From an uncultured Paracoccaceae bacterium (GTDB lineage: Bacteria; Pseudomonadota; Alphaproteobacteria; Rhodobacterales; Rhodobacteraceae): DNA of 64,000 bases. The notes beneath the pieces were generated by a model. It made no database searches. It saw nothing but the letters and a program-made list of their open reading frames with translations, and was not told where the DNA came from. The DNA is taken from contig CANNFQ010000003.1 of the NCBI GenBank assembly GCA_947503925.1, positions 286,485 through 350,484 on the forward strand. The letters are read 5' to 3'. Both the position numbers and the translations under genes were made by a program. Below are positions 1 to 64,000 of this stretch, one piece after another (positions within the stretch are counted from its first letter, which is position 1; each line of letters starts with the position of its first letter).

Positions 1-3000
1 CCGAACAGGTGGCGGAGTTTTACCCCGACCTGATGGATGAACGCTTTACCTCTGCCTTTGCGATTTATCACCAGCGTTATTCCACCAACACATTCCCGCA
101 ATGGTCGCTGGCCCAGCCATTCCGCATGCTCGCCCATAATGGTGAGATCAACACGCTGAAGGGCAATGTGAACTGGATGAAAAGCCATGAGATCCGCATG
201 GCATCCGGTGCATTTGGCGACATGGCCGAAGATATCAAACCGATCATCCCCTCAGGCGCATCCGATTCCAGCGCGCTGGATTCGGTATTTGAGGTGCTGG
301 TTCGCGCCGGCCGCAACGCCCCGATGGCCAAAACCATGATGGTCCCAGAGGCGTGGTCGCAACAAGCTGTTGAGATGCCACAGGCGTGGCAGGACATGTA
401 TGGCTATTGCAATGCCGTGATGGAGCCATGGGACGGCCCCGCCGCGTTGGCGATGACCGACGGCCGCTGGGTTTGTGGCGGGCTGGACCGCAACGGGTTG
501 CGCCCCCTGCGCTATGTTGTCACCGGCGACGGGCTGCTGGTCGCCGGGTCAGAGGTGGGCATGGTGCCCGTCGATGAAGGTTCGGTCGTGGAAAAAGGCG
601 CGCTTGGCCCCGGGCAGATGATTGCCGTCGATATGACCGAGGGCAAGCTGTACCACGACACCGAAATCAAGGATCAACTGGCCGCCGCCCAGCCGTTTGG
701 CGAATGGGTCGGCAAGGTTGTGAACCTGAATGAACAGTTGATCGACATCCCCGAAGTGCCGCTGTTTGAGGGTGAGGAACTGCGCAAGCGCCAGATCGCG
801 GCGGGCTATTCCATCGAAGAGCTGGAACAGGTACTGGCCCCCATGGCCGAGGATGGTAAGGAAATGATCGCGTCGATGGGGGATGACACCCCATCTGCCG
901 TCCTGTCCAAGACATACCGCCCGCTATCGCATTTCTTCCGCCAGAATTTCAGCCAAGTCACCAACCCGCCGATTGACAGCCTGCGTGAAAGCCGGGTGAT
1001 GTCGCTGAAAACCCGGTTCGGAAACCTTAAGAACGTGCTGGATGAGGATTCATCACAGACCGAAATTCTGGTCCTGCAAAGCCCTTTTGTTGGCAATGCT
1101 GAATTTGATGAGATGGTCCGCGTCTTTGGCGATAGCGTTGCCTTTATCGACTGTACGTTTGAACCGGGGCGCGGCGCCTTGTCGGACGGTCTAAAACGCA
1201 TTCGTGACGAAGCGGAAGATGCCGTCCGTTCCGGTGCGAGCCACCTTGTGCTGACGGATGAACATCAGTCGCCCTATCAGGTGGCGATGCCGATGATCCT
1301 GGCAACATCGGCTGTGCATTCCGGCCTGACGGCGCAGGGTTTGCGCACTTTCTGTTCAGTCAATGTTCGGTCGGCGGAGTGTATTGATCCGCATTACTTT
1401 GCCGTGCTGATTGGCTGTGGCGCCACCACGGTGAACGCCTACTTGGCGCAGGATTCCATTGCGGACCGCGTGCGTCGCGGGTTGATTGATGGCAACCTGA
1501 CCGATGCGATGCGCCGTTATCGGGCCGCGATTGATGCGGGCCTTTTGAAGATCATGTCGAAGATGGGGATTTCGGTTCTGTCATCCTACCGCGGTGGTTT
1601 GAACTTTGAAGCTGTCGGCCTGTCGCGTGCAATGGTCGCAGAATATTTTCCAGGCATGCCATCCCGGATTTCGGGCATCGGTGTCAGCGGTATTCAATCA
1701 AAGCTAGAAGATGTGCATGCCCGTGGCTGGACCACCGGTACCGATATTCTGCCGATTGGTGGTTTCTACAAATCTCGCCGCAGCGGTGAAAAACACGCTT
1801 GGGAAGCGCAGACCATGCATATGTTGCAGGCCGCATGCACCAATGCGTCCTATGCGATGTGGCAACAGTTTTCCAAATCCATGCAATCAAACCCACCGAT
1901 CCATCTGCGCGATCTGCTGGCGATCAAACCGCTGGGCAGCCCTGTCCCGATTGAAGAGGTGGAAAGCATCACCGCGATCCGCAAACGGTTTGTGACCCCC
2001 GGCATGTCGCTGGGCGCGCTGAGCCCGGAGGCGCATAAGACGCTGAACGTGGCGATGAACCGGATTGGGGCGAAGTCAGATTCAGGTGAAGGCGGTGAAG
2101 ACCCCGCGCATTTTGTGCCCGAACCCAACGGCGACAACCCATCAGCCAAGATCAAACAGGTTGCATCGGGTCGTTTTGGTGTGACGGCGGAATATCTGAA
2201 CGCTTGTGAGGAATTGGAGATCAAGGTCGCCCAGGGTGCCAAGCCCGGTGAGGGTGGTCAGCTGCCGGGGATGAAGGTCACCGACCTGATCGCCCGTCTG
2301 CGCCATTCGACCAAGGGTGTGACCCTGATTTCGCCGCCGCCGCATCACGACATCTATTCGATCGAGGATTTGGCGCAGCTGATCTATGACCTGAAACAGA
2401 TCAATCCACGCTGCAAGGTGACGGTGAAACTCGTTTCCAGTTCAGGTGTTGGAACGATCGCAGCAGGCGTCGCGAAGGCCAAGGCGGATGTGATCCTGAT
2501 TTCCGGCCATAATGGCGGCACAGGTGCATCACCGGGTACGTCGATCAAATATGCGGGCCTTCCATGGGAAATGGGCCTGACCGAGGCGCATCAGGTTCTG
2601 GCAATGAACAACCTGCGCGAACGTATCACATTACGCACCGATGGTGGTCTGCGCACGGGCCGTGACATTGTGATGGCTGCGATGTTGGGGGCCGAGGAAT
2701 ACGGGATCGGCACCGCCGCCCTGATTGCGATGGGCTGCATCATGGTCCGCCAATGCCAGTCCAACACTTGTCCCGTAGGCGTGTGTACCCAGGATGAGGC
2801 ATTGCGAGAAAAGTTCACCGGCAATGCCGAAAAGGTGGTGAACCTGATCACCTTCTACGCAACTGAAGTGCGCGAAATCCTCGCGTCTATTGGTGCGCGG
2901 TCACTGGATGATGTGATTGGCCGTGCTGATCTGCTGACCCAGGTGTCGCGCGGCTCTGCCCATCTGGACGATCTGGATCTGAACCCGCTGCTGATCACGG

Positions 3001-3878
3001 TCGATGGCGCCCATAAGATCAAATATGATCGGGCCCGTCCGCGTAACCCGGTTGACGATACGCTGGACGCCCAGATCGTGCAGGACGCCGCCCGTTTCCT
3101 GAATGACGGGGAAAAGATGCAGTTGGATTATGCAGTCCAGAACACGCTGCGTACGATCGGGACCCGGACATCCAGCCATATCGTGCAGAATTTCGGGATG
3201 CGGAACGACCTGCAGCCCGATCACCTGACGGTGAAACTGCGTGGTTCTGCCGGGCAGTCGCTGGGTGCGTTTGCCGCACCCGGGCTAAAGCTGGAAGTAT
3301 CGGGCGATGCCAATGACTATGTCGGCAAGGGCCTGTCCGGTGGTACGATTGTTGTGCGTCCGCCGATGGTCAGCCCACTTGTGGCATCTGAGAACACGAT
3401 CATCGGGAACACCGTGCTTTATGGTGCGACGGATGGCTATCTGTTTGCCGCTGGCCGTGCGGGCGAACGGTTTGCCGTCCGGAACTCCGGCGCGAGGGTT
3501 GTGATCGAAGGCTGCGGCACCAATGGGTGTGAATATATGACCGGCGGCGTTGCCGTCATCCTTGGGTCCGTCGGCGCCAACTTCGGCGCTGGCATGACCG
3601 GGGGAATGGCCTATCTTTACGACCCTGATGGTACTTCTGCCCCGTTGATCAATATGGAAACGCTGGTCACCTGCCCGGTCACGGTTGATCACTGGATGAC
3701 CCAGCTGGAAGAGCTGATTGAGCGGCATCTTGCGGAAACCGGTAGCCGTCGGGCTGCGGAAATCCTGCAACACTGGGATGCGGAAAAGCACAACTTCCTG
3801 CAAATCTGTCCCAAGGAAATGCTGGTCCATCTGACGCATCCGCTTAGCGTCGAAGACGCCGCCATTCCGGCGGAATAA
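1..3878 (+). CDS. gltB: Glutamate synthase [NADPH] large subunit, 5'-truncated by the window edge
   Basis: The large subunit of glutamate synthase (GOGAT) makes two glutamates from glutamine and 2-oxoglutarate in ammonium assimilation. The reading frame is already open at base 3, so the gene begins upstream. About 220 residues of the N-terminal amidotransferase domain, including the catalytic Cys, are outside the window, judging from a usual family length near 1,500. Visible are the end of the amidotransferase domain (HQRYSTNTFPQW), the central domain, the FMN domain (GEGGEDPAH, SGHNGGTGASP), the 3Fe-4S cysteines (CIMVRQCQSNTCPVGVC) and the C-terminal GXGXG beta-helix. A strong terminator follows directly. 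The small subunit gltD is not in this window, so it must lie elsewhere or upstream. Confidence 0.97.
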   Translation, partial: EQVAEFYPDLMDERFTSAFAIYHQRYSTNTFPQWSLAQPFRMLAHNGEINTLKGNVNWMKSHEIRMASGAFGDMAEDIKPIIPSGASDSSALDSVFEVLVRAGRNAPMAKTMMVPEAWSQQAVEMPQAWQDMYGYCNAVMEPWDGPAALAMTDGRWVCGGLDRNGLRPLRYVVTGDGLLVAGSEVGMVPVDEGSVVEKGALGPGQMIAVDMTEGKLYHDTEIKDQLAAAQPFGEWVGKVVNLNEQLIDIPEVPLFEGEELRKRQIAAGYSIEELEQVLAPMAEDGKEMIASMGDDTPSAVLSKTYRPLSHFFRQNFSQVTNPPIDSLRESRVMSLKTRFGNLKNVLDEDSSQTEILVLQSPFVGNAEFDEMVRVFGDSVAFIDCTFEPGRGALSDGLKRIRDEAEDAVRSGASHLVLTDEHQSPYQVAMPMILATSAVHSGLTAQGLRTFCSVNVRSAECIDPHYFAVLIGCGATTVNAYLAQDSIADRVRRGLIDGNLTDAMRRYRAAIDAGLLKIMSKMGISVLSSYRGGLNFEAVGLSRAMVAEYFPGMPSRISGIGVSGIQSKLEDVHARGWTTGTDILPIGGFYKSRRSGEKHAWEAQTMHMLQAACTNASYAMWQQFSKSMQSNPPIHLRDLLAIKPLGSPVPIEEVESITAIRKRFVTPGMSLGALSPEAHKTLNVAMNRIGAKSDSGEGGEDPAHFVPEPNGDNPSAKIKQVASGRFGVTAEYLNACEELEIKVAQGAKPGEGGQLPGMKVTDLIARLRHSTKGVTLISPPPHHDIYSIEDLAQLIYDLKQINPRCKVTVKLVSSSGVGTIAAGVAKAKADVILISGHNGGTGASPGTSIKYAGLPWEMGLTEAHQVLAMNNLRERITLRTDGGLRTGRDIVMAAMLGAEEYGIGTAALIAMGCIMVRQCQSNTCPVGVCTQDEALREKFTGNAEKVVNLITFYATEVREILASIGARSLDDVIGRADLLTQVSRGSAHLDDLDLNPLLITVDGAHKIKYDRARPRNPVDDTLDAQIVQDAARFLNDGEKMQLDYAVQNTLRTIGTRTSSHIVQNFGMRNDLQPDHLTVKLRGSAGQSLGAFAAPGLKLEVSGDANDYVGKGLSGGTIVVRPPMVSPLVASENTIIGNTVLYGATDGYLFAAGRAGERFAVRNSGARVVIEGCGTNGCEYMTGGVAVILGSVGANFGAGMTGGMAYLYDPDGTSAPLINMETLVTCPVTVDHWMTQLEELIERHLAETGSRRAAEILQHWDAEKHNFLQICPKEMLVHLTHPLSVEDAAIPAE

Positions 3879-3882
3879 GCTC

Positions 3883-3909
3883 AAACCCCGCCATCACGGC
3901 GGGGTTTTT
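3883..3909 (+). terminator. Intrinsic terminator of gltB
   Basis: A perfect 10-bp stem (AAACCCCGCC at 3883-3892 with GGCGGGGTTT at 3898-3907) has a 5-base loop and runs into a T tract. It sits five bases after the gltB stop codon. Confidence 0.93.
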
Positions 3910-4033
3910 CGTTGCGTGGCACAATGACATCGTGGGGAAACTTGGTGGTTCTTTCCCTCTAATACTCTGCACTCACGCTTGGCATGTCCTTTCACATTGC
4001 GGCAATCCCGCATGTATCTGAAAGGACGACCCA

Positions 4034-4879
4034 ATGAAAAAAACTTCATTCATCATGACGGCAGCTGCTGCCACCTGCATTCTGGCAGGCGCGTCAGCCC
4101 AGGCCCAAAGCACAGCCTTTGACAATCAGGACGCGGCAAGCGACGCGGTTGAAGACCTAGAAGAGCAGATCCGCGATGACCGCGACCGTGATCTGGAACG
4201 GTTTGGCAACAGCGGACGGCGGATCGGTTCCTACGGTTCTGTTTCGGCCCGTGCGACCGCAACCAGCGACGATGACAATGATGATGTCGATCTGGGCGTT
4301 GGACTGCGTTTTGGCAATTATGATGGGGTGAACGGCTATGACCTGTCGCTAAGCTATAACTTCGGCAAATCCGACGACGAAGAAACCAAGAACAACCTGT
4401 TGGCCGGCTTCGACTATCGCCGGGATCTGTCGGGCAACCTGTTTGCCTTTGGCAAGGCGGATGTCGCCTATGATGGACTGGCCGACGAAGCTGGTGATTA
4501 CGAATCCGACATCTTTGTCGGCGCCGGTATTGGTTACCGCATCTTCAACGAAAAGGACCGTCAGTGGTCGGTGCAGGCTGGCCCGGGCTACCGCGTGGCG
4601 GATGTTGTTGGCGAGGATGAGGTGAGCGAAGCCGCTGTCAGCGTCTCATCAAACTATTTCCAGTCGCTGAGCGAAACCAGCTATGTCACCAATGACACGG
4701 ATATCATCGCGTCAGAGGAAAGCATGCTGGTAAATAACGAACTGGCGCTCAGCGTGTCGATGACCAATGCACTGGCCCTGCGCACAAGCCTGACGACGGC
4801 GTTTAACGACGCCACCGATGACGGTTTCGGTGACGCCCGGAACACATTGGGCGTGTCGGTGGTATACAACTTCCAGTAA
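4034..4879 (+). CDS. Outer-membrane beta-barrel protein, DUF481/YdiY-like
   Basis: A 281-residue exported protein. Residues 1 to about 25 are a signal peptide (MKKTSFIMTAAAATCILAGA, then cleavage near AQA-QS). An acidic, Asp-rich stretch follows, then repeating amphipathic strands with alternating aromatic residues, and a last strand ending in Phe-Gln (VVYNFQ), as in outer-membrane barrels. The closing pattern LSVSMTNALALRTSLTTAF...LGVSVVYNF resembles the DUF481 salt-induced outer-membrane family. The function is unknown. The start is supported by AAAGGA ten bases upstream. It is a single-gene unit, with terminators on both sides. Confidence 0.75.
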   Translation: MKKTSFIMTAAAATCILAGASAQAQSTAFDNQDAASDAVEDLEEQIRDDRDRDLERFGNSGRRIGSYGSVSARATATSDDDNDDVDLGVGLRFGNYDGVNGYDLSLSYNFGKSDDEETKNNLLAGFDYRRDLSGNLFAFGKADVAYDGLADEAGDYESDIFVGAGIGYRIFNEKDRQWSVQAGPGYRVADVVGEDEVSEAAVSVSSNYFQSLSETSYVTNDTDIIASEESMLVNNELALSVSMTNALALRTSLTTAFNDATDDGFGDARNTLGVSVVYNFQ

Positions 4880-4900
4880 ACCCACTGCCATGTATCAAGG

Positions 4901-4931
4901 AAAGGGCGCGCCATTCCCCGCGCCCTTTTTT
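4901..4931 (+). terminator. Intrinsic terminator after the DUF481-like gene
   Basis: AAAGGGCGCG at 4901-4910 pairs perfectly with CGCGCCCTTT at 4919-4928, with an 8-base loop, followed by more T residues. It lies 21 bases after the stop codon. Confidence 0.93.
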
Positions 4932-5016
4932 GTACCTTGTGTCCAGAATCCTCACTGTCGCGCGATTTCGGCGAAGCTTCTTGACCCCGTACCTGCCGCC
5001 ATGGCTTATGGGGCCG

Positions 5017-5787
5017 ATGGCAGAGCGGAAGACAGCATCAAAGAAACCGGCGAAAAAGCCGGGCAGAAAAGCAGCGCCCAAGACGGGCCGATCCAGAAAG
5101 AAGCAGCCGGGCTTGATTCAAAGGGCATGGCGTTTTCTCTGGCGGTGGGTCTGGCGGGTGGGCTTTGTCGCACTTGGCTTTGTCCTGCTGACGACGCTAT
5201 TTTATGCGCTGATCAACCCGCCCACGACCCCCTACATGTTTTCCGAAGGTCGCCGGTTGGGCGGGGTGCAACAGGAATGGGTCCCGATGAACGAGATTGC
5301 CCCAGTTATGGCCCGGTCTGCCGTTGCGGCAGAGGATGCCAATTTCTGTCTGCATTGGGGGCTGGACGTGAAGGCCATTCGGGCGGCGGTTGATCGCGGA
5401 CGCGGGGGTGCATCGACCATTTCGCAGCAGGTGATCAAGAATGTCTATCTGTGGCATGGCCGCAGTTGGTCACGCAAAGCAATCGAGGCGCTGTGGACCC
5501 CCCTGTCAGAGGCCGTCTGGACCAAGCGCCGCATCCTGGAATTGTACCTGAACGTGGCCGAATTTGATGAAGGCGTGTTTGGCGTGCAGGCCGCTGCCCG
5601 GCATTACTTTGGCGTTGATGCGGCGGATCTTAGCGCCTTGCAGGCCGCCCGATTGGCCGCGATCCTGCCGGCCCCCAAGAACCGATCGGCAGCGAACCCA
5701 TCGCAGTTCACCCGGAACCGGACGCGGCAGATTATTTCGGGTGCCGAAACGATCAGGGCAGATGGCCGCGCGGATTGCTTTCAATAG
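5017..5787 (+). CDS. mtgA: Monofunctional biosynthetic peptidoglycan transglycosylase
   Basis: A GT51-family glycosyltransferase that polymerises lipid II glycan strands at the inner membrane. A very basic cytoplasmic N-terminus rich in Lys-Pro-Ala comes first. Then one membrane segment (WRVGFVALGFVLLTTLFYAL) and the catalytic domain with the five family motifs: EDANFCLHWGLD (catalytic Glu), GASTISQQ, KNVYLW, RKAIEALW and KRRILELYLN. The length of about 256 residues is normal and there is no transpeptidase domain. The frame is open back to a TTG at 4930, but that codon lies inside the preceding terminator. ATG 5017 (MAERKTASKK) is preferred; ATG 5008 is possible. Confidence 0.93.
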   Translation: MAERKTASKKPAKKPGRKAAPKTGRSRKKQPGLIQRAWRFLWRWVWRVGFVALGFVLLTTLFYALINPPTTPYMFSEGRRLGGVQQEWVPMNEIAPVMARSAVAAEDANFCLHWGLDVKAIRAAVDRGRGGASTISQQVIKNVYLWHGRSWSRKAIEALWTPLSEAVWTKRRILELYLNVAEFDEGVFGVQAAARHYFGVDAADLSALQAARLAAILPAPKNRSAANPSQFTRNRTRQIISGAETIRADGRADCFQ

Positions 5788-5842
5788 GCGTGCATTGATG
5801 TAACGCAATGTGCGACGCTGGGCGGTGCATTACCCTGCGCCC

Positions 5843-6373
5843 ATGTCCCTACTGATCCTTCTTTATTCTCGTACCGGCAATAACCGTGTCTTGGCTGATC
5901 TGATCGCCGAAAAGACGCATGCCGATATTGCCGAAATTCACCCCGTCGGCTGGTACCCCATGTTGCGCGTCATCTGGCAGATGGCCACGGGTCGCCGCCC
6001 GCGCGTCCGCGCGCTGCAACACGACCCGGATGCCTATGACCGGGTTCTGTTGATTGCACCGATTTGGGATATGCATGTTGCCTTTCCGATGACAGAGGCG
6101 CTGCGCGCCAATAAAGCCGGGATCGGAAGCTATGATTTTGTCACCTTCTGCGGTTACATCCGCGATGGTCAGCCTGATGCCGCGCGTCAGGAACTGACAG
6201 GGGCTGTTGGCCATCCCCCACGGCACCAGATGGAACTGCATGTCGGTGATCTGGTATCGGAGGATCAGCGCGAGGACCCCCGCAAAGTGTCTGCAAAACG
6301 GGTCACGCGATCCGATCTGGATCACTTTACTGCGCAAATCGCACTGGTCATCGGCTGGTATGATCCTGCCTGA
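5843..6373 (+). CDS. Flavodoxin-family protein
   Basis: A protein of about 176 residues with a flavodoxin fold. It opens with a beta strand and phosphate-binding loop, LLILLYSRTGNN, the typical T/S-x-TGN FMN motif. It then shows the WDMHVAFPMTEAL segment of the FMN-binding region and FCGYIRDGQ. The electron partner is unknown. ATG 5843 is chosen because it places the loop at the usual distance from the N-terminus; an in-frame GTG/ATG extension upstream adds 11 residues without a clear motif. It is followed 80 bases later by a glutathione transferase gene on the same strand. Confidence 0.75.
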   Translation: MSLLILLYSRTGNNRVLADLIAEKTHADIAEIHPVGWYPMLRVIWQMATGRRPRVRALQHDPDAYDRVLLIAPIWDMHVAFPMTEALRANKAGIGSYDFVTFCGYIRDGQPDAARQELTGAVGHPPRHQMELHVGDLVSEDQREDPRKVSAKRVTRSDLDHFTAQIALVIGWYDPA

Positions 6374-6453
6374 ACGGCGCGCAAACGCCCTTGCCCCATT
6401 GATCCGGGCGTCCCCTTGCGGCATGACAGGGGAAACAATGTGGCGAGCTGTTG

Positions 6454-7119
6454 ATGAATACCCTGTACCATTATCCCCTGTCCCCGTTTTCCCGCAAGGT
6501 CCGCCTGTGTATGGCCGAAAAGAAGATCGAGGTGGGGTTGGTCGAAGAACGCTATTGGGAACAGGATGCCGATTTCCTGCGCCGTAATCCCGCAGGTCAG
6601 GTTCCAGTGCTGAAGATGGACGGTCGGACCATGGCCGACAGCACCGCGATTTGCGAATTTCTGGAAGAAACCCACCCAACCCCGGCCTTGCTGCCCAAAG
6701 ACCCGCATGCAAGGTTTGAGGCGCGCCGGGTCGTGGGATGGTTCGATGACAAATTTTACCGCGAAGTGACCGCAAAACTGACCGGTGAACGGGTGTTTCG
6801 CAAGGTCATGGGCACCGGTTATCCCGACAGTACCAATGTGAAGGCCGGGGCAAAGGCGATCAAATATCACCTGGATTACATGGCCTATCTGCTGGAGGAC
6901 CGCCGCTGGCTGGCGGGCAACGACATGACCCTGGCGGATTTTGCGGCTGCCGCACAGCTATCCTGTCTGGATTATACCAGCGATGTCGATTGGCATCGTC
7001 ACGAGGTGGTCAAGGATTGGTATGCCAAGATCAAATCCCGCCCTGCCTTTCGGTCGCTTCTGGCGGATGAAGTGCCGGGGTTTCAGCCATCCACCCAATA
7101 TGCCGATCTGGATTTCTAG
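6454..7119 (+). CDS. Glutathione S-transferase family protein
   Basis: A cytosolic GST-like protein of 221 residues. The thioredoxin-fold N-terminal domain (about residues 1-75) contains YPLSPFSRKVRLCMAEKK at the active-site turn, the cis-Pro NPAGQVPVL and the Asp/Ser glutathione gamma-glutamyl contact ADSTAICEFLEE. The helical C-terminal domain has the N-capping motif MTLADFAAAA. The substrate cannot be told from sequence. The start is ATG 6454; a TTG directly upstream is unlikely. queG begins three bases after the stop, so the two are probably co-transcribed. Confidence 0.9.
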   Translation: MNTLYHYPLSPFSRKVRLCMAEKKIEVGLVEERYWEQDADFLRRNPAGQVPVLKMDGRTMADSTAICEFLEETHPTPALLPKDPHARFEARRVVGWFDDKFYREVTAKLTGERVFRKVMGTGYPDSTNVKAGAKAIKYHLDYMAYLLEDRRWLAGNDMTLADFAAAAQLSCLDYTSDVDWHRHEVVKDWYAKIKSRPAFRSLLADEVPGFQPSTQYADLDF

Positions 7120-7122
7120 ACC

Positions 7123-8169
7123 ATGGGCCTGAAGGCTGATCTGACGGCCTTCGCGACCGAGGCAGGGTTTGCAAAACTGGGTATTTGCCGCCCCGACGCG
7201 GTGCCGCAGATAGCGGAACGTCTGGCGACGTTTGTTGATGCAGGCATGCATGGGCAGATGGGTTGGATGGCAGAGCGGATGCATTGGCGCGGTGATCCGG
7301 CTGCGCTGTGGCCGGACGCCCGTTCGGTGGTGATGCTGGCGGAGCCATACACGCCCGATCATGATCCGCTGGACGTGTTGGACCGCCCGGACCGCGCGGC
7401 TATCAGCGTTTATGCCCAGAACCGCGACTATCATGACATTGTAAAAAAGCGGCTGAAACGCGTGGGCCGCTGGCTGATCGAACAGGTGCCCGGCGCCCAA
7501 ATAAAAGTGTTCGTCGATACCGCCCCGGTGATGGAAAAACCATTGGCAGAGGCGGCGGGCCTTGGCTGGCAGGGAAAACATACAAATTTGCTGGGGCGCG
7601 ATCTGGGGTCATGGTTCTTTCTGGGGGCGATTTTTACAACCGTTGATCTGCCCCCGGATGCGGCAGAGGTCAGCCATTGCGGCAGCTGCACCGCCTGTCT
7701 GGACATCTGTCCGACCGATGCTTTTCCCGCCCCTTACCGGCTGGATGCTCGGCGTTGCATTTCCTATCTGACCATCGAACATAAGGGCCCGGTTGATCCT
7801 GAACTGCGCGCCCGCATGGGCAACCGCATCTACGGCTGTGATGATTGTCTGGCCGTTTGCCCGTGGAACAAATTTGCATCCACCGCCCGCGATGCCCGCT
7901 ATGCCGCGCGGGATGATCTGCTGGCTCCGCCGCTGGCTGAGCTCGCAGGATTGGATGATGCGGCGTTTCGCGCCCGGTTTTCCGGGTCACCGATCAAGCG
8001 GATCGGGCGTGACCGGTTTGTGCGCAATGTCGCCTATGCGATTGGCAATTCGGGTGATCCGGCGCTGGGGGATGTGCTTTCACCTTTGCTTGATGATGTT
8101 GATCCGGCAGTGGCCGATGCTGCCCGCTGGGCTATCTTGCGGTTAAAGGAGGTGCAGCATGATCCGTAA
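7123..8169 (+). CDS. queG: Epoxyqueuosine reductase
   Basis: Cobalamin- and iron-sulfur-dependent enzyme for the last step of queuosine synthesis in tRNA wobble positions, reducing epoxyqueuosine to queuosine. It shows the N-terminal cobalamin-binding domain ([38 protein letters not shown]) and two [4Fe-4S] motifs, [16 protein letters not shown] and [15 protein letters not shown]-terminal HEAT-like stretch ([13 protein letters not shown]) follows. The length of 348 residues is normal. It starts three bases after the GST gene and overlaps the next gene by 11 bases. It depends on B12, for which this window also holds synthesis genes. Confidence 0.97.
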
Positions 8170-9322
8170 AATCACTCTTGTCGCCGCAGCGGCAGCCGCA
8201 GGTGCCGTGGCATGGGCCGAGGTTCGTCAAGGCCGCCCGAATGCCGATTTCACCCCGGCCTTTGCCGCGCAAACCCGCGCGCCGGAACTGCTTGCCAGCC
8301 CGGTCACCGTGTCGACATTCGCCAGTGGGCTGGAAAACCCATGGGGTATCGCACCTTTGGGTAATGGTCAGTTTCTGGTGACGGAACGCCCCGGCGCCAT
8401 GCGCCTGATCAATGCTGATGGCAGCGTGTCAGGTCCGTTGCCCGGCCTGCCGGATGTTGCGGCGGAAGGTCAGGGCGGGTTGCTGGATGTGGCCGTCTCG
8501 CCGCGTTTTGCGGAAAATCGCCTGGTTTTCTGGACCTATGCAAAATCCGTGCGCGGCGGTCTCGTGACAGCGGCGGCCCGGGCGGAGCTTGGCCCGGATG
8601 GCCGATTGAACAACGTGCGCGATATCTTTGTGCAGGATAATCCCGCCCGAAATGGCCGTCATTTTGGCAGCCGGATCATTCCGATGGCTGACGGCACCGT
8701 CTGGATCACCACCGGGGATCGCGGTGCGGGGGACAACGGCACCCTGGTGCAGGACCCAAGCACGACCCATGGCAAGGTGATCCGCCTGAATGCAGATGGC
8801 AGCGTGCCCGCCGATAACCCTTTTGTGGGCCGCGATGGCAATGATCAGGTCTGGTCATTAGGCCACCGCAACATGCAAGGGGCGGCGATTGGCCCCGATG
8901 GCGCGCTATGGACGATCGAGCATGGGCCGCGCGGCGGGGATGAGCTGAACCGTCCGCAGGCAGGGCTGAATTATGGCTGGCCGGTCGTCAGCTATGGCAT
9001 CAACTATCGCGGTTCGGCCGTTGGGTCAGGGCAGGCGCGTGCGGCGCAGTTTGAGGAACCAGTTTACTACTGGGACCCCGTTATCGCCCCCGGGGGCATG
9101 ACGTTTTATGACGGTCCATATGCCGGCTGGCAGGGTGATCTGTTTATCGGATCGCTGAACCCCGGCGCGCTGGTTCGCCTGAAACTGTCAGGTGGTCAGG
9201 TCACGGGAGAAGAACGATTACTGACCGATGTGGGCCGGGTGCGCGATGTGCAGGTGCTGCCAGATGGCGCCATCCTGGTCCTGACCGATGCAGGTGACGT
9301 ATTGCGGGTTATGCCTGGATAG
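8159..9322 (+). CDS. PQQ-dependent sugar dehydrogenase (soluble aldose dehydrogenase family, YliI-like)
   Basis: A periplasmic beta-propeller protein of 387 residues. A signal peptide ([19 protein letters not shown]) is followed by the characteristic [67 protein letters not shown] and [13 protein letters not shown] motifs. Family members oxidise aldose sugars with PQQ and pass electrons to the respiratory chain. The gene overlaps queG by 11 bases. Its 3' end overlaps the convergent desaturase gene by 14 bases. No PQQ synthesis genes are visible here. Confidence 0.92.
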
Positions 9323-10337
9323 GTTTACGCGCCGTCCGGAAGGAAACGAGCTGCCGGTTCTGCGCATCCCATAGGTCCAGTCGGGCGCATTTCAGGCTTT
9401 CCCAGATGGTCATCCGGCTGACTTCAACCAGTTCGCTGTGATCGCGCAGCACCTCTGTCAGCCGGTAAAACGGGATGCGGCTGTATAAGTGATGTACGTG
9501 ATGGATGCCGATATTGGCGGTAAACCAGCGCAGGATCGGGGGTAAGTCGTAATGCGAACTGCCATGCAACGCCGCCTCATGTAGTTGCCAGTCGGGATGT
9601 GGATCCCAATGGGTCGTTTCAAACTGATGCTGGACATAGAACAGCCAGACCCCGATGGATGCAGCAATCAGCGTGGTCGGCAAAAACACCAGAAACAGCG
9701 CCTGCAACCCGCCGAAATATATGATCGCCGCAAGGACCAACCCGGCGGCCAGATTGGTGCCCATCGCGCTGATCCAGTATTTCCGGCCCTGGTTCATCAA
9801 ACCCAGCGGCAGCCGGTTTTGCAGGATAAACAGATAGGTCGGCCCCAGGCCGAACATCACAATCGGATGCCGATATGCCCGATAGAGCCAGCGTCCGAAT
9901 GGTGTGCGTTGGTGGTATTCCTCTACCGTCAGAGTCATGACGTCGCCGATCCCCCGGTAATCAAGGTCACCCGCATGGCTGTGATGGATCGAATGGGTGC
10001 GGCGCCAGACATCATAAGGCGTCAATGTCACCACCCCCAGGGCCCGGCCGATCCAGTCACTGACGGTCCGGTTACCAAGGAATGATCCATGCCCGCAATC
10101 GTGTTGGATACAGAACAGCCGCAGCAAGAACAGACCGTTAAGCGCCGAAATCCCGAATGCGCCCAGATAGCTGTATTGCGCGACCCAGCAGGCCAAAACC
10201 CATAGGGCCACGAAGGGCACGAGGCTGACCCCCAGTTCGAAGCTGCTGCGCAGTGAATTTGGTTCCCGATATTTTGCGAGCACCTGCACCCAGTCACGGG
10301 CATTCATGTTGGGCTGTTCAGCGACGTTTTCTTGCAT
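9309..10337 (-). CDS. Membrane fatty acid desaturase
   Basis: A di-iron membrane desaturase of 342 residues. It shows the three histidine boxes of the acyl-lipid desaturase superfamily: HDCGHGS (about residue 90), HSIHHSHAG (about 125) and HHVHH (about 290), with hydrophobic segments between them. It resembles omega-6/delta-12 type enzymes that act on membrane lipids using oxygen, but regiospecificity cannot be read from sequence. It stands alone on the minus strand between convergent and divergent neighbours. An alternative start is the ATG at 10307. Confidence 0.92.
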   Translation of the reverse strand: MQENVAEQPNMNARDWVQVLAKYREPNSLRSSFELGVSLVPFVALWVLACWVAQYSYLGAFGISALNGLFLLRLFCIQHDCGHGSFLGNRTVSDWIGRALGVVTLTPYDVWRRTHSIHHSHAGDLDYRGIGDVMTLTVEEYHQRTPFGRWLYRAYRHPIVMFGLGPTYLFILQNRLPLGLMNQGRKYWISAMGTNLAAGLVLAAIIYFGGLQALFLVFLPTTLIAASIGVWLFYVQHQFETTHWDPHPDWQLHEAALHGSSHYDLPPILRWFTANIGIHHVHHLYSRIPFYRLTEVLRDHSELVEVSRMTIWESLKCARLDLWDAQNRQLVSFRTARKPIQA

Positions 10338-10470
10338 ACGAAACTTCTTATGATGGTTTGGTGACGGATAGCTTAATGGTCGCAGCTAACAAGCGAAAAA
10401 GGCTTCAATGTGGTCGGACCGCGGCATAGGGTGCGCCTAAAGGCCCAGAGTGCCGCAAATAAGGAACACA

Positions 10471-11394
10471 ATGATGCAGCCGCTGCGGGGCATTTTGTTC
10501 AAAGTCATGTCGGTTTGCATGTTCATGGGGATGGCATCGCTGGTCAAAGCGGCTTCTGCCGAGGTGCCACCGGGGCAAGCGGTTTTCTTTCGTTCCTTCT
10601 TCGCCTTGCCGATCATTCTGGGTTGGCTCGCCCTGCGCGGCGAGTTGCGGGATGGCTGGAAGACGGCCAATCCCATGGGTCACATCTGGCGCGGCCTGAT
10701 TGGCACATCCGCCATGGGGTTGGGGTTTACCGGGCTGGGGCTGCTTCCCCTGCCCGAGGTCACGGCGATAGGTTATGCCGCCCCTTTGCTGGTTGTCATC
10801 TTTGCCGCAATGTTCCTGAACGAAGAGGTGCGGGCCTTTCGTCTAAGTGCCGTGGCCATGGGCATGATGGGGGTGCTGATCGTGCTTTCCCCCCGTCTGT
10901 CTGTAGGTGCATCACTGAATGTGTCGGAAACACTGGGCGCAGTGGTGGTGTTGATGGGCGCGGTGCTGGCTGCACTGGCGCAGGTCTTTGTGCGCAAGCT
11001 AGTCGCTACTGAAGACACGGCCGCGATCGTGTTCTGGTTCACGATCACATCATCAGTCCTTTCGCTGCTCACATTACCCTGGGGTTGGGCCACCCCTGGC
11101 TGGCCAGTCGCGCTGATGCTGATCTGCGCCGGGTTGCTGGGCGGTGTTGGTCAGATCCTTTTGACATCCAGTTATCGCTATGCCGACGCATCGCTGGTGG
11201 CCCCGTTTGACTACACATCAATGATCCTCGCACTGACCATCGGCTATCTGATCTTTGACGAGGTGCCGACCACCACCATGCTGATGGGGGCCGCAATCGT
11301 CATTGGGGCAGGCGTGCTGATTATCTGGCGTGAACGGCAACTGGGTCTGAAACGGGCACGGCAGCGCAAGGCGACGGGCAATGTTGGCGGCTAA
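10471..11394 (+). CDS. EamA-family (DMT) transporter
   Basis: An inner-membrane protein of about 307 residues with ten predicted hydrophobic segments arranged as two EamA repeats. Examples are LRGILFKVMSVCMFMGMASL, AIGYAAPLLVVIFAAMFLNE and, in the second half, LMLICAGLLGGVGQILLTSS and VAPFDYTSMILALTIGYLIF. Family members export amino acids, metabolites or drugs; the cargo is unknown. The start ATG 10471 is chosen over the upstream GTG because AAGGA lies six bases before it. The C-terminus is basic. Confidence 0.9.
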   Translation: MMQPLRGILFKVMSVCMFMGMASLVKAASAEVPPGQAVFFRSFFALPIILGWLALRGELRDGWKTANPMGHIWRGLIGTSAMGLGFTGLGLLPLPEVTAIGYAAPLLVVIFAAMFLNEEVRAFRLSAVAMGMMGVLIVLSPRLSVGASLNVSETLGAVVVLMGAVLAALAQVFVRKLVATEDTAAIVFWFTITSSVLSLLTLPWGWATPGWPVALMLICAGLLGGVGQILLTSSYRYADASLVAPFDYTSMILALTIGYLIFDEVPTTTMLMGAAIVIGAGVLIIWRERQLGLKRARQRKATGNVGG

Positions 11395-11462
11395 TCGCAG
11401 GAACGGTTTTGGCGAATCCCCTTGGCCTGTGATAGGCTAGCCCTGTCACAACGGAGGATGAG

Positions 11463-11648
11463 ATGAGCAAACATGTTCTCGACAGACCGAAGGTTGTAAG
11501 TAATCAGATGTTGCGGCGCGCCATGGCGATCAAGCGCAGAGCCCTGCCACAGTCAGGCAGCCTGAGCCTGCAACGGCGGCATCGCCAAGCCACCGCCCAA
11601 CGGCGCTTGCAGCATTTTTTGCGTATTGAGCGTGATGTGAATAGCTAA
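11463..11648 (+). CDS. Small basic protein of unknown function
   Basis: A 61-residue reading frame, very rich in Arg and Lys (RRAMAIKRRALPQSG, LQRRHRQATAQRRLQ). I do not recognise it. It is probably real because a strong GGAGG ribosome site lies six bases before the ATG and a perfect intrinsic terminator follows 22 bases after the stop, so the transcript is bounded. It could bind nucleic acid from its charge alone, but there is no motif to support that. Confidence 0.55.
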   Translation: MSKHVLDRPKVVSNQMLRRAMAIKRRALPQSGSLSLQRRHRQATAQRRLQHFLRIERDVNS

Positions 11649-11670
11649 ACGCGATAGTATGATATCAAGA

Positions 11671-11701
11671 AAAAAGGGCGCCAGATCACGCGCCCTTTTT
11701 T
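11671..11701 (+). terminator. Intrinsic terminator after the small basic gene
   Basis: An A-tract plus GGGCGC arm (11671-11681) pairs with GCGCCC plus a T-tract (11690-11700), with an 8-base loop. The stem is perfect over 11 bp. Confidence 0.92.
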
Positions 11702-11887
11702 GCCCTTGCTGGCACCGCACAGCGGCGAAATACAAAAGTTTTCCTTTGAAATCAAACCGGAACCCAGATTCCGATAAATCCGTGCCAATCAGCACAGAGC
11801 GGTTACCGATGGCGGGTTAACGTAGGGTCAGTTGTTACCGAGTGCTTCGTTTTTTCTACCACTCAGATTTTTTTCAGGAGAAGTCCA

Positions 11888-12439
11888 ATGAATGCAATTA
11901 CTGCGATCACCCCTCATGCCCAGTTGGCTATTGCGTCAAGTGAAAGCGCCAACACTTACAAGGTTACGCAAAAGCGGGGCACCGTTTCCGGTGTCGGCGC
12001 AAGCGTGTCAGGCGCCGGGGCTTGGGTCAAACTCAAAGGCGGAATGGATTTTGAGATCTATTCGCTCAATTCATCCAAAACATATAATGAGATGCGTTCC
12101 AAATACAGCATTGGTGGCGGCGTCAGCGGCTTTTTTGGCTGGCTGGTCGGCAATGCCCACGCTGACAAGTACAAGGAAGAGATCCAAAAGACTTTCAAAG
12201 AGGTAACAAGCACCCAGAAAGTCAGTGGCCATGTCGATATCGAGATGATGGTCAGCGGCATCTATCCCAACGTGCAGGTTGATGCGTCAGCCTATATTCT
12301 TGTGCTGCAGGTCGAAGACAGCCAGGGCAACACATTCAACATTGCCGCAAGTGGCGACCCTGCCGCCGATACCGGTGCGCAAGATGGCAGCGGCAATTCA
12401 CTGCCCACCGAAGGCAACAACAGCACCATTACGCTGTAA
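11888..12439 (+). CDS. Unrecognised 183-residue protein
   Basis: I do not recognise this protein. It has no signal peptide. It contains a Gly-rich segment (SGVGASVSGAGAW), then a short hydrophobic Gly-rich stretch GGGVSGFFGWLVGNAHA followed by the charged helix DKYKEEIQKTFKEVTS. A probable beta-rich domain (VSGHVDIEMMVSGIYPNV, SAYILVLQVED) comes next, and the tail is polar Asp/Gly/Asn/Ser-rich. The start is backed by CAGGAG seven bases upstream. The gene lies in a pair with 12507-13208, 67 bases downstream on the same strand, with a terminator before it. Confidence 0.7.
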   Translation: MNAITAITPHAQLAIASSESANTYKVTQKRGTVSGVGASVSGAGAWVKLKGGMDFEIYSLNSSKTYNEMRSKYSIGGGVSGFFGWLVGNAHADKYKEEIQKTFKEVTSTQKVSGHVDIEMMVSGIYPNVQVDASAYILVLQVEDSQGNTFNIAASGDPAADTGAQDGSGNSLPTEGNNSTITL

Positions 12440-12506
12440 GGCGCCAATGACGTCAGGCATGTTTTTTCCCGTGCATGTCTGGCGTCCATTTTTACAGGTT
12501 GTCATT

Positions 12507-13208
12507 ATGGGCCTTTCATCACTCAACCTGATTTCGTTACCCACCGGACTGATTGATCGCAACGCGCAGATTGCGCTGGCCGAGAACACGCAACAGTTGG
12601 GCCGATCCAGACGGCAGGCTGCCGGTGTCATCCATAATGGTCATTGCAGCGTTACCGCCACGATCGCCCCCGGCAGTGGCGGCAAGATCGCTTTGAGCTT
12701 TGAGATGGAAGTGCCGAGCGTCACTGCCCCATCCTTTGCAAGATTGCGCGATACGCTGAGCCCGATCCTTGCCCCGAAACCGTCAGAGCAAAGCGTCGCG
12801 ACGCGCGCAGGTATCCCACCCGCGCCCCCGGCGCCTGCGGCCAGCCGCATGGCGGCATATGCCGCGACCCTGTTTGCGGATCTGTTCTTTGACGGTCATG
12901 TCGACCTTGAGGTTGACCATCCCTTTGATGCGATGAACGGCCAAAACGTTCCCCGGACCCAAGCCGTATATGCTGTGCGCGGGACCAACCTAGGGGTGCT
13001 GCGCCTATCCGGCACGATCGAGGTCAGCGCCGATTTCGACGGTGCCGAAACCCAAGTCTATGTCCCGGTGACAGCCATAGCCTATGATGACGGAGTCACA
13101 ATTCCCTTCGCCGGCTATGCCGAAACTGCATTGATCGATGCCAAGGCCCAGCGTCTGTCGGTTGCGATGCCGCAGATGTTCTGGGAGCTGTTGCCCGACG
13201 ATGGGTGA
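12507..13208 (+). CDS. Unrecognised 233-residue protein, partner of the preceding gene
   Basis: I do not recognise this protein. It begins GLSSLNLISLPTGLIDRNAQ and has a beta-rich N-terminal part (HCSVTATIAPGSGGKIALSF), a Pro/Ala linker (AGIPPAPPAPAASR) and a C-terminal beta-rich domain (HVDLEVDHPF, LRLSGTIEVSADFDG). The frame is open back to 12279, but that part overlaps the upstream gene in another frame. ATG 12507, with AGG eight bases before it, is the likely start; ATG 12447 is possible. Spacing suggests co-transcription with the gene at 11888. Confidence 0.6.
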   Translation: MGLSSLNLISLPTGLIDRNAQIALAENTQQLGRSRRQAAGVIHNGHCSVTATIAPGSGGKIALSFEMEVPSVTAPSFARLRDTLSPILAPKPSEQSVATRAGIPPAPPAPAASRMAAYAATLFADLFFDGHVDLEVDHPFDAMNGQNVPRTQAVYAVRGTNLGVLRLSGTIEVSADFDGAETQVYVPVTAIAYDDGVTIPFAGYAETALIDAKAQRLSVAMPQMFWELLPDDG

Positions 13209-13263
13209 TCGTCGGACAATCAGGGTGCAGGTAGATCCGAAATTCGCAGGCTGATGATGTTCG

Positions 13264-14133
13264 TCAGCTTCGCACCAGCTTCTCATACTCTTCGGAGATA
13301 TCCCGCGTCATCGCGCCGACCTCAAAATTGTAGTCGCCAATCTGTCCCACCGGTGTGACTTCTGCCGCTGTGCCGGTCAGCCAGCATTGCTCAAAACCCT
13401 CCAGCTCTTCGGGCATGATGACCCGTTCGTGGACCTTGACCTGATGCTTTTGCAGCATGCCGATAACCGTCTGCCGGGTCAGACCATTCAGGAAGGCATC
13501 TGCCTTGGGTGTATGCACCTCTCCATCTTTGACGAAGAACATGTTCGCGCCGGTCGCTTCGGCCACGTAACCGCGATAGTCGAACATCATCGCGTCGGAA
13601 CAACCTTTCGCCTCGGCCGCGTGTTTCGACATGGTCGCGATCATGTAAAGGCCGGCGGCCTTGGCCTGTGACGGGGCGGTTTCAGGGCTGGGCCGTTTCC
13701 ATTTGGCGATGTCGAGTTTTGCGCCCTTCATCTTGGCATCGCCATAGTAGTTGCCCCATTCCCAGACAGCGACAGCCATATGGACAGGGTTACGGGCAGA
13801 GGCGACACCCATATCCTCACCTGCGCCGCGCCATGCAACGGCGCGGACATAGGCGTCGGTCAATCCGTTCGCTTCCAGCGCCGCCTGTTTGGCCGCTTCG
13901 ATTTCGTCCACTGTGTATGGGATATCGAAATCGATCAGCTTGCCGGATGTGATCAGCCGTTCGGAATGCTCGCGCGACAGGAAGATCTTGCCATCATAGC
14001 ACCGTTCGCCCTCAAACACTGAAGAAGCATAGTGCATCGCATGGGTCAGGATGTGGACATTGGCGCTGCGCCAATCGACCAACTGGCCGTCCATCCATAT
14101 TTTCCCATCTCTGTCATCATATGCAGTAGCCAT
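13264..14133 (-). CDS. ilvE: Branched-chain amino acid aminotransferase
   Basis: A fold-type IV PLP enzyme that interconverts Leu, Ile and Val with their keto acids. Visible family motifs are the Arg-rich entry region (HAMHYASSVFEGERCY), VRAVAWRG, the lysine-bearing stretch QAKAAGLYMIATMSKHAAEAKG, YVAEATGANMFFVKDG, and the phosphate-binding LNGLTRQTVIGM and TGTAAEVTPV. The length of about 289 is normal. Two in-frame ATGs exist; 14133 is preferred because GGAGG lies five bases before it. It is divergent from the MarR-type gene. Confidence 0.95.
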   Translation of the reverse strand: MATAYDDRDGKIWMDGQLVDWRSANVHILTHAMHYASSVFEGERCYDGKIFLSREHSERLITSGKLIDFDIPYTVDEIEAAKQAALEANGLTDAYVRAVAWRGAGEDMGVASARNPVHMAVAVWEWGNYYGDAKMKGAKLDIAKWKRPSPETAPSQAKAAGLYMIATMSKHAAEAKGCSDAMMFDYRGYVAEATGANMFFVKDGEVHTPKADAFLNGLTRQTVIGMLQKHQVKVHERVIMPEELEGFEQCWLTGTAAEVTPVGQIGDYNFEVGAMTRDISEEYEKLVRS

Positions 14134-14279
14134 CTCAGCCTCCATCGAATTTGCATTTGTTACGCATATAGGTCCGTTTCGGACATAAAATTGCGCAATT
14201 TCTGCATTTCGCTAACAGTTGATTCTTGGAATGTCAACAAAGCTGACGTATTGTGATCTGAAAGCAAGGAGAGAGGTCG

Positions 14280-14786
14280 ATGCCGGAAGGATCGTCGCCA
14301 CCAATGGGGCAAAGCCTGCTGTTTCTGACAGATGAGCAGCTGCGCAAAGGCATCGAGGCGATGTTTTTCGCCTATCGTGGCTTCACGGCGGATCCTGATC
14401 GTATCCTTGCCCAGAAATCCTATGGCCGCGCCCATCACCGGGCGATCCATTTCATCCATCGCAGCCCGGGTACAACCGTCAACAACCTGCTATCGATACT
14501 TGGTGTGACAAAACAATCGCTTAATCGTGTGTTGCGCACCTTGATCGAAGACGGTTTGGTAGCAAGCACTGTTGGCACAAGGGACAAACGCGAACGCCAT
14601 CTGCACTTGACCACAGAAGGTGCGGCGTTGGAACGTGAACTATCGGATGCCCAGCGCGACCGGATGCGGGCGGCCTATCGGGCCGCTGGGCCAGCCGCCG
14701 TTGCCGGGTTTCGCCAGGTGCTTGAGGCGATGATGGATGACGAAACCCGCCATCACTATGAGGCGATGAAGGAAAAAACTGAATGA
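14280..14786 (+). CDS. petP: MarR-family transcriptional regulator (PetP-like)
   Basis: A 168-residue winged-helix regulator. The DNA-binding core is SPGTTVNNLLSILGVTKQSLNRVLRTLIEDGLV, with the wing RDKRERHLHLT, flanked by helices for dimerisation. It overlaps the downstream response regulator by 4 bases (ATGA). A MarR-type gene coupled to an OmpR-type regulator matches the PetP-PetR pair known from Rhodobacter capsulatus, where it is needed for cytochrome bc1 gene expression. The symbol rests on that arrangement. A strong AAGGAGAG site precedes the ATG. Confidence 0.8.
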   Translation: MPEGSSPPMGQSLLFLTDEQLRKGIEAMFFAYRGFTADPDRILAQKSYGRAHHRAIHFIHRSPGTTVNNLLSILGVTKQSLNRVLRTLIEDGLVASTVGTRDKRERHLHLTTEGAALERELSDAQRDRMRAAYRAAGPAAVAGFRQVLEAMMDDETRHHYEAMKEKTE

Positions 14787-15484
14787 GCGTTGATGATGCC
14801 CACCTGTTGATTGTTGATGATGATGAACGCATCCGTGGCCTGTTGCAGAAATTTCTGATGCGCAGCGGTTTTCTGGTCAGCACCGCCCGCGATGCTGCGC
14901 ATGCCCGGCGTGTTTTGTCGGGGCTGGAGTTCGATTTGATTGTGCTGGATGTGATGATGCCGGGTGAGGACGGCATGGCCCTCTGCCGTGATCTGCGCAA
15001 GACCATAACCACCCCGATCATGCTGCTGACCGCCAAAGGCGAAACCGATGATCGGATCACCGGGCTTGAGGCGGGGGCGGATGATTACCTCGCCAAGCCT
15101 TTTGAGCCCAAGGAACTGCTTCTGCGTATCAATGCCATCCTGCGCCGCGTCCCATCAGCCGAACCCGCCGTTGTGCTGCCCAAAGTCCTGAACATGGGCC
15201 CGGTCCGCTATGACATTGAACGAGGTGAAATGTGGGAGGGCGAAAAGCTCGTCCGCCTGACGGCGACGGAAAGCCAGCTGATGCGCATCTTTTCCGGCTG
15301 TCCGGGGGAGGCCGTGACCCGTGCCCGTCTGGTCGAAGAGCTCAGCCGATCCGGCGGCCAGACCCAGGAACGGGCGGTGGATGTGCAAATCACCCGGCTG
15401 CGGCGCAAGATCGAGGTTGACCCCAAACAACCCCGTTACCTGCAGACGGTGCGGGGTGCGGGGTATATGCTGGCACCGGAGTGA
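14783..15484 (+). CDS. petR: OmpR-family response regulator (PetR-like)
   Basis: A 233-residue two-domain regulator. The receiver has the acidic pocket (LLIVDDDERI), the phospho-acceptor Asp in IVLDVMMPGEDG, the conserved Thr/Ala in MLLTAKGETDD, and Lys in YLAKPFEPKELL. The C-terminal winged helix ends TRLRRKIEVDPKQPRYLQTVRG. No histidine kinase gene is adjacent. Coupled to the MarR gene by an ATGA overlap, it is probably the PetR orthologue; the target genes are not in this window. Confidence 0.88.
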   Translation: MSVDDAHLLIVDDDERIRGLLQKFLMRSGFLVSTARDAAHARRVLSGLEFDLIVLDVMMPGEDGMALCRDLRKTITTPIMLLTAKGETDDRITGLEAGADDYLAKPFEPKELLLRINAILRRVPSAEPAVVLPKVLNMGPVRYDIERGEMWEGEKLVRLTATESQLMRIFSGCPGEAVTRARLVEELSRSGGQTQERAVDVQITRLRRKIEVDPKQPRYLQTVRGAGYMLAPE

Positions 15485-15622
15485 TAGCTCCGATGCCGTA
15501 GATCGTGGCCCAATTGCAACGGCTGCATTGAACCTGTTTCAAACCCAAAAGCTGCCAAATTTCTGACTTGTTTCGTTAATAGCAACAATCGCGAAGGTTC
15601 ATGATTGACCGGAGTGATTGCG

Positions 15623-16495
15623 TTGAAACGATTTGCCTGCCTTCCATCCTTCATCGGTGCCTTAGCGCTTTTGGCCGGGTTTGTGGGTCCGCAAGGCGCC
15701 GCGGCCGAAGAAAAACCGATCTTTGACCAAGTGGTCGAGATCGTTGGGTCAGAACGCGGCACGGTTCGCAAATGGATTTACGCCCCAAAAGTGACCGTGA
15801 TCCATGAGGGCGACCCGCAGCGCGATCAGATCAACAGTATCGTCGAGATGGTCAATGCCCAGATCCCTGATTTTCCCGGTGTCGGTGCCATCGAGTTTTT
15901 CGACCTGTCCCAATTTGATCGCCGCCTTGCCGGTAACACCCATTTCCGCATGCCCCGTGTCGATTTTGACGGGGTCGAGGGCAATATCGTCCGCGCCTTG
16001 TTCAAGGGCGAAGAAGAGGCGCAGAATATCGTTCTGACCGGCAGTATCTTTATCTTTCTGACGGGGTTGGAAACCGGCATCACTCTGGGCGCGCTAACAC
16101 AAAGCACCCAATCGCTAAGCCGTCAATTCGCGGAAGGCGCGCAGACAAAATGCTATTTCCATCTGATGTCCAAGGATGATGAGTTGCGGGCAGGTTTCAT
16201 CTTTATCAATAACGAGGACGCCCATACCCCTATCGCTGAATGCCTGTACGAGGAATTCATGCAAACGCTGGGTCTGTTAAACGACTCGCGTGGGTCATCT
16301 GTCTTTACTTTCGACAATTCCGGCGACGTGCGTGCCGACCGCACACCGGATTTCCGACTTTTGCAGGCGCTATATGATCGTCAGGTTGCGGCCGGTGATG
16401 CGGCAGAAAAAGTGGCTCAGCTTTATCTTGGGTTGGATACGGCTTATCAGCTCACGTCGGCGCCGTCAGAAACTGCGGTGGCACAAGATCAGTGA
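15623..16495 (+). CDS. Exported DUF2927-like protein
   Basis: A secreted or periplasmic protein of about 290 residues of unknown function. Signal peptide: KRFACLPSFIGALALLAGFV, then GAAA. The C-terminal half shows the pattern AECLYEEFMQTLGLLNDS followed by FTFD and FRLLQALYDRQVAAGD, typical of the DUF2927 family of Rhodobacterales. The start chosen is a TTG at 15623 with CGGAG eight bases upstream; TTG 15605 or GTG 15614 are alternatives. Its 3' end overlaps kptA on the other strand by 44 bases. Confidence 0.75.
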   Translation: MKRFACLPSFIGALALLAGFVGPQGAAAEEKPIFDQVVEIVGSERGTVRKWIYAPKVTVIHEGDPQRDQINSIVEMVNAQIPDFPGVGAIEFFDLSQFDRRLAGNTHFRMPRVDFDGVEGNIVRALFKGEEEAQNIVLTGSIFIFLTGLETGITLGALTQSTQSLSRQFAEGAQTKCYFHLMSKDDELRAGFIFINNEDAHTPIAECLYEEFMQTLGLLNDSRGSSVFTFDNSGDVRADRTPDFRLLQALYDRQVAAGDAAEKVAQLYLGLDTAYQLTSAPSETAVAQDQ

Positions 16496-16985
16496 GCCAG
16501 ACGCCATTATCGGCCTGAAAGAACTGGTGGCCCAATTGATGCATGTCAAACGCATCGACAGTCAGAACGACAGGTTTGCCATGCCGCATCCCAACATTAG
16601 TTGCAGTATCCGCATCCAGTGACAGATGCACCTGCTGCCTGCGCCCGGGTTTCAGCCCCTCTGCCATGATCACCGCAACAGATTTCGCGGCCGTTCCGTG
16701 AAACAGCGTCGCGGGTGGCTCCGCTGGGATCAACCCCAATTCCACTGCGACAGAGTGGCCCTGCGCCGCCCGTATCCGGGTACCATCATTCGAGAGAGTG
16801 AACCGTTTCTTATCAGAGGTCGCGACAATCTGTTCGAGCGTCGCCCGGTCGATTTTCTGGCCCGCCTTAGCGCAGCCTGCTAACAGATCGTCGATGGGAA
16901 CCCATCCCTGCGGGTCCAGTGTCACCCCGGCCTTTTCGGGTGCGTGGCGCAGCACAAGGCTGAGAAATTTGCTTTGTTGTTTCAT
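16452..16985 (-). CDS. kptA: RNA 2'-phosphotransferase (KptA/Tpt1)
   Basis: A 177-residue Tpt1/KptA enzyme. The family moves an internal RNA 2'-phosphate to NAD+, producing ADP-ribose 1'',2''-cyclic phosphate. The N-terminal winged-helix-like lobe (SKFLSLVLRHAPEKAGVTLD, with RH) and the NAD-binding lobe (LFHGTAAKSV, GLKPGRRQQVHLSLD, TNVGMRHGKPVVLTVDA) contain the family's Arg-His and His-Gly-Thr motifs. It is the last gene of the minus-strand RNA-repair operon, 15 bases after rtcB. RtcB itself leaves no 2'-phosphate, so KptA suggests a second kind of damaged or ligated end is handled here. Confidence 0.93.
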   Translation of the reverse strand: MKQQSKFLSLVLRHAPEKAGVTLDPQGWVPIDDLLAGCAKAGQKIDRATLEQIVATSDKKRFTLSNDGTRIRAAQGHSVAVELGLIPAEPPATLFHGTAAKSVAVIMAEGLKPGRRQQVHLSLDADTATNVGMRHGKPVVLTVDAFDMHQLGHQFFQADNGVWLTDLVPPQFLTAPT

Positions 16986-17000
16986 ATGTTTGGGGGCGAC

Positions 17001-18413
17001 CTAACGCCGCCCCTTCCTTTTCTTCTTGTTCATCCAGAATGGCGGCACATCACCCGCCATCATGCAGCCGTATGGATCAATATAGTCCTCGATCTCGGCC
17101 AACCCGAACTGGTCGATCTGACGCACCACATTGGCCGCGTTCTTGTAAGACGACGGCAATTCCGACGCGTCGATCCCGCCCGCAGGGAACCGGATATCAA
17201 GGCCCTTTGTCTCGGCCTCAAGCGCCTGCTGCGCCGTCATCTCGCCCATTCTGCGCTTGTGTTCGGAGCGCGAAAAGTTGCGCCCCGCCCCGTGCGGCGA
17301 AAAGCCCAGCGCATGATCCGCATCCTTGCCACGCACAACCAAAACAGGTTCTGACATGTTCAGCGGGATCAGGGTCAGGCCTGTCGCATCCTGCGCATAA
17401 TCGCCCCAGGCCGGGGTTGCCCCCTTGCCGTGGTAATACAGATCGCCGCGCCGGAAGACGAAGTTATGTTCGTTCCAGAACCGGTCACCGGGCTGCGCGC
17501 CGGACCCTTCCACAGTCGCCTGATGGATCGCGTTATGGTTCGCCTTGGTCCACTTGCGGATCAGTTGCAGGGCGGCCCAATAGTCCCGGCCGTCCTGCGT
17601 ATCCGCCGGGATCCAGGCGTTCTGCTTGAGCGTATCGGGTGACAGTTTCTTGCGGTATTTTTCGGCCACCTCCATCCCCAATTTGTAAAGCACCGCCCCC
17701 GGCCCGCGAGAGCCGTGGTGCGTCACAATTGCCGTGCGCCCGGTGTTGCGGGACTTGCCCACAAACAGGAAATGGTTGCCATCGCCCTGGGTGCCCAGAT
17801 GTTCGACCGCCATGCGCAAGATATTGGGATTGTTCAGGAAAGGGTTTTCCCTGAATTCATCCATCAGCTTTTGCGCCATGGTAAAGCGTTTGCCATTTGG
17901 GCGACCGCCGGGGCCAAAATGCGTGACCTTTTCTGCCGCATCCAACACCGCCTTGGGGTCAATCTCGCCCAGATCGGTCATCATGACTGAACAACAGATA
18001 TCGGCCGAGTGCATGCCCGGATGAATCGCGTTTTTCGCCGCAACAACGCCGCCCACCGGGATCGTCCCGACAGGCCCCGCAGGGCAGGCATCCGGCATCA
18101 CCGCAGCGGCCTGAACCGTTGGCGTGCGTATGACAGCGATCATCGTTTCGCGCACCTGCGCGAGGTTCTGAACCTCATCAGGGTCATCGGAAGCTTCGAT
18201 ATTGAAATGAAACGGCACATCGCCCGCCTTCTGCAAAGGCAGGGTGGGCGGTGGTGGCGGCGGCTTCATCCTGTCCAGTTTTGCCTTGATCTGGTCAAGC
18301 TCATAACCTGCCGCAGCAGCCGCCTGCGCAATCTCCAATGCGCGCCCGAACTCCTTGCCGGGGATGTGGCCCCATTCCTTGAGGGTCTCGCCTGTGATGT
18401 CTACTTTTGTCAT
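17001..18413 (-). CDS. rtcB: RtcB-type RNA ligase
   Basis: A GTP- and Mn-dependent ligase that joins RNA 3'-phosphate or 2',3'-cyclic phosphate ends to 5'-OH ends, about 470 residues. Visible active-site signatures are the metal cysteine and histidine region (AIHPGMHSADICCSVM), GDGNHFLFVG, HHGSRGPG, NHNAI, the PHGAGRNFSRSEH guanylylated-His motif, and a C-terminal SSYKNAANVV. A Pro-rich linker (MKPPPPPPTLP) occurs near residue 50. The start 18413 forms an ATGA overlap with the stop of the upstream Cys-rich gene; an upstream in-frame ATG at 18446 is less likely. The C-terminus is unusually basic. Confidence 0.96.
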   Translation of the reverse strand: MTKVDITGETLKEWGHIPGKEFGRALEIAQAAAAAGYELDQIKAKLDRMKPPPPPPTLPLQKAGDVPFHFNIEASDDPDEVQNLAQVRETMIAVIRTPTVQAAAVMPDACPAGPVGTIPVGGVVAAKNAIHPGMHSADICCSVMMTDLGEIDPKAVLDAAEKVTHFGPGGRPNGKRFTMAQKLMDEFRENPFLNNPNILRMAVEHLGTQGDGNHFLFVGKSRNTGRTAIVTHHGSRGPGAVLYKLGMEVAEKYRKKLSPDTLKQNAWIPADTQDGRDYWAALQLIRKWTKANHNAIHQATVEGSGAQPGDRFWNEHNFVFRRGDLYYHGKGATPAWGDYAQDATGLTLIPLNMSEPVLVVRGKDADHALGFSPHGAGRNFSRSEHKRRMGEMTAQQALEAETKGLDIRFPAGGIDASELPSSYKNAANVVRQIDQFGLAEIEDYIDPYGCMMAGDVPPFWMNKKKRKGRR

Positions 18414-18850
18414 TTGGTGTTTTCGCTTCTTCTTACGCCAATCCATCTTGTCGTTTTCGGATCGGGTTGGAACGTGTGGTACTCATAGCAGTCCGAGAAC
18501 TGCGTGCCGACATGGGCGCCGCATGCGCAAATCCGATTGGGCCCATCAATGCCGGAGATATCGCAGCATCCCGCCAACCGTTTTGTGATTGGCGTCAAAC
18601 CAACAGCTTCCGCCAGATCGTCGAGGTGAACCCATGCCATATTTGCCGGAATGGTCGCACGGTGCATTTTTCCCTGCTTCACAATCGCATCCTTGTCGAG
18701 CAGCAGAACATGCCCGCGCGGCGTGACGGCTTCACCTTCAGCGAAGGTACACAAATTCTCCATAGCGTCCGAACTTGTAATCGGCGTCAGTGCTTTGGTC
18801 AGATCAGCGTCACAAGCGCTGCACTTCAGTAAGATGACCTCATTATTCAT
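18410..18850 (-). CDS. Cys-rich unknown protein of the RNA-repair operon
   Basis: I do not recognise this 146-residue protein. It has an N-terminal CxxC (LKCSACDADL), a central mixed domain (MHRATIPANMAWVHLDDLAEAVGL) and a second Cys cluster near residues 93-119 (GCCDISG, RICACGAHVG, SDCYEYH), so a zinc-binding fold is plausible. It begins 30 bases after the last Y-RNA-like module and overlaps rtcB by 4 bases. It is therefore translated in step with the ligase and probably works with it. GAGAG precedes the ATG; a second ATG lies two codons in. Confidence 0.75.
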   Translation of the reverse strand: MNNEVILLKCSACDADLTKALTPITSSDAMENLCTFAEGEAVTPRGHVLLLDKDAIVKQGKMHRATIPANMAWVHLDDLAEAVGLTPITKRLAGCCDISGIDGPNRICACGAHVGTQFSDCYEYHTFQPDPKTTRWIGVRRSENTK

Positions 18851-18880
18851 ATCCGTTCACTCTCAATTCAAACCAAGACC

Positions 18881-19008
18881 GGAACAAGGCATTTGCAGGA
18901 TGATTTTCCGCCACCGGATTGCTCCGGGCTGGGGTTGAACCAGCACGGGCCTTGTGGCCCAGGCCCTGAAAGGCCTCGCGTCTACCTGTAATCCTGACAT
19001 TCATTTCC
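18881..19008 (-). ncRNA. Y-RNA-like module Y8 with a permuted class II (Leu-like) tRNA domain
   Basis: Read on the minus strand. Outer stem GGAA/TTCC; internal loop AATG against GCCTTG; inner stem CAGGAT/ATCCTG; then TACA. The enclosed domain is a tRNALeu-like sequence opened at the D-loop. GGTAGACGC comes first, then an anticodon-like arm (AGGCC/GGCCT), a long variable arm (GGGCC-ACAA-GGCCC), a T arm (GCTGG-TTCAACC-CCAGC), and an acceptor stem CCGGA/TCCGG capped by a GCAA tetraloop. The 5' half of the D arm, TGGCGGAAAA, comes last. It is the module nearest the protein genes and 30 bases before the next start codon. Confidence 0.75.
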
Positions 19009-19018
19009 AAAATCTGGG

Positions 19019-19095
19019 TCCGGGGGACAAGGGAAGCGTGAGATGCCTTTCGGCGACCGTTTTCTGCGATGTAATCCCACGGGCATTCCCCCGGA
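19019..19095 (-). ncRNA. Y-RNA-like module Y7, no tRNA domain
   Basis: Outer stem TCCGGGGGA/TCCCCCGGA (9 bp, perfect); internal loop ATGCC against CCCTTG; inner stem CGTGGGAT/ATCTCACG (8 bp with one G-U); then the shared TACA. The short head contains a GCC-GAAA-GGC hairpin in place of a tRNA-like domain. Both stems differ in sequence from the other modules yet still pair. It lies 10 bases from Y8. Confidence 0.78.
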
Positions 19096-19242
19096 TGTGT
19101 TTCCTTTCATTTGTGCGAGGTGATGAGGGCAGTGCCCGGACCTCGGGGTGGGTGCGAAGCGCCCTCCCCATGGGGGAGGTCCGTGCGCTGCCCGGCGATG
19201 CCGGGCGGAACATTCCCTCCGCGCGCCACGCTCAAATTCATT
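19096..19242 (-). other. Structured spacer between tRNA-Gln-like gene and Y7
   Basis: 147 bases without a gene. It holds a perfect 17-base hairpin GCCCGGC-GAT-GCCGGGC (19190-19206). A longer inverted repeat, CGGACCTC/GAGGTCCG (19137-19183), encloses further GC-rich palindromes such as CCCCATGGGG. It does not carry the TACA or ATGCC marks of the Y modules. It may be an RNA processing or stability element; its role is unknown. Confidence 0.5.
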
Positions 19243-19318
19243 TGGTTGGAAAGGCAGGGCTCGAACCTGCGACCCACGGTACCAAAAACCGTTGCTCTAC
19301 CAACTGAGCTACCTTCCA
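19243..19318 (-). tRNA. tRNA-Gln(UUG)-like gene with encoded CCA
   Basis: A complete 76-base cloverleaf: acceptor TGGAAGG/CTTTCCA (one G-U), D arm GCTC-AGTTGGTA-GAGC, anticodon arm ACGGT-TTTTGGT-ACCGT, variable GGGTC, T arm GCAGG-TTCGAGC-CCTGC, discriminator A, CCA. Anticodon positions 34-36 read TTG (Gln). Base 37 is G where tRNAGln normally has A, and the discriminator is A rather than G, so decoding as Gln is uncertain. It begins five bases after Y6 and so could serve as an RNase P cut point for it. Confidence 0.88.
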
Positions 19319-19323
19319 ATGGT

Positions 19324-19386
19324 GGAGGACAAGGGTTCAGTGAGACGCTGACATTTTCAAAGATGTAGTCCCACAGGCATTCCTCC
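19324..19386 (-). ncRNA. Y-RNA-like module Y6, short, between two tRNAs
   Basis: Outer stem GGAGGA/TCCTCC (perfect); internal loop ATGCC against CCCTTG; inner stem GTGGGAC/GTCTCAC (7 bp, one G-U); TACA. The head is only a small ACAT/ATGT hairpin. It is 63 bases long and lies seven bases from the CCA end of the tRNA-Pro-like gene and five bases from the tRNA-Gln-like 5' end. Ordinary tRNA processing would therefore release it. Confidence 0.78.
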
Positions 19387-19393
19387 GGTTGGG

Positions 19394-19470
19394 TGGTCAG
19401 GGATAGAGGATTCGAACCTCCGGCCTCTGCAATCCGAATGCAGCACTCTACCAGACTGAGCTAATCCCTG
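19394..19470 (-). tRNA. tRNA-Pro(CGG)-like gene with encoded CCA
   Basis: A complete 77-base cloverleaf: acceptor CAGGGAT/ATCCCTG (7 perfect pairs), D arm GCTC-AGTCTGGTA-GAGT, anticodon arm CTGCA-TTCGGAT-TGCAG, variable AGGCC, T arm GGAGG-TTCGAAT-CCTCT, discriminator A, CCA. Positions 34-36 read CGG (Pro), but base 37 is A where tRNAPro carries the conserved (methylated) G37. C1-G72 and A73 agree with Pro identity. Not an ordinary housekeeping tRNA by its body, which looks like the generic TAGCTCAG type. Confidence 0.88.
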
Positions 19471-19559
19471 GCCGTTTTGATCCCAAACGGGGCCTTGGTG
19501 GGCGACGCGGTTTTAGCATCGCGCATTTCGGTCCCGCAAGGGGGTGATCATGATGCCCC
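19471..19559 (-). other. Spacer between Y5 and the tRNA-Pro-like gene
   Basis: 89 bases with no gene. It includes a hairpin directly before the tRNA 5' end (CCGTTT ... AAACGG on the minus strand) and a GGGACCGAAA stretch like the CCGAAA spacer seen between other modules. No TACA-marked stem could be paired, so I do not call a module here; it may be a decayed one. Confidence 0.4.
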
Positions 19560-19684
19560 GGCGACAAGTATCTGGCGAAACGTTACGCGCTCTATCCATC
19601 TGAGCTATCCCGTCATGGTAACGGGAGTGGGATTCGAACCCACGACCTCGACATTCGTAGTGTAGTTCCACCAAGGCATTCGCC
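19560..19684 (-). ncRNA. Y-RNA-like module Y5 with permuted Arg-like tRNA domain
   Basis: Outer stem GGCGA/TCGCC; ATGCC loop against ACTTG; inner stem GGTGGAAC/GTTTCGCC; TACA. The head is a tRNA opened in the anticodon loop with halves in reverse order. First comes CTACGAA (as in the ACG-type Arg loop), then variable AGGTC, T arm GTGGG-TTCGAAT-CCCAC and acceptor TCCCGT. The joint TACCATG still contains CCA. Then come ACGGGA, TA, D arm GCTC-AGATGGATA-GAGC, and CGTAAC back into the stem. The two acceptor halves pair perfectly over 6 bp as a closed hairpin. Confidence 0.88.
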
Positions 19685-19698
19685 AGAGCTGTTTCGGG

Positions 19699-19836
19699 TC
19701 CGGCAACAAGGGATGGGTGAAACGAAGGGGAACTGCTCTACCAGCTGAGCTACATCGCTCCGGTTGTCCCGGCTGCGATGGCGGGGTTCGAACCCGCGAC
19801 CAATTCATTAATGTAGTTCCACCAGCATTTGCCGGA
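19699..19836 (-). ncRNA. Y-RNA-like module Y4 with permuted tRNA domain
   Basis: Outer stem TCCGGCAA/TTGCCGGA (8 bp); loop ATGCT against CCCTTG; inner stem GGTGGAAC/GTTTCACC; TACA. Opened at the anticodon loop. The 3' anticodon strand GAATT comes first, then variable GGTC and T arm GCGGG-TTCGAAC-CCCGC. The acceptor CATCGC/GCGATG is closed by a nested CCGG-GACAA-CCGG hairpin instead of free ends. Then TA, D arm GCTC-AGCTGGTA-GAGC, and AGTTC, which pairs with GAATT (one G-U). Confidence 0.88.
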
Positions 19837-19848
19837 AGTTTCAGGTTC

Positions 19849-19992
19849 GGCGACAAGGATAAAGAAACAGTTCGGGGTCCCGCCCCCTTCCCTGCGGGGA
19901 AGGTTTTCCGTCTGGGCGCCGGCAAGGAGAGGAGTTGAACCTACTCGGATGATCCCGCTTGGTGCTGCAATGTAGTTCCTTTGGCATTCGCC
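19849..19992 (-). ncRNA. Y-RNA-like module Y3 with degenerate tRNA-like head
   Basis: Outer stem GGCGA/TCGCC; loop ATGCC against TCCTTG. The inner stem AAAGGAAC/GTTTCTTT is the clearest compensatory change in the set, because four pairs differ from GGTGGAAC/GTTTCACC and all still pair. TACA follows. The head (about 100 bases) has a T-loop-like GG-TTCAACT-CC with an imperfect stem and a long hairpin CCTTCCC-CGCA-GGGAAGG inside a CGCCC/GGGCG stem. The tRNA resemblance is weak. Confidence 0.8.
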
Positions 19993-20006
19993 AGATTATC
20001 AAGGCT

Positions 20007-20097
20007 TGGCAACAAGGGTTTGGTGAAACACCCCCTCGCGCGCATCCCTGCGGGACGACCTTCGAGAGCCCTGATGTAGTTCCACCGGCATTTGCCA
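20007..20097 (-). ncRNA. Y-RNA-like module Y2, hairpin head
   Basis: Outer stem TGGCAA/TTGCCA; loop ATGCC against CCCTTG; inner stem GGTGGAAC/GTTTCACC; TACA. The head is a simple stem, CTCTCG/CGAGGG enclosing CGTCCC-GCA-GGGATG, with no T or D arm. Relative to Y1, the outer stem has G-C replaced by A-T with pairing kept. Confidence 0.82.
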
Positions 20098-20117
20098 TGC
20101 TGTTTTCTCTTTCGGTT

Positions 20118-20242
20118 CCGGCGACAATCGGGGGCGAAACGATAACTGAGCTACATCATTTCCATGATGGCGAGAGTTGAACCCGCGACCTCTGATCCAT
20201 TGGACCAGCGCTCTACCCTGTAGTTCCACCGGCATTCGCCGG
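20118..20242 (-). ncRNA. Y-RNA-like module Y1 with tRNA domain permuted at the D-loop
   Basis: Outer stem CCGGCGA/TCGCCGG; loop ATGCC against GATTG; inner stem GGTGGAAC/GTTTCGCC; TACA. The head reads GGGTA-GAGC (3' half of D arm), anticodon-like arm CTGGT-CCAATGG-ATCAG, variable AGGTC, T arm GCGGG-TTCAACT-CTCGC, acceptor CATCAT/ATGATG capped by a GGAA tetraloop, TA, and GCTC-AGTT (5' half of D arm). The tRNA is therefore cut exactly between AGTT and GGTA of the D-loop. It is the first module after rsr. Confidence 0.88.
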
Positions 20243-20353
20243 GTTTGATTCCTTTCCTTCCAATCGGCGTCCTACGTTGATTTGGACGACATGGCCGTCT
20301 CGCCATGGCGTGACGTGACCCACGCATTTCCGAGAGTTTCTTTTCCTTTGGAT
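20243..20353 (-). other. Leader between rsr hairpin and Y1
   Basis: 111 bases with no gene. It contains GC-rich palindromes (for example CGCCATGGCG and GACG...CGTC) and a GGAAATGCG stretch that recalls the module 5' strand, but no matching 3' strand or TACA was found. It may be an unstructured leader or the remnant of another module. Confidence 0.35.
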
Positions 20354-20377
20354 GGGTCAGGCGCATCCGCCTGACCC
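20354..20377 (-). other. Perfect 10-bp hairpin just after rsr
   Basis: GGGTCAGGCG at 20354-20363 pairs without mismatch with CGCCTGACCC at 20368-20377, leaving a 4-base loop. It begins four bases after the rsr stop codon. No T tract follows on the minus strand, so full termination is doubtful. It could protect the rsr mRNA end or lower readthrough into the Y-RNA array. Confidence 0.7.
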
Positions 20378-20381
20378 GTTC

Positions 20382-21938
20382 TTAAACATCCACGGCCTCG
20401 ATCTGGCCAACCCAGTGGTCCGGGCCCATCTCCCCGCTCGAGAAAGCGGCGATCTGGTCAAAGACACTGTCCGAGAACCCGCCGATGTTCAGCACATCGG
20501 CACGCTCTTTCGCCTGGGTCGTCCCGTATGGGGCGATATCGATGCAGACCAGTTTGGCCTTCGGGTTCCGCTTTTTCAGCTTCTCCCACATTTGCACCAT
20601 CACCGTCCCGGCATTGCCGTACTGGTTATGCGCCCAGGACTGGTTGTCCGAGACGATGATCACCAGATCCGGGGCACGCCCCTTGGCCAGCAACCATTCC
20701 AGCGGTGCCGCGCAGTTGGTCCCGCCGCCCCACTGATCCGCCAAACGCGCCGCGTTTGTCAGGATCGTGTCGCGTGGTTCCAGCCGCACATCACGCACCT
20801 TCACCTCGAACGGCAGCACCGTTGCGGATGGGTTGCGCCGCAGCACAGCCGCAGACACCAGACCAGCCACATCCACGAACCGTGTCGCTGTTGTGGCCCC
20901 CTTGCGGTAGCCGGTCACAGCGCCGGACATGGACCCGGACACATCCGGGGCAACAACCACCTGACCGCGCAGCTTTGGTACGTTTTGCACCGAAAGCTCC
21001 ATCGCGTCATGCAGCGCCTCCCGGATATCCTCCGGCATCTCCGCAGACATGGCCTGGTAGGCCGTCATCAGCTGGTACGGGAACACCCGTGCCTTGGCGA
21101 TCAGCGCCGGATCACGCAGACGATCTGCGATCATGCGCCGCATCTTCGGCAGGGCCAGAACCCCGTGCCGCAGGAACGTGTTCAGGTTCATACGGGTCAT
21201 CTGCCAGGATGCGTTCTCAGCAATCTTTGCCCACTGTTTCGTAGACAATTCAAGCTGCGTCAGCATCTGGAACGGAACGTTTGGCACGCGGCCACGGCCC
21301 GTTTTCTTGAACCGCAGGAAGTCCTGCACATTTTCCGGCAGCAATGCGACGTCACATGGCCGACCGATGATCCACGCAAACAGCGCGTCTCGCGCCTTCG
21401 AGGAAGGCTTCGGGTGGACCATCTTGATCACATCCGCCAGCGACGGGTCGTTGCCGACATTCGCCTGCAGGATCGCCCGGTCGGCCGCTTCGTTCAGCCA
21501 ATTGGCTACCAGCCGCTTTGGCGCAGAGCCAAGCGATTTCCGCCCGGTTTGCCCCGACCGCATGATCTGCACAAAGGTGCGCAGCATCTTGCCGTTATCC
21601 ACAACACGCCCAAAGACGCGCTGGAACAGGATCGGGTCACGGGCCGACAGAACCGCCAGCAACAGGGCGGGCATATCTTTCATATGGCCCTGTTGCCGGG
21701 TGTAGACCGCTGCCTTTGCAAGAAAGGACGGATCAACCTTTTGCGCCAATTCCAGCGTGCGGGACAGTTCCTGCATCGGGTCCTGGTAGAATGTCTGCCC
21801 AAACGTGCCGGTCATCGCCAGCTGCGCCAAGGCATGCGCATCGGAATAGGTATAGGCCGGTGCCCCCGCCAGATTCGTAGCAGAAGCTGCCGGAAGCAAC
21901 CGGCCTTTCATCGATGCAAACACGGATTTGTTTGCCAT
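20382..21938 (-). CDS. rsr: Ro60-like TROVE/vWA RNA-binding protein (Rsr)
   Basis: A 518-residue bacterial orthologue of the Ro60 ring protein, which binds Y RNAs and misfolded or damaged RNA. The TROVE HEAT-repeat domain spans about residues 20-325 (YTRQQGHMKDMPALLLAVL, FGRVVDNGKMLRTFVQIMRSG). The vWA domain from about 326 has the MIDAS motif DVSGSMSG at D332/S334/S336, with GGGTNCAAPLEW and VIIVSDNQSW. It is the first gene of the minus-strand operon, divergent from rtcR and directly followed by the Y-RNA-like array, its expected RNA partner. Confidence 0.96.
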   Translation of the reverse strand: MANKSVFASMKGRLLPAASATNLAGAPAYTYSDAHALAQLAMTGTFGQTFYQDPMQELSRTLELAQKVDPSFLAKAAVYTRQQGHMKDMPALLLAVLSARDPILFQRVFGRVVDNGKMLRTFVQIMRSGQTGRKSLGSAPKRLVANWLNEAADRAILQANVGNDPSLADVIKMVHPKPSSKARDALFAWIIGRPCDVALLPENVQDFLRFKKTGRGRVPNVPFQMLTQLELSTKQWAKIAENASWQMTRMNLNTFLRHGVLALPKMRRMIADRLRDPALIAKARVFPYQLMTAYQAMSAEMPEDIREALHDAMELSVQNVPKLRGQVVVAPDVSGSMSGAVTGYRKGATTATRFVDVAGLVSAAVLRRNPSATVLPFEVKVRDVRLEPRDTILTNAARLADQWGGGTNCAAPLEWLLAKGRAPDLVIIVSDNQSWAHNQYGNAGTVMVQMWEKLKKRNPKAKLVCIDIAPYGTTQAKERADVLNIGGFSDSVFDQIAAFSSGEMGPDHWVGQIEAVDV

Positions 21939-22083
21939 TTCACTCTCGTCCTTCTTCGTTTCAGTGATGCTGTTTTCGTGGATTTTGAGGGTTGGGCGAA
22001 GAAAAATCGCATTCGCCTTAAGTCACTGTTTTTATTGGAGTATTTTTGGCAAAATGATAATGACTACAGAATTTACGATTTAC

Positions 22084-22103
22084 ACGGATATTACTTTATC
22101 CGT
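22084..22103. promoter_or_regulatory. Inverted repeat in the rsr-rtcR gap, candidate RtcR site
   Basis: ACGGATA (22084-22090) and TATCCGT (22097-22103) form a perfect 7-bp palindrome with a 6-base spacer. It lies 12 bases before the rtcR ATG and about 145 bases upstream of rsr. Position and symmetry fit an activator-binding site for the divergent operon and for self-control of rtcR. The whole gap (21939-22115) is AT-rich compared with its surroundings. I found no GG-N10-GC pattern of a sigma-54 promoter on the rsr strand in it. Confidence 0.55.
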
Positions 22104-22115
22104 ATGGATAATCTT

Positions 22116-23705
22116 ATGAAAAAGAATGTTGTCATCGGCTTTCTGGGGACGAATCTGGACGCGGGCAAGCGCCGCCGCTGGCGTCCCTCTGTGCAGATCA
22201 ATGATCATCCTGATTTTCCTATTACGCGACTGGAATTGCTGCATGATCGGCGCTGGACGGGGCTTGCCACGAAAATCAAAGGCGAGGTTGAACGCGCCCA
22301 TCCCGAGACCGAAGTCTTGCTGCACGAGGTCAATGTCCGCGATCCGTGGGATTTTGAGGAGATGTACGGCGCGATGTTCGATTTCGCCCGTGATTATGGT
22401 TTTGACGATGAGCGCGAGGAATATCACGTCCATCTGACCACCGGCACGCATGTCGCCCAGATCTGCTGGTTCCTGCTGACAGAGGCCCGGCATATCCCGG
22501 CCAAGCTGGTTCAGACCGGCCCACCGCGCGGCGATGATACCGGCCCCGGAACGCTTCAGATCGTTGATCTGGATCTGTCGCGCTACAACGCGCTGCAACA
22601 GCGGTTTGATCTGGTCGCCAAGGAATACAACACCCTGCTGAAAGGTGGGATCGACACGAAGAATGCTGCTTTCAACGCGATGATTGATCGGATGGAAGTT
22701 GTGACATCTAATTCCGATGCCCCATTGCTGCTGATGGGGTCGACAGGAACAGGAAAATCGGACCTTGCCGCCCGGCTTTATGAATTGAAACTGCAACGTC
22801 GTCGTATCAAGGGCCGCTTGGTCCATGTGAATTGTTCGACGCTGAAGGGCGAACGCGCCATGTCCACCTTGTTTGGGCATCGCAGGCAGGCCATTCCCGG
22901 CGCCGGTGCGGACAGGCGGGGCTTGCTGCAAGAGGCTGATGGCGGGGTGCTGTTTCTGGATGAGATTGACGAACTGGATCTCGATGAACAGGCAATGATC
23001 CTGCATGCGGTTGAGACGGGGAAATACCTGCCGCTCGGGTCGGATTACGAGGTCACAAGCCGGTTTCACCTGATTGCGGGGGCAGGGCGTGATCTGGCGG
23101 CTTTGGTGGCGAATGGCCGGTTCCGGGCTGATCTGTTTGCGCGATTGAACCTCTGGACCTTTCATCTGCCCGCCCTGCGCGACCGTCCCGAGGATATTGA
23201 CCCCAATATTGCCTATGAGCTGGCACGAGTGGAAAAGCTACTGGGGCAACAGTTGAGCTTCAATGCGGACGCATTCACCCGCTATCAACGTTTTGCCATA
23301 GATCCGGGCACCGATTGGCCAGGTAACTTTCGCGATCTGTCGGCATCGGTGCAACGCATGTGTACCTTGGCCCCGCGGGGGCGGATCACCTTGGCAATGG
23401 TGGAGGAAGAGATTGCCACCCTGCGCAAGACATGGCGCGATGCGACGCGCGACCCGGATCTGCAGCTATTGCAGGCGCATCTGGGTGACGCAGCGCAGGA
23501 GATCGACATCTTTGATCAGGTGCAATTGGCGGCTGTGATCCGCATCTGTCAGAAAAGCGCGAGCCTAAGCGCGGCTGGTCGCACATTATTCGCCGCCTCC
23601 CGCGCGGCCAGGGCAAGCCGTAACGACGCGGACCGGCTGCGCAAATATCTCGACAAGTTTGGTCTTGATTGGGCGCGATGTCAGGCGGATGCCGTTTCGG
23701 GATAA
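22116..23705 (+). CDS. rtcR: RtcR, CARF-AAA+ activator of the RNA-repair operon
   Basis: A 529-residue regulator. The N-terminal CARF-type sensor (about 1-185; IGFLGTNLDAG, WDFEEMYGAMFDFARDYGF, HVHLTTGTHVAQICWFLL) is the part that in Salmonella senses cyclic-phosphate-ended tRNA fragments. The AAA+ domain has Walker A GSTGTGKS (208-215) and Walker B GVLFLDEIDEL. The C-terminal helix-turn-helix is SLSAAGRTLFAASRAARASRN. The GAFTGA sigma-54 contact loop is replaced by QAIPGA (258-263). ATG 22116 is chosen; ATG 22104 is possible. The frame is open much further upstream, but that part is antisense to rsr. Confidence 0.95.
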   Translation: MKKNVVIGFLGTNLDAGKRRRWRPSVQINDHPDFPITRLELLHDRRWTGLATKIKGEVERAHPETEVLLHEVNVRDPWDFEEMYGAMFDFARDYGFDDEREEYHVHLTTGTHVAQICWFLLTEARHIPAKLVQTGPPRGDDTGPGTLQIVDLDLSRYNALQQRFDLVAKEYNTLLKGGIDTKNAAFNAMIDRMEVVTSNSDAPLLLMGSTGTGKSDLAARLYELKLQRRRIKGRLVHVNCSTLKGERAMSTLFGHRRQAIPGAGADRRGLLQEADGGVLFLDEIDELDLDEQAMILHAVETGKYLPLGSDYEVTSRFHLIAGAGRDLAALVANGRFRADLFARLNLWTFHLPALRDRPEDIDPNIAYELARVEKLLGQQLSFNADAFTRYQRFAIDPGTDWPGNFRDLSASVQRMCTLAPRGRITLAMVEEEIATLRKTWRDATRDPDLQLLQAHLGDAAQEIDIFDQVQLAAVIRICQKSASLSAAGRTLFAASRAARASRNDADRLRKYLDKFGLDWARCQADAVSG

Positions 23706-24463
23706 TCGCGTAGGAAGACCCATTTGTCGCCCTCCGACAGATCGGCATCATAGCTGTAGCCGCCGGCGTTGAAGGATTTGATCGCGTCCGCATCGGTCAG
23801 CCGGTTCTCAATGATGTAACGCGCCATCGCACCGCGCGCCCGTTTGGCGAAGAAGCTGACGATGCGTGGCCTGTCATCTTTCAATTCCATGAAGGTCGGG
23901 TTGATCACCCGCAATTTCAGGGCCTTCCGATCCGCCACGCCGAAATATTCCTGACTGGCGCAGTTGATGAGTGTGTCGGTGCCTTGCGCCGCGCCCTGCC
24001 TATTCAACGCCTTGGCAATCGTGTCGCCCCAATAGTCATACAGCGATTTGCCTCGTCGAGTTTTCAGGCGGCTGCCCATTTCCAGCCGATAAGGCTGGAT
24101 CGCATCCAAAGGTCGCAATAGCCCATAAAGGCCAGACAGAATGCAAAGATGATCCTGTGCCCAAGCCAGATCATCCGATGTTAATGTCCGCGCCTCCAAC
24201 CCCTGATAGGTGTCGCCGTTAAAGGCGAGCGCGGCGGGCTTTGTTATGTCATTGGCGGGATCTTCGGCGAAAGCCTTGAACCGGTCCCTGTTGAGCCGTG
24301 CAAGATCATCGGAAAGCCCCATCAGCCCCTTGAGGTCTTTCAACGTCAGATTGCGTGCCGTTCTGGCAAGGCTGATCGCCTCTTTGGTAAAGACCGGTTG
24401 CGTCGCCGCGGTGGCAACGGGATCCATATCAAGCGATTTTGCGGGTGATATCGTCACGAGCAT
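23681..24463 (-). CDS. yaaA: Peroxide stress protein YaaA (UPF0246)
   Basis: A 260-residue member of the YaaA/DUF328 family, which limits iron-driven damage during peroxide stress. Recognised by LVTISPAKSLDMD at the N-terminus, GDTYQGLEA, LSGLYGLLRPLDAIQPYRLEMG, NCASQEYF and FFAKRARGAMARYIIENR. The length is normal. Its 3' end overlaps rtcR by 25 bases on the opposite strand. Single gene, with hspQ upstream on the same strand. Confidence 0.95.
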   Translation of the reverse strand: MLVTISPAKSLDMDPVATAATQPVFTKEAISLARTARNLTLKDLKGLMGLSDDLARLNRDRFKAFAEDPANDITKPAALAFNGDTYQGLEARTLTSDDLAWAQDHLCILSGLYGLLRPLDAIQPYRLEMGSRLKTRRGKSLYDYWGDTIAKALNRQGAAQGTDTLINCASQEYFGVADRKALKLRVINPTFMELKDDRPRIVSFFAKRARGAMARYIIENRLTDADAIKSFNAGGYSYDADLSEGDKWVFLRDYPETASA

Positions 24464-24509
24464 GGCAGCCTTCCTGTTGGTCTTGCGGAAGACTTAACAC
24501 GTAGGCGGG

Positions 24510-24836
24510 TTAGTTCAACTGAACCTGTAGCGGATATTGCCCATCCTCGAACGGGCCAAACAGATCATCAAGATCAGGATGGTCCACAGGCTCCCCCGAA
24601 TAATCGGCGACCAGGTTCTGTTCGGACACATAAGCCACGTAAAAGCTTTGCTCATTCTCGGCCAACAAGTGGTAGAACGGCTGATCTTTTTTCGGGCGGC
24701 TATCCTCTGGGATGGCGTTGTACCAGGCATCCGTATTGGAAAACATCGCATCCACGTCAAAAACCACCCCCCGGAATGGATGTTTCCGGTGGCGGACGAT
24801 CTGACCCAGATGATACTTCGCACGTGTCGTGAACAT
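24510..24836 (-). CDS. hspQ: Heat shock protein HspQ
   Basis: A 108-residue protein with the HspQ/YccV hemimethylated-DNA-binding-like fold: AKYHLGQIVRHRKHPFRGVV, DVDAMFSNTDAWYNAIP, QPFYHLLAENEQSFYVAYVS and a C-terminal acidic FGPFEDGQYPL. In enterobacteria it enhances Lon proteolysis and relates to DnaA turnover. The length and motifs are standard. Confidence 0.94.
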   Translation of the reverse strand: MFTTRAKYHLGQIVRHRKHPFRGVVFDVDAMFSNTDAWYNAIPEDSRPKKDQPFYHLLAENEQSFYVAYVSEQNLVADYSGEPVDHPDLDDLFGPFEDGQYPLQVQLN

Positions 24837-24919
24837 AATAACAATACCCCACTAACCCGTATATGCCCCCGAAAGCCGGGCTGTCTAGGTTTTGACCCTT
24901 AAAATTAAGGAAACAGTTT

Positions 24920-25801
24920 GTGAACATTGTCCAGACAGTGCTTAATATCACCGCGCCGGTTTTTCTGCTGGCAGCCGTCGGATTTGTCTGGGTCAAGTTA
25001 GGTTTTGAATACCGGGTGGAGTTCGTCACCCGCATGGCAATGACCCTTGCCGTGCCTTGCCTGATCTTTGTGGCGTTGATGCGCACTGAGATCGCGCCAG
25101 AGGCGCTGGCCGCACTATCGCTGGCGTCACTTGTCGCCTATTGCATTGTGATCGCAGCACTTTTCGTCGCTATCAAGATAATGCGCCTTGATATTCCGAC
25201 CTATTTGGCACCTTTGTCATTTGGCAACACGGGCAATCTGGGCCTACCGCTTGCCATGTTTGCCTTTGGCGAGGTCGGATTGGGTTATGCGGTAGTTGTT
25301 TTTGCTGTCATGGCCGTTTTGTCATTTACCATTGGAGTCTGGATCGTGTCAGGAGGCGGGTCGATCAAACGTCTTGTTCAGGAGCCGATGGTTGCCGCGA
25401 CGTTGTTAGGCGCACTTTTCCTCTGGCAGGGCTGGGAAACACCAGTATTTTTGACCAACGCGCTGGATCTGATCGGGCAGATGGCGATCCCCATGATGCT
25501 GATCACGCTTGGGGTTGCCGTTGCCCGGCTAAACGGACGAATGATGCGGCAGGCCGCTGGGCTGTCCATTCTGAAGGTGCTGGTTTGCGTTGGTGCCGCC
25601 GCCTTAGCTGCTTCATTCTTTGTATTGGATCCTGTCGCCACCGCTGTTCTGGTGCTGCAAGTTGCCACGCCGGTCGCCGTTACATCCTATCTGCTAGCCG
25701 AAAAATACGGTGCGGATGCGCAACCGGTTGCCGGGCTGGTTGTTGCCTCAACCCTTTTATCCGTGATCGCTTTGCCGCTTATCCTTGCATTTGTGATCTG
25801 A
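24920..25801 (+). CDS. AEC-family membrane transporter
   Basis: A 293-residue protein with about ten membrane segments and the AEC (auxin efflux carrier-like) pattern: FLLAAVGFVWVK, MTLAVPCLIFVALM, LAPLSFGNTGNLGLPLAMFAFG, AIPMMLITLGVAVA, ATPVAVTSYLLAEKYGADA. Substrates of the family are usually small carboxylates; none can be assigned. It starts with GTG, backed by AAGGAAAC eight bases upstream. Confidence 0.9.
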   Translation: MNIVQTVLNITAPVFLLAAVGFVWVKLGFEYRVEFVTRMAMTLAVPCLIFVALMRTEIAPEALAALSLASLVAYCIVIAALFVAIKIMRLDIPTYLAPLSFGNTGNLGLPLAMFAFGEVGLGYAVVVFAVMAVLSFTIGVWIVSGGGSIKRLVQEPMVAATLLGALFLWQGWETPVFLTNALDLIGQMAIPMMLITLGVAVARLNGRMMRQAAGLSILKVLVCVGAAALAASFFVLDPVATAVLVLQVATPVAVTSYLLAEKYGADAQPVAGLVVASTLLSVIALPLILAFVI

Positions 25802-25875
25802 CGCACCGTCTTTGGGATTCACAGACCACCCTTGATCGGTTAGGATCAAAGAAAACAAAGATAAGCGAGAGGCAG

Positions 25876-26469
25876 ATGAGCAGTTTCTTTCGCGCGATGA
25901 TTGTGGTGCTTGTGTTGGGCAGTTGCAGTGGCGGTGGGTCCGGATACGGATCAGCGCCACGCGATCTAGATGACGCATGCAGTATCGTATCGCAGCGCCC
26001 CGAATACCTTCGCGCGTTCAAGCAGGTTGAACGCAAATACGGCGTGCCCGTGCCGTCGCTGATGGCGATGATCTATCAAGAAAGCAAATTTATCAGCGAT
26101 AACCGCACCCCGCATCAATATGCGTTGGGCGTCATCCCGGTTGGTCGCCAGTCATCCGCATTTGGCTATAGCCAGGCGTTGGATGGCACATGGGAAGAAT
26201 ATCAGGATCAGGTTGCCGGCCGCCGCGCCCGCCGTGACGATATTTATGCCGCAACGGATTTCATGGGCTGGTACATGGTCCAGACGGTCGAAGAAACCGG
26301 CGTGCCCATCTATGACACCCGCAACCAGTATCTGGCTTATCATGATGGCCGGACCGGGTTTAACCGTGGCACCTGGAAATCGAAAAGCTGGCTGGTGCGC
26401 ATTGCGGGCGAGGTTGAGGCGCGTGCCGTACTTTACGATACGCAGTTGCGCAGTTGCGGAAAACGCTAG
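25876..26469 (+). CDS. Lytic transglycosylase-like lipoprotein
   Basis: A protein of 197 residues with a lipoprotein signal (FFRAMIVVLVLGSC, lipobox LGSC, lipid on Cys17) followed by a Gly/Ser linker. The SLT-type domain has the catalytic Glu in MAMIYQESKF, then AFGYSQALDGTWEEYQ and YLAYHDGRTGFNRGTW. It would cleave peptidoglycan from a membrane-anchored position. ATG 25876 is chosen because it starts the signal sequence and follows GAGAGG; a much longer upstream frame is antisense-like and lacks support. Confidence 0.85.
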   Translation: MSSFFRAMIVVLVLGSCSGGGSGYGSAPRDLDDACSIVSQRPEYLRAFKQVERKYGVPVPSLMAMIYQESKFISDNRTPHQYALGVIPVGRQSSAFGYSQALDGTWEEYQDQVAGRRARRDDIYAATDFMGWYMVQTVEETGVPIYDTRNQYLAYHDGRTGFNRGTWKSKSWLVRIAGEVEARAVLYDTQLRSCGKR

Positions 26470-26479
26470 GGTCCTGGCC

Positions 26480-26788
26480 CTAACAACAGCTGGTGACACG
26501 CGGGTCGTTTTTGCAACAATCATGCACCAGATAGCGGATGATGCTGCCCATGGCCTCGAAATTCACGCGGTAGATAATGCTGCGTGACGCGCGTGTTGCG
26601 TTGATCAAGCCAGCATCAGACAAGGTGGACAGGTGGAATGATGTACGCGATGCGGATGCACCCACCTCTTTGCTGATATCGCCTGCTGCCGCACCGGCCG
26701 AACCCATCGTCACCAGATAACACAAGATGCGCAACCGCGTATCCTGTGCCAATGCGCCAAGTGCTGCAATAACGGCTTCTTCCTTCAT
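26480..26788 (-). CDS. ArsR-family transcriptional regulator
   Basis: A 102-residue winged-helix repressor (LAQDTRLRILCYLV, ISKEVGASASRTSFHLSTLSDAGLI, SRSIIYRVN). A C-terminal Cys cluster (HDCCKNDPRVTSCC) is of the kind used to sense metals or metalloids or redox state. It is divergent from a DUF6428 gene, with two matching palindromes between them. Operator 1 abuts its start codon, which suggests self-repression. Confidence 0.92.
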   Translation of the reverse strand: MKEEAVIAALGALAQDTRLRILCYLVTMGSAGAAAGDISKEVGASASRTSFHLSTLSDAGLINATRASRSIIYRVNFEAMGSIIRYLVHDCCKNDPRVTSCC

Positions 26789-26808
26789 ATTTCAATCTTT
26801 CTTGAAAT
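26789..26808. promoter_or_regulatory. Operator 1, ArsR-type palindrome
   Basis: ATTTCAA-N6-TTGAAAT, arms perfect over 7 bp, touching the ArsR start codon. It has the same arms and spacer length as operator 2. Confidence 0.8.
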
Positions 26809-26826
26809 GTCGTCGCATATGTATAT

Positions 26827-26846
26827 ATTTCAATAAGCATTGAAAT
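26827..26846. promoter_or_regulatory. Operator 2, ArsR-type palindrome
   Basis: ATTTCAA-N6-TTGAAAT (8-bp perfect arms when counted as ATTTCAAT/ATTGAAAT). It is 38 bases centre to centre from operator 1 and 12 bases before the DUF6428 start codon. It overlaps the TATATA-like stretch that probably carries the promoter. Confidence 0.82.
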
Positions 26847-26858
26847 GGGAGAGACGCA

Positions 26859-27374
26859 ATGGCATCGGCTGACATAACCCTGCAAAGATTGACGGAAGAG
26901 CTGGATCAGGTTCCACCCGACCAACCGCTTATCTTTGCTTCCGATGATGGTGATATTGGTCCGGGATATCACGTGACCGAACTGAAACATCTTGCCGTGA
27001 ATAGCATTGACTGCGGCGGCCAACGGTCAGTCTGGAATGAAGCGCAGTTGCAATTACTGGATGGGCATGATGGCAAGCATATATCGGTTGGCAAATTTAT
27101 TGCCATCGCCAGACGCAGCATGGCTGCGGTCACAGGCTTGGGTGATGTTCCGCTTTCTATTGAATATGCGCCGCTAAATCAGGGGCTTCACCGCTATCAC
27201 ATTGGTGACGCGGCGCTGGGTGCCGACGGTTTGCGGTTGTCTTTGGTCCCTGATACAGCACATTGCAAACCTGCGACAAAATTCGGAATAGTGCGCGCCA
27301 TTCAGGCCGTCACAGGCAAAAAGAAAGCGGGCCCAAAGGCCCGCCCTGTCACCGAATGCTGCGCGCGCCGCTAG
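26859..27374 (+). CDS. DUF6428-like protein under ArsR control
   Basis: A 171-residue cytosolic protein. PLIFASDDGDIGPGYHVTEL, the Asp-Cys-Gly-Gly turn SIDCGGQRSVWNEAQLQLLDG and KHISVGKFIAI match what I know as the DUF6428 family, which is often next to ArsR regulators. The role is unknown; the conserved Cys and linkage suggest metal or metalloid handling. The C-terminal 15 codons run through a hairpin that serves as the terminator of the convergent lolA gene. Confidence 0.72.
   Translation: MASADITLQRLTEELDQVPPDQPLIFASDDGDIGPGYHVTELKHLAVNSIDCGGQRSVWNEAQLQLLDGHDGKHISVGKFIAIARRSMAAVTGLGDVPLSIEYAPLNQGLHRYHIGDAALGADGLRLSLVPDTAHCKPATKFGIVRAIQAVTGKKKAGPKARPVTECCARR
27318..27344 (-). terminator. 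Terminator of lolA, inside the end of the convergent gene
   Basis: GCGGGCC-CAAA-GGCCCGC (27327-27344), perfect 7 bp, followed on the minus strand by a T-rich tract (complement of 27318-27326). It lies 27 bases after the lolA stop codon and within the coding end of the DUF6428-like gene. Confidence 0.85.
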
Positions 27375-27976
27375 GGGTTCCAGCTATTGGTTGCGGCAAC
27401 GATATTGAATTTGCGTTCGCTGATACTGCCGCCCGCAACAAGATCATTCAGGATCACGGTTGTCTGGCTGCCCACATCATCGGTTACGATCCACTGACGC
27501 AGTTCAACCGGATTTCCGGTGAACACCATCTGGATATTCCCGTATTGCGGGTTGTCGGGATCCTGGGCTGTGATCGTCGTGCTCGTCCCGTCGAAGGTCT
27601 GGTTGGTCACCATCCGTGCCCGGCTCAAATCAACATTGCGTTGCAGGATGATACCCAGCGGGGTCTGGTTCAGGGGATAAGTCTCTGGTCCCGTGTTCGA
27701 GCGCGGGTCAAAGATCGCCAATTGGCCACCCTGCCCGATCACCAAGGATTTCTCGGGCGGGTTATACTCGAACCGGATGCGCCCGGGCCGTTTGATGTAA
27801 ATGGTGCCCGTTGATAGCGTGCCATCAGCGTTGATCTGAGTGAATCCACCTTGTGCTGTCTGCAACTGGTTGAGGTATTGCGATATCTGCCCCAGGCTCA
27901 GCTGTTGCGCGGATGCGGTGCCTGCAATAACCGCAAGGATCATTGCGAAGGCGAGTGTGAAGAAACGTTTGGTCAT
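27371..27976 (-). CDS. lolA: Outer-membrane lipoprotein carrier protein LolA
   Basis: A 201-residue periplasmic chaperone that carries lipoproteins from LolCDE to the outer membrane. Signal peptide MTKRFFTLAFAMILAVIAGT then ASA. Family pattern: LNQLQTAQGGFTQINADGTLSTGTIYIKRPGRIRFEY in two parts, LVIGQGGQLAIFDPRSN, QTPLGIIL, and VELRQWIVTDDVGSQTTVIL. The length is normal. A 4-base convergent overlap joins it to the DUF6428-like gene. Confidence 0.93.
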   Translation of the reverse strand: MTKRFFTLAFAMILAVIAGTASAQQLSLGQISQYLNQLQTAQGGFTQINADGTLSTGTIYIKRPGRIRFEYNPPEKSLVIGQGGQLAIFDPRSNTGPETYPLNQTPLGIILQRNVDLSRARMVTNQTFDGTSTTITAQDPDNPQYGNIQMVFTGNPVELRQWIVTDDVGSQTTVILNDLVAGGSISERKFNIVAATNSWNP

Positions 27977-28148
27977 AAACCTTACCTATATCTGACGGTG
28001 CCTGTTTGCACCCGTTATGCAAACATCACAACAGCACGGGCCCACCCGTTAGGCGATATCACGCCGGATGATTTCCGATATCGTGGCGGCAGATACCTTT
28101 ATTTTACTGGCATTTCCGTCCGGTCGATCAGGATTTCGTGACCAGCGG

Positions 28149-29768
28149 TCAGCGCACCCAAATCTCAACCCGGCTATGCGTATTGCCTGCAACCTGACCA
28201 TCATAACAAGTCACCGGTGCCACCGGACCAAACCCGAAAGAGGACAATTCCAGATCATTATTGGCAATCACATCCCCTGCCAGGATGCTAAAGGCCGCTG
28301 CCAGCTCTGACGCTGCTTGGCCAGAGGCATCGATCGCTACTTGATCACCATCGCTGCTTTCGGCGACACCAACGAAAAAGACGTTGCGCCCGCCATAAGT
28401 GTCGTCAGACAGTGTTTCGGCAAGCGTCTGGAACATCGCGCGGTTCCACCCGCTTTCTGCACCGCTTGTCGCACCGCCGAAAAGCGTCGGGGACAGTCGC
28501 CTTGCATCAAATAGCCGCTCAAACATGCTCGCCGCTGCTGGTTTGGCCACATCGCTCAGCTGCGCGTTCATCATTGCCGACAGTCGGGCGCTGCTTTTCG
28601 TTCCATCCAGCTCTGACGCGCTGAAATCGACAAAGCCGCTATCCAGTAACGACGTCTGCACTGCGTCGCTGCTGGCGTAATCCAGCAATCTGGGCGTCAG
28701 ACTGTTCGATGGTGTGGTGTTGTAACGCGCCATGATCGGGCGAACTAATGGGTAATCCCCCGCAGCGATGTTGAAGCTTTGCGGTGCGACGCTGCGTCCG
28801 CAGCTGCCCGCCACATCCAGCACCTGGTTGTCTTCAACGCTGCTCAGATCGACCACGCTAACACTACCCGGGAATTGTTTCACCGAAGAAGCGATACTGG
28901 CCTGATCCGCCATGGTCAGCACGTTACCGGCAATTGCCTTTCCCGCGGGTTCCATGATCAGCGCAATGAACTCTGCGCGAATATCGGAGCCAGCTGGCAA
29001 TTGCAGTGGCAGGATGCGCATGTCTGCGCCGCCAAGTTCCGACCAATTGCTGATCTCGCCTGCATAGATTGCGGCAATATCGTCCAGCGAAACCGATGTG
29101 ACACCGGCGCCGGGGGCCGCGATGACCGCAAACGCCTTGAGCCCGACCATCTGGTGGGTCAACGGTCCAGTCAGGGCCCAGCCGGTCACGTCCGGAAAAT
29201 CTGCGGCGGCCGTACCGGTCAGTGGCGTCATTGCGACATTCACATCACTTGCCGCATCGCCATTCAGGCGCAGCGTCGCATCTTGGCCCGTTGCACCGCT
29301 GGAAAGCGTCAATACCTCATCGGCTTCAGACTGGCTGACAGCTACATTTGTGCCGGGATCAGCTGCGTAACTGCCTGCCACAGCTCTAAAAAGCGCGTCA
29401 TATTCTGGACGCGCGAAATTAACCGACAATTCAGTTGAGGTCGCGGGCGCAACAGATGGCGTGGCCGCAGCGGTTGCCACGTCCTGCTGGGTATCACCGC
29501 TCACCACTTCCACGAAGTCTGATGCACTCAGCCCAAAGTTGTTGTTGGCCAGTATGTCCTGACAGCCAGCACCGTAACATCCAACTTCGGAGACAGGCAC
29601 ACTGACCGCCCCGACCGAGGTGTCAACCGACAGCATCGTACCGTTAAAATCGACGATTTCACCAGCGACGCTGATAAATCCATCCAGAGATCGCAGCTCA
29701 ACTTCCTGAGCAAATAGCGCCGCAGGGGCAGTGGCACAAAGCAAAGTTGCGATGGTTCTTTTCAGCAT
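28149..29768 (-). CDS. Periplasmic phosphate-type binding domain with OmpA-like C-terminus
   Basis: A 539-residue exported protein. Signal peptide MLKRTIATLLCATAPAALFA. A short N-terminal domain with a disulfide-like CYGAGC (about residue 60) is followed by a PstS-like solute-binding domain (VAMTPLTG, GLKAFAVIAAPGAGVTSVSLDDIAAIYAGEISNW, LPLQLPAGSDIRAEF). The C-terminal region, NVFFVGVAESSDGD ... GFGPVAPVTCYDG ... SRVEIWVR, resembles an OmpA-type peptidoglycan-binding domain. ATG 29768 starts the signal peptide; the frame extends 18 codons upstream without support. The ligand is unknown. Confidence 0.8.
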   Translation of the reverse strand: MLKRTIATLLCATAPAALFAQEVELRSLDGFISVAGEIVDFNGTMLSVDTSVGAVSVPVSEVGCYGAGCQDILANNNFGLSASDFVEVVSGDTQQDVATAAATPSVAPATSTELSVNFARPEYDALFRAVAGSYAADPGTNVAVSQSEADEVLTLSSGATGQDATLRLNGDAASDVNVAMTPLTGTAAADFPDVTGWALTGPLTHQMVGLKAFAVIAAPGAGVTSVSLDDIAAIYAGEISNWSELGGADMRILPLQLPAGSDIRAEFIALIMEPAGKAIAGNVLTMADQASIASSVKQFPGSVSVVDLSSVEDNQVLDVAGSCGRSVAPQSFNIAAGDYPLVRPIMARYNTTPSNSLTPRLLDYASSDAVQTSLLDSGFVDFSASELDGTKSSARLSAMMNAQLSDVAKPAAASMFERLFDARRLSPTLFGGATSGAESGWNRAMFQTLAETLSDDTYGGRNVFFVGVAESSDGDQVAIDASGQAASELAAAFSILAGDVIANNDLELSSFGFGPVAPVTCYDGQVAGNTHSRVEIWVR

Positions 29769-30168
29769 TTGATCTCGTAGCTCCGACGATTTTGTTCCTG
29801 CACGCCAGCGCGTGCGCCGCATGCAGCACTCAACACCAAAAATGAACCAACAAACGATACGACAGTTGCAGGTTGGTTAACACTTAACCCCGCCATTGTC
29901 ACCGGTCAGTCGGTCCTCCGTTTTTTGTTTGTTTTCTTGTTGCTAAGGCACATCAGCGCACGGCCCTATCACAGGCCATAATGCAGCGATATCATTATCT
30001 CACGTCACCGGGCGGGTCCTGCGGTGGCAATTCACCTCCAAGCTGCGCGCGGACCGATCCACATAACCGCGTCTGCCCGCCGTCCCTTTTGTCGACGACA
30101 CGTCTATTTGAAACATTGCAATAATATTTTGCTCTATGGCTAAGCGCGAACACAACAGGAGCCTTGTC
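29769..30168. other. Gene-free divergent promoter region
   Basis: About 400 bases between divergent genes. I see a T-rich run (29930-29941 area) and an AT-rich stretch just before the DUF302 start, but no clear terminator, RNA fold or operator. It probably holds two divergent promoters. Confidence 0.4.
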
Positions 30169-30639
30169 ATGCGCGGCGTCATTATCGGCATTCTTTTCTT
30201 ACTGGGCACGCAGGCTGCTGCGCAATCCGTAACAGCTCGCGACGGATGGGTTGTCATGCCGACGGATAAGGGTTTTGACACCTTGCTTGATGAACTCAAA
30301 ACAGCGGTGCGCGCCAATGGTTTTGGGGTCGTGACCCAGGCTGGGCCGACGGGTGCCGCCCGCAACCGAGGTATTGCCATCCCGAATAACCGGGTCGTAG
30401 GCGTTTTTAACAATGTCTACGCTGTCCGTATTCTGGAGGCGTCCGTCCCCGCCATGATCGAAGCGCCGATCCGGTTCTATCTGACCGAAGATAACGACGG
30501 CACCGCCACCCTGTCCTATAAAACGCCCAGCCATGTCTTTGCCCCTTACGCACTGGACGCTGATGCGGACCTGATGGTAGCTGCCGCAGAGCTTGACGCG
30601 GTCTTTTCGATCATCGCCAATGCCGCCGCTGCCCGCTGA
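30169..30639 (+). CDS. Exported DUF302-family protein
   Basis: A protein of about 156 residues. Signal peptide MRGVIIGILFLLGTQAAA. The DUF302 pattern is FDTLLDELKTAVRANGFGVV followed by IPNNRVVGVFNNVYAVRILEAS and a nearly invariant middle beta sheet (IRFYLTEDNDGTATLSYKTP). Function unknown. Start ATG 30169 has AGGAG seven bases upstream; an ATG 33 bases earlier is less likely. It is followed 16 bases later by the ThDP-enzyme gene. Confidence 0.88.
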   Translation: MRGVIIGILFLLGTQAAAQSVTARDGWVVMPTDKGFDTLLDELKTAVRANGFGVVTQAGPTGAARNRGIAIPNNRVVGVFNNVYAVRILEASVPAMIEAPIRFYLTEDNDGTATLSYKTPSHVFAPYALDADADLMVAAAELDAVFSIIANAAAAR

Positions 30640-30655
30640 AGATAAGGATAACCCT

Positions 30656-32269
30656 ATGCATGATACGATCCGCGCCGCCGATGTTCTGGCGCGCCGCCTA
30701 TATGCGGCGGGCTGCCGCCATGCCTTTGGAATGCCCGGGGGTGAGGTACTGACCCTGATCGATGCGCTGGAGAAGGCGGGCATCCGGTTCATCCTGACCA
30801 AGCATGAAAACGCCGCAGGTTTCATGGCAGAGGGGGTGCATCACGTGGATGGCGCCCCGGCAATTCTGGTTGCCACCGTTGGGCCGGGTGCCATGAACGG
30901 CGTCAACGTGGTGGCCAATGCCGAACAGGACCGGGTACCCCTGATCGTGCTGACCGGCTGCGTGGATGCGGCTGAGGCGCAGACCTACACCCATCAGGTG
31001 CTAGACCATCGCAAGGTGTTCGACCCGATCACCAAAGCCACATTCACCCTTGATCCTGTCGCCGCAGGTGTGATTGCCGATAAGGCCGTTGGCATCGCCA
31101 CCGAAGGCCGCGCCGGGCCGGTGCATATTGATGTACCCATCAGCGTCGCCGATGCAGCCGCCGCACCGTTGGACATCAGCCGCGCTGCGGCTTCACCTGT
31201 TGCCCCATATGGTGCCGATCTGAAAGCCGCGCGCGACTGGCTCGCAGGTGCGAAACGCCCGGTGATCGTGGCGGGGCTTGATGTGCTGAAAGACGGCTCT
31301 GCCGACGTGCTCGCCGCGTTTGCCGAAACCTTCCACATTCCGGTCATCACCACCTACAAGGCGAAGGGCGTATTGCCAGAGGATCACCCGCTTTCACTGG
31401 GCGGCGCAGGCCTCTCACCTCTTGCGGACAAACACTTGCTGCCATTTCTGGACGCTGCCGACCTGATCCTGCTGGTCGGCTATGACCCGATCGAGATGCG
31501 GACCGGCTGGCGCGACGCATGGAGCCCGCAATCCAAGCCGGTGATCGACATCCACGCCGCTCCCAATCATCACTATATGCATCAGGCCGGGCTGAATTTT
31601 GTCGCTGATACAGGTGCGGCACTCCAGACGATAATGGATGGCCTGGAACCCAACGCCACATGGGCTGGCGGCGAAATCCCAGCGTTGAAAGCGGCCCTGG
31701 CCGATGCTTTCCCCAAGGACGAAGCATGGGGTCCGGGGGCAGTCATTGACACCTGCCGCACTGTCCTGCCCGCCGATACAATCGCCACCGTCGATAGTGG
31801 CGCGCATCGCATCTTGCTGTCGCAAATGTGGACCTGCACCAGCCCGCGCACATTGCTGCAATCATCAGGGCTTTGCACCATGGGGTGTGCCGTCCCGCTG
31901 GCCATGGGGGCCAAGATCGCGGCACCTGATCGCCCGGTCGTCAGCTTTTCCGGCGATGCCGGACTGCTGATGGTGGCAGGTGAGCTTTCGACGGCAGCCG
32001 AACTGGGTCAGAACACAATCTTTGTCGTCTTTATCGATGCTTCGCTGGCGCTGATCGAGCTGAAACAACGGCAACGCCAGATGGCCAATACCGGCGTGGA
32101 TTTCGGGCAGCACGACTTTGCCACCATCGCCCGCGCCTTTGGCGGCAACGGGGTGACAGTGCGTGACCGTGACGCACTGTCAACGGCCTTGACCGATGCG
32201 CTGTCGGCAGACAGGTTCACCCTCATCGCAGCAGAGATCGACAGGCAAGCCTATGACGGACGCATCTAA
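30656..32269 (+). CDS. Thiamine-diphosphate enzyme, acetolactate synthase-like
   Basis: A 537-residue enzyme with three ThDP domains: the Pyr domain with the cofactor Glu (FILTKHENAAGFMAEG, ATVGPGAMNGVNVVANAEQDR), a middle domain (AKRPVIVAGLDVL) and the PP domain with SGDAGLLMVAGELSTAAELG and IDASLALIELKQRQ. It is not a canonical IlvB: the usual Asn-Asn of the metal motif is replaced (FIDAS). It overlaps by 17 bases with a class III CoA-transferase gene, so an oxalyl-CoA decarboxylase-like or other 2-oxoacid decarboxylase role on a CoA-linked substrate is possible. This is inference. Confidence 0.85.
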   Translation: MHDTIRAADVLARRLYAAGCRHAFGMPGGEVLTLIDALEKAGIRFILTKHENAAGFMAEGVHHVDGAPAILVATVGPGAMNGVNVVANAEQDRVPLIVLTGCVDAAEAQTYTHQVLDHRKVFDPITKATFTLDPVAAGVIADKAVGIATEGRAGPVHIDVPISVADAAAAPLDISRAAASPVAPYGADLKAARDWLAGAKRPVIVAGLDVLKDGSADVLAAFAETFHIPVITTYKAKGVLPEDHPLSLGGAGLSPLADKHLLPFLDAADLILLVGYDPIEMRTGWRDAWSPQSKPVIDIHAAPNHHYMHQAGLNFVADTGAALQTIMDGLEPNATWAGGEIPALKAALADAFPKDEAWGPGAVIDTCRTVLPADTIATVDSGAHRILLSQMWTCTSPRTLLQSSGLCTMGCAVPLAMGAKIAAPDRPVVSFSGDAGLLMVAGELSTAAELGQNTIFVVFIDASLALIELKQRQRQMANTGVDFGQHDFATIARAFGGNGVTVRDRDALSTALTDALSADRFTLIAAEIDRQAYDGRI

Positions 32270-33452
32270 TACCGGCCCATTGCAGGGCATCCGCGTGCTG
32301 GACCTCAGCCGCATTCTGGCAGGACCAACCTGCACCCAACTCCTCGGCGATCTGGGGGCTGAGATCCTCAAGATCGAAAACCCAAAGGGCGGTGATGATA
32401 CCCGCACATGGGGCCCACCCTTTGTCACCAATGAAGACGGACACCCAACCGACAGATCGTCCTATTTTCTTTGCGCTAATCGCAACAAATACTCGGTCGC
32501 GGTCGATATTTCGTCGGCTGAAGGTCAACAGACCATCCGCGCACTTGCCGCCCAATCCGATATCGTGATCGAAAACTTCAAACCCGGCGGATTGCAGAAA
32601 TACGGACTGGATGCCGCGACGCTTTGTGCCGCCGATCCCGCGCTGATCTATTGTTCGATATCGGGCTATGGCCAGACCGGCCCCAACGCCCGCAAACCCG
32701 GCTATGACCTGATGGCGCAGGGCTATGGTGGGATCATGTCGCTAACCGGTGAAGCAGATGGGGAACCGATGAAGGTTGGCGTCGGCATCGCCGATGTGAT
32801 GTGCGGCATGTATGCCAGCGTTGGCATTTTGGCGGCACTTCGCCACCGGGACCAGACAGGCGAAGGACAGCATATTGACCTGTCACTTGTGGACAGTCAG
32901 GTGGCCTGGCTGATCAACGAAGGCACGGGATATCTGACAACCGGGCAGCGTCCGATCCGGCGGGGCAATGGCCACCCCAACATCGCACCTTATCAGGTAT
33001 TTGCGACGGCGGATGGCCACGTGATTGTCGCGGTCGGCAATGACGGGCAGTTCGGTCGCTTTTGCGGGTTTCTCGGGCTGGACGCCCTGCCCGGTGACCC
33101 TCGCTTTGCGACCAATTCCGCGCGGCTGAACAATCGGGATGCTCTGGTTGCCGCGCTGGAACCCGCGCTTGCTGCCCGCTCGACCCAAGACGTTATCGCC
33201 GGGCTGGAAGCCTGCGCCGTGCCGGTGGGGCCAGTGCAGACATTGGATCAGGTCTTTGCCTCCGATCAGGTGGCGGCGCGGGAGATGGTGATCAGCATGG
33301 ATTGCCCGGATGCGGCAACCAAAGATGTCCGTTTGATCGGCAATCCGCTGAAATTTTCGGCAACGCCTGTGTCATATCGCAGGGCGCCGCCCAAGCTTGG
33401 GCAGGATACGGCCGATATTCTGCAATGGCTGGATTCAGCGATTGAACGCTAA
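32253..33452 (+). CDS. CaiB/BaiF-family (class III) CoA-transferase
   Basis: A 399-residue enzyme. GIRVLDLSRILAGPTCTQLLGDLGAE with the catalytic-Asp loop region KPGYDLMAQGYGGIMSLTGE (Asp in PGYD), NRNKYSVAVD and GEGQHIDLSLVDSQ are family hallmarks. Class III enzymes move CoA between carboxylic acids without a free intermediate. The start is inside the preceding ThDP gene (17-base overlap), so the two are co-expressed. Donor and acceptor acids are unknown. Confidence 0.92.
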   Translation: MTDASNTGPLQGIRVLDLSRILAGPTCTQLLGDLGAEILKIENPKGGDDTRTWGPPFVTNEDGHPTDRSSYFLCANRNKYSVAVDISSAEGQQTIRALAAQSDIVIENFKPGGLQKYGLDAATLCAADPALIYCSISGYGQTGPNARKPGYDLMAQGYGGIMSLTGEADGEPMKVGVGIADVMCGMYASVGILAALRHRDQTGEGQHIDLSLVDSQVAWLINEGTGYLTTGQRPIRRGNGHPNIAPYQVFATADGHVIVAVGNDGQFGRFCGFLGLDALPGDPRFATNSARLNNRDALVAALEPALAARSTQDVIAGLEACAVPVGPVQTLDQVFASDQVAAREMVISMDCPDAATKDVRLIGNPLKFSATPVSYRRAPPKLGQDTADILQWLDSAIER

Positions 33453-33579
33453 ATACCTGAAATTTATGTGCTAAACTGCATTGAAACACTTATGACAGGT
33501 TCGTCATTCACGGGTCTGTGTGATGTGCAATCTGTGCGGGGCTGATACCCCATAGGACAGACCAAGGAGCGTGCAGCAC

Positions 33580-34950
33580 ATGATGCAAGATATTTTCGGC
33601 CAAGACACTACACTGGCGACCCCGGCGGCGCTGGATCATTGGAACCAGACACAGCTTGCATTTCTGGCCCATGGGGCCACAACGCCGACGCATCTGGGCG
33701 CCACATTGGAGGCCGAGCCACAATTTGCACTGGGTCATGTGGCCAAGGCGATGTTCTATATCCTGCTGGGCCGCCGCGAATTGCTGGCTACAGCGGAAGA
33801 AGCATATCAGGCTGCAGAGGCAGCACATCGCGCCCAACCCGTCAGCAAGCGTGAGATGTATTTTCTGGATGCCTTGCGCGACTGGATGAAAGGCCAACCT
33901 CGCATGGCACTACGCCATTTTGAGGCCGCATTGGCCGAGAACCCGACCGATACGCTTGCCATGAAACTGGACCACGCGCTGCGTTTTGTGCTGGGTGACC
34001 ATCACGGCATGCGGCGGATGGTCGAAACTGTCATGCCTGCCTATGACAACAAGCATGCCGGATATGGTTATTTGCTGGGCTGTCACGCCTTCACCTTGGA
34101 AGAAACCGGCGAATATAAACGCGCCCAGATTGCCGGGCGCGAGGCACTTTTGCTGGCCCCTGATGATGCATGGGGTCTGCATGCGGTGGCCCACGTTCAC
34201 GACATGACCGCCGATGCGGCTGGTGGGATCAAATGGCTGACAGGCCGGGAAGAGGCTTGGGCCCATTGCAACAATTTCCGCTATCATGTCTGGTGGCACA
34301 AGGCCCTGATGCATCTTGATATAGGCGAACGCGAGGTTGTGCTCGACCTTTATGACCAACAGATCCGGCAGGATAAGACGGATGATTACCGCGACATCTC
34401 AAACGCGACATCACTCCTGTCACGGCTGGAGCTTGACGGCGTTGATGTTGGCGACCGCTGGGACGAACTGGCCGATCTTTCAGCCAACCGGACAGAGGAT
34501 GGCTGCCTGATCTTTGCAGATCTGCACTATCTTCTGGCGCTTGTGGGCGGTGGCCGCGATGATGCGATCACCCAGATGATGGGCCGTCTGCACCGGGACG
34601 CAAAGGAAGGCCGCACCGATATGCAAAAGGCGATGGCATCGCCCGGATTGGCAACCGCGGCCGGGCTTGAGGCCTTTGGCGAGGCGAATTTTGAAACCGC
34701 ATTCATCAACCTGTCCAAGGCCAATCAGCACCTGCAATTGGCCGGCGGCAGCCATGCCCAACGCGATGTTTTTGAACGTCTGACCATCGATAGCGGCATT
34801 CGGGCCGGTTTCCTTGATGAGGCAGAGGCGATTCTTGCCAAGCGGACCGCCCAGCGCAATGGACGTATTGACGGCTACGCTGCGGCGCGGCAGAAGCTGA
34901 TCTCAGATGGCCGCGGTGCAGCTGGCAACGCTGCCCATGTTGTTGCTTAG
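33580..34950 (+). CDS. TPR-like protein (TTC38-type)
   Basis: A protein of about 456 residues made of helical repeats. AEPQFALGHVAKAMFYILLGRR, HRAQPVSKREMYFLDALRDW, AGYGYLLGCHAFTLEETGEY and APDDAWGLHAVAHVHDM form tetratricopeptide-like pairs, as in the TTC38 family. No signal peptide. Function unknown, probably a protein-interaction platform. AAGGAG lies ten bases before ATG 33580; a GTG nine bases earlier is too near that site. The opg genes follow 27 bases later. Confidence 0.82.
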   Translation: MMQDIFGQDTTLATPAALDHWNQTQLAFLAHGATTPTHLGATLEAEPQFALGHVAKAMFYILLGRRELLATAEEAYQAAEAAHRAQPVSKREMYFLDALRDWMKGQPRMALRHFEAALAENPTDTLAMKLDHALRFVLGDHHGMRRMVETVMPAYDNKHAGYGYLLGCHAFTLEETGEYKRAQIAGREALLLAPDDAWGLHAVAHVHDMTADAAGGIKWLTGREEAWAHCNNFRYHVWWHKALMHLDIGEREVVLDLYDQQIRQDKTDDYRDISNATSLLSRLELDGVDVGDRWDELADLSANRTEDGCLIFADLHYLLALVGGGRDDAITQMMGRLHRDAKEGRTDMQKAMASPGLATAAGLEAFGEANFETAFINLSKANQHLQLAGGSHAQRDVFERLTIDSGIRAGFLDEAEAILAKRTAQRNGRIDGYAAARQKLISDGRGAAGNAAHVVA

Positions 34951-34977
34951 CTAAGACCGCGGGCGCCCGATAGTTAG

Positions 34978-36198
34978 ATGAATATGACGTCCACGATGAC
35001 AACTTCCGGTGCGGTGGCTGCACCGAAAACGGTCCGTGATCCACGGCTCGACTTTTATCGTGGTATGGCGATGTTCATCATTCTGATGGCACACACCCCC
35101 GGTAACTGGTGGAACCAGTGGATTCCCGCCCGGTTCGGCCTGTCAGATGCGGCCGAGATATTCGTTTTCTGTTCGGGCATGGCCTCTGCCGTTGCGTTTG
35201 GGCGCACCTATGAACGGCGCGGCTGGGCACTTGGCACCACCCGCATCGGCTTTCGCGTCTGGCAGATATATTGGGCGCATATCGCGACATTTCTGCTGAC
35301 CGTTGCGGTTCTGGCCGCATTTGACACCTACGGTGATTTCGAAAAAAGCTATATCGGCAGCCTGAATCTGGGTCGCTTCGTGAATGACACGGCACCACAG
35401 ATCGTGGGCCTGTTCACGCTGACCTATGTGCCAAACTTCTTTGATATTTTGCCGATGTATATGGTGATCCTGATGATGGTTCCCATCGTCATGGCGCTGT
35501 CGCAGATCAACTTATGGCTAGTGGCCGTTTTTGTGGGCATCACGTGGTTTCTGGGACAAGGCGGAGTGTTGGATTGGCTGGGTATCGGATGGCTGCAGAT
35601 CAGCCTGCCTGCTGAACCCTGGTCAGGACGCGAATGGTTTTTTAATCCGTTCACCTGGCAGCTTGTGTTCTTCACCGGCTTTGCCCTGATGATCGGCTGG
35701 CTGCCAGCACCCCCCATCAACCGCTATATGATCGTCTTGGTCGGTGCCGCATTGATCGGTGGGTTTGTGATATCAATCATCGCCGCCCGCGAATTGGGCT
35801 GGGGCTGGGTAAACCCGTGGAAGGCCGAAAACCGGATGTGGATATCCAAAACCGATACCGGCATTCTGCGCTACCTCCACTTTCTTGCCGTGGCGTATTT
35901 TGGATGGGCAATTGCCGGGCCAAACGGGCGCAATATCGTTGCGACGGGTACATCCATTTTCGCCAGCATTTGGCGGGGGATCGTCCGGCTGATTACCAAG
36001 GTCGGGCAGCAATCGCTAGCTGTGTTCCTGACAACAGTTGTCCTGTCGCGGATCCTTGGTTTTGCAATTGATCAGGCCGGCAATGGGGCACTGCCGATCG
36101 CACTGATCAATATCGCCGGGTTCGCAATAATCCTCGGGGTCGCCTACGGCGTCGCCTGGATCAAGGGGCAACCTTGGAAAGGAGCGGCCAAAGCATGA
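34978..36198 (+). CDS. opgC: OpgC, glucan-modifying membrane acyltransferase
   Basis: A 406-residue integral membrane protein with about ten segments. DPRLDFYRGMAMFIILMAH near the N-terminus is the acyltransferase-like signature of OpgC, which adds succinyl groups to osmoregulated periplasmic glucans. Others: LSDAAEIFVFCSGMASAVAFG, FDILPMYMVILMMVP, and LHFLAVAYFGWAI. It overlaps opgG by 4 bases (ATGA), giving the order opgC-opgG-opgH. Confidence 0.92.
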   Translation: MNMTSTMTTSGAVAAPKTVRDPRLDFYRGMAMFIILMAHTPGNWWNQWIPARFGLSDAAEIFVFCSGMASAVAFGRTYERRGWALGTTRIGFRVWQIYWAHIATFLLTVAVLAAFDTYGDFEKSYIGSLNLGRFVNDTAPQIVGLFTLTYVPNFFDILPMYMVILMMVPIVMALSQINLWLVAVFVGITWFLGQGGVLDWLGIGWLQISLPAEPWSGREWFFNPFTWQLVFFTGFALMIGWLPAPPINRYMIVLVGAALIGGFVISIIAARELGWGWVNPWKAENRMWISKTDTGILRYLHFLAVAYFGWAIAGPNGRNIVATGTSIFASIWRGIVRLITKVGQQSLAVFLTTVVLSRILGFAIDQAGNGALPIALINIAGFAIILGVAYGVAWIKGQPWKGAAKA

Positions 36199-37691
36199 TG
36201 GATCGCCGCACATTCATGGCGCTAGTGGCAGCCGCAGCCGCGGGCCCAGTTATCGGGCAGACCGCGCAGCCATTCTCGCGCGACTGGCTCATCGATCTGG
36301 CGCAACAGAAATCGCAAGCCGACTATGTCGCCCGCCCCCTGATCCCCGAAGCCTGGCGCAAGATCAGCTATGACGACTTCCAACATATCTGGTTCAACGA
36401 GAAAAAAGCGATCTGGAACGATACCGACCGGCCACTGAAACTGGACCTGTTCACAGCCGGGCTTTACGTCGAACGTCCCACGACCATCCATCTGGTCGAG
36501 GATGGTCAGGCGCGTAAGCTCGCCTATGATATCTCGCTTTTTGACAAGACCGGCGATTTCCCTGACCTGCCCATTGATGACACGATGGGATATGCGGGCC
36601 TGCGCATGCGGGCGGAGTTGAACGCACCCGGCATTTTTGAAGAATTCACCGTTTTTCAGGGAGCCAGCTATTTCCGGGCCATCGGCAATGGACAAACCTA
36701 CGGGCTGTCGGCGCGCGGGCTCGCCCTGCGCACTGGCGACCCCGACGGCGAAGAGTTCCCCGATTTCACGGATTTCTGGGTCGAGGCCCCCGCACCCGGC
36801 GCGGATCACTTCATCGTGCACGCCTTACTGGATAGCCCATCGGTAACCGGGGCCTATCAATTCACGATCAAGCATGGCGAAACAACCGAAATAACGGTCG
36901 CCGCGACCCTCTTCCCCCGTGTGGATCTGACCCATGTGGGGCTGGGCGCGCTCACCTCCATGTTCCTCTTTGACGAAACCAACCGCCACCGGTTCGATGA
37001 TTTCCGACCCGCCGTGCATGACAGCGAAGGTTTGCTGATGCTCAACGGCAATGGCGAACGGATCTGGCGGCCCCTCGCAAACCCAAAGAAGGTTGAGATC
37101 AGCGCATTTGTCGATGATGGCCCACAAGGGTTCGGCCTGATGCAGCGGGATCGCGACCCTGAAAGCTTTGCCGACTTGGAAGCACATTACGAGGCGCGAC
37201 CCTCCCTGTGGATCACCCCGGATGGTGATTGGGGGAAAGGCGTTGTCGAACTGATCGAAATTCCGGCGGACAAGGAAATCTACGACAATATCGTCGCCTT
37301 CTGGCGTCCCCGCGAGGTGATGAAAACCGGCGAACGGCAGGATTTCAATTATCACATGGCATGGGGCAACGACCCGGCTGGCCTGCCCGACCTTGCCCCG
37401 GTGATCAACACCCGAATCGGCAAGGGTTTTGACCAGATCAAAACCGTGATCGCCATCGACTTTGCCGCCCACCCCGCATTGGACGGACCATTGGAGGATC
37501 TGACAATCGTTCTGCGCGGATCACATGGTGACGTATCGCCCGCCATTGTGCAGCGCAACCCCGGCACTGGCGGTGTGCGGATCAGCTTCAGCATCCTGCC
37601 CGGCGATGCGCCGATGGTCGAACTGCGGGCGCAACTGCGCCGCGATGGCGCGCCTTTGACCGAAGTATGGTTGTATCGATGGACGGCATGA
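36195..37691 (+). CDS. opgG: OpgG/OpgD, periplasmic glucan biosynthesis protein
   Basis: A 498-residue exported beta-rich protein. The N-terminus MMDRRTFMALVAAAAAGPV is a Tat-like signal (RRTF). Typical signatures: YDDFQHIWFNEKKAIW, FRAIGNGQTYGLSARGLA, DFWVEAP, TSMFLFDETNR, RPAVHDSEGLLMLNGNGERIWRPL in parts, and FGLMQRDRDPESFADLEAHYE. It acts on linear glucan chains in the periplasm. Translationally coupled on both sides by ATGA overlaps. Confidence 0.95.
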   Translation: MMDRRTFMALVAAAAAGPVIGQTAQPFSRDWLIDLAQQKSQADYVARPLIPEAWRKISYDDFQHIWFNEKKAIWNDTDRPLKLDLFTAGLYVERPTTIHLVEDGQARKLAYDISLFDKTGDFPDLPIDDTMGYAGLRMRAELNAPGIFEEFTVFQGASYFRAIGNGQTYGLSARGLALRTGDPDGEEFPDFTDFWVEAPAPGADHFIVHALLDSPSVTGAYQFTIKHGETTEITVAATLFPRVDLTHVGLGALTSMFLFDETNRHRFDDFRPAVHDSEGLLMLNGNGERIWRPLANPKKVEISAFVDDGPQGFGLMQRDRDPESFADLEAHYEARPSLWITPDGDWGKGVVELIEIPADKEIYDNIVAFWRPREVMKTGERQDFNYHMAWGNDPAGLPDLAPVINTRIGKGFDQIKTVIAIDFAAHPALDGPLEDLTIVLRGSHGDVSPAIVQRNPGTGGVRISFSILPGDAPMVELRAQLRRDGAPLTEVWLYRWTA

Positions 37692-39556
37692 CTCCGCCAT
37701 ATCTGATGCCGCCCGAGGCCCCGTTAGAGCGGCCTATTCAGGCGCTCAACCGGCCACACCGGGATCAAACCGCGCCTGGCACGGCCGACCAATCCACCAC
37801 GCGCTGGTGGCGGCTTTTTGCCTTTGCCCCGGCTGTTGTGGTCACTGCTTTCGTCATTGGGATGATCATCGACTGGTTTGCAATGTCGGGCCTTTATCCG
37901 CTGGAATACGCGATTATCGGTCTGATCACGGTCACGTTCTTCTGGATTGCCCTGTCGCTGTCCACCACGATCGTCGGGATCAGTAGCATGTTCCTGAACC
38001 ATGCGCGCCCCAATAAGCCAACCACACTAACTCCGCAAAACGTGGCTTTGCTGGTTCCCGTCTACAACGAATCCCCCGCTGACGTCTTTGGCAATGCTGC
38101 CGCCATGATGATGGCCCTGCGTGATCAGCACAGCGCACATGATTTTTTGCTGTTCATTCTGTCCGACACGCGTGGCGAGGACGCCGCCGCGTTGGAGTTG
38201 CGCGCCTTTTACAACCTGCGCGCCCGGCTGCCCGATGGCTGTCAGGTCTTTTATCGCCGTCGCCACGACAATATCGACCGCAAGGTCGGCAATCTGGCTG
38301 ATTGGGTGGAGCGCTGGGGCGGCGGCTATGACGCCATGCTGGTGCTGGACGCCGATAGCCTGATGAGCGGTGAGGCGATCACCGCGCTGACCGATGCCCT
38401 AGCCGCAGAACCCGCCGCCGGGCTGATCCAGTCGTTCCCAACGATCTTTGGGGCGCGCACAGTCTTTGCCCGGGTGCAGCAGTTTTCTAACAGAGTCTAC
38501 GGTGCGCCGCTGGCCGAAGGCCTCAGTCGCTGGACCGATCAGGAAGGCAATTACTGGGGCCATAATGCGATTATCCGGACCCGCGCTTTTGCCTCATGCG
38601 CCGGTCTGCCACGGATGCGCAACGGCAAGGGCGATCTGATCCTGAGCCATGATTTTGTTGAGGCGGGATTGCTGCGCCGGGCCGGTTGGGCCGTGCGGTT
38701 CCTGCCGCGCGTGCAAGGCAGTTACGAAGAGGTCCCCGCGACCCTGATCGACTACATCCTGCGCGACCGGCGCTGGTGTCAGGGGAATTTGCAGCATCTA
38801 AGCCTGCTGTCCTCACGCGGCTTTCATGCCATGTCGCGGTTCCACCTGATCAGCGGCGCCATGGGCTATCTGATGTCACCCGCCTGGTTCACCCTGCTGA
38901 TCATCTGGGCGCTGGTGGGCAATGGCGACCAGGACAATGTGGTCAAATATTTCAGCGGCTTTGATGCCCAGGTCAACTGGCCGACCATGTCGACCGGCAA
39001 CAGTATGGCGATCCTTGCCTTCATGTACGCGATGCTGCTCGCACCCAAAGTGCTGGGCGCCGGTGTGATCCACAAGACCGGGCTGCGGCTGCGCGATATG
39101 GGGGGCATCCGGCAATTCATCACTTCACTGTCGCTCGAGGTGCTGCTGTCGGTCGCCTACGCTCCCGTCCTGATGGTCCAACAGACCCGTGCGGTCGCGC
39201 GCAAACTACTTGGATATCGCGAAAAATGGGTACCGCAGAACCGCAGCGGCGGGCATTACCCTTTGCGGGTAATGGTCAAATTCCATGGGTTCGAGACTGT
39301 GTTGGGCCTGTCCGCGCTCTTTGGGATGACACAGGGCCTCGTGACCTTGTGGTTGCTGCCCATCGCGCTCAGCCTTGCATTGGCGATCCCATTGTCGGCA
39401 CTGAGCGGTGTGGACCTGTCGGCCCGGCGCTGGTCCGCGCGCCATATGGGTACACCGGAAGTCATCAATGCACCGCCAATTATCCGGCGGGCCATGGCAG
39501 AGCGTCGCCTTGCAGCAATGGCATTGGAGAACACCGGTCAGATCGCGGCGGAATAG
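37688..39556 (+). CDS. opgH: OpgH, glucans biosynthesis glucosyltransferase
   Basis: A membrane GT2 glucosyltransferase, about 622 residues. It makes the linear beta-1,2-glucan backbone from UDP-glucose. N-terminal membrane segments (VVVTAFVIGMIIDWFAM), the GT2 core with VALLVPVYNESPADVFGN, the DAD motif (MLVLDADSLMSG), the acceptor-site SHDFVEAGLLRRAGW and the QRRW-type RDRRWCQGNLQHL. More membrane segments follow. The start chosen is ATG 37688, overlapping the opgG stop; ATG 37679 is possible. A hairpin with a T tract follows. Confidence 0.95.
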   Translation: MTPPYLMPPEAPLERPIQALNRPHRDQTAPGTADQSTTRWWRLFAFAPAVVVTAFVIGMIIDWFAMSGLYPLEYAIIGLITVTFFWIALSLSTTIVGISSMFLNHARPNKPTTLTPQNVALLVPVYNESPADVFGNAAAMMMALRDQHSAHDFLLFILSDTRGEDAAALELRAFYNLRARLPDGCQVFYRRRHDNIDRKVGNLADWVERWGGGYDAMLVLDADSLMSGEAITALTDALAAEPAAGLIQSFPTIFGARTVFARVQQFSNRVYGAPLAEGLSRWTDQEGNYWGHNAIIRTRAFASCAGLPRMRNGKGDLILSHDFVEAGLLRRAGWAVRFLPRVQGSYEEVPATLIDYILRDRRWCQGNLQHLSLLSSRGFHAMSRFHLISGAMGYLMSPAWFTLLIIWALVGNGDQDNVVKYFSGFDAQVNWPTMSTGNSMAILAFMYAMLLAPKVLGAGVIHKTGLRLRDMGGIRQFITSLSLEVLLSVAYAPVLMVQQTRAVARKLLGYREKWVPQNRSGGHYPLRVMVKFHGFETVLGLSALFGMTQGLVTLWLLPIALSLALAIPLSALSGVDLSARRWSARHMGTPEVINAPPIIRRAMAERRLAAMALENTGQIAAE

Positions 39557-39574
39557 GCACACACCGGCGGCAGA

Positions 39575-39599
39575 AAAAAATCTGTGCAACAGATTTTTT
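39575..39599 (+). terminator. Hairpin with T tract after opgH
   Basis: AAAAAATCTGT-GCA-ACAGATTTTTT is a perfect 11-bp stem with a 3-base loop, 18 bases after the opgH stop. It is AT-rich for a terminator but ends in six T. Its core is repeated in inverse orientation at 39643-39667. Confidence 0.7.
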
Positions 39600-39642
39600 G
39601 GCAAGCGCGGTGGGTAATAGAAGTGCCAATGCCGTGTGGTGC

Positions 39643-39667
39643 GAAAAATCTGTTGCACAGATTCTTC
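39643..39667 (-). terminator. Second hairpin, inverse copy, before the rhodanese gene end
   Basis: AATCTGT-TGC-ACAGATT (extended to 11 positions with one mismatch). Its 17-base core is the exact reverse complement of the core of the 39575-39599 hairpin. On the minus strand it is followed by a T-rich stretch and lies 11 bases after the rhodanese stop, so it can terminate that operon. Confidence 0.6.
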
Positions 39668-39678
39668 TGTCGTTACGT

Positions 39679-40149
39679 CTAGCCTGCAGGCGCCAGGTTC
39701 AGCGGTAAGCCTCGCGCGATCCAGCCGGGACCGGCAGCAGAACCCAACATCCCCTCGGGCACATCAATGATGTTTGTAAACCCCGCCTCGATCAGCCGGT
39801 TTGCGGTGCGGGCGGACCGGACACCGCGCGCGCAGATCAGCGCGACAGGCACGGCCGTTTCGCCCCCGGTGATATCAAGCAAGGCATCAACAAAATCGTC
39901 GCGCCGCAGATCCAACCGATGCGCGCCTTCGCCACTGCCGGTTCTGGCCCATTCATCCGGTCGGCGAATATCGATCAACGCGATTTGACCAGCAATTGCC
40001 GCTTCATGCGCTTGCGGCGCTGTCAGAACAGCACCGTCCACCTCCTCGGTAATCAATGTATAGAACAGGTTGGGGTTGGCGACCGCTGCCAAACCACCAA
40101 TGCCAGCCAGAACGGCCACCACGACAAGGATGCTTATTCTAGGCTTCAT
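39679..40149 (-). CDS. Rhodanese-domain protein, membrane-anchored
   Basis: A 156-residue protein. An N-terminal hydrophobic segment (ISILVVVAVLAGIGGLAAVA) targets it to the periplasm. The rhodanese domain has LIDIRRPDEWARTG and the active-site loop ICARGVRSARTA with the catalytic Cys, then AGFTNIIDVPEGM. It is the last gene of a four-gene operon, overlapping the SCO gene by 4 bases. A sulfur-transfer or copper-thiol role alongside SCO is plausible. Confidence 0.88.
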   Translation of the reverse strand: MKPRISILVVVAVLAGIGGLAAVANPNLFYTLITEEVDGAVLTAPQAHEAAIAGQIALIDIRRPDEWARTGSGEGAHRLDLRRDDFVDALLDITGGETAVPVALICARGVRSARTANRLIEAGFTNIIDVPEGMLGSAAGPGWIARGLPLNLAPAG

Positions 40150-40706
40150 CCCTGACCAGACGTTTCCACATAAGGGGTGATGATCCTTACCGCCTGATCA
40201 ACATCCATCACCGGTGGCACCAATGTCAGCACATCGCCTGCCCCATCCAGCAGATAGATAAAGCTGCCATGGGCAAAGACTTCACCACCCGCAGGATCAG
40301 TGAACAGCACCTCGCGATCCACTGAAAACGCATCATAGGCGACTTGTAGATCATCCTCTGGCCCAGTCAGGCCGACAAATTCCGGGTGATATTGCTCCAG
40401 CGGCGGGCCAATCCTGTCAACGGTATCACGCTTGGGGTCCACCGTGATCATTACAGGGCGCAGCGTGGCGGCCTCCTCCAGTTCGTCGACGATATCCGCC
40501 ATCAGGGGCAGCGTGGCCGAACAGATTTGTTCACAATTGGCGTAACCGAAGAACAGCAGTTGAAAATGCCCGTCCGGGTCCGCCTGACTGCGGGTCATAC
40601 CATGCTGATCCATCAGGCTGAAATCACCACCAACATTAAACGGAAAACCATCAGGGGCGGCCGGGGTCGCCGCCAGGATAGCAATGATTGCCAAACGCGT
40701 GATCAT
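40146..40706 (-). CDS. SCO1/SenC-family copper protein
   Basis: A 186-residue exported thioredoxin-fold protein. The copper/thiol motif CEQIC lies in FFGYANCEQICSATLPLMAD, and the conserved His is in EVFAHGSFIYLLD. Also VMITVDPKRDTVD and VGLTGPEDDLQVAYDAFSV. Family members deliver copper to cytochrome oxidase or reduce its Cys. Here the operon partners are two Cys-rich exported proteins and a rhodanese, with 4-base overlaps on both sides, so the target may be different. Confidence 0.92.
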   Translation of the reverse strand: MITRLAIIAILAATPAAPDGFPFNVGGDFSLMDQHGMTRSQADPDGHFQLLFFGYANCEQICSATLPLMADIVDELEEAATLRPVMITVDPKRDTVDRIGPPLEQYHPEFVGLTGPEDDLQVAYDAFSVDREVLFTDPAGGEVFAHGSFIYLLDGAGDVLTLVPPVMDVDQAVRIITPYVETSGQG

Positions 40707-41275
40707 TCGAACAGAAAATCCTTGATCTCTTCATCCTGTTCCAGCCCAAGGCCGAAATACCCCTCAGCCGCGATTTCCGCCAGAACGCGCGGATCGCGGC
40801 GGAACCATGGACCCTTGCCTGTCGCTTCCGGATGGTTTTCAGCCCAGCGCTTTGTCCAGCTATTGGCCTTCACCCAATCCTCGCTATCCCCTGCCCGAAT
40901 ACGCTGCACCAGATAGATATTCCTGGCCCCGACATACTCATCTTCCAGCAGCAATCCGTCCACCTCGATCGTCTGGGCACAATAGGGCAACAGTTCTTGC
41001 ACTGCGCCAGTAAAGGCGGCCTGGCTGTTTTTGTTGGGAAAGACCAGCACATCATCAACACTGCGCACAAGGCCAAGCTGGCGGTTGCCGTCACCACAAT
41101 TGTCAGGACAATCGCCTGTCAGTTCACATAGGATATCAACAACCTGTGCCTCGAACCGGGCGGGTTGTTCTGCATAGAGGTTCCAGGTCTTCGCTTCTGA
41201 CCCCTCCTCGAAATCCTGTGCGAGGGCGGGGGATACGGCCAGCGCGGCCGCTGCGATCAAATTAACAAGTTTCAT
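40703..41275 (-). CDS. Exported Cys-rich protein of unknown function (member A of a pair)
   Basis: A 190-residue protein with a signal peptide (MKLVNLIAAAALAVSPALA). The core, VVDILCELTGDCPDNCGDG followed by QLGLV, then a strand-rich part and TIEVDGLLLED, lines up by eye with the next upstream gene. That points to a shared domain with three spaced Cys, possibly metal- or haem-binding. The C-terminal part (WAENHPEATGKGPWFRRDP) is unique. I do not recognise a named family. ATGA-type overlaps link it to SCO and to member B. Confidence 0.75.
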   Translation of the reverse strand: MKLVNLIAAAALAVSPALAQDFEEGSEAKTWNLYAEQPARFEAQVVDILCELTGDCPDNCGDGNRQLGLVRSVDDVLVFPNKNSQAAFTGAVQELLPYCAQTIEVDGLLLEDEYVGARNIYLVQRIRAGDSEDWVKANSWTKRWAENHPEATGKGPWFRRDPRVLAEIAAEGYFGLGLEQDEEIKDFLFE

Positions 41276-41727
41276 TGATCCGCCTCCGGCACTGCGAAAG
41301 GGGGGACCGGGCCATAGCTGTCATGGCTGAGCACCTGGATATCCAAATCATTCACCACCTCTTCGACCACCAGATATTTCAGGCCGTCACGCTCATAAAG
41401 CAAACCATCGGCCTCGATCACATGGCTGGCCAGGCGCAGCTGCGTATCACCGCTCGCGCTATCGGCGCTGTCTTCGATCTTGAGCACCATATAGACGGTG
41501 CCATCTTCGGCCAGCAAGCCAACCGGGATACCGCCCGCCGAACACCAAAGGGCGCATGTATGGTGTGCAGTACCGACAACCGCATCCGGGCCGCCCATGA
41601 CGCCCGAAAAATAGCACCAGGTATCGATGATTTCGCCCTTCACGCTGATGCGTTCGCCGCCAGCCGCGAATGCGGGGCCGGATAGGGCCGCCAATCCGGC
41701 CATGATTGCTGGTAAGACTTGTCTCAT
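41272..41727 (-). CDS. Exported Cys/His-rich protein of unknown function (member B of a pair)
   Basis: A protein of about 151 residues with signal peptide MRQVLPAIMAGLAALSGPAF. Core: GEIIDTWCYFSGVMGG, then HHTCALWC, GIPVGLLAEDG, and VIEADGLLYERDG. The order Cys - HHxC - C - GLL - IExDGLL parallels member A. The conserved His-Cys set suggests metal or haem binding. ATG 41727 starts the signal; the frame extends 11 codons upstream. It is the first gene of the operon. Confidence 0.75.
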   Translation of the reverse strand: MRQVLPAIMAGLAALSGPAFAAGGERISVKGEIIDTWCYFSGVMGGPDAVVGTAHHTCALWCSAGGIPVGLLAEDGTVYMVLKIEDSADSASGDTQLRLASHVIEADGLLYERDGLKYLVVEEVVNDLDIQVLSHDSYGPVPPFAVPEADQ

Positions 41728-41802
41728 ATACGCACCCCTGTGGTGCGGCAAGAAGACCATATGTCAATCTACCGCGCAACACACGTTCCGTTGATGGGGG
41801 CG

Positions 41803-42948
41803 TCAGAGTACCTGTTGCAACAGCGCCCTGGTGTTCTCAGCAGTCATCTCGATCGGGTTGCCGCCGGTGCTGGGGTCAATCAGCGCACCGGCGACGATCC
41901 GGTCGATATCGGGGTTCTCTATGCCAAGGCCAGCCAGCGTTTTGGGAATGGCGAAGGACGCGTTGAAATCATCCACAAAGCTGCAGAACCCGTCAAATCC
42001 ACCCTCGATCCCCAGATAGGCCGCAGCTGCATCAAACCTGTCGGCGATCGCCGATTTATTGAATTGCAGCACCGCTGGCATGAAAACCGCATTCGTCGTG
42101 CCGTGATGCGTATGGTAGATCGCCCCAACCGGGTGTGACAGCGCATGAATGGCGCCAAGCCCTTTTTGGAACGCCGTGGCCCCCATCGCGGCGGCCGACA
42201 TCATATGCGCCCGCGCTTCGATATCAGTACCATCCGCATAGGCGCGGGGCAGGAATTCCTTAACCAGCCGCATCCCTTCCAGCGCCATGCCTTGGCTCAT
42301 CGGGTGATAATGCGGCGAACTGTACGCCTCTACACAATGGGCAAAGGCATCAAGGCCGGTGCCTGCGGTAATGAATTTGGGCATCCCAACAGTCAGTTCG
42401 GGGTCGCAGATCACCACACTCGGCAGGAATTTGGGGTGAAAGATAATCTTTTTCTCTGCCGTTTCCGAATTGGTGATGACAGAGGCGCGCCCGACCTCTG
42501 ATCCTGTCCCGGCAGTCGTGGGCACAGCCACGATGGGCGCAATCGCGTCAGCATCGGCCCGGGTCCACCAATCGCCGATATCCTCAAAATCCCAAAGCGG
42601 ACGTGTTTGCCCCGCCAGAAACGCCACGAGTTTCCCAAGGTCCAGACCCGATCCGCCACCAAAGGCCACAACCCCGTCATGCCCGCCATCGTTGAAGGCG
42701 CGCACGCCTGCGGCGGCATTCTTTTCATTTGGGTTCGGATCCACATCGGCAAAGATCGCGCGGCCCAGCCCGGCGGCCTCCAACAGATCCAGCGTCCGGG
42801 TTGTGATTTCCATATCCGCAAGGCCGCGATCAGTGATCAGCAATGGCTTCGTGATCCCTGCGGCAGCACAGGCATCTGCAATCTCGGCAATGCGCCCCGC
42901 GCCAAAGCGGATTGATGTGGGGTAAGACCAGTTGGCAGTCGGTGACAT
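41803..42948 (-). CDS. Iron-containing (group III) alcohol dehydrogenase
   Basis: A 381-residue NAD(P)-dependent enzyme. NAD-binding GGGSGLDLGK and VPTTAGTGSEV; metal-binding residues in GTGLDAFAHCVEAYSS, GAIHALSHPVGAIYHTHHGTTNAVFMP in parts (His at HALSHP and HHGTTN). It oxidises primary alcohols. It sits three bases after the aldehyde dehydrogenase gene and on the same strand as the glutamine-synthetase-like gene, suggesting consecutive oxidation of an alcohol group in one pathway. Confidence 0.94.
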   Translation of the reverse strand: MSPTANWSYPTSIRFGAGRIAEIADACAAAGITKPLLITDRGLADMEITTRTLDLLEAAGLGRAIFADVDPNPNEKNAAAGVRAFNDGGHDGVVAFGGGSGLDLGKLVAFLAGQTRPLWDFEDIGDWWTRADADAIAPIVAVPTTAGTGSEVGRASVITNSETAEKKIIFHPKFLPSVVICDPELTVGMPKFITAGTGLDAFAHCVEAYSSPHYHPMSQGMALEGMRLVKEFLPRAYADGTDIEARAHMMSAAAMGATAFQKGLGAIHALSHPVGAIYHTHHGTTNAVFMPAVLQFNKSAIADRFDAAAAYLGIEGGFDGFCSFVDDFNASFAIPKTLAGLGIENPDIDRIVAGALIDPSTGGNPIEMTAENTRALLQQVL

Positions 42949-42951
42949 CTT

Positions 42952-44319
42952 CTAAGCCTTCTTCAGATGATAGGATTTGGGACGGGTCAAGTTGTGATAG
43001 CCGATCAGGGACAAACCACCACCGCGCCCGGTATCCTTGCAACCCGTCCAGCACAGGCCCGGGTCAAGATAATCTGCGCGGTTCATGAACACGGTGCCGG
43101 TTTCGATCTGATCTGCGATGGCCTCAGCACGCGCGGCGTCATTCGTCCAGACCGATGCGGTCAGACCGAACTGGCTGTCATTCATCAGCCGTATCGCCTC
43201 CGCATCATCCTTGACCGGCATGATCCCGACAACGGGGCCAAAGCTTTCGTCGCGCATCACACGCATATCGTGGGTCACGTTAGTCAGGATTTGCGGGGTC
43301 AGATATGCGCCGCCATCATCCTCTGCAAAGTTTGCGATATGGGCCGTTGCGCCTTCGGCGACCGCGTCCTCTATCTGCGCCCGAACCTCAGCGGCAAAGC
43401 GTTTATGCGCCATCGGCCCAAGCGTTGTTTCAGTGTCGAGCGGGTTGCCCAACTTGTAGCCATTCACAATGGCTACCGCCTTCTCCACGAAGGCATCAAA
43501 ATGTTGCTCGGCAACATAGATACGTTCAATCCCGCAGCAACACTGCCCCGCATTGAACATCGCACCATCAATCAGCGTATCGACAGCCGCATCCAAATCA
43601 GCGTCATCACAAACATAGCCGGGATCCTTGCCGCCAAGTTCCAGCCCGATACCGGTGAATGTTCCGGCGGCAGCCCGTTCAATCGCCCGACCGCCGCCCA
43701 CAGAGCCGGTGAAATTCACAAAGCCAAAGGATTTCGCCGCGATCAGGTCTGAAGTGGTCTGATGGTCCAGAAATACGTTCTGGAACACGTCATCCGGCAC
43801 CCCTGCCGCATGAAAGGCCTCTGCCATACGTTCGCCCACCAGCGGAGTTTGGCTCGCATGTTTCAACACCACCGTGTTGCCCGCAATCAAAGCCGGGGCA
43901 ACGGTGTTAATCGCGGTCATGTAGGGGTAGTTCCAGGGGGCCACGACCAGCACAACGCCATGCGGCACCCGCTTGATCACCCGGCGAAAGGCGTCGCCAT
44001 CTTCAATCACAATATCGGCCAGCGCGTCCTTAGCAATGTCGGCCATGTAGGTAGCGCGTTCATTGAAGCCACCGAATTCACCGCCATAGCGGACAGGACG
44101 GCCCATTTGCCACGCCAGTTCCGGGACGATCTGGTCATTCATTGCGCCGACTTTGGCGACCGCGTCCATGACAAGAGCAATCCGTTCATCCAAGGGGCGC
44201 GCTGCCCAATCCGCCTGCGCTGTCTGCGCGCGCGTAACGGCGGCTTGCGCCTCTGACGCTGTCAGCACTGGCCTTTCGGCATAGATCGATCCATCGATCG
44301 GCGATGTGCAAGTTATCAT
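42952..44319 (-). CDS. Aldehyde dehydrogenase family protein
   Basis: A 455-residue NAD(P)+-dependent enzyme: VVAPWNYPYMTAIN, NTVVLKHASQTPLVGE, the FTGSVGGG turn, the general base in LELGGKDPGYV, the catalytic Cys in FNAGQCCCG, and RDESFGPVVGIMPV. The length is close to succinate-semialdehyde dehydrogenase-type members. Three bases separate it from the glutamine-synthetase-like gene and three from the alcohol dehydrogenase, so the three form one unit. Confidence 0.95.
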   Translation of the reverse strand: MITCTSPIDGSIYAERPVLTASEAQAAVTRAQTAQADWAARPLDERIALVMDAVAKVGAMNDQIVPELAWQMGRPVRYGGEFGGFNERATYMADIAKDALADIVIEDGDAFRRVIKRVPHGVVLVVAPWNYPYMTAINTVAPALIAGNTVVLKHASQTPLVGERMAEAFHAAGVPDDVFQNVFLDHQTTSDLIAAKSFGFVNFTGSVGGGRAIERAAAGTFTGIGLELGGKDPGYVCDDADLDAAVDTLIDGAMFNAGQCCCGIERIYVAEQHFDAFVEKAVAIVNGYKLGNPLDTETTLGPMAHKRFAAEVRAQIEDAVAEGATAHIANFAEDDGGAYLTPQILTNVTHDMRVMRDESFGPVVGIMPVKDDAEAIRLMNDSQFGLTASVWTNDAARAEAIADQIETGTVFMNRADYLDPGLCWTGCKDTGRGGGLSLIGYHNLTRPKSYHLKKA

Positions 44320-44322
44320 TCT

Positions 44323-45687
44323 TCAGGCCCTTTCAAATCCGCGCGCGATTTCCCAGTCCGTGACGACACGGTCAAACTCTTCCTGCTCCCATTCTGCACA
44401 TCGTGTGTAATGGTCAATCACATCGTCACCCATTGCCGCACGCAGGAACTCCGAATTGCGCAACGTCTTGATCGCGGCGCGCAAGGTTTGCGGAATATCT
44501 GCCGCCTTGGCATCCTCATACACATCACCGCGGGTCGGCGGAGCAAGCTCCATCTTGTCCTCGATCCCCTTGATGCCCGCGGCCAGCATCGCCGCCTGCG
44601 CTAGATAGGGGTTCAGGTCGGAACCACCGATGCGGCATTCGACGCGGACCCCTTTGGTGCCATCACCGCAAAGGCGGAAACCGGCAGTCCGATTATCAAC
44701 TGACCAAACGGTTTTTGTCGGGGCGAAAGTGCCTTTCGCGAAACGTTTGTAGCTATTGATGTAAGGGGCCAGAAAGAAGGTGTAGTCCGGGGCATAGGCG
44801 ATCAGCCCGGCCATGTAGTGTTTCATCAGATCGGACATGCCCAGATCGGCATCCGCATCATAAAACACGGGGTTCCCGTCTTTCCAAAGCGACTGATGCA
44901 CATGGGACGAACTACCAACCTTGTCGTGATGCCACTTGGGCAGGAAGGTCGCGGCGCGGCCATGGGCCCAGGCGATTTCCTTGACCGCGTTTTTGGCAAT
45001 CGTGTGGTGGTCGGCGCAATCAAGGGCAGCGGCATAGCGGATGTTCAGCTCTTCCTGCCCGGTTTCCGCCTCGCCCTTTGAATTCTCAATCGGCAGACCG
45101 GCAGCAAACAGATGGTTGCGGATCGGGCGCATCACGCCTTCTTCCTTAGTGGTTTGAAGGATATGGTAATCTTCGTTATAGCCGCTGATCGGGGTCAAAT
45201 CGCGGAAGCCATCCTTGCGGATTTCGTCAAAGCCTTTCTCGAACAGGAAAAACTCCAACTCTGTCGCCATCATGGCGTCAAAGCCCAGCGCCTCAAGCCG
45301 GGCGATCTGTTTCTTGAGCATCGCACGCGGGCTATGTGGGACGGGGGCGTGGGTGTGGTGATCCAGAATATCACAAAGCACCATGGCAGTGCCCTCCAGC
45401 CACGGGATCAGGCGGATGGTGGTCAGGTCTGGGGCCATGATGTAATCGCCGTAACCCTTTTCCCAACTGCTGGACGCGTAGCCATCAGGGGTTGCCATCT
45501 CCAGATCGGTGGCGAGTAGATAATTGCAGCAATGCGTTTCTGCAAAGGAGGTTTCAACGAAGTTCACGGCATGAAACCGTTTGCCCATCAGACGGCCCTG
45601 CATATCCGGGAAACAGGCCAGAACGGTATCAACCGATCCGTCTTTGACTGCGGATTTCAATCCATCGAATGTCAGATTGCCAGGCAT
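44323..45687 (-). CDS. Glutamine synthetase-like gamma-glutamyl ligase
   Basis: A 454-residue GS-fold ATP-dependent ligase. ATELEFFLFEKG, SKGEAETGQEELNIRYA, GSSSHVHQSLWKDG, NSYKRFAKGTFAPT, and NRTAGFRLCG ... RVECRIGGSDLNPYLAQAAMLAAG match GlnA-type enzymes of the non-housekeeping group that ligate glutamate to amines. The cluster context argues for that role instead of nitrogen assimilation. ATG 45687 is preferred (AGGAG eight bases upstream); the frame extends 16 codons further. An array of palindromes separates it from dctP. Confidence 0.9.
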   Translation of the reverse strand: MPGNLTFDGLKSAVKDGSVDTVLACFPDMQGRLMGKRFHAVNFVETSFAETHCCNYLLATDLEMATPDGYASSSWEKGYGDYIMAPDLTTIRLIPWLEGTAMVLCDILDHHTHAPVPHSPRAMLKKQIARLEALGFDAMMATELEFFLFEKGFDEIRKDGFRDLTPISGYNEDYHILQTTKEEGVMRPIRNHLFAAGLPIENSKGEAETGQEELNIRYAAALDCADHHTIAKNAVKEIAWAHGRAATFLPKWHHDKVGSSSHVHQSLWKDGNPVFYDADADLGMSDLMKHYMAGLIAYAPDYTFFLAPYINSYKRFAKGTFAPTKTVWSVDNRTAGFRLCGDGTKGVRVECRIGGSDLNPYLAQAAMLAAGIKGIEDKMELAPPTRGDVYEDAKAADIPQTLRAAIKTLRNSEFLRAAMGDDVIDHYTRCAEWEQEEFDRVVTDWEIARGFERA

Positions 45688-45708
45688 TTTGCTCTCCTCT
45701 GGGCGATA

Positions 45709-45736
45709 GATGCCCCGGACTTGATTCCGGGGCATC
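45709..45736. repeat. Perfect palindrome, REP-like unit 1
   Basis: GATGCCCCGGA-CTTGAT-TCCGGGGCATC, 11 perfect pairs, between dctP and the GS-like gene. The form resembles short repeated palindromes common in alphaproteobacterial genomes. Confidence 0.75.
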
Positions 45737-45755
45737 TTGTTTGATCAAGCGATAC

Positions 45756-45776
45756 GTCCCGGGTCAAACCCGGGAC
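45756..45776. repeat. Perfect palindrome, REP-like unit 2
   Basis: GTCCCGGGT-CAA-ACCCGGGAC, 9 perfect pairs, 19 bases from unit 1 and 11 bases after the dctP stop. In the minus-strand transcript it would protect the dctP mRNA 3' end and could lower downstream expression. Confidence 0.75.
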
Positions 45777-45787
45777 AGGACGCAGCC

Positions 45788-46825
45788 CTATTCGAAATTA
45801 TAGGGCGCACCGGCTTGGTTGATGACGCTGTTATATTCTTTGAAGATGTTGACGATCTTCTGATGCACTTCGCCTTCCTGTGCCACTTCTTCCCAGAACT
45901 CCTTGGCCGCGTTTTCAACCTCAGCCCATTCCCCTGCAGGGACCGAACGCAGTTGCAGCTTGTCGCCATTGGCGCGCAGTGCCGCCTCACCGCCCCAGTA
46001 CCACTGGTTACGATAGGTGTGACCGGCCTCAGTCCCGGCCATGACAACCGCCTTAAGGTGTTCGGGCAGGTCGGCCCAGCGTTCCTCGTTCACGAACCAT
46101 GATCCAATCCATGCACCCGAGATGTTGTTGGTCAGGAAATAGTCGGTGACGTCAGCCCAACCCACGGTGTAATCCTCGGTGATGCCGGACCATGCCATGC
46201 CGTCCAGTTCGCCTGTCTGCACCGCAACTTCGGCATCCTCGTAAGGAATATTGACCGGAACAACCCCGAATTTCGACAGGAAGCGGCCCGCAGTCGGGAA
46301 AGTGTAAAGGCGCAAACCATCAAGATCGGCCACGCTGGTGATCTCTTTCTTGGTGTTGAAGTTGCAGGGGTCTTGACCGGCTGCCGACAGCCATTTGACG
46401 CCAACCTTCGCGTATTCCTCTTCCCAGATTTCTTTCAACCCATACTGGTTAAACAGGACCGGCACATCGAGGATATGCTTTGTCGCAAAGGGGAAATAGC
46501 CGCCAAACTGCTGCAACGGCGTCGGTGAGGCCATGGAATCATCGTCCGAATGTACCCCGTCGATCGTGCCACGCTGCAAGGCCTGGAACAGCTCGCCGGT
46601 TGGAACAATCTGGTCGGCATAGAATAGTTCGATCTCCAGTTCACCATTTGCGGCGGTGTTGATATAGTCGATGACCGGCTTGGTGACATGTTCGCCCAGC
46701 GCGGAACCGGCATAAGTCTGGAAACGCCATTTGATCGCTTCTTGCGCACGCGCAACAGTCGGTGCGGCCAATGTTGCCGCCCCGGCGAGGCCCGCGTTTC
46801 GGATGAAATTACGTCTTGTTGTCAT
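45788..46825 (-). CDS. TRAP transporter substrate-binding protein (DctP family)
   Basis: A 345-residue periplasmic receptor with a Tat-type signal (MTTRRNFIRNAGLAGAATLA). Typical DctP features: WRFQTYAGSALGEHVTKPV, AQALQRG-like LFQALQRGTIDGV, the Arg-carboxylate contact region DLDGLRLYTFPTAG, and PYEDAEVAVQTGELDGM. Family ligands are mostly carboxylates. The catabolic genes around it suggest the imported compound is the cluster substrate. It belongs with dctQ-dctM upstream on the same strand. Confidence 0.93.
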   Translation of the reverse strand: MTTRRNFIRNAGLAGAATLAAPTVARAQEAIKWRFQTYAGSALGEHVTKPVIDYINTAANGELEIELFYADQIVPTGELFQALQRGTIDGVHSDDDSMASPTPLQQFGGYFPFATKHILDVPVLFNQYGLKEIWEEEYAKVGVKWLSAAGQDPCNFNTKKEITSVADLDGLRLYTFPTAGRFLSKFGVVPVNIPYEDAEVAVQTGELDGMAWSGITEDYTVGWADVTDYFLTNNISGAWIGSWFVNEERWADLPEHLKAVVMAGTEAGHTYRNQWYWGGEAALRANGDKLQLRSVPAGEWAEVENAAKEFWEEVAQEGEVHQKIVNIFKEYNSVINQAGAPYNFE

Positions 46826-46871
46826 AATAGTCTCCTTGTTTGGTTAGGCTCCATTGTCGGAGCTCTTGGTC

Positions 46872-48197
46872 TTAGTTTCCGTACACATAGTTTGGCAGCC
46901 ACAGGGCCAGCTGGGGGAAGATCATCACAAGGATGAGCGCGCCCACCATGACCAGCACAAAGGGGCCGATGGATCGATAAATGTCGTGAATACTGATCTC
47001 GGGCGGGGCCATTGCCCGCATCAGGAACAGATTGTAGCCGAAAGGCGGTGTCATATACGCAATCTGACATGTGATCGTATAAAGGATGCCGTACCAGATC
47101 AGATCAAAGCCAAGCGCGCCCACCAGCGGTACATAAAGTGGGGCAACGATCACCAGCATCGCCGTGTCATCAAGAAACGTGCCCATGAGAATGAAGCTGA
47201 GCTGCATCAGGATCAAGATGATCCAGGGGTTCAGACCCAGACGTTCCGTAAACAGGCTTTCGATGGCTTTGACCGCACCCAACCCATCGAACACCGCACC
47301 AAATGCCAGGGCCGCGAGGATGATCCACATGAACATGCAGGTGATGCCCAGGGTATTGCGGACCGAATTCTCAAACACCTCACGTGTCATCCGGCCTTTC
47401 ATGACCGCCGCCAAGAAAGCCGTGATCGCCCCAATCGCCGAACTTTCCACAAGCGAGGTCCAGCCATTCACAAATGGCACCATCATGACGGCAAAGATGA
47501 CCAGCGGCAGCAATCCGGCGCGCAATAGCCGTAGCTTTTCCGCCATCGGGATGTTGCGCTCTTCTGCGTCCAAGGCTGGCCCCAGATCGGGATTTTTCCA
47601 GCAGCGGACGATGATATAGATGATGAACAGCGCGGCCATCATCAGGCCGGGGATGACCCCGGCCAGCCACAGCTGGCCAACGGGTTGACGCGCAATCATG
47701 GCGTATAGGACCAGCACGACCGAGGGCGGCACGAGGATACCAAGTGACGACCCCGCCTGAATAACGCCAGTCACCATGCGTTTGTCATAGCCGCGTTTCA
47801 GCAATTCAGGCAACGCTATGGTAGCACCAATCGCCATGCCCGCCACGCTCAGCCCGTTCATCGCGGAAATCAGCACCATCAGACCGATTGTCCCGATGGC
47901 CAGCCCGCCTCGCAAACCACCCATCCAGACGTGGAACATCTTGTAGAGATCATCGGCGATCTTCGACTCGCTCAGCACGTAGCCCATGAATATGAACATC
48001 GGCAGGGTCAGCAGCGGATACCATTTCATCAGCTTCATCGCAGCGGCAAAGCCGATGTCATACCCCCCCTTGTCGCCCCATAGCAGCAGGGCGGCAACGA
48101 CGGCGACAAAACCGATAGCGCCAAAGACCCGCTGTCCTGTCAGCAGCATGAGCATCATGGTCGAAAACATCAGGGTCGCGATCATTTCGTATGGCAT
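46872..48197 (-). CDS. TRAP transporter large permease (DctM family)
   Basis: A 441-residue membrane protein with about twelve segments. PLLTLPMFIFMGYVLSESKI, GLSVAGMAIGATIALPELLKRGYD, ILVPPSVVLVLYAMIA, MGTFLDDTAMLVIVAPLYVPL and MTPPFGYNLFLMRAMAP are DctM hallmarks. It overlaps dctQ by one base. It provides the sodium-driven channel for the substrate caught by the adjacent receptor. Confidence 0.95.
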   Translation of the reverse strand: MPYEMIATLMFSTMMLMLLTGQRVFGAIGFVAVVAALLLWGDKGGYDIGFAAAMKLMKWYPLLTLPMFIFMGYVLSESKIADDLYKMFHVWMGGLRGGLAIGTIGLMVLISAMNGLSVAGMAIGATIALPELLKRGYDKRMVTGVIQAGSSLGILVPPSVVLVLYAMIARQPVGQLWLAGVIPGLMMAALFIIYIIVRCWKNPDLGPALDAEERNIPMAEKLRLLRAGLLPLVIFAVMMVPFVNGWTSLVESSAIGAITAFLAAVMKGRMTREVFENSVRNTLGITCMFMWIILAALAFGAVFDGLGAVKAIESLFTERLGLNPWIILILMQLSFILMGTFLDDTAMLVIVAPLYVPLVGALGFDLIWYGILYTITCQIAYMTPPFGYNLFLMRAMAPPEISIHDIYRSIGPFVLVMVGALILVMIFPQLALWLPNYVYGN

Positions 48198-48766
48198 CAG
48201 ATGGTTTCACCCTTCAGACGCAGCACGTCCTTGAACAGCTCTGACAAGCATTGCAGCAGCATCAGAAAGAAACCGATGATCATCACCACCTTGACCGGCC
48301 ATAGATATGGGCGCCATGCCGATGATGACCGCTCTAGTGTGCCTATCTCTTCTGTTCCGATCAGCACACCGGTCAGGAACGACACCGGCGCATTCTTCCA
48401 GTAGCCCAGCGAATAGGCAGTTGAACTGATCGCCCCATAAAGCAGCACGCAAAGATAGAAGATCAGGAACAGGACGGTGATTGCGTCGAACCAGGCTTTG
48501 CGCCGGACCGACCAGCCACCATAAAGCAGGTCCATGCGCACATTCGACCCCAATTGCAACGAGTATGGCCCACCAAGGATATAGTAGCCCACCATCACAA
48601 ACTGCGCCATTTCCAGCGTCCAGAGCGTTGGCAGAAAGAAGGTCTTGCTGATCGAGGACCACAGCAGGATCCCCATCAGGACAAAGATGCCATACATCAT
48701 GATACGCCCAAGACGATAGTTCACCGCATCAACGCCGCGGATGTAACCCTGCATCAGGCCACGCAT
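48197..48766 (-). CDS. TRAP transporter small permease (DctQ family)
   Basis: A protein of about 189 residues with four membrane segments (IMMYGIFVLMGILLWSSI, FVMVGYYILGG, ITVLFLIFYLCVLLYG, VVMIIGFFLMLLQCL) and the conserved SNVRMDLLYGGWS Arg-Asp motif. ATG 48766 lies in the end of the amidohydrolase gene; ATG 48754, which forms a TGATG overlap with that gene's stop, is equally plausible. Either way the two are translationally coupled. Confidence 0.9.
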   Translation of the reverse strand: MRGLMQGYIRGVDAVNYRLGRIMMYGIFVLMGILLWSSISKTFFLPTLWTLEMAQFVMVGYYILGGPYSLQLGSNVRMDLLYGGWSVRRKAWFDAITVLFLIFYLCVLLYGAISSTAYSLGYWKNAPVSFLTGVLIGTEEIGTLERSSSAWRPYLWPVKVVMIIGFFLMLLQCLSELFKDVLRLKGETI

Positions 48767-49533
48767 TGCACAGACCCCGCGACTTTCGTTCTGCCAAAAG
48801 CGTCGGCGATCCAAGCGGCCAGCATGTCTGCCCTTGCCTTTTGCTGCGCCGTCGTAGCGATCAGATCATTGCGGATTTCCAGCATGACGTTCAGATGACC
48901 ACCAGATAGGGCATGTTCCTTCAACGTATGCGTCACACCATGTTCCGGCCCGTAAGGCTGGTTCCGACGAACATCCAGTGTGGTGTGATCAGCAGCGCAA
49001 TCCAGCATCGCGCCCGCGAGCCGTGCATCGCTGTCGTGAACAACGCCAATCTCAACACTGCGCGGCTTGCCGTGATAGGTCGGGGTGAAACTGTGTACCG
49101 TGACGATGACCGGAGCCTGTTTTTGAAGAATCGCGGCGGACAGGCCGTTTTTGAACGGCGTGTAATAGGCGGTCACACGGGCGGCCTTGTCAGCCGGAGT
49201 CAGATGCTGATTACCCGGAACAGCGTAAATCTCGCTCTTTTCCGGCATTGCGTCAGGGGCATCCGGCGGGCGGTTGCAGTCGTAAACCAGGCGGGACACG
49301 TTTCCTGCAATCAACATGGCATCCAATTTGCGAGAGAGCTTTTCGGCAACTGCCATCGCCCCGGGATCCCAGGCGATATGACTTTCTCGGGCCGCGTCCG
49401 AAAGGCCAAGTCCGTTAAAATGCGATGGAATATAATGGGTTGCATGTTCACAGACCACAATAGCCGACGACACACCCTGCGGGTTGATCGGCGCAATCCG
49501 ATCCGCGTTCTGATCTGTGACATCGTGATTCAT
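48754..49533 (-). CDS. N-formylglutamate amidohydrolase family protein
   Basis: A protein of about 259 residues. SAIVVCEHATHYIPSHF, HIAWDPGAMAVAEKLSRKLD, LVYDCNRPPD, VIVTVHSFTP, VEIGVVHD and NVMLEIRNDLI match the Zn-dependent HutG-like family. No histidine-degradation genes are near. In this setting it is a good candidate for releasing a product from a gamma-glutamyl or other N-acyl intermediate. ATG 49533 is chosen over an upstream ATG because of the GGGGGT site. First gene of the minus-strand cluster. Confidence 0.88.
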   Translation of the reverse strand: MNHDVTDQNADRIAPINPQGVSSAIVVCEHATHYIPSHFNGLGLSDAARESHIAWDPGAMAVAEKLSRKLDAMLIAGNVSRLVYDCNRPPDAPDAMPEKSEIYAVPGNQHLTPADKAARVTAYYTPFKNGLSAAILQKQAPVIVTVHSFTPTYHGKPRSVEIGVVHDSDARLAGAMLDCAADHTTLDVRRNQPYGPEHGVTHTLKEHALSGGHLNVMLEIRNDLIATTAQQKARADMLAAWIADAFGRTKVAGSVQCVA

Positions 49534-49586
49534 GGCGACCCCCACGCACAAATTGCTTGCGCTCGGAGGTTTTTGTCAACAAAATT

Positions 49587-49602
49587 GTGAAAAATTTATC
49601 AC
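49587..49602. promoter_or_regulatory. Candidate RpiR operator
   Basis: GTGAAAAATTTATCAC is a near-perfect 16-bp palindrome (one mismatched pair) in the AT-rich gap between the amidohydrolase gene and the divergent RpiR gene, about 45 bases before the RpiR start. Confidence 0.5.
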
Positions 49603-49646
49603 TAGTGAACAGGTCTGGTAATTTTTCGATCAAATGAAAGGCGATC

Positions 49647-50519
49647 ATGGCCGACGCAACGCTGACAATTTCTGAACGTATCCAGCAAAAACTGGATGAT
49701 CTCACCCGCGCAGAGCGCCAACTGGCGCATTCGATCCTTGAAAACTACCCCGCCTCGGGTCTGGGCCCACTATCCGCATTGGCGCGGGATGCGCATGTAT
49801 CGGTGCCAACCGTGGCTCGCATGGTCCAAAAACTGGGTTTCAAAGGCTACCCTGAATTTCAGGCCGAACTGCGCGAAGAATTGCGCGCCAAGGCCAAAAA
49901 CCCGATTGCCAAACACGATACATGGGCAGAAGCCGCACCATCCGGTCATATGCTCAACAGATTCACCGACGCGGTGATCGACAACATCCGCCACACGCTG
50001 GGCCAGATCGACCCTGATGCTTTTGATGCCGCTTGCGCGCTTGTCGCTGATCCGGATCGCAGGCTGTGCATCGTGGGCGGGCGCATCACCCATGTTCTGG
50101 CGGAGTATCTGTTTTTGCACATGCAGGTGATCCGACCCAACGTGACCCATATCCAATCCACGTCAAATGCCTGGCCGCATTACCTGCTGGATACCAAGGA
50201 CAGCGATGTTTTTATCATCTTCGACATGCGCCGCTATGAAAACAACACGCTCAAACTGGCGCAGATGGCGCAGGAACAGGGGGCCAAGATCATTCTGTTT
50301 ACTGATCAATGGCGGTCGCCGGTGCATCAGATCGCCGATATCAGCCTGAGCGGACGGATTGTAGTGCCCTCTGCCTGGGATTCGCTGGGCACGACGCTCT
50401 TGCTGGTTGAAACCATGATCTCAGCCGTACAGAATCTGAACTGGGATGACACCAAGGCGAGAATGGAAGAGCTTGAAAGCATGTTTGACCAAACCAAACT
50501 CTTCAGGAAATTCACCTGA
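49647..50519 (+). CDS. RpiR/MurR-family transcriptional regulator
   Basis: A 290-residue regulator. The N-terminal helix-turn-helix domain (LTRAERQLAHSILENY, LARDAHVSVPTVARMVQKLGFKGYPEF) is followed by a SIS-type sugar/amine-phosphate-binding domain (RLCIVGGRITHVLAEYLFLHM, DVFIIFDMRRYENNTLKLAQMA, IILFTDQWRSP). It is divergent from the catabolic cluster 41.8-49.5 kb and probably controls it in response to a pathway intermediate. Confidence 0.93.
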   Translation: MADATLTISERIQQKLDDLTRAERQLAHSILENYPASGLGPLSALARDAHVSVPTVARMVQKLGFKGYPEFQAELREELRAKAKNPIAKHDTWAEAAPSGHMLNRFTDAVIDNIRHTLGQIDPDAFDAACALVADPDRRLCIVGGRITHVLAEYLFLHMQVIRPNVTHIQSTSNAWPHYLLDTKDSDVFIIFDMRRYENNTLKLAQMAQEQGAKIILFTDQWRSPVHQIADISLSGRIVVPSAWDSLGTTLLLVETMISAVQNLNWDDTKARMEELESMFDQTKLFRKFT

Positions 50520-51202
50520 GGCGTCGGGCCCCCGTTGTCAGGCGCGGGGTCAGGTCACCACTGGCAAATTGCCATAACGGCTTACCGGGCTGCCGCAGGA
50601 CAGCCGGTTCGCGACGGCAAGATCGATTGAATGACAATGGTGATGCGTCTGCGCCCAACCCAATTGAGCCTAAGGTCTTTCAGATCGACAGAGCTCGCAG
50701 ATGCGTCAATGTCTGGCAGCGCCACAGGTTAATGAAGGCAGTTTGCACAGATTCTACCCCGATTTCCCGCACAAACTGATGGCAAGTGAACACCATGCGG
50801 CGGTGACATTGCGCATGTCGAGGCCCCTCAGCGGGGTAAAATCTGGCTTTTTTTTGCAATAATTGTGAAATTCATGATTTTTTAACGCTTCCTTAGGGTC
50901 AATTTTCACGCTGCTTTCACAGGCAACGTGCACAAAGAACGCACCAACGTTGGTTGGTAAGTCAACGGCGCCTTTCAGGAGCAACACCTGAACAGAGTCC
51001 CTTTTTTATAGCTGGTTATTTTTTCCGGCGTCGTTGGCTTCTCAACTCTCAGACGACCCTTCCAAAAACAACTGCGCGTGGCACCATTTGTGGCACGCGC
51101 AGTCGTCGGAATCTCAGAAAATGCACCGAGCCGGTGCAACATCACATCAGATCAGTACGGATTTCAAGGTGGTAAGGCCCACAGGTCAAGCCAACCCGAG
51201 GG
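50520..51202. other. 683-base gene-free region with palindromes
   Basis: No reading frame here has convincing codon pattern or start site. Visible structure: ACCAACGTTGGT (50943-50954), a perfect 12-bp palindrome; a hairpin ACTGCGCGTG ... CACGCGCAGT (51071-51103), perfect over the 10 outer pairs with a further CCA-TTTG-TGG at its tip; and CCCC-TCAGC-GGGG followed after a gap by a run of T at about 50851-50858. It may encode a small RNA or be remnant DNA. Confidence 0.4.
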
Positions 51203-51550
51203 TCAGCCTTCCAGAAGCCCCGCAGGCACGAAATCGGGGCGTACGAAATCAGCCGCAGGCCGATCGGCGACAGCCGTCAACCATTTGAATTCAAAGACAC
51301 GTTCGTCATCTTCATCAACGGAGGACACGACGAGGCATTGATACAAATGTTTGGGGCCATCATAGATATCCACATGGCCGCGCAACCGTTCTGACCCTTC
51401 CAGATCAAGCGCGAAACCATCATCCCATAACCGCCTGATCCGATGGACCTGCTCTCCATCATGGACGCATAAGCGGTCCTTGCGTTGCAGCGCCGCCTTG
51501 CGCGCCTCTTGTAACCCCTGACGCACTGCCTCAGGCAAAAACGTATACAT
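51203..51550 (-). CDS. Small conserved-looking protein of unknown function
   Basis: A 115-residue soluble protein, not recognised. Sequence: basic helical N-terminus (AVRQGLQEARKAALQRKDRL), then a beta-rich part (GFALDLEGSERLRGHVDIYDG, YQCLVVSSVDEDDERVFEF) and a short C-terminus. Codon use looks coding in this frame. It stands alone, with the cob operon upstream on the same strand ending after it. Confidence 0.65.
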   Translation of the reverse strand: MYTFLPEAVRQGLQEARKAALQRKDRLCVHDGEQVHRIRRLWDDGFALDLEGSERLRGHVDIYDGPKHLYQCLVVSSVDEDDERVFEFKWLTAVADRPAADFVRPDFVPAGLLEG

Positions 51551-51606
51551 ACCAGTCCCCTCCAGACATGACTGAGGATGACCACACCAAGGTAAATATC
51601 AAGTAA

Positions 51607-51627
51607 CAAAATCCGCCGCAGCGCGGA
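51607..51627 (-). terminator. Weak candidate terminator of the cob operon
   Basis: On the minus strand TCCGC-GCTGCG-GCGGA is followed by TTTTG. The stem is only 5 bp. It lies about a dozen bases after the cobM stop. Confidence 0.4.
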
Positions 51628-51639
51628 AAAACCTGTATT

Positions 51640-52407
51640 TTAGGCCTTCACACGGGGGCGCAACACATGTGGACGCGCTGCATCGTAAAGCGCCGAATCA
51701 GGAAACCCATGCGAATCAGCCAGCGCAGGTCCAACCAGAATCAGCGCAGTCCGGGTGATTTTTGCCGCGCGCACCTTCTCGCGCACATCCGTCAGTGTCC
51801 CCCGAATGATCATCTGGTCCGGCCATCCGACACGATAAATCACAGCCACCGGACAATCCGCCCCGTAATGGGGCATTAATTGCCGTTCGATCTCTCGCAG
51901 CGCACGAATGCCAAGATGGATGGCCAGGGTGGCCCCGGTACGGGCGAAATTCTCCAGCGTCTCACCTGCTGGCATCCCTGTCGATTTCATGGACATGCGG
52001 GTCAGGACGATTGATTGTGCAAGCTCTGGCACCGTCAATTCGGTGCCCAGAGCCGCCGCCGCAGCAGCATAAGCCGGTACGCCCGGAATAATCTGGTAAT
52101 CAATCCCATCCGCGTTGAGCCGCCGGATCTGCTCTGCAATCGCACCGTAAAGCGATGGATCGCCCGAATGCACGCGCGCGACATCCCGCCCCTTGGCATG
52201 GGCATCCAGGATCACAGCATGCGTTTCATCCAGCGTCATCGGCGCGGTATCGATCACCAACGCATCTTGTGGGGCGCAGGCAACCACCGCCTCGGGCACC
52301 AATGACCCGGCATAAAGGCACACCGGGCATTCGCCGATCACGCGGGCTGCCTTCAATGTCAGTAGTTCGGGGTCACCAGGGCCGGCGCCAATAAAAAAAA
52401 CAGTCAT
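51640..52407 (-). CDS. cobM: Precorrin-4 C11-methyltransferase
   Basis: A 255-residue SAM-dependent methyltransferase of the tetrapyrrole family, methylating C11 of precorrin-4 to precorrin-5. FFIGAGPGDPELLTLKAARVI is the SAM/tetrapyrrole P-loop; ARVHSGDPSLYGAIAEQIRRL, IPGVPAYAAAAAALGTELT and LVGPALADS are typical. Last gene of the cob operon, 53 bases after the CbiG-CobJ gene. Confidence 0.95.
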   Translation of the reverse strand: MTVFFIGAGPGDPELLTLKAARVIGECPVCLYAGSLVPEAVVACAPQDALVIDTAPMTLDETHAVILDAHAKGRDVARVHSGDPSLYGAIAEQIRRLNADGIDYQIIPGVPAYAAAAAALGTELTVPELAQSIVLTRMSMKSTGMPAGETLENFARTGATLAIHLGIRALREIERQLMPHYGADCPVAVIYRVGWPDQMIIRGTLTDVREKVRAAKITRTALILVGPALADSHGFPDSALYDAARPHVLRPRVKA

Positions 52408-52460
52408 CTACACTCCTCCGGGATGGCGGGTGGGGCGCGTTTCGCAACAGCGAAACAGCG

Positions 52461-54278
52461 TCACCCTGCCAAATCCCCATCAATCTTGCGGGCATAACCA
52501 CGCGGCGTATACATCCGCGGACCTTCACCCAATTGCGCCAAACGGGAATGCGACGACCCTACCAGCACGACCGTCAGCATATCGACCTCATCCACTTCCA
52601 ATGCATCCAACCGGCGATAGCGCACATGTTCTTCCGGACGACCCAGCGACGAGGCAAGCATCACCGGCGTATCGCCCGGACGATGTTTCAACAATATGTC
52701 CCGCGCCTCTGCCAGTAGCGTCCGACGGCGCATCGACACCGGATTGTAGAAAGCAATCACAAAATCCCCCGCCGCCGCCGCGCGCAACCGCTTGACGATG
52801 TCTTCGCGCGGCGTCAGCAAATCGGACAGCGAAATCGCACAGAAATCATGGCCCAATGGCGCACCCGCCCGCGCAGCCGCCCCCTGCAACGCACTCACTC
52901 CGGGGGAACTGACAACCTCCACCCGACGCGCTGCATCCGACACGCCCATCTGATCAGGACCACGATCCAGCAACTCAAAAACCAGCGCGCCCATCGCGTA
53001 AATCCCGGCATCCCCGGAACAGACCAACGCGACATTCTTACCCTTACCCGCCTGCTCCAAAGCATAGCGGCAGCGATCTTCCTCGCCACCCAACGGAAAA
53101 TCCGACCGTTCCTTACCCACAGCCAGAGGCCCTAGCAAATCAATATAAAGGCCGTAACCCACCAACTCATCCGCCTCAGCCACCAGCTTGGACACTTCCG
53201 GTGTCCGCCAGGCCGCCTGCCCCGGTCCAATGCCGACGACAGACAACCGCCCGCGCGCGCGTCCGGCCAGTTCAACCAAAGGTTTGTCATCAGCCGCAAG
53301 CGCGCATGTTGCATTGGCCGATTTCCGCTTTGGCAGCCGCAATGCACCCGCATTCGCCTGTGCCAGCGCCGCTGCTTCAGCCACTCCATGTGTCCCAACC
53401 TCGGCAAAAACCACATCAGACGGGTTCATCAAACGCGGGGTCTCGGCCTCCAAGGTCGAGGCATCAAACACCCGGAACGGAACGCCGAAATTCTCTGCCA
53501 GCGCAAGAATGGCTGGCTCATCAGCCTTCAACGTCAGGCTGTTCACCGAGTGCAACGCCTCCGGGATAATACCCGCCTCAGCCAAACCATTTGCGACCAG
53601 TTCAGCCATTTCATCCACTGGGCAATCCCGCGCGCAACCGACACCAAGCGCATAGCGTTGCGGCGCAAACTGTATGTGATCCGGTCCCAAATCAGAAACT
53701 TTCCCAGCCGCGCAGGTAATGCGCAGCCCATCACCCTGCGGCAAACACTGTAACCAACGCGCCTCAGCAGCGTCCGGACCTTCAACCCGCACGCCTGCAC
53801 CCGACAACAGGATCGCCATTGCGTCTTTCGCATGCCACGGGTTCACAAGCCGCCAGCCCGCAGGTGGCGCGTCCAACGCGACGCCTAACGCAACATCCCC
53901 CGCCGTCGTGACAGCAGCGACCGCACCCAGCGCCTCCGAAATCTCTGCGGCCAAACGGTTCGCACCGCGATGTCCACCCAGCAATGGCACAACGACTGCA
54001 CCGTCATCGGACACCGAAATCACAGGCGGCTCGGTGGTCTTGTTCGCCAAGAATGGCGCCACCGCCCGGATCAGGATCCCTGACGCACACACCCCCACCA
54101 CCGGCACCCCGGCAGCAAACAAATCCCGTGTGTGGTCCAACGCATTGGCAAAGAATGCGTCAGCCTGACCCACCCGGCCCTCACGACCATGCACCTGCGC
54201 GCCCAGAACCCCGGCAACGCGATGCGCCACGGGCTCCCCGGATCGAGACAACGCCAAAACAACTGGTTTCAAAGCCAT
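52461..54278 (-). CDS. cobJ: CbiG-CobJ fusion, cobalamin ring contraction protein
   Basis: A 605-residue two-part protein. Residues 1 to about 330 match CbiG (GVCASGILIRAVAPFLANKT, VSDDGAVVVPLLGGHRGANRLA, GVGCARDCPVDEMAELV). Residues about 340-605 match CobJ/CbiH, the precorrin-3B C17-methyltransferase (LSVVGIGPGQAAWRTPEV, ALVCSGDAGIYAMG, VSSPGVSALQGAAARAGAPL, FYNPVSMRRR). CbiG belongs to the anaerobic ring-opening scheme, so its fusion with CobJ in an aerobic-type operon is notable. Overlaps cobI by 10 bases. Confidence 0.93.
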   Translation of the reverse strand: MALKPVVLALSRSGEPVAHRVAGVLGAQVHGREGRVGQADAFFANALDHTRDLFAAGVPVVGVCASGILIRAVAPFLANKTTEPPVISVSDDGAVVVPLLGGHRGANRLAAEISEALGAVAAVTTAGDVALGVALDAPPAGWRLVNPWHAKDAMAILLSGAGVRVEGPDAAEARWLQCLPQGDGLRITCAAGKVSDLGPDHIQFAPQRYALGVGCARDCPVDEMAELVANGLAEAGIIPEALHSVNSLTLKADEPAILALAENFGVPFRVFDASTLEAETPRLMNPSDVVFAEVGTHGVAEAAALAQANAGALRLPKRKSANATCALAADDKPLVELAGRARGRLSVVGIGPGQAAWRTPEVSKLVAEADELVGYGLYIDLLGPLAVGKERSDFPLGGEEDRCRYALEQAGKGKNVALVCSGDAGIYAMGALVFELLDRGPDQMGVSDAARRVEVVSSPGVSALQGAAARAGAPLGHDFCAISLSDLLTPREDIVKRLRAAAAGDFVIAFYNPVSMRRRTLLAEARDILLKHRPGDTPVMLASSLGRPEEHVRYRRLDALEVDEVDMLTVVLVGSSHSRLAQLGEGPRMYTPRGYARKIDGDLAG

Positions 54279-55015
54279 GGATCAGCCCCCTTGGTCAACA
54301 GAATCATGGAAAAATACGGGGCACAGGCGGGGGCATCCGCCAGCGGCAGCACAACCTCTTCGGCCAATGTCGCGCGCTCCACATAAACAGCCTGATCGGT
54401 CAAACCGAGCGCATCTATCACGCCGCGAATTTTTGGCAAATGCCGCCCGACTTTCATGATCGCCACGCTTTCGGCACCATCTATACGGTTGCGCAGTTCC
54501 GTCTCCGGCAACGGACCCGGCAATACAGTCAACCGTTCGTTACGGGCGGCCAATGGCATTCCGGCCCGGGCGGCACAGGCCGTGACTGATGTCACCCCAG
54601 GTACCACCTCAACCCGGTAGCGATCCGACAGGCGCGCAAACAGATACATGAATGAGCCGTAAAAGAACGGGTCACCCTCGCAAAGACATACGACATCCTG
54701 GCCACGGTCCAGCGCTTCTGCAATGCGCGCGGCCCCCGCATCATAGGCGGCTTGCGCGGGTTCCCGAGCCACCGACATCGGCACATCCATGACGATTTCC
54801 TGGGCCCCGGGCCCGATCAGATCTGCGGCAATCGACCAGGCAAAACTCGCCGCCCCCGCCAGTGTGGGATAAGCGACAACATGCGCCTTCTCGATCAAAC
54901 GGGCGGCACGCAATGTCATCAAATCCGGCGCACCCGGGCCCACACCAACCCCATACAAAACGCCTTGGGATGGTGGGTGGGGCGCATTGGCGCCGCCAAT
55001 AGCGTCACCCATCAT
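54269..55015 (-). CDS. cobI: Precorrin-2 C20-methyltransferase
   Basis: A protein of about 248 residues; methylates C20 of precorrin-2 to precorrin-3A. LYGVGVGPGAPDLMTLRAARLI is the SAM loop; VVCLCEGDPFFYGSFMYLFARL, VEVVPGVTSVTACAARAGMPL and ESVAIMKVGRHLPKI follow the family. ATG 55015 forms an ATGA overlap with cobL; ATG 55012 is an alternative. Overlaps the CbiG-CobJ gene by 10 bases downstream. Confidence 0.95.
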   Translation of the reverse strand: MMGDAIGGANAPHPPSQGVLYGVGVGPGAPDLMTLRAARLIEKAHVVAYPTLAGAASFAWSIAADLIGPGAQEIVMDVPMSVAREPAQAAYDAGAARIAEALDRGQDVVCLCEGDPFFYGSFMYLFARLSDRYRVEVVPGVTSVTACAARAGMPLAARNERLTVLPGPLPETELRNRIDGAESVAIMKVGRHLPKIRGVIDALGLTDQAVYVERATLAEEVVLPLADAPACAPYFSMILLTKGADPWL

Positions 55016-56214
55016 CGCTTTACCAAACTCCACTGGGTCACCGGCATCAGCGGACGCCAGCCCGTCAGCCGACCTACAGGCTCTGCCCGATGCACTGACA
55101 GTTTCACCAGATCACCGCCATAGGCTTTGTGTATCGCAATCAGTTCTGCCTCACTTTCCAGGGTCACCGCGTTCGCCACCATACGGCCCAAAGGGCGTAA
55201 CGCGGCCCAAGCGGCCTCAAACGTCTCCCGGCTCAACCCACCGCCAATGAAAATCGCATCTGGCGCATCCAGACCTTCCAGCGCGCGCGGCACCTCTTCA
55301 TCCACCAGTTCCAGTTTCGGCACGCCCAGCGCCAGCGCATTTGTCGCCGCCATCGCGCGTCTGTCCGCACGCGGCTCAATCCCGACCGCCCTAGCATAAC
55401 GGGCCGCGCGCATCCATTCGATGGCAACCGATCCGCAACCACAGCCGATATCCCACAAAAGCGCGCCACGCATCGGCATCAGCTTGGCCACGGTCGCCGC
55501 ACGCACCTCCTGTTTGGTCATCGTACCATCTGACTGAAACAAATCATCCGCCAAGCCCGGCACACGGGGCAATAATGCAGCGTCCGGGGCCGCAATGCAT
55601 TCAACCGCCAATGTATTGAACGCGGGCACCACGTGATCCCAGCTCTCCGCGATACCGTCAAACCGGGCCTCATCCTTGCCACCCATCGCGGCCAGCACGG
55701 TCATCCTTGATCCGCCAAAGCCGCGTTCTGTCAGAAACCGCGCAATTTGGGCGGGCGTCCGTTCACCCGTGGTCAGCACCAGCAAACGCACATCCGGCTG
55801 AATAAACGCGATCATCTGCTCAACCGGACGACCATGCACCGTCAGGGTCTCAACATCGGGCAAGGACCAGCCCATCCGGGCAGCAGCCAGCTGAAACGCA
55901 GATAATTGCGGATGATAGGTAATCTCTCCGGGGTCAATCGACCGGCCAATCTTGGCACCTACGGAAAACCACAGCGGATCGCCCGTGGCGAGCACAACCA
56001 CGCGCTGATCGCGCAGACCCTCAATCGTATCGATCAACGCATCAAACGGGTGGGGCCAGGCCATGCGCGTGGCCGTCAGGTTATCAGCCAGCGTATGATG
56101 CCGTTCACCGCCAATGATAACCTCCGCCGCTTCAACAACCGCGCGGGTGGCGGGCACAAGCCCGTCCATGCCATCTTCGCCAATTCCGACGATATGCAGC
56201 CATGGGTCAGACAT
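55012..56214 (-). CDS. cobL: Precorrin-6Y C5,15-methyltransferase (decarboxylating)
   Basis: A 400-residue bifunctional enzyme. N-terminal CbiE-like domain (WLHIVGIGEDGMDGLVPATRA, VVVLATGDPLWFSVG) methylates C5 or C15. C-terminal CbiT-like Rossmann domain (GALLWDIGCGCGSVAIEWMR, IFIGGGLSRETFEAAW) methylates the other and decarboxylates the acetate side chain. Start 56214 lies within the end of cobH (8-base overlap). The length is normal for the fused CobL form. Confidence 0.95.
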   Translation of the reverse strand: MSDPWLHIVGIGEDGMDGLVPATRAVVEAAEVIIGGERHHTLADNLTATRMAWPHPFDALIDTIEGLRDQRVVVLATGDPLWFSVGAKIGRSIDPGEITYHPQLSAFQLAAARMGWSLPDVETLTVHGRPVEQMIAFIQPDVRLLVLTTGERTPAQIARFLTERGFGGSRMTVLAAMGGKDEARFDGIAESWDHVVPAFNTLAVECIAAPDAALLPRVPGLADDLFQSDGTMTKQEVRAATVAKLMPMRGALLWDIGCGCGSVAIEWMRAARYARAVGIEPRADRRAMAATNALALGVPKLELVDEEVPRALEGLDAPDAIFIGGGLSRETFEAAWAALRPLGRMVANAVTLESEAELIAIHKAYGGDLVKLSVHRAEPVGRLTGWRPLMPVTQWSLVKR

Positions 56215-56842
56215 CTTCTGGTAACCCCGCTGCCAGAGCATTCACCGCAGCCGAAGCCATGGCTGACCCACCACGTCGCCCGCGCAAGGCCACATATTCA
56301 CAGCCACGCGGACGTTCCGCCAATTCAGCCTTACTTTCAGCAGCACCGACAAATCCAACCGGAAAGCCAAGAATGACAGCAGGCTTCGGCCAATCCTGAT
56401 CGAGCAGTTCCAGCAAATGAAACAGCGCCGTCGGCGCATTGCCAATCGCCACAACGGCCCCATCAATCCGGTCGCGCCACAGCTCAACAGCTGCCGCCGA
56501 ACGCGTGTTGCCGATCATGGCCGCATGTCCGGCGACTGTTGGATCATTCAAGGTCACGACAACATCATTGCCAGTGGGCAGATAGCGACGAATGATACCG
56601 GCGCCCACCATTTCGCAATCACACAAGACCGGCGCACCCGCAGCCAGAGCCGCGCTGCCCGCAGCCACAGCACCAGGCGAAAATGCCAAACGGTCCGCAA
56701 TTTCAACCATGCCGCAGGAATGGATCAGCCGGGTCATTAGCGGATGCATGACCGCAGGAAACCGATCCAAACGCGCCTCATCGCGCACAGTTGCAAAACT
56801 CTGTGCGTAAATGGCTTTGGGATCTTGTTCATAGCGTCGCAC
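56207..56842 (-). CDS. cobH: Precorrin-8X methylmutase
   Basis: A protein of about 211 residues that shifts a methyl group from C11 to C12, giving hydrogenobyrinate. MTRLIHSCGMVEIADRL holds the catalytic His. APVLCDCEMVGAGIIR, TRSAAAVELW, VVAIGNAPTALFHLLEL and LGFPVGFVGAAESK are family signatures. GTG 56842 is preferred as start because AAGGAA lies five bases before it; ATG 56860 is an alternative. First of the tightly packed cobH-L-I-J block. Confidence 0.95.
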   Translation of the reverse strand: MRRYEQDPKAIYAQSFATVRDEARLDRFPAVMHPLMTRLIHSCGMVEIADRLAFSPGAVAAGSAALAAGAPVLCDCEMVGAGIIRRYLPTGNDVVVTLNDPTVAGHAAMIGNTRSAAAVELWRDRIDGAVVAIGNAPTALFHLLELLDQDWPKPAVILGFPVGFVGAAESKAELAERPRGCEYVALRGRRGGSAMASAAVNALAAGLPEDV

Positions 56843-56871
56843 GGTATTTCCTTCGCGCATTGCCAGAGGGC

Positions 56872-56892
56872 CAATTTTTCATAGGAAAATTG
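56872..56892. repeat. AT-rich inverted repeat upstream of cobH
   Basis: CAATTTT-N7-AAAATTG with perfect 7-bp arms, in the 81-base gap between cbiX and cobH. It could be a weak attenuator or an operator; no T tract follows. Confidence 0.35.
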
Positions 56893-56923
56893 ACAGCAAG
56901 CAGTTTATGAAATTTTGATCCCC

Positions 56924-58120
56924 TCACATCTTTGCCTTGCGCGCACTTTCGGGACCATGCGGGTGATCTGCATGGGGATAAACTGCGTGATGATGGTGGT
57001 GATGATCCTGGTCGTGGTCATGCCCATGGTGATGATGGTGGTGATCATGCGCCGCCTCAAGGCGGCAGACCCCGGTACAGAACGTGTCGCAAAGCGTGCA
57101 ATCGGCGACATTCGATCCCGGCGCATTGGCACCCTGACCCTCGACGTGATGGTGATGGCTTTCTTGCACTGCACCGACCTCTGCCTCAAAACCAACGACC
57201 TGCACCCGATATTTGCACAGCACGCATGTCGGCGGGGGAACCGCGCCAAAGGCCGGGTGCGCGCGATCTTCGACGCTGATATGGTGATGTCCACCATCCT
57301 CCAGTGCCAGAACCTGACTGCGATATCCGCAAATCCCGCAATTGGGTGGCGGCGTATCGCCATCCTGTTCCAGGATGCGCTCGGCAAAGGTTTCAAGCAC
57401 CTTGGGGTGATCACCCAGATAACCGGCCTTCACGAAATCAATGCCGGGATATTCTGCCGCAACCTGATCGGTGAAACCATAAATCCGGTCGATCAGAATG
57501 CCCGAAAACAGGAAATAGGGGAACACGATGACCCGCTTATAGGGCAGCATGGCGACATGCTGCAGACAGGGTTCGACCAATGGGAAGGTCACACCGGAAT
57601 AGCCCACCTCGCACCATCCAAACCCCATGCCTTCCTGCAACATGCGGGCGATCTTTGACACGTTCCCATTGGCGTCCGGGTCAGACGCGCCGCGCCCGAT
57701 CACAACAAGACAGGTATCCGTCAACGGCACGTCACCCGACGCCGCATTGGCGCGATCAACCGCTTCCTGTACGCGGCCAGCAGCCGCCGCAATCATCTTG
57801 GGATCTACACCCAATTCGCGGCCATAGCTGACCTGCATACCATGTTTGGCCGCATAGGTGTTCAGCACCGTAGGGATATCGTTCTTGGCATGCATCGCGG
57901 CAAACAGCATCCCGGGCACGGCTAGAATACGTTCGCACCCGGCCTCGCGCAGCTTGTCCAGACCATCCCGGATCACCGGATTGGCAAATTCCAGATAACC
58001 ATAATCCGTCATCCAGTCGTCTGGCAGGTAGGCCGGCAGTTTCTCTGCAAGCACGGCAAATTCATCGACCGCCGACTGGCTGCGCGAACCGTGCCCGCAG
58101 ATCATGACACCGGTTTTCAT
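56924..58120 (-). CDS. cbiX: Sirohydrochlorin cobaltochelatase, long CbiX with His-rich tail
   Basis: A 398-residue chelatase that inserts cobalt into sirohydrochlorin early in the B12 route. Two CbiX half-domains: GVMICGHGSRSQSAVDEFAVL and VPGMLFAAMHAKNDIP in the first, LVVIGRGASDPDANGNV and FPYFLFSGILIDRIYGF in the second. The C-terminal 130 residues carry four Cys pairs (NCGICGYR, TCVLCKYR, CTLCDTFCTGVC), as for an iron-sulfur cluster. Two His tracts end the protein (HDHHHHHHGHDHDQDHHHHH), probably for cobalt storage. A 4-base overlap links it to the DUF6732-like gene. Confidence 0.94.
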   Translation of the reverse strand: MKTGVMICGHGSRSQSAVDEFAVLAEKLPAYLPDDWMTDYGYLEFANPVIRDGLDKLREAGCERILAVPGMLFAAMHAKNDIPTVLNTYAAKHGMQVSYGRELGVDPKMIAAAAGRVQEAVDRANAASGDVPLTDTCLVVIGRGASDPDANGNVSKIARMLQEGMGFGWCEVGYSGVTFPLVEPCLQHVAMLPYKRVIVFPYFLFSGILIDRIYGFTDQVAAEYPGIDFVKAGYLGDHPKVLETFAERILEQDGDTPPPNCGICGYRSQVLALEDGGHHHISVEDRAHPAFGAVPPPTCVLCKYRVQVVGFEAEVGAVQESHHHHVEGQGANAPGSNVADCTLCDTFCTGVCRLEAAHDHHHHHHGHDHDQDHHHHHHAVYPHADHPHGPESARKAKM

Positions 58121-58329
58121 GCCGTCTCCTCTTCGGGCTCTTCTTCAGGCGCGGCATCTTGCTTTGCCTTTTTGTCCTTCAGCGCGCCCCAGATCGCGGC
58201 AAGACCTGCCAGACCAATCGCCGCACCCGCGACCCAATGATCATGCCCCGCCAGATCGCCCCAGTGGCCGGGATGGGCCGCCACGGCCGAGCCTGCAAAA
58301 ACCAGCATCAAGGAAAGCAAAACACGCAT
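58117..58329 (-). CDS. Small exported His-containing protein (DUF6732-like)
   Basis: A 70-residue protein: signal-like segment MRVLLSLMLVFAGSAVA, then AHPGHWGDLAGHDHWVAG with four His, a second membrane segment (AAIGLAGLAAIWGAL) and an acidic Glu/Ala tail. It resembles what I know as DUF6732, seen in B12 clusters. It is likely the first gene of the cob operon, with GGAGG seven bases before the ATG. A role in cobalt delivery is a guess from the His and the location. Confidence 0.72.
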   Translation of the reverse strand: MRVLLSLMLVFAGSAVAAHPGHWGDLAGHDHWVAGAAIGLAGLAAIWGALKDKKAKQDAAPEEEPEEETA

Positions 58330-58957
58330 CGGGTCCTCCGTTTCATACCATAGCCAGAGAACCGGTTGCCCGTGCTTTGACGACGTGACGCATTGGTCCC
58401 CGTTTTGGGTCAACCGCCGCACCACCAACCTCTCTGGCCACTCAGGGCTTCGTCTGGTGAGTCGTATAATGCGCGGTATCGGCCGGATCAAACCGATAAG
58501 CGACCGTTCAGACCGATCGGGCGGCAGATCGCATCGGTTCAATGCGGCCTCACACGCGTATCAGATGTCCGTGCACGCCTGTGAGCTCAAGAAATCGACG
58601 CAGTTGGCGCAAAAGGAAACCCATCAAAAAATACAATCATGAGCTGCATTTCGGCTTGCGTTAGTCAGCGAATATGCAACGCGATGTTTAAAGAATCCGG
58701 CGTCGCCACACGATGCTTTGTCGGCAAAAAAGTGATCAAGAAGTTAATATTTATTTAATAAACTTTAAGATCCGTGAACCCCACACCCATTCTGACGGAT
58801 TAGGTTAGCAAGCTCTCAGGCCTCAACAGCGAAAGACCCTTATTTCTTGGGTTGGATTTACCTATTCTTCCTTAAGTTGATTAAAACTTAAGGAAATTTT
58901 TCAACGTTGGAACAAACCTGCAAGCGGGGTCGTTTGCACTAGTAGTGAGGAAAAGGA
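58330..58957. other. 628-base gene-free region between the cob operon and nrdJ
   Basis: The half near nrdJ is strikingly AT-rich (around 58735-58775). It contains one perfect inverted repeat (58870-58893). I looked for a cobalamin riboswitch here and saw none of its core sequence. No reading frame is convincing. It probably carries the promoters of both divergent operons. Confidence 0.45.
58870..58893. promoter_or_regulatory. Perfect inverted repeat upstream of nrdJ
   Basis: CCTTAAGTT-N6-AACTTAAGG, 9-bp perfect arms, about 65 bases before the nrdJ start codon. It lacks a T tract, so a protein-binding site is more likely than a terminator. It does not look like an NrdR box. Confidence 0.5.
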
Positions 58958-60688
58958 ATGCACCAAGAACGAGAAGTAGTAAAAGTCGCAAATAGTTTCG
59001 ATCAAGCGATTTCCGAATTCATTTGGCAAGAAAAATACCAGTACCGGGTCAATGGAAAAGCCATTGATAACACAATCGAAGATACATGGCGGCGCGTGGC
59101 CGAAGGTTTGGCGTCGACCGAACAACCAACGGCACAAGGGCGCGTGACAGGCCAGTTTTTGGCCGCGATGTCGGACCACAAATTGTTGCCGGCCGGACGT
59201 ATTTTGGCAGGCTGCGGCACGGCCCGGAACATCACGCTATCCAATACATTTGTGATGCAAACAATTCCTGATTCCGTCGGCGGGATCATGGACACGGCGA
59301 AGCAGGCCGCACTCACCATGCAGATGGGGGGTGGCCTTGGGTTTGACTTTTCGACACTCAGACCGGCAGGCACCTATGTCAAAGGGCTTGATTGCGGTGC
59401 CGCTGGCCCCATCGCTGCGATGGATATTTTTGATGCAGTATGCGCCATGGTCGTCAAAGGGATGGGGCGTGGCGCGATGATGGCCACCATGCGGTGCGAT
59501 CACCCGGATATCGCCGCCTTTGTCGCTGCCAAAACAGACCGGCAGAAGCTGCGGAATTTCAATCTTTCGGTCATGGTCTCCGACGCGTTCATGGATGCGG
59601 TTAAGCTTGATGATGACTGGGATCTGGTCTGGGACGGCCGCATCATGGAAACGATCAAGGCGCGCAGCTTGTGGCAAACCATCATGGAACGGACCTATGC
59701 CGCGGCAGAGCCCGGGGTTTTGTTCATCGACCGGATCAATGCGATGAACCCGCTGAACTACCTGGAAAAGATCTGTGCGACAAATTCCTGCGCCGAACAG
59801 CCGCTTCCACCAAATGGGACAAGCCCATTGGCGTCGATCAATCTGGCGCGTCTGGTACGCGCACCGTTTGAAAAGACCGCAGCGCTTGATCTGGATGAAT
59901 TGACGCGGCTGACCGGCATTGCCGTCCGCATGCTGGATAATGCGATTGATATCTCGCAATTCGCCAATGAGGCACAGCGACAGGAAGCGCTGACAAAGCG
60001 CCGGATCGGCATTGGCGTGACCGCGGTGGCCGATGCGCTGATCATGCTGGGTATCCCCTACGGCACAACAGAAGCAGCGCGCGTGTTGGGCCAATGGATG
60101 CAGGTATTGCAAAACGCAGCCTATGCGGCATCCGCCGAACTGGCCCGAGAACGCGGCGCGTTTCCAGCCTATGTACCAGAACGTCATCAGGGTCATCCAA
60201 TGATTGCCCGGCTTGATCCGGATGTCCGCCGTCTGATCCTGCGCCACGGGCTGCGCAACGCTGCCCTGACATCAATCGCCCCGACCGGAACGATTTCCAT
60301 GCTGGCCGGTAATGTATCATCGGGGATAGAACCCGTCTTTTCACTGGCCTACCACAGGACCATGAACACATCAGACGGCAAACAACGTCAGGACAAGGTT
60401 GAGGATTACGCCGTCTGGCTTTACCGCAATATATTCGGGGCAAATGCCGCCCTGCCCGATACCTTTGTCACTTCTGCCGGTTTGGAACCCACGGCCCATA
60501 TTGCGATGCAGGCAGCGGCACAACATTGGGTTGACGGGGGCATCTCGAAAACCGTGAACTGCCCCGACACGATCTCATTCGCAGATTTCAAGGATATCTA
60601 TCAACAAGCCTATGACACAGGCTGCAAAGGATGCACGACATTTCGCCCCAACGACATTACGGGCAGTATCCTGCAGGAGGCGGACTAG
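58958..60688 (+). CDS. nrdJ: Adenosylcobalamin-dependent (class II) ribonucleotide reductase, short form
   Basis: A 576-residue reductase that makes deoxyribonucleotides using B12. GRILAGCGTARNITLSNTF, MQMGGGLGFDFSTLRP, the N-x-C-x-E active-site loop ATNSCAEQPLPPNGTSPLAS, APTGTISMLAGNVSSGIEP and the C-terminal redox pair TGCKGCTTFRPN are visible. It is much shorter than the about 1,200-residue NrdJ common in Rhodobacterales and lacks their long C-terminal part. It is divergent from the cob operon. AAAAGGA precedes the ATG. Confidence 0.95.
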   Translation: MHQEREVVKVANSFDQAISEFIWQEKYQYRVNGKAIDNTIEDTWRRVAEGLASTEQPTAQGRVTGQFLAAMSDHKLLPAGRILAGCGTARNITLSNTFVMQTIPDSVGGIMDTAKQAALTMQMGGGLGFDFSTLRPAGTYVKGLDCGAAGPIAAMDIFDAVCAMVVKGMGRGAMMATMRCDHPDIAAFVAAKTDRQKLRNFNLSVMVSDAFMDAVKLDDDWDLVWDGRIMETIKARSLWQTIMERTYAAAEPGVLFIDRINAMNPLNYLEKICATNSCAEQPLPPNGTSPLASINLARLVRAPFEKTAALDLDELTRLTGIAVRMLDNAIDISQFANEAQRQEALTKRRIGIGVTAVADALIMLGIPYGTTEAARVLGQWMQVLQNAAYAASAELARERGAFPAYVPERHQGHPMIARLDPDVRRLILRHGLRNAALTSIAPTGTISMLAGNVSSGIEPVFSLAYHRTMNTSDGKQRQDKVEDYAVWLYRNIFGANAALPDTFVTSAGLEPTAHIAMQAAAQHWVDGGISKTVNCPDTISFADFKDIYQQAYDTGCKGCTTFRPNDITGSILQEAD

Positions 60689-60693
60689 AACCA

Positions 60694-60906
60694 ATGGATG
60701 AACAGACGAAGATATTGCATCGGTCAGACGCATGGTGCGCCACACATCGGCATAAAAAGGGCGGGCTTTACCGCGTCATTGCCGAAGGGTTGCTGGAAAC
60801 CGATCGCAGCGATGTGGTGATCTATGATGATGCACAAGGACAGGTCTGGGTCCGACCCGCTGCGGAGTTCTGGGATGGCCGGTTTACTGCTGTGGGGAAC
60901 AGATAG
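60694..60906 (+). CDS. Small DUF1653-like protein
   Basis: A 70-residue protein of unknown function. HKKGGLYRVIAEGLLETDRSDVVIYDDAQGQVWVRP in parts matches the DUF1653 pattern (GxYRV, ET, VVYxD, WVRPxxxF). It starts five bases after nrdJ with GGAGG 13 bases upstream inside that gene, so it is co-transcribed with it. A link to nucleotide metabolism is only positional. Confidence 0.78.
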   Translation: MDEQTKILHRSDAWCATHRHKKGGLYRVIAEGLLETDRSDVVIYDDAQGQVWVRPAAEFWDGRFTAVGNR

Positions 60907-60921
60907 GCAAATGGTTCGCGG

Positions 60922-61590
60922 TCAATGACCAGCCAAAGCGGCATAAAGCCCAAAAGCGCCTACAGCGATCAGGCTTAACGCCCAGACGATATCAAGGTTG
61001 AACCAGGTTTTTGACAGGAACCGCAGGCCCAGCCAACGGTAGATAATTGCCGCGATTATTCCGCCAGCGGCGGTCATCGATACCGTATGGGTCGCTGCCA
61101 CCAGAAATGCGGTTGTCACGTTGTTATTCATCAAGGTTTGCGCGGCAAGATGGCCCGTTTCATCCGCCCCAATCGCACAGATGCCCAGATAGATCGGGAC
61201 CAGCATTAGGCCTGCGCCATGCGCCATCGCGGCAAGAAACGACCAGAGCGCCAAACGGGCCGGATGAACGCGGGCCAGAAATTTTGGATGGCGGCGATTG
61301 ATCAGCAGATAGATCCCCATCGCAATCACCAGCAACCCGGCGACCACGCGGATCTCGACCTCCCACGCGACAAGGACGATCATCAGCGAAAATGGCAGAA
61401 GGATGCCAATCATCGCGAGGAAATGACCCAGGGCCAACATCGCCAGTGCTTTGGGCATCGCGCTGTGCTTGCGCTCCATTAGTGCGGCGGACACAGCCAG
61501 GGGCCAGCCCATGCCGGGATTGATCCCATGATAGAGGCCGGAAAAAATGACAGCCCACCACAGGGCTGCCATAGATGTCACATCAGCCAT
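60922..61590 (-). CDS. Polytopic membrane protein downstream of the SBP56 gene
   Basis: A 222-residue protein with about seven hydrophobic segments (WWAVIFSGLYHGINPGMGWP, FLAMIGILLPFSLMIVLVAW, VVAGLLVIAMGIYLLI, VWALSLIAVGAFGLYAALAG). The HGINPGMGWP and MAHGAGLMLVPIYLG stretches carry conserved-looking His-Gly in membrane positions, reminiscent of metal transporters, but I cannot name the family. It begins three bases after the SBP56 gene, so it is its partner. Confidence 0.8.
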   Translation of the reverse strand: MADVTSMAALWWAVIFSGLYHGINPGMGWPLAVSAALMERKHSAMPKALAMLALGHFLAMIGILLPFSLMIVLVAWEVEIRVVAGLLVIAMGIYLLINRRHPKFLARVHPARLALWSFLAAMAHGAGLMLVPIYLGICAIGADETGHLAAQTLMNNNVTTAFLVAATHTVSMTAAGGIIAAIIYRWLGLRFLSKTWFNLDIVWALSLIAVGAFGLYAALAGH

Positions 61591-61593
61591 GCC

Positions 61594-62994
61594 CTAGACG
61601 GACGGATAGCAGAAGCTGTCGGTCGAACAATCACCGCCTTCAAGCCTGATTTGATGCGAACGCAAACCCTTGGGGAAATCAACATAGAAATCCTTGTTGA
61701 GGGTCAGACCACCGTTTTCACCCACATCAGCCATGACCATCTGGCCGCCTTCATCATTGGGATAGAATTGATCATCCCAAGTGGAGTAAAGCGAGTTGGT
61801 CCAGTAGACGCGCTTCCCATCACGGCTGATCTCAACCATTTGCGGCCCATAGGCAAAATCCTTGCCATTGGGATGATTGGTGCCACGGGCGATGCCGCCC
61901 AGTTCCACCTTGCCTGCCAACACAGGGTTCATCGGGTCGGTGACATCGTATTGATGCATCTCACCCAGCCCCCAACAGGCAACATAAAGGTATTTGTCAT
62001 CCAAGCTCAGGTCGATATCGGTGACCAGTGGCGGAACGGCCTCAAACCCCTGTAACAGCGGTGGCAGGTTCTCTGGCTTCTCCGGACGCGGATCAATGGT
62101 GATCGTTTTCTTGGACTGCCAAACGCCATCGTCATCGCGCCACCAGGTAAAGATCGCGCCTTGCAGATTTGTGGTGTCTACAACGACTCCGCAAAAGCCG
62201 TAGGATTTGGTTGGGTCATGGGCGGGCCGGATCTCCAGCGCCATCTGGTAGTTATCCCCAAAATCCATCGTCTGAATGTTTTTGCGCGCGCGCAAATCCC
62301 AGAAGTGGATTGAATGGCCGTATTTGTTGGATAACAGATCCTCTGGCACGACCCCGTTTTCAAATTGCGGCGGCAAACCCCATTCGGAACTGACCATGTA
62401 ATCCTGCGGCAGGTTCCACCAGAAATCGTAATGTTTGTCCTGCTTGCCGCGATCCATCTCGTACCGGCCGATAATCTCGAAGGTTTCGCAATCCATGATG
62501 AAGATGCCGGGCGGGCCGTCTATACCATCTGCGCCACCACCGCCAAGGCAAGACACGTAAATGCCTTCGGGGCCACAATGGATCGTATGCGGGCGTGAAT
62601 ACCCGGTTTTTGCAAACAGTTCCTCGGGTTCGATCGTCTTGTGGATATGGGCCTTCAGCGGGTCCTTGACGTCAATCACATAGATGCGCGACGACCGGAT
62701 GCCCGGCACGATCAGATAGCGCCGTTCCAGAAATGCATGCCCTGTCAGCGGCGACAGGGACGACGAACAGGCGTTCCAGCCAAAATGGTGAAATTCGTCA
62801 CCCTTATTGGGCACAATCACCTGATGCACGATCTGGCCATAGGTGTCTGACCCGGCTTTCAGATCGATCACCGCTATCCCATCAGATTGCGATCCGTCCG
62901 GGCTCAGCATCACGGTAAAGGCGTAGTTCTCAACCGGGGCCTGCATCGCAAGCTTGGGTGACGCGTGAAATGTTGGATCTGGTCGTAAGTTCAT
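61594..62994 (-). CDS. mtoX: Selenium-binding protein 56 family, probable methanethiol oxidase
   Basis: A 466-residue beta-propeller protein of the SBP56 family. FHHFGWNACSSS, RYLIVPGIRSSRIYVIDVKD, YSRPHTIHCGPEGIYVSCLGG in parts, NLPQDYMVSSEWGLPP, HSIHFWDLR, SLDDKYLYVACWGLGEMHQYD and HQIRLEGGDCSTDSFC are hallmarks. Bacterial members oxidise methanethiol to formaldehyde, hydrogen sulfide and peroxide with copper. The glutathione-dependent formaldehyde dehydrogenase start beyond the IclR gene fits that. An SCO gene, often clustered with mtoX elsewhere, is at 40.1 kb. Confidence 0.9.
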   Translation of the reverse strand: MNLRPDPTFHASPKLAMQAPVENYAFTVMLSPDGSQSDGIAVIDLKAGSDTYGQIVHQVIVPNKGDEFHHFGWNACSSSLSPLTGHAFLERRYLIVPGIRSSRIYVIDVKDPLKAHIHKTIEPEELFAKTGYSRPHTIHCGPEGIYVSCLGGGGADGIDGPPGIFIMDCETFEIIGRYEMDRGKQDKHYDFWWNLPQDYMVSSEWGLPPQFENGVVPEDLLSNKYGHSIHFWDLRARKNIQTMDFGDNYQMALEIRPAHDPTKSYGFCGVVVDTTNLQGAIFTWWRDDDGVWQSKKTITIDPRPEKPENLPPLLQGFEAVPPLVTDIDLSLDDKYLYVACWGLGEMHQYDVTDPMNPVLAGKVELGGIARGTNHPNGKDFAYGPQMVEISRDGKRVYWTNSLYSTWDDQFYPNDEGGQMVMADVGENGGLTLNKDFYVDFPKGLRSHQIRLEGGDCSTDSFCYPSV

Positions 62995-63087
62995 CTTCTA
63001 TTCCTCTCTGTCAAATTGGGGTGCCGTTTTTGGCTCTTCTTTTTGGCCGCGGATCCTCCTTCCGGGGCAGTTACCTCATCGCGTAGG

Positions 63088-63846
63088 CTAAACCTCCGCA
63101 ACATTACAAAGCTGGATGGCACCGCTGACCTTGTGCGAAAGCGCGATCAGCTTTGCACCAATCGCCATCCGATTCTCCGTGCCGAAACGCCGAATCGGAC
63201 CCACCGCACCAATGCTGAACGTCGCGCCGATATTGCCGATGGAAACCGGGGCGGCAACGCTCGCGATCCCAATGTCTATTTCCTGATCACAATCGGCAAA
63301 ACCACGCATCGCGATGGTTTCAAATTCCGCGCGCAACTCAGCTTCGGTTGTCTTGGTATGTTCGGTGTATTCCTTTAGCCCGCCAGTGATAATGGCCTCG
63401 CGAAAGGCTGGCTCGGCAAAGGCTGCAATCGCCTTGGAACAGGAACAGGCATGCATCGGGCGTACCCCTAGCCCGGGATGAACAAACGCGCGCGCCGGAT
63501 CATCTGGCGTTTCGATATGGATGATTTCAACCTTGCTGTCGCGGAAACGGGCCAGAAACACCGTTTCGTTGAAACTTGACGCGGCCATGCGCATCAGCGG
63601 CGCGGCGCAGCGGCGCACATCAACATCCGATTTGCCCAACAGCGCAATACGGATCAGCCGCTCACCAATAACGTACCGGCCATCCTCTGACGGTTCATCA
63701 ATTAGCTTCTGTTCGAAAAGCGATTGGATCAGGCGATAGCAGGTTGGCTTTGGCAAATCAGTTGCGCGCTGCACCTCAGCCACAGAAACCGGTCGGCCTG
63801 CGACGGCGATAATTTCCAGTAGATTGATCAGTCGCGCAAGATGCAT
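63088..63846 (-). CDS. IclR-family transcriptional regulator
   Basis: A 252-residue regulator. The N-terminal winged helix (LINLLEIIAVAGRPVSVAEVQRATDLPKPTCYRLIQSL in parts) precedes an effector-binding GAF-like domain (ETVFLARFRDSKVEIIH, GLGVRPMHACSCSKAIAAFAE, GFADCDQEIDIGIASVAAPV). The Cys-containing HACSCSK loop is in the effector pocket. It lies between the SBP56 gene and a divergent formaldehyde dehydrogenase gene, so it may control both. Confidence 0.93.
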   Translation of the reverse strand: MHLARLINLLEIIAVAGRPVSVAEVQRATDLPKPTCYRLIQSLFEQKLIDEPSEDGRYVIGERLIRIALLGKSDVDVRRCAAPLMRMAASSFNETVFLARFRDSKVEIIHIETPDDPARAFVHPGLGVRPMHACSCSKAIAAFAEPAFREAIITGGLKEYTEHTKTTEAELRAEFETIAMRGFADCDQEIDIGIASVAAPVSIGNIGATFSIGAVGPIRRFGTENRMAIGAKLIALSHKVSGAIQLCNVAEV

Positions 63847-63937
63847 GTTGACGAATAACTCTCGTTTTATGAGACTGTGTCTTGAATGAAGAGAATCTTT
63901 TGAGTCGAAGCAAGACTTATTTTAGGGAGCGATGGAA

Positions 63938-64000
63938 ATGCGGACACGTGCGGCGGTTGCGTTGGAGGCTGGCAAGCCTCTTGAGGTGATGGAAGTGAAC
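63938..64000 (+). CDS. S-(hydroxymethyl)glutathione dehydrogenase, 3'-truncated by the window
   Basis: Only 21 codons are present: MRTRAAVALEAGKPLEVMEV. This is the characteristic N-terminus of class III alcohol dehydrogenase (glutathione-dependent formaldehyde dehydrogenase). Start 63938 is chosen because GGGAG lies eight bases upstream; ATG 63932 is too near that site. It is divergent from the IclR gene. The fit with a formaldehyde-producing methanethiol oxidase next door strengthens the call. Confidence 0.82.
   Translation, partial: MRTRAAVALEAGKPLEVMEVN

Follow-up and report, generated by a model that had tools for sequence, protein, structure and literature searches.

What is encoded in the repetitive stretch between the rsr and rtcB genes of an uncultured Paracoccaceae bacterium? 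In the window, the 64,000-nucleotide (nt) stretch of DNA analysed here, a sequence-only reading had described this region as a tandem array of eight Y-RNA-like modules with two tRNA genes embedded among them, and had taken the modules for partners of the Ro60-like protein Rsr. The region probably holds eight tandem predicted Y RNA genes within a predicted RNA-repair locus, four of them bearing permuted tRNA domains devoid of an ordinary anticodon loop, with each RNA likely binding Rsr through the common stem.

Eight modules between rsr and rtcB

The array resides on the minus strand, directly downstream of rsr (20382..21938, minus strand), a Ro60-like gene (vWA_Ro60, TROVE) whose product matches the solved Rsr 2nvo (E 3e-22) and whose end lies 139 nt from the first module, Y1. 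On the same strand, the array is followed by a gene for a 146-aa protein with no assigned family (18410..18850), situated between the array and rtcB and with relatives in 7 of 80 loci, then by the RNA ligase gene rtcB (17001..18446; PF01139, E 1e-34) and the RNA 2'-phosphotransferase gene tpt1/kptA (16452..16985; PF01885, E 4e-49). The plus strand carries rtcR (22116..23705, its start chosen by reading), which encodes a sigma-54 activator with an RtcR sensor domain (PF06956, E 4e-71). The resulting order, a divergent rtcR followed by rsr–array–rtcB–tpt1, has rtcR divergent and rtcB downstream, the arrangement by which an RtcR operon is recognized. The rtcR/rsr–array order was read in relatives too, and rtcB falls within the fetched stretch of 72 of the 80 loci. 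When the genome was searched for rtcA, no match to an RTC domain was obtained.

The modules were located with a scanner that has three requirements: ATG immediately next to an outer stem, TAC immediately next to an inner stem, and TTG ahead of the 3' strand of the outer stem. On the minus strand of the window it returned exactly the eight tandem modules described earlier and no further one; across the entire plus strand of the window its single match, at 46796, is weak, with an inner stem of 4 bp. The array spans 18879–20242, which leaves the earlier end in place and moves the start from 18881. The outer stems (6–9 bp), the inner stems (6–8 bp) and the TACA present in all eight modules are as the sequence-only reading had them. 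In the internal loop, which that reading gave as AATG(C) opposite CTTG, the 5' side starts with ATGC in seven modules and with ATGAATGT in Y8, and the 3' side ends in CTTG in seven and in ATTG in Y1. The AUG/UAC/UUG signature stem is present in all eight, the signature being itself a scanner requirement. Likewise, since the scanner demands that both stems be paired, outer- and inner-stem pairing in relatives is no independent evidence; T-stem and acceptor-stem pairing, by contrast, is no scanner requirement. Folded alone, Y2 and Y8 adopt minimum-energy structures that differ from the proposed two-stem Y form, Y2 lacking the inner stem and Y8 displaying four arms without the Y stem, and the pairing of these two therefore rests on comparison between modules.

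In a comparison with Rfam, Y4 (19699..19836, minus strand, as are all modules) and Y5 (19556..19688) score 66.5 and 66.9 bits against the YrlA model (RF02553), covering model positions 1–114 of 114 (E ~1e-14), just under the curated gathering score of 69. Y1 (20118..20242) and Y2 (20007..20097), the latter without a recognisable tRNA-like domain, match it weakly at 36.2 and 34.0 bits, and Y7 (19019..19095), a short module found by the scanner, and Y8 (18879..19010) gave no match to this model. A YrlA search of the bacterium's own genome, with 150 of 251 candidates scored, hit four places, all within the array. The short module Y6 (19324..19386) reaches 24.4 bits for YrlA and 21.3 bits for YrlB (RF02565), both under gathering. 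The short modules resemble YrlB in being short Y RNA-like RNAs beside rsr, and Y6 matches it weakly; membership was rejected, as the Y6 score falls far under the gathering score of 97. Y3 (19848..19993), of “type C”, has the inner stem AAAGGAAC/GTTTCTTT and holds a T-arm-like hairpin and a second hairpin. Y2, Y3, Y6 and Y7 make up the half of the array without a full tRNA-like domain.

Among 80 named relatives, all fetched by their rsr, modules lie downstream of rsr in 78, with at least two modules in 70. These counts are lower bounds, because the scanner missed short modules in which GAGTACA replaces A(C/T)TAC and which sit in ~104-nt gaps after tRNA-Asn. Outside the family, four genomes (L184–L187) showed no module near their TROVE genes on either strand with a scanner tuned to the ATG/TAC/TTG signature; the underlying TROVE search, which found these 4 among 398 genomes, missed the window's own genome and hence undercounts rsr. 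Bacterial Y RNA genes generally neighbor a Ro60/Rsr gene, and this array does too. The YrlA matches, the rsr gene upstream and the modules beside rsr in relatives support the earlier identification of the modules as Y RNAs near a Ro60-type gene, and Y RNAs adjoining such a gene are, judged from sequence, the best reading of the array. Dense head-to-tail repeats with variable inserts might also be expected of chance hairpins or of an unrelated repeat family, such as a mobile element array, located beside rsr by coincidence. This is extremely improbable: the opposite strand of the 80 related loci yielded no module (scanner score ≥11), all plus-strand matches in these loci sit downstream of rsr, the own-genome YrlA hits are confined to the array, and 29 aligned modules covary, as described below.

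Topology of the tRNA-like domains

The tRNA-like inserts of Y1, Y4, Y5 and Y8 are, by their predicted structure, circularly permuted tRNAs in which the 3' half precedes the 5' half. With the permutation undone, the best alignment to a tRNA scored higher in all 121 modules so treated, with a mean of 27.5 versus 6.5 as read, the control being the as-read order only, without random breakpoints; 10 of 131 modules had been dropped for want of a T-loop motif or acceptor hairpin. Of 89 type-A modules, 33 have N(N)CCA at the start of the linker joining the acceptor strands, compared with 3.9 expected and a maximum of 9 in 200 shuffles (13 of 102 type-A modules were dropped from this count). In Y5, the linker contains ACCA.

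The predicted permutation points are two. The domain of Y4 and Y5 has its opening within the anticodon loop, like that of Rfam YrlA: the Rfam alignment and de-permutation place an anticodon-type closing stem first, followed by the T, acceptor and D arms in order, the canonical YrlA topology. The nearest cellular tRNA is Asn for Y4 and Arg(ACG) for Y5. In a review (PMC8394870), YrlA is likened to the D, T and acceptor arms, and its tRNA-like domain is said to carry tRNA-type base modifications, with DusA and TruB reported. In Y1 and Y8, the domain is instead opened in the D loop. Folding gives Y1 an anticodon arm with a 7-bp stem and a 3-nt loop, and gives Y8, whose domain is tRNA-Leu-like with a variable arm, a 4-nt loop at the anticodon position. 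Leu-like modules have, by reading, short acceptor stems of 4–5 bp. Y1 and Y8 were considered as canonical YrlA and rejected, as the D stem closes the tRNA-like domain in the consensus of 29 modules and an extra anticodon arm is present. They are filed as variant Y RNAs outside canonical YrlA because the D stem closes the domain without an anticodon-type stem, unlike the Rfam YrlA model, which closes on the anticodon stem. The array as a whole shares with YrlA of the Salmonella/Deinococcus type the AUGC/CUAC/CUUG stem signature, the tRNA-like domain and the position beside rsr and rtcB. It differs in its eight tandem modules and in the Y1 and Y8 domains, which hang from the D loop and keep the anticodon arm.

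Modules opened in the D loop are found repeatedly, in 25 of 81 loci, and the 29 that form class B were aligned. Of 762 cells, 98.4% are paired (shuffled, 73.3), and the covariation score is 0.654 versus 0.219 (sd 0.013) when shuffled; with slid partners it does not exceed 0.109. Both sides have changed in 23 of 27 pairs (shuffled, 17.4), including 2 of 3 pairs in the D stem, 3 of 4 in the T stem and all 5 in the acceptor stem; the D stem is no independent evidence here, because the text rules for class B fix some D-arm letters. Further pair types, one of five measures, are only just above background (48 versus 42.2 shuffled, with 6 of 500 shuffles as high). One member, L142 no. 2, has a minimum-energy fold without the D stem. 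Type C accounts for 51 of the 274 classed modules. The classes were set by text rules that left 37 of the 274 as “other” and are imperfect at their edges: L113 no. 1, L129 no. 2 and L132 no. 3 appear to be opened in the D loop yet fall outside class B, and L119 no. 2 resembles a permuted tRNA yet was placed in class C.

In algae and archaea, circularly permuted tRNA genes give rise to functional tRNAs. Conceivably, the modules could do the same, with RtcB, encoded at the same locus, joining the halves. The order of the halves and the CCA retained by 33 of the 89 linkers are congruent with such a fate, and the modules share with circularly permuted tRNA genes, such as those treated in PMC3978253, the 3' half placed first and the linker between acceptor strands. 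The modules differ in being embedded in a Y RNA stem and in their anticodon loop, which is missing or interrupted, so that a decoding tRNA is not expected from them. In place of a 7-nt anticodon loop, Y1 and Y8 fold with loops of 3 and 4 nt, and the loop of Y4 and Y5 is interrupted. GNRA or UNCG caps occur in other members: 12 tetraloop-capped hairpins were counted in the 29 class-B modules, of which three (L111, L114 and L154 no. 6) lie in the variable arm by reading, leaving nine in the anticodon arm. The short acceptor stems of the Leu-like modules are also unfavorable to maturation, which we regard as very unlikely. Loop size in minimum-energy folds is no clean sign of a mimic: the loop is ≤6 nt in 23 of the 24 class-B arms that were measured (5 others were dropped), and the same folding procedure gives a loop of this size to 22 of 43 real tRNA entries.

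Embedded tRNA genes

Two ordinary tRNA genes interrupt the array on the minus strand. That for tRNA-Pro(CGG) (19394..19470), with A at position 37, is the genome's sole detected Pro-CGG gene, Pro-TGG and Pro-GGG genes lying elsewhere; that for tRNA-Gln(TTG) (19243..19318), a second, divergent copy, begins 5 nt after Y6. The sequence-only reading had thought eight modules with two tRNAs unusual. Eight is indeed the maximum per locus, but is reached in 3 of the 80 loci, and embedded tRNAs are present in 40 and absent from the other 40.

Across the 80 related loci, Asn, Gln, Lys and Pro account for 59 of the 60 array tRNAs; the count excludes nine calls that lie beyond the array's limits and a further one on the opposite strand. 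In the two of these isotypes compared, the array gene is mostly a divergent extra copy, with a housekeeping copy elsewhere in 18 of 22 genomes for Asn and 13 of 14 for Gln. The restriction may stem partly from shared descent. Neither it nor permutation at two points figured in the sequence-only reading. Acceptor ends typical of each isotype seem to be kept in array tRNAs, by reading and against isotype identity rules.

An array tRNA typically follows a Y module closely: of the 58 that are preceded by one, 42 start 3–13 nt after it. On a phage contig (L167), Y modules are intercalated between tRNAs; three begin 0 nt after a tRNA, and the gaps after Y modules are 3–5 nt. The tRNA clusters of such rsr-bearing phage contigs resemble the array in having Y modules among tRNAs and differ in isotype, L167 having 35 tRNA calls of many isotypes versus the four here. 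This tight spacing suits the proposal that the tRNAs are pure processing punctuation, RNase P and 3' processing nucleases freeing the Y RNA ends irrespective of decoding identity. Such a role is possible, though doubtful as the whole account. Punctuation would not call for an identity confined to four isotypes, nor for the isotype-typical acceptor ends that seem to be retained; moreover, gaps between adjacent Y modules are often equally short without tRNAs (≤15 nt in 63 of 188), and modules packed in this way need another processing route.

A plainer account holds that this is an ordinary YrlA/YrlB-type set, in which the D-loop-opened and type C modules are copies that have drifted and have no function of their own, and the tRNAs are historical passengers. 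That two modules score near the YrlA gathering threshold is in keeping with it, as are the same-genus locus L062, which has fewer modules and no tRNA, and the half of the loci that lack tRNAs. Drift nonetheless accounts poorly for a D-loop-opened form that recurs across loci with compensatory changes in the T stem, the acceptor stem and most of the D stem, and for passengers a restriction to four isotypes would be unexpected. We consider this account unlikely.

A possible role in RNA repair

We infer Rsr binding, processing and RtcR control for this locus. The common stem of each Y RNA would likely bind the neighboring Rsr. A long rsr–array transcript could be cut at the embedded tRNAs by ordinary tRNA-processing nucleases, and the freed Y RNAs would gate Rsr and tether it to tRNA-handling or RNA-decay enzymes. 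Their tRNA-like domains may occupy factors that recognize the tRNA elbow and acceptor stem, but could not be cleaved at an anticodon. Pools drained by tRNA cleavage would be refilled by the extra Pro and Gln tRNAs, and RtcB would rejoin broken tRNAs.

Induction of the locus by tRNA fragments acting through RtcR would be a transfer from Salmonella, whose rsr-yrlBA-rtcBA operon under RtcR (PMC7790460) likewise has a divergent rtcR, Y RNAs and rtcB. That operon is described there as regulated by tRNA fragments, with YrlA fragments undetected. The present locus differs from it in that no RtcA was found in the genome, Tpt1/KptA is encoded beside rtcB, the array has eight modules and tRNA genes lie inside it. 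A canonical sigma-54 promoter before rsr was sought and discarded: with a simple consensus, which makes for a weak test, the mean best score upstream of rsr in 50 stretches was 0.685 versus 0.697 when shuffled, scores ≥0.85 occurred in 0 of 50 stretches versus 2 of 50 shuffled, and no match to the consensus with at most one mismatch was found near rsr.

One might tentatively go further and picture a cassette that mends, mimics and replaces tRNAs. Alphaproteobacteria would convert cellular tRNAs to Y RNAs by circular permutation at the anticodon or D loop; the products would serve Rsr as isotype-flavored, uncleavable decoys, either to keep anticodon nucleases occupied or to sort tRNA halves, and the extra Asn, Gln, Lys and Pro tRNAs would replace exactly those destroyed by the inducing nuclease. 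In literature searched at the level of titles and the starts of abstracts, no description of the D-loop-opened form or of the embedded tRNAs was encountered, and earlier publication is possible. The array extends Y RNA structures past the single Rfam YrlA model. With several permuted tRNA topologies, whose anticodon loops are compact or interrupted, set beside tRNA genes of four isotypes, the question that it raises becomes a testable one.

An array of predicted Y RNAs and its gene neighbourhood

The sequence-only reading had proposed eight tandem Y RNA modules with outer and inner stems, and both a reading of the strand and a pattern scan of the window bear this out, placing Y1–Y8 on the minus strand at 20242–18879, the ends shifted by at most 2 bases from those claimed. 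The two tRNA genes that it had placed inside the array are tRNA-Pro(CGG) and tRNA-Gln(TTG). Outside the array, scanning the 64 kb for the stem pattern returned one weak match, on the plus strand. Folded singly, Y1, Y3, Y4, Y5, Y6 and Y7 form both stems; the inner one is missing from the fold of Y2, while Y8 takes on its four arms and no Y stem. Between tRNA-Gln and Y7 lies a G+C-rich interval of 147 nt (19096–19242, minus strand), without a module match by the scanner and strongly similar in two of the rsr stretches fetched from elsewhere (L076 and L082). In an Rfam search (gathering score 69), Y5 and Y4 gave full-model YrlA matches of 66.9 and 66.5 bits, Y1, Y2, Y6 and Y3 gave scores of 36.2, 34.0, 24.4 and 19.1 bits, and Y7 and Y8 had no YrlA match. 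On the whole genome (150 of 251 candidates scored), the YrlA model matched four places, all inside the array.

The minus-strand order is rsr, the array, a cysteine-containing 146-aa protein between array and rtcB (18410–18850; no match in Pfam or NCBIfam), rtcB, and adjoining it tpt1 (16452–16985), encoding a Tpt1/KptA RNA 2′-phosphotransferase; rtcR is divergent from rsr. The encoded Rsr matches an Rsr of known structure, 2nvo (E 3e-22), and scores 72.6 bits against the NCBI Rsr equivalog, below its cut-off of 900. In enterobacterial operons the place beside rtcB is held by rtcA, whereas here it is held by Tpt1/KptA, and a search of the whole window genome found no RtcA. Tpt1/KptA is an odd partner for RtcB, whose joints are not known to carry a 2′-phosphate. 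A tblastn search covered 80 loci from named alphaproteobacteria, the best of 389, and found rtcB in 72, tpt1 in 11 and relatives of the 146-aa protein in 7, some stretches ending early. Between rtcR and rsr, an inverted repeat, CGGATA-N6-TATCCG (22085–22102), is a possible RtcR binding site, judging by its sequence. Ahead of rsr, a leader hairpin, GGCGAATGC...TTCGCC (21995–22017, minus strand), resembles, by reading, a stripped Y outer stem.

Of 295 genomes sampled from the family, 15 have rsr, the window genome counted, and all 14 others carry modules, 1 to 6 per stretch. As lower bounds, the best 80 of 389 loci hold 0 modules in 2, 1 in 8, 2 in 12, 3 in 28, 4 in 13, 5 in 10, 6 in 4 and 8 in 3; the scanner found none on their opposite strand. 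Of 22 viral loci, 11 gave 1 to 3 scanner matches and the other 11 none.

Permuted tRNAs within the modules

Text rules sorted 274 modules (266 from these best 80 of 389 loci, 8 from the window) into class A, permuted tRNAs opened in the anticodon loop (102); class B, opened in the D loop (29); class C, resembling Y3 (51); short (55); and other (37). A de-permutation test on classes A and B (n = 131) scored the 121 modules that showed both a T-loop motif and an acceptor hairpin. With the halves swapped, each of the 121 scored higher in its best global alignment with a cellular tRNA (mean 27.5, versus 6.5 as read). At a best score of at least 18 and a margin of 4, a nearest isotype was assigned to 36 (Leu 11, Asn 7, Arg 5, Asp 5, Met 5, Thr 3) and none to 85. 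Y4 lies nearest to Asn, Y5 to Arg(ACG) and Y8 to Leu, all five of its top matches being Leu; Y1 has no clear nearest cellular tRNA by alignment. N(N)CCA begins the acceptor linker in 33 of 89 class A modules, versus 3.9 expected (maximum 9) after shuffling, and is read, from its sequence, as a probable leftover tRNA 3′ end. In one phage module (L161:6832–6970), the insert keeps CTTTTAAG, as in the tRNA-Lys(UUU) anticodon loop.

Class B occurs in 25 of 81 loci (the window plus the best 80 of 389); records of Labrys, Mesorhizobium and Methyloligella are among the 25. RNAalifold on its 29 modules predicts the Y stem followed by a D stem, which closes a multiloop bearing the T and acceptor arms; 98.4% of 762 cells are paired, and 23 of 27 pairs show two-sided changes (shuffled mean 17.4). 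The selection rules fix some D-arm letters and leave T- and acceptor-stem pairing free. Covariation is 0.654, versus 0.219 ± 0.013 shuffled (0/500 as high), a figure that is not a probability since the aligned rows are related; slid-partner controls, which preserve that relatedness, gave 0.037–0.109. Further pair types number 48 versus 42.2 shuffled (6/500 as high). Folded one sequence at a time, Y1 and modules from L117, L133, L152 and L089 take on this arrangement and have a hairpin at the anticodon position; for Y8 and L142, the single-sequence fold closes the multiloop differently. The hairpin loop is 3 nt in Y1 and 4 nt in Y8. For class C, an alignment of 31 of the 51 modules predicts 32 pairs, 18 with two-sided changes, one of them in a T-arm-like hairpin (GGTTC motif).

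Embedded tRNAs

Half of the best 80 of 389 loci (40/80) hold 60 array tRNAs: Asn(GTT) 22, Gln(TTG) 14, Lys(TTT) 9, Pro(TGG) 8, Lys(CTT) 3, Pro(CGG) 3 and one without clear isotype. A check for extra copies, covering Asn and Gln in these loci, found that, of the 22 genomes with array Asn, 18 have a housekeeping-type full-length Asn gene (95–100% identity to the window genome's) at another site, and that 13 of the 14 with array Gln likewise have housekeeping-type Gln (91–100%). The window genome has a second, different Gln(TTG) copy and no other Pro(CGG), though it has Pro(TGG) and Pro(GGG) genes. By reading, the base after the anticodon is A in 11/11 array Pro tRNAs and G in the window genome's two other Pro tRNAs. 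Two array tRNA-Asn genes (L138:7713–7788 and L112:7685–7759) have bodies unlike the common array Asn, that of L138 reading like array tRNA-Gln with anticodon GTT. The isotype counts, extra Asn and Gln copies, Pro A and this Gln-like body suggest that array tRNA identity may be under selection, shared descent being the alternative.

Proposed release and function

What stands directly observed is the sequence patterns, comparative structure and neighbourhood of the array; the predicted Y RNAs would bind Rsr. Among array tRNAs of the best 80 of 389 loci, 42 of the 58 preceded by a Y module start 3–13 nt past it. A phage contig, L167, has three Y modules (L167:3179–4658) that each start 0 nt past a tRNA, in a stretch with 35 tRNA calls beside rsr. 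This spacing and these 0-nt gaps point to Y RNAs that would be set free at tRNA ends. A search for a sigma-54 promoter upstream of rsr gave no support.

The Salmonella operon is regulated by tRNA fragments, YrlA fragments were not detected, and YrlA is suggested to be a competitive inhibitor of the nuclease (PMC7790460); in Deinococcus, the Y RNA tethers Rsr to PNPase (PMC7790460, PMC8394870). Y RNAs mimicking tRNA are already known (PMC8394870). The D-loop-opened permutation, class C module, eight-fold array and isotype-restricted tRNAs go beyond the literature consulted, and we claim no priority. The tRNA-mimic modules may act as decoys or in triage, and the embedded tRNAs would serve replacement.
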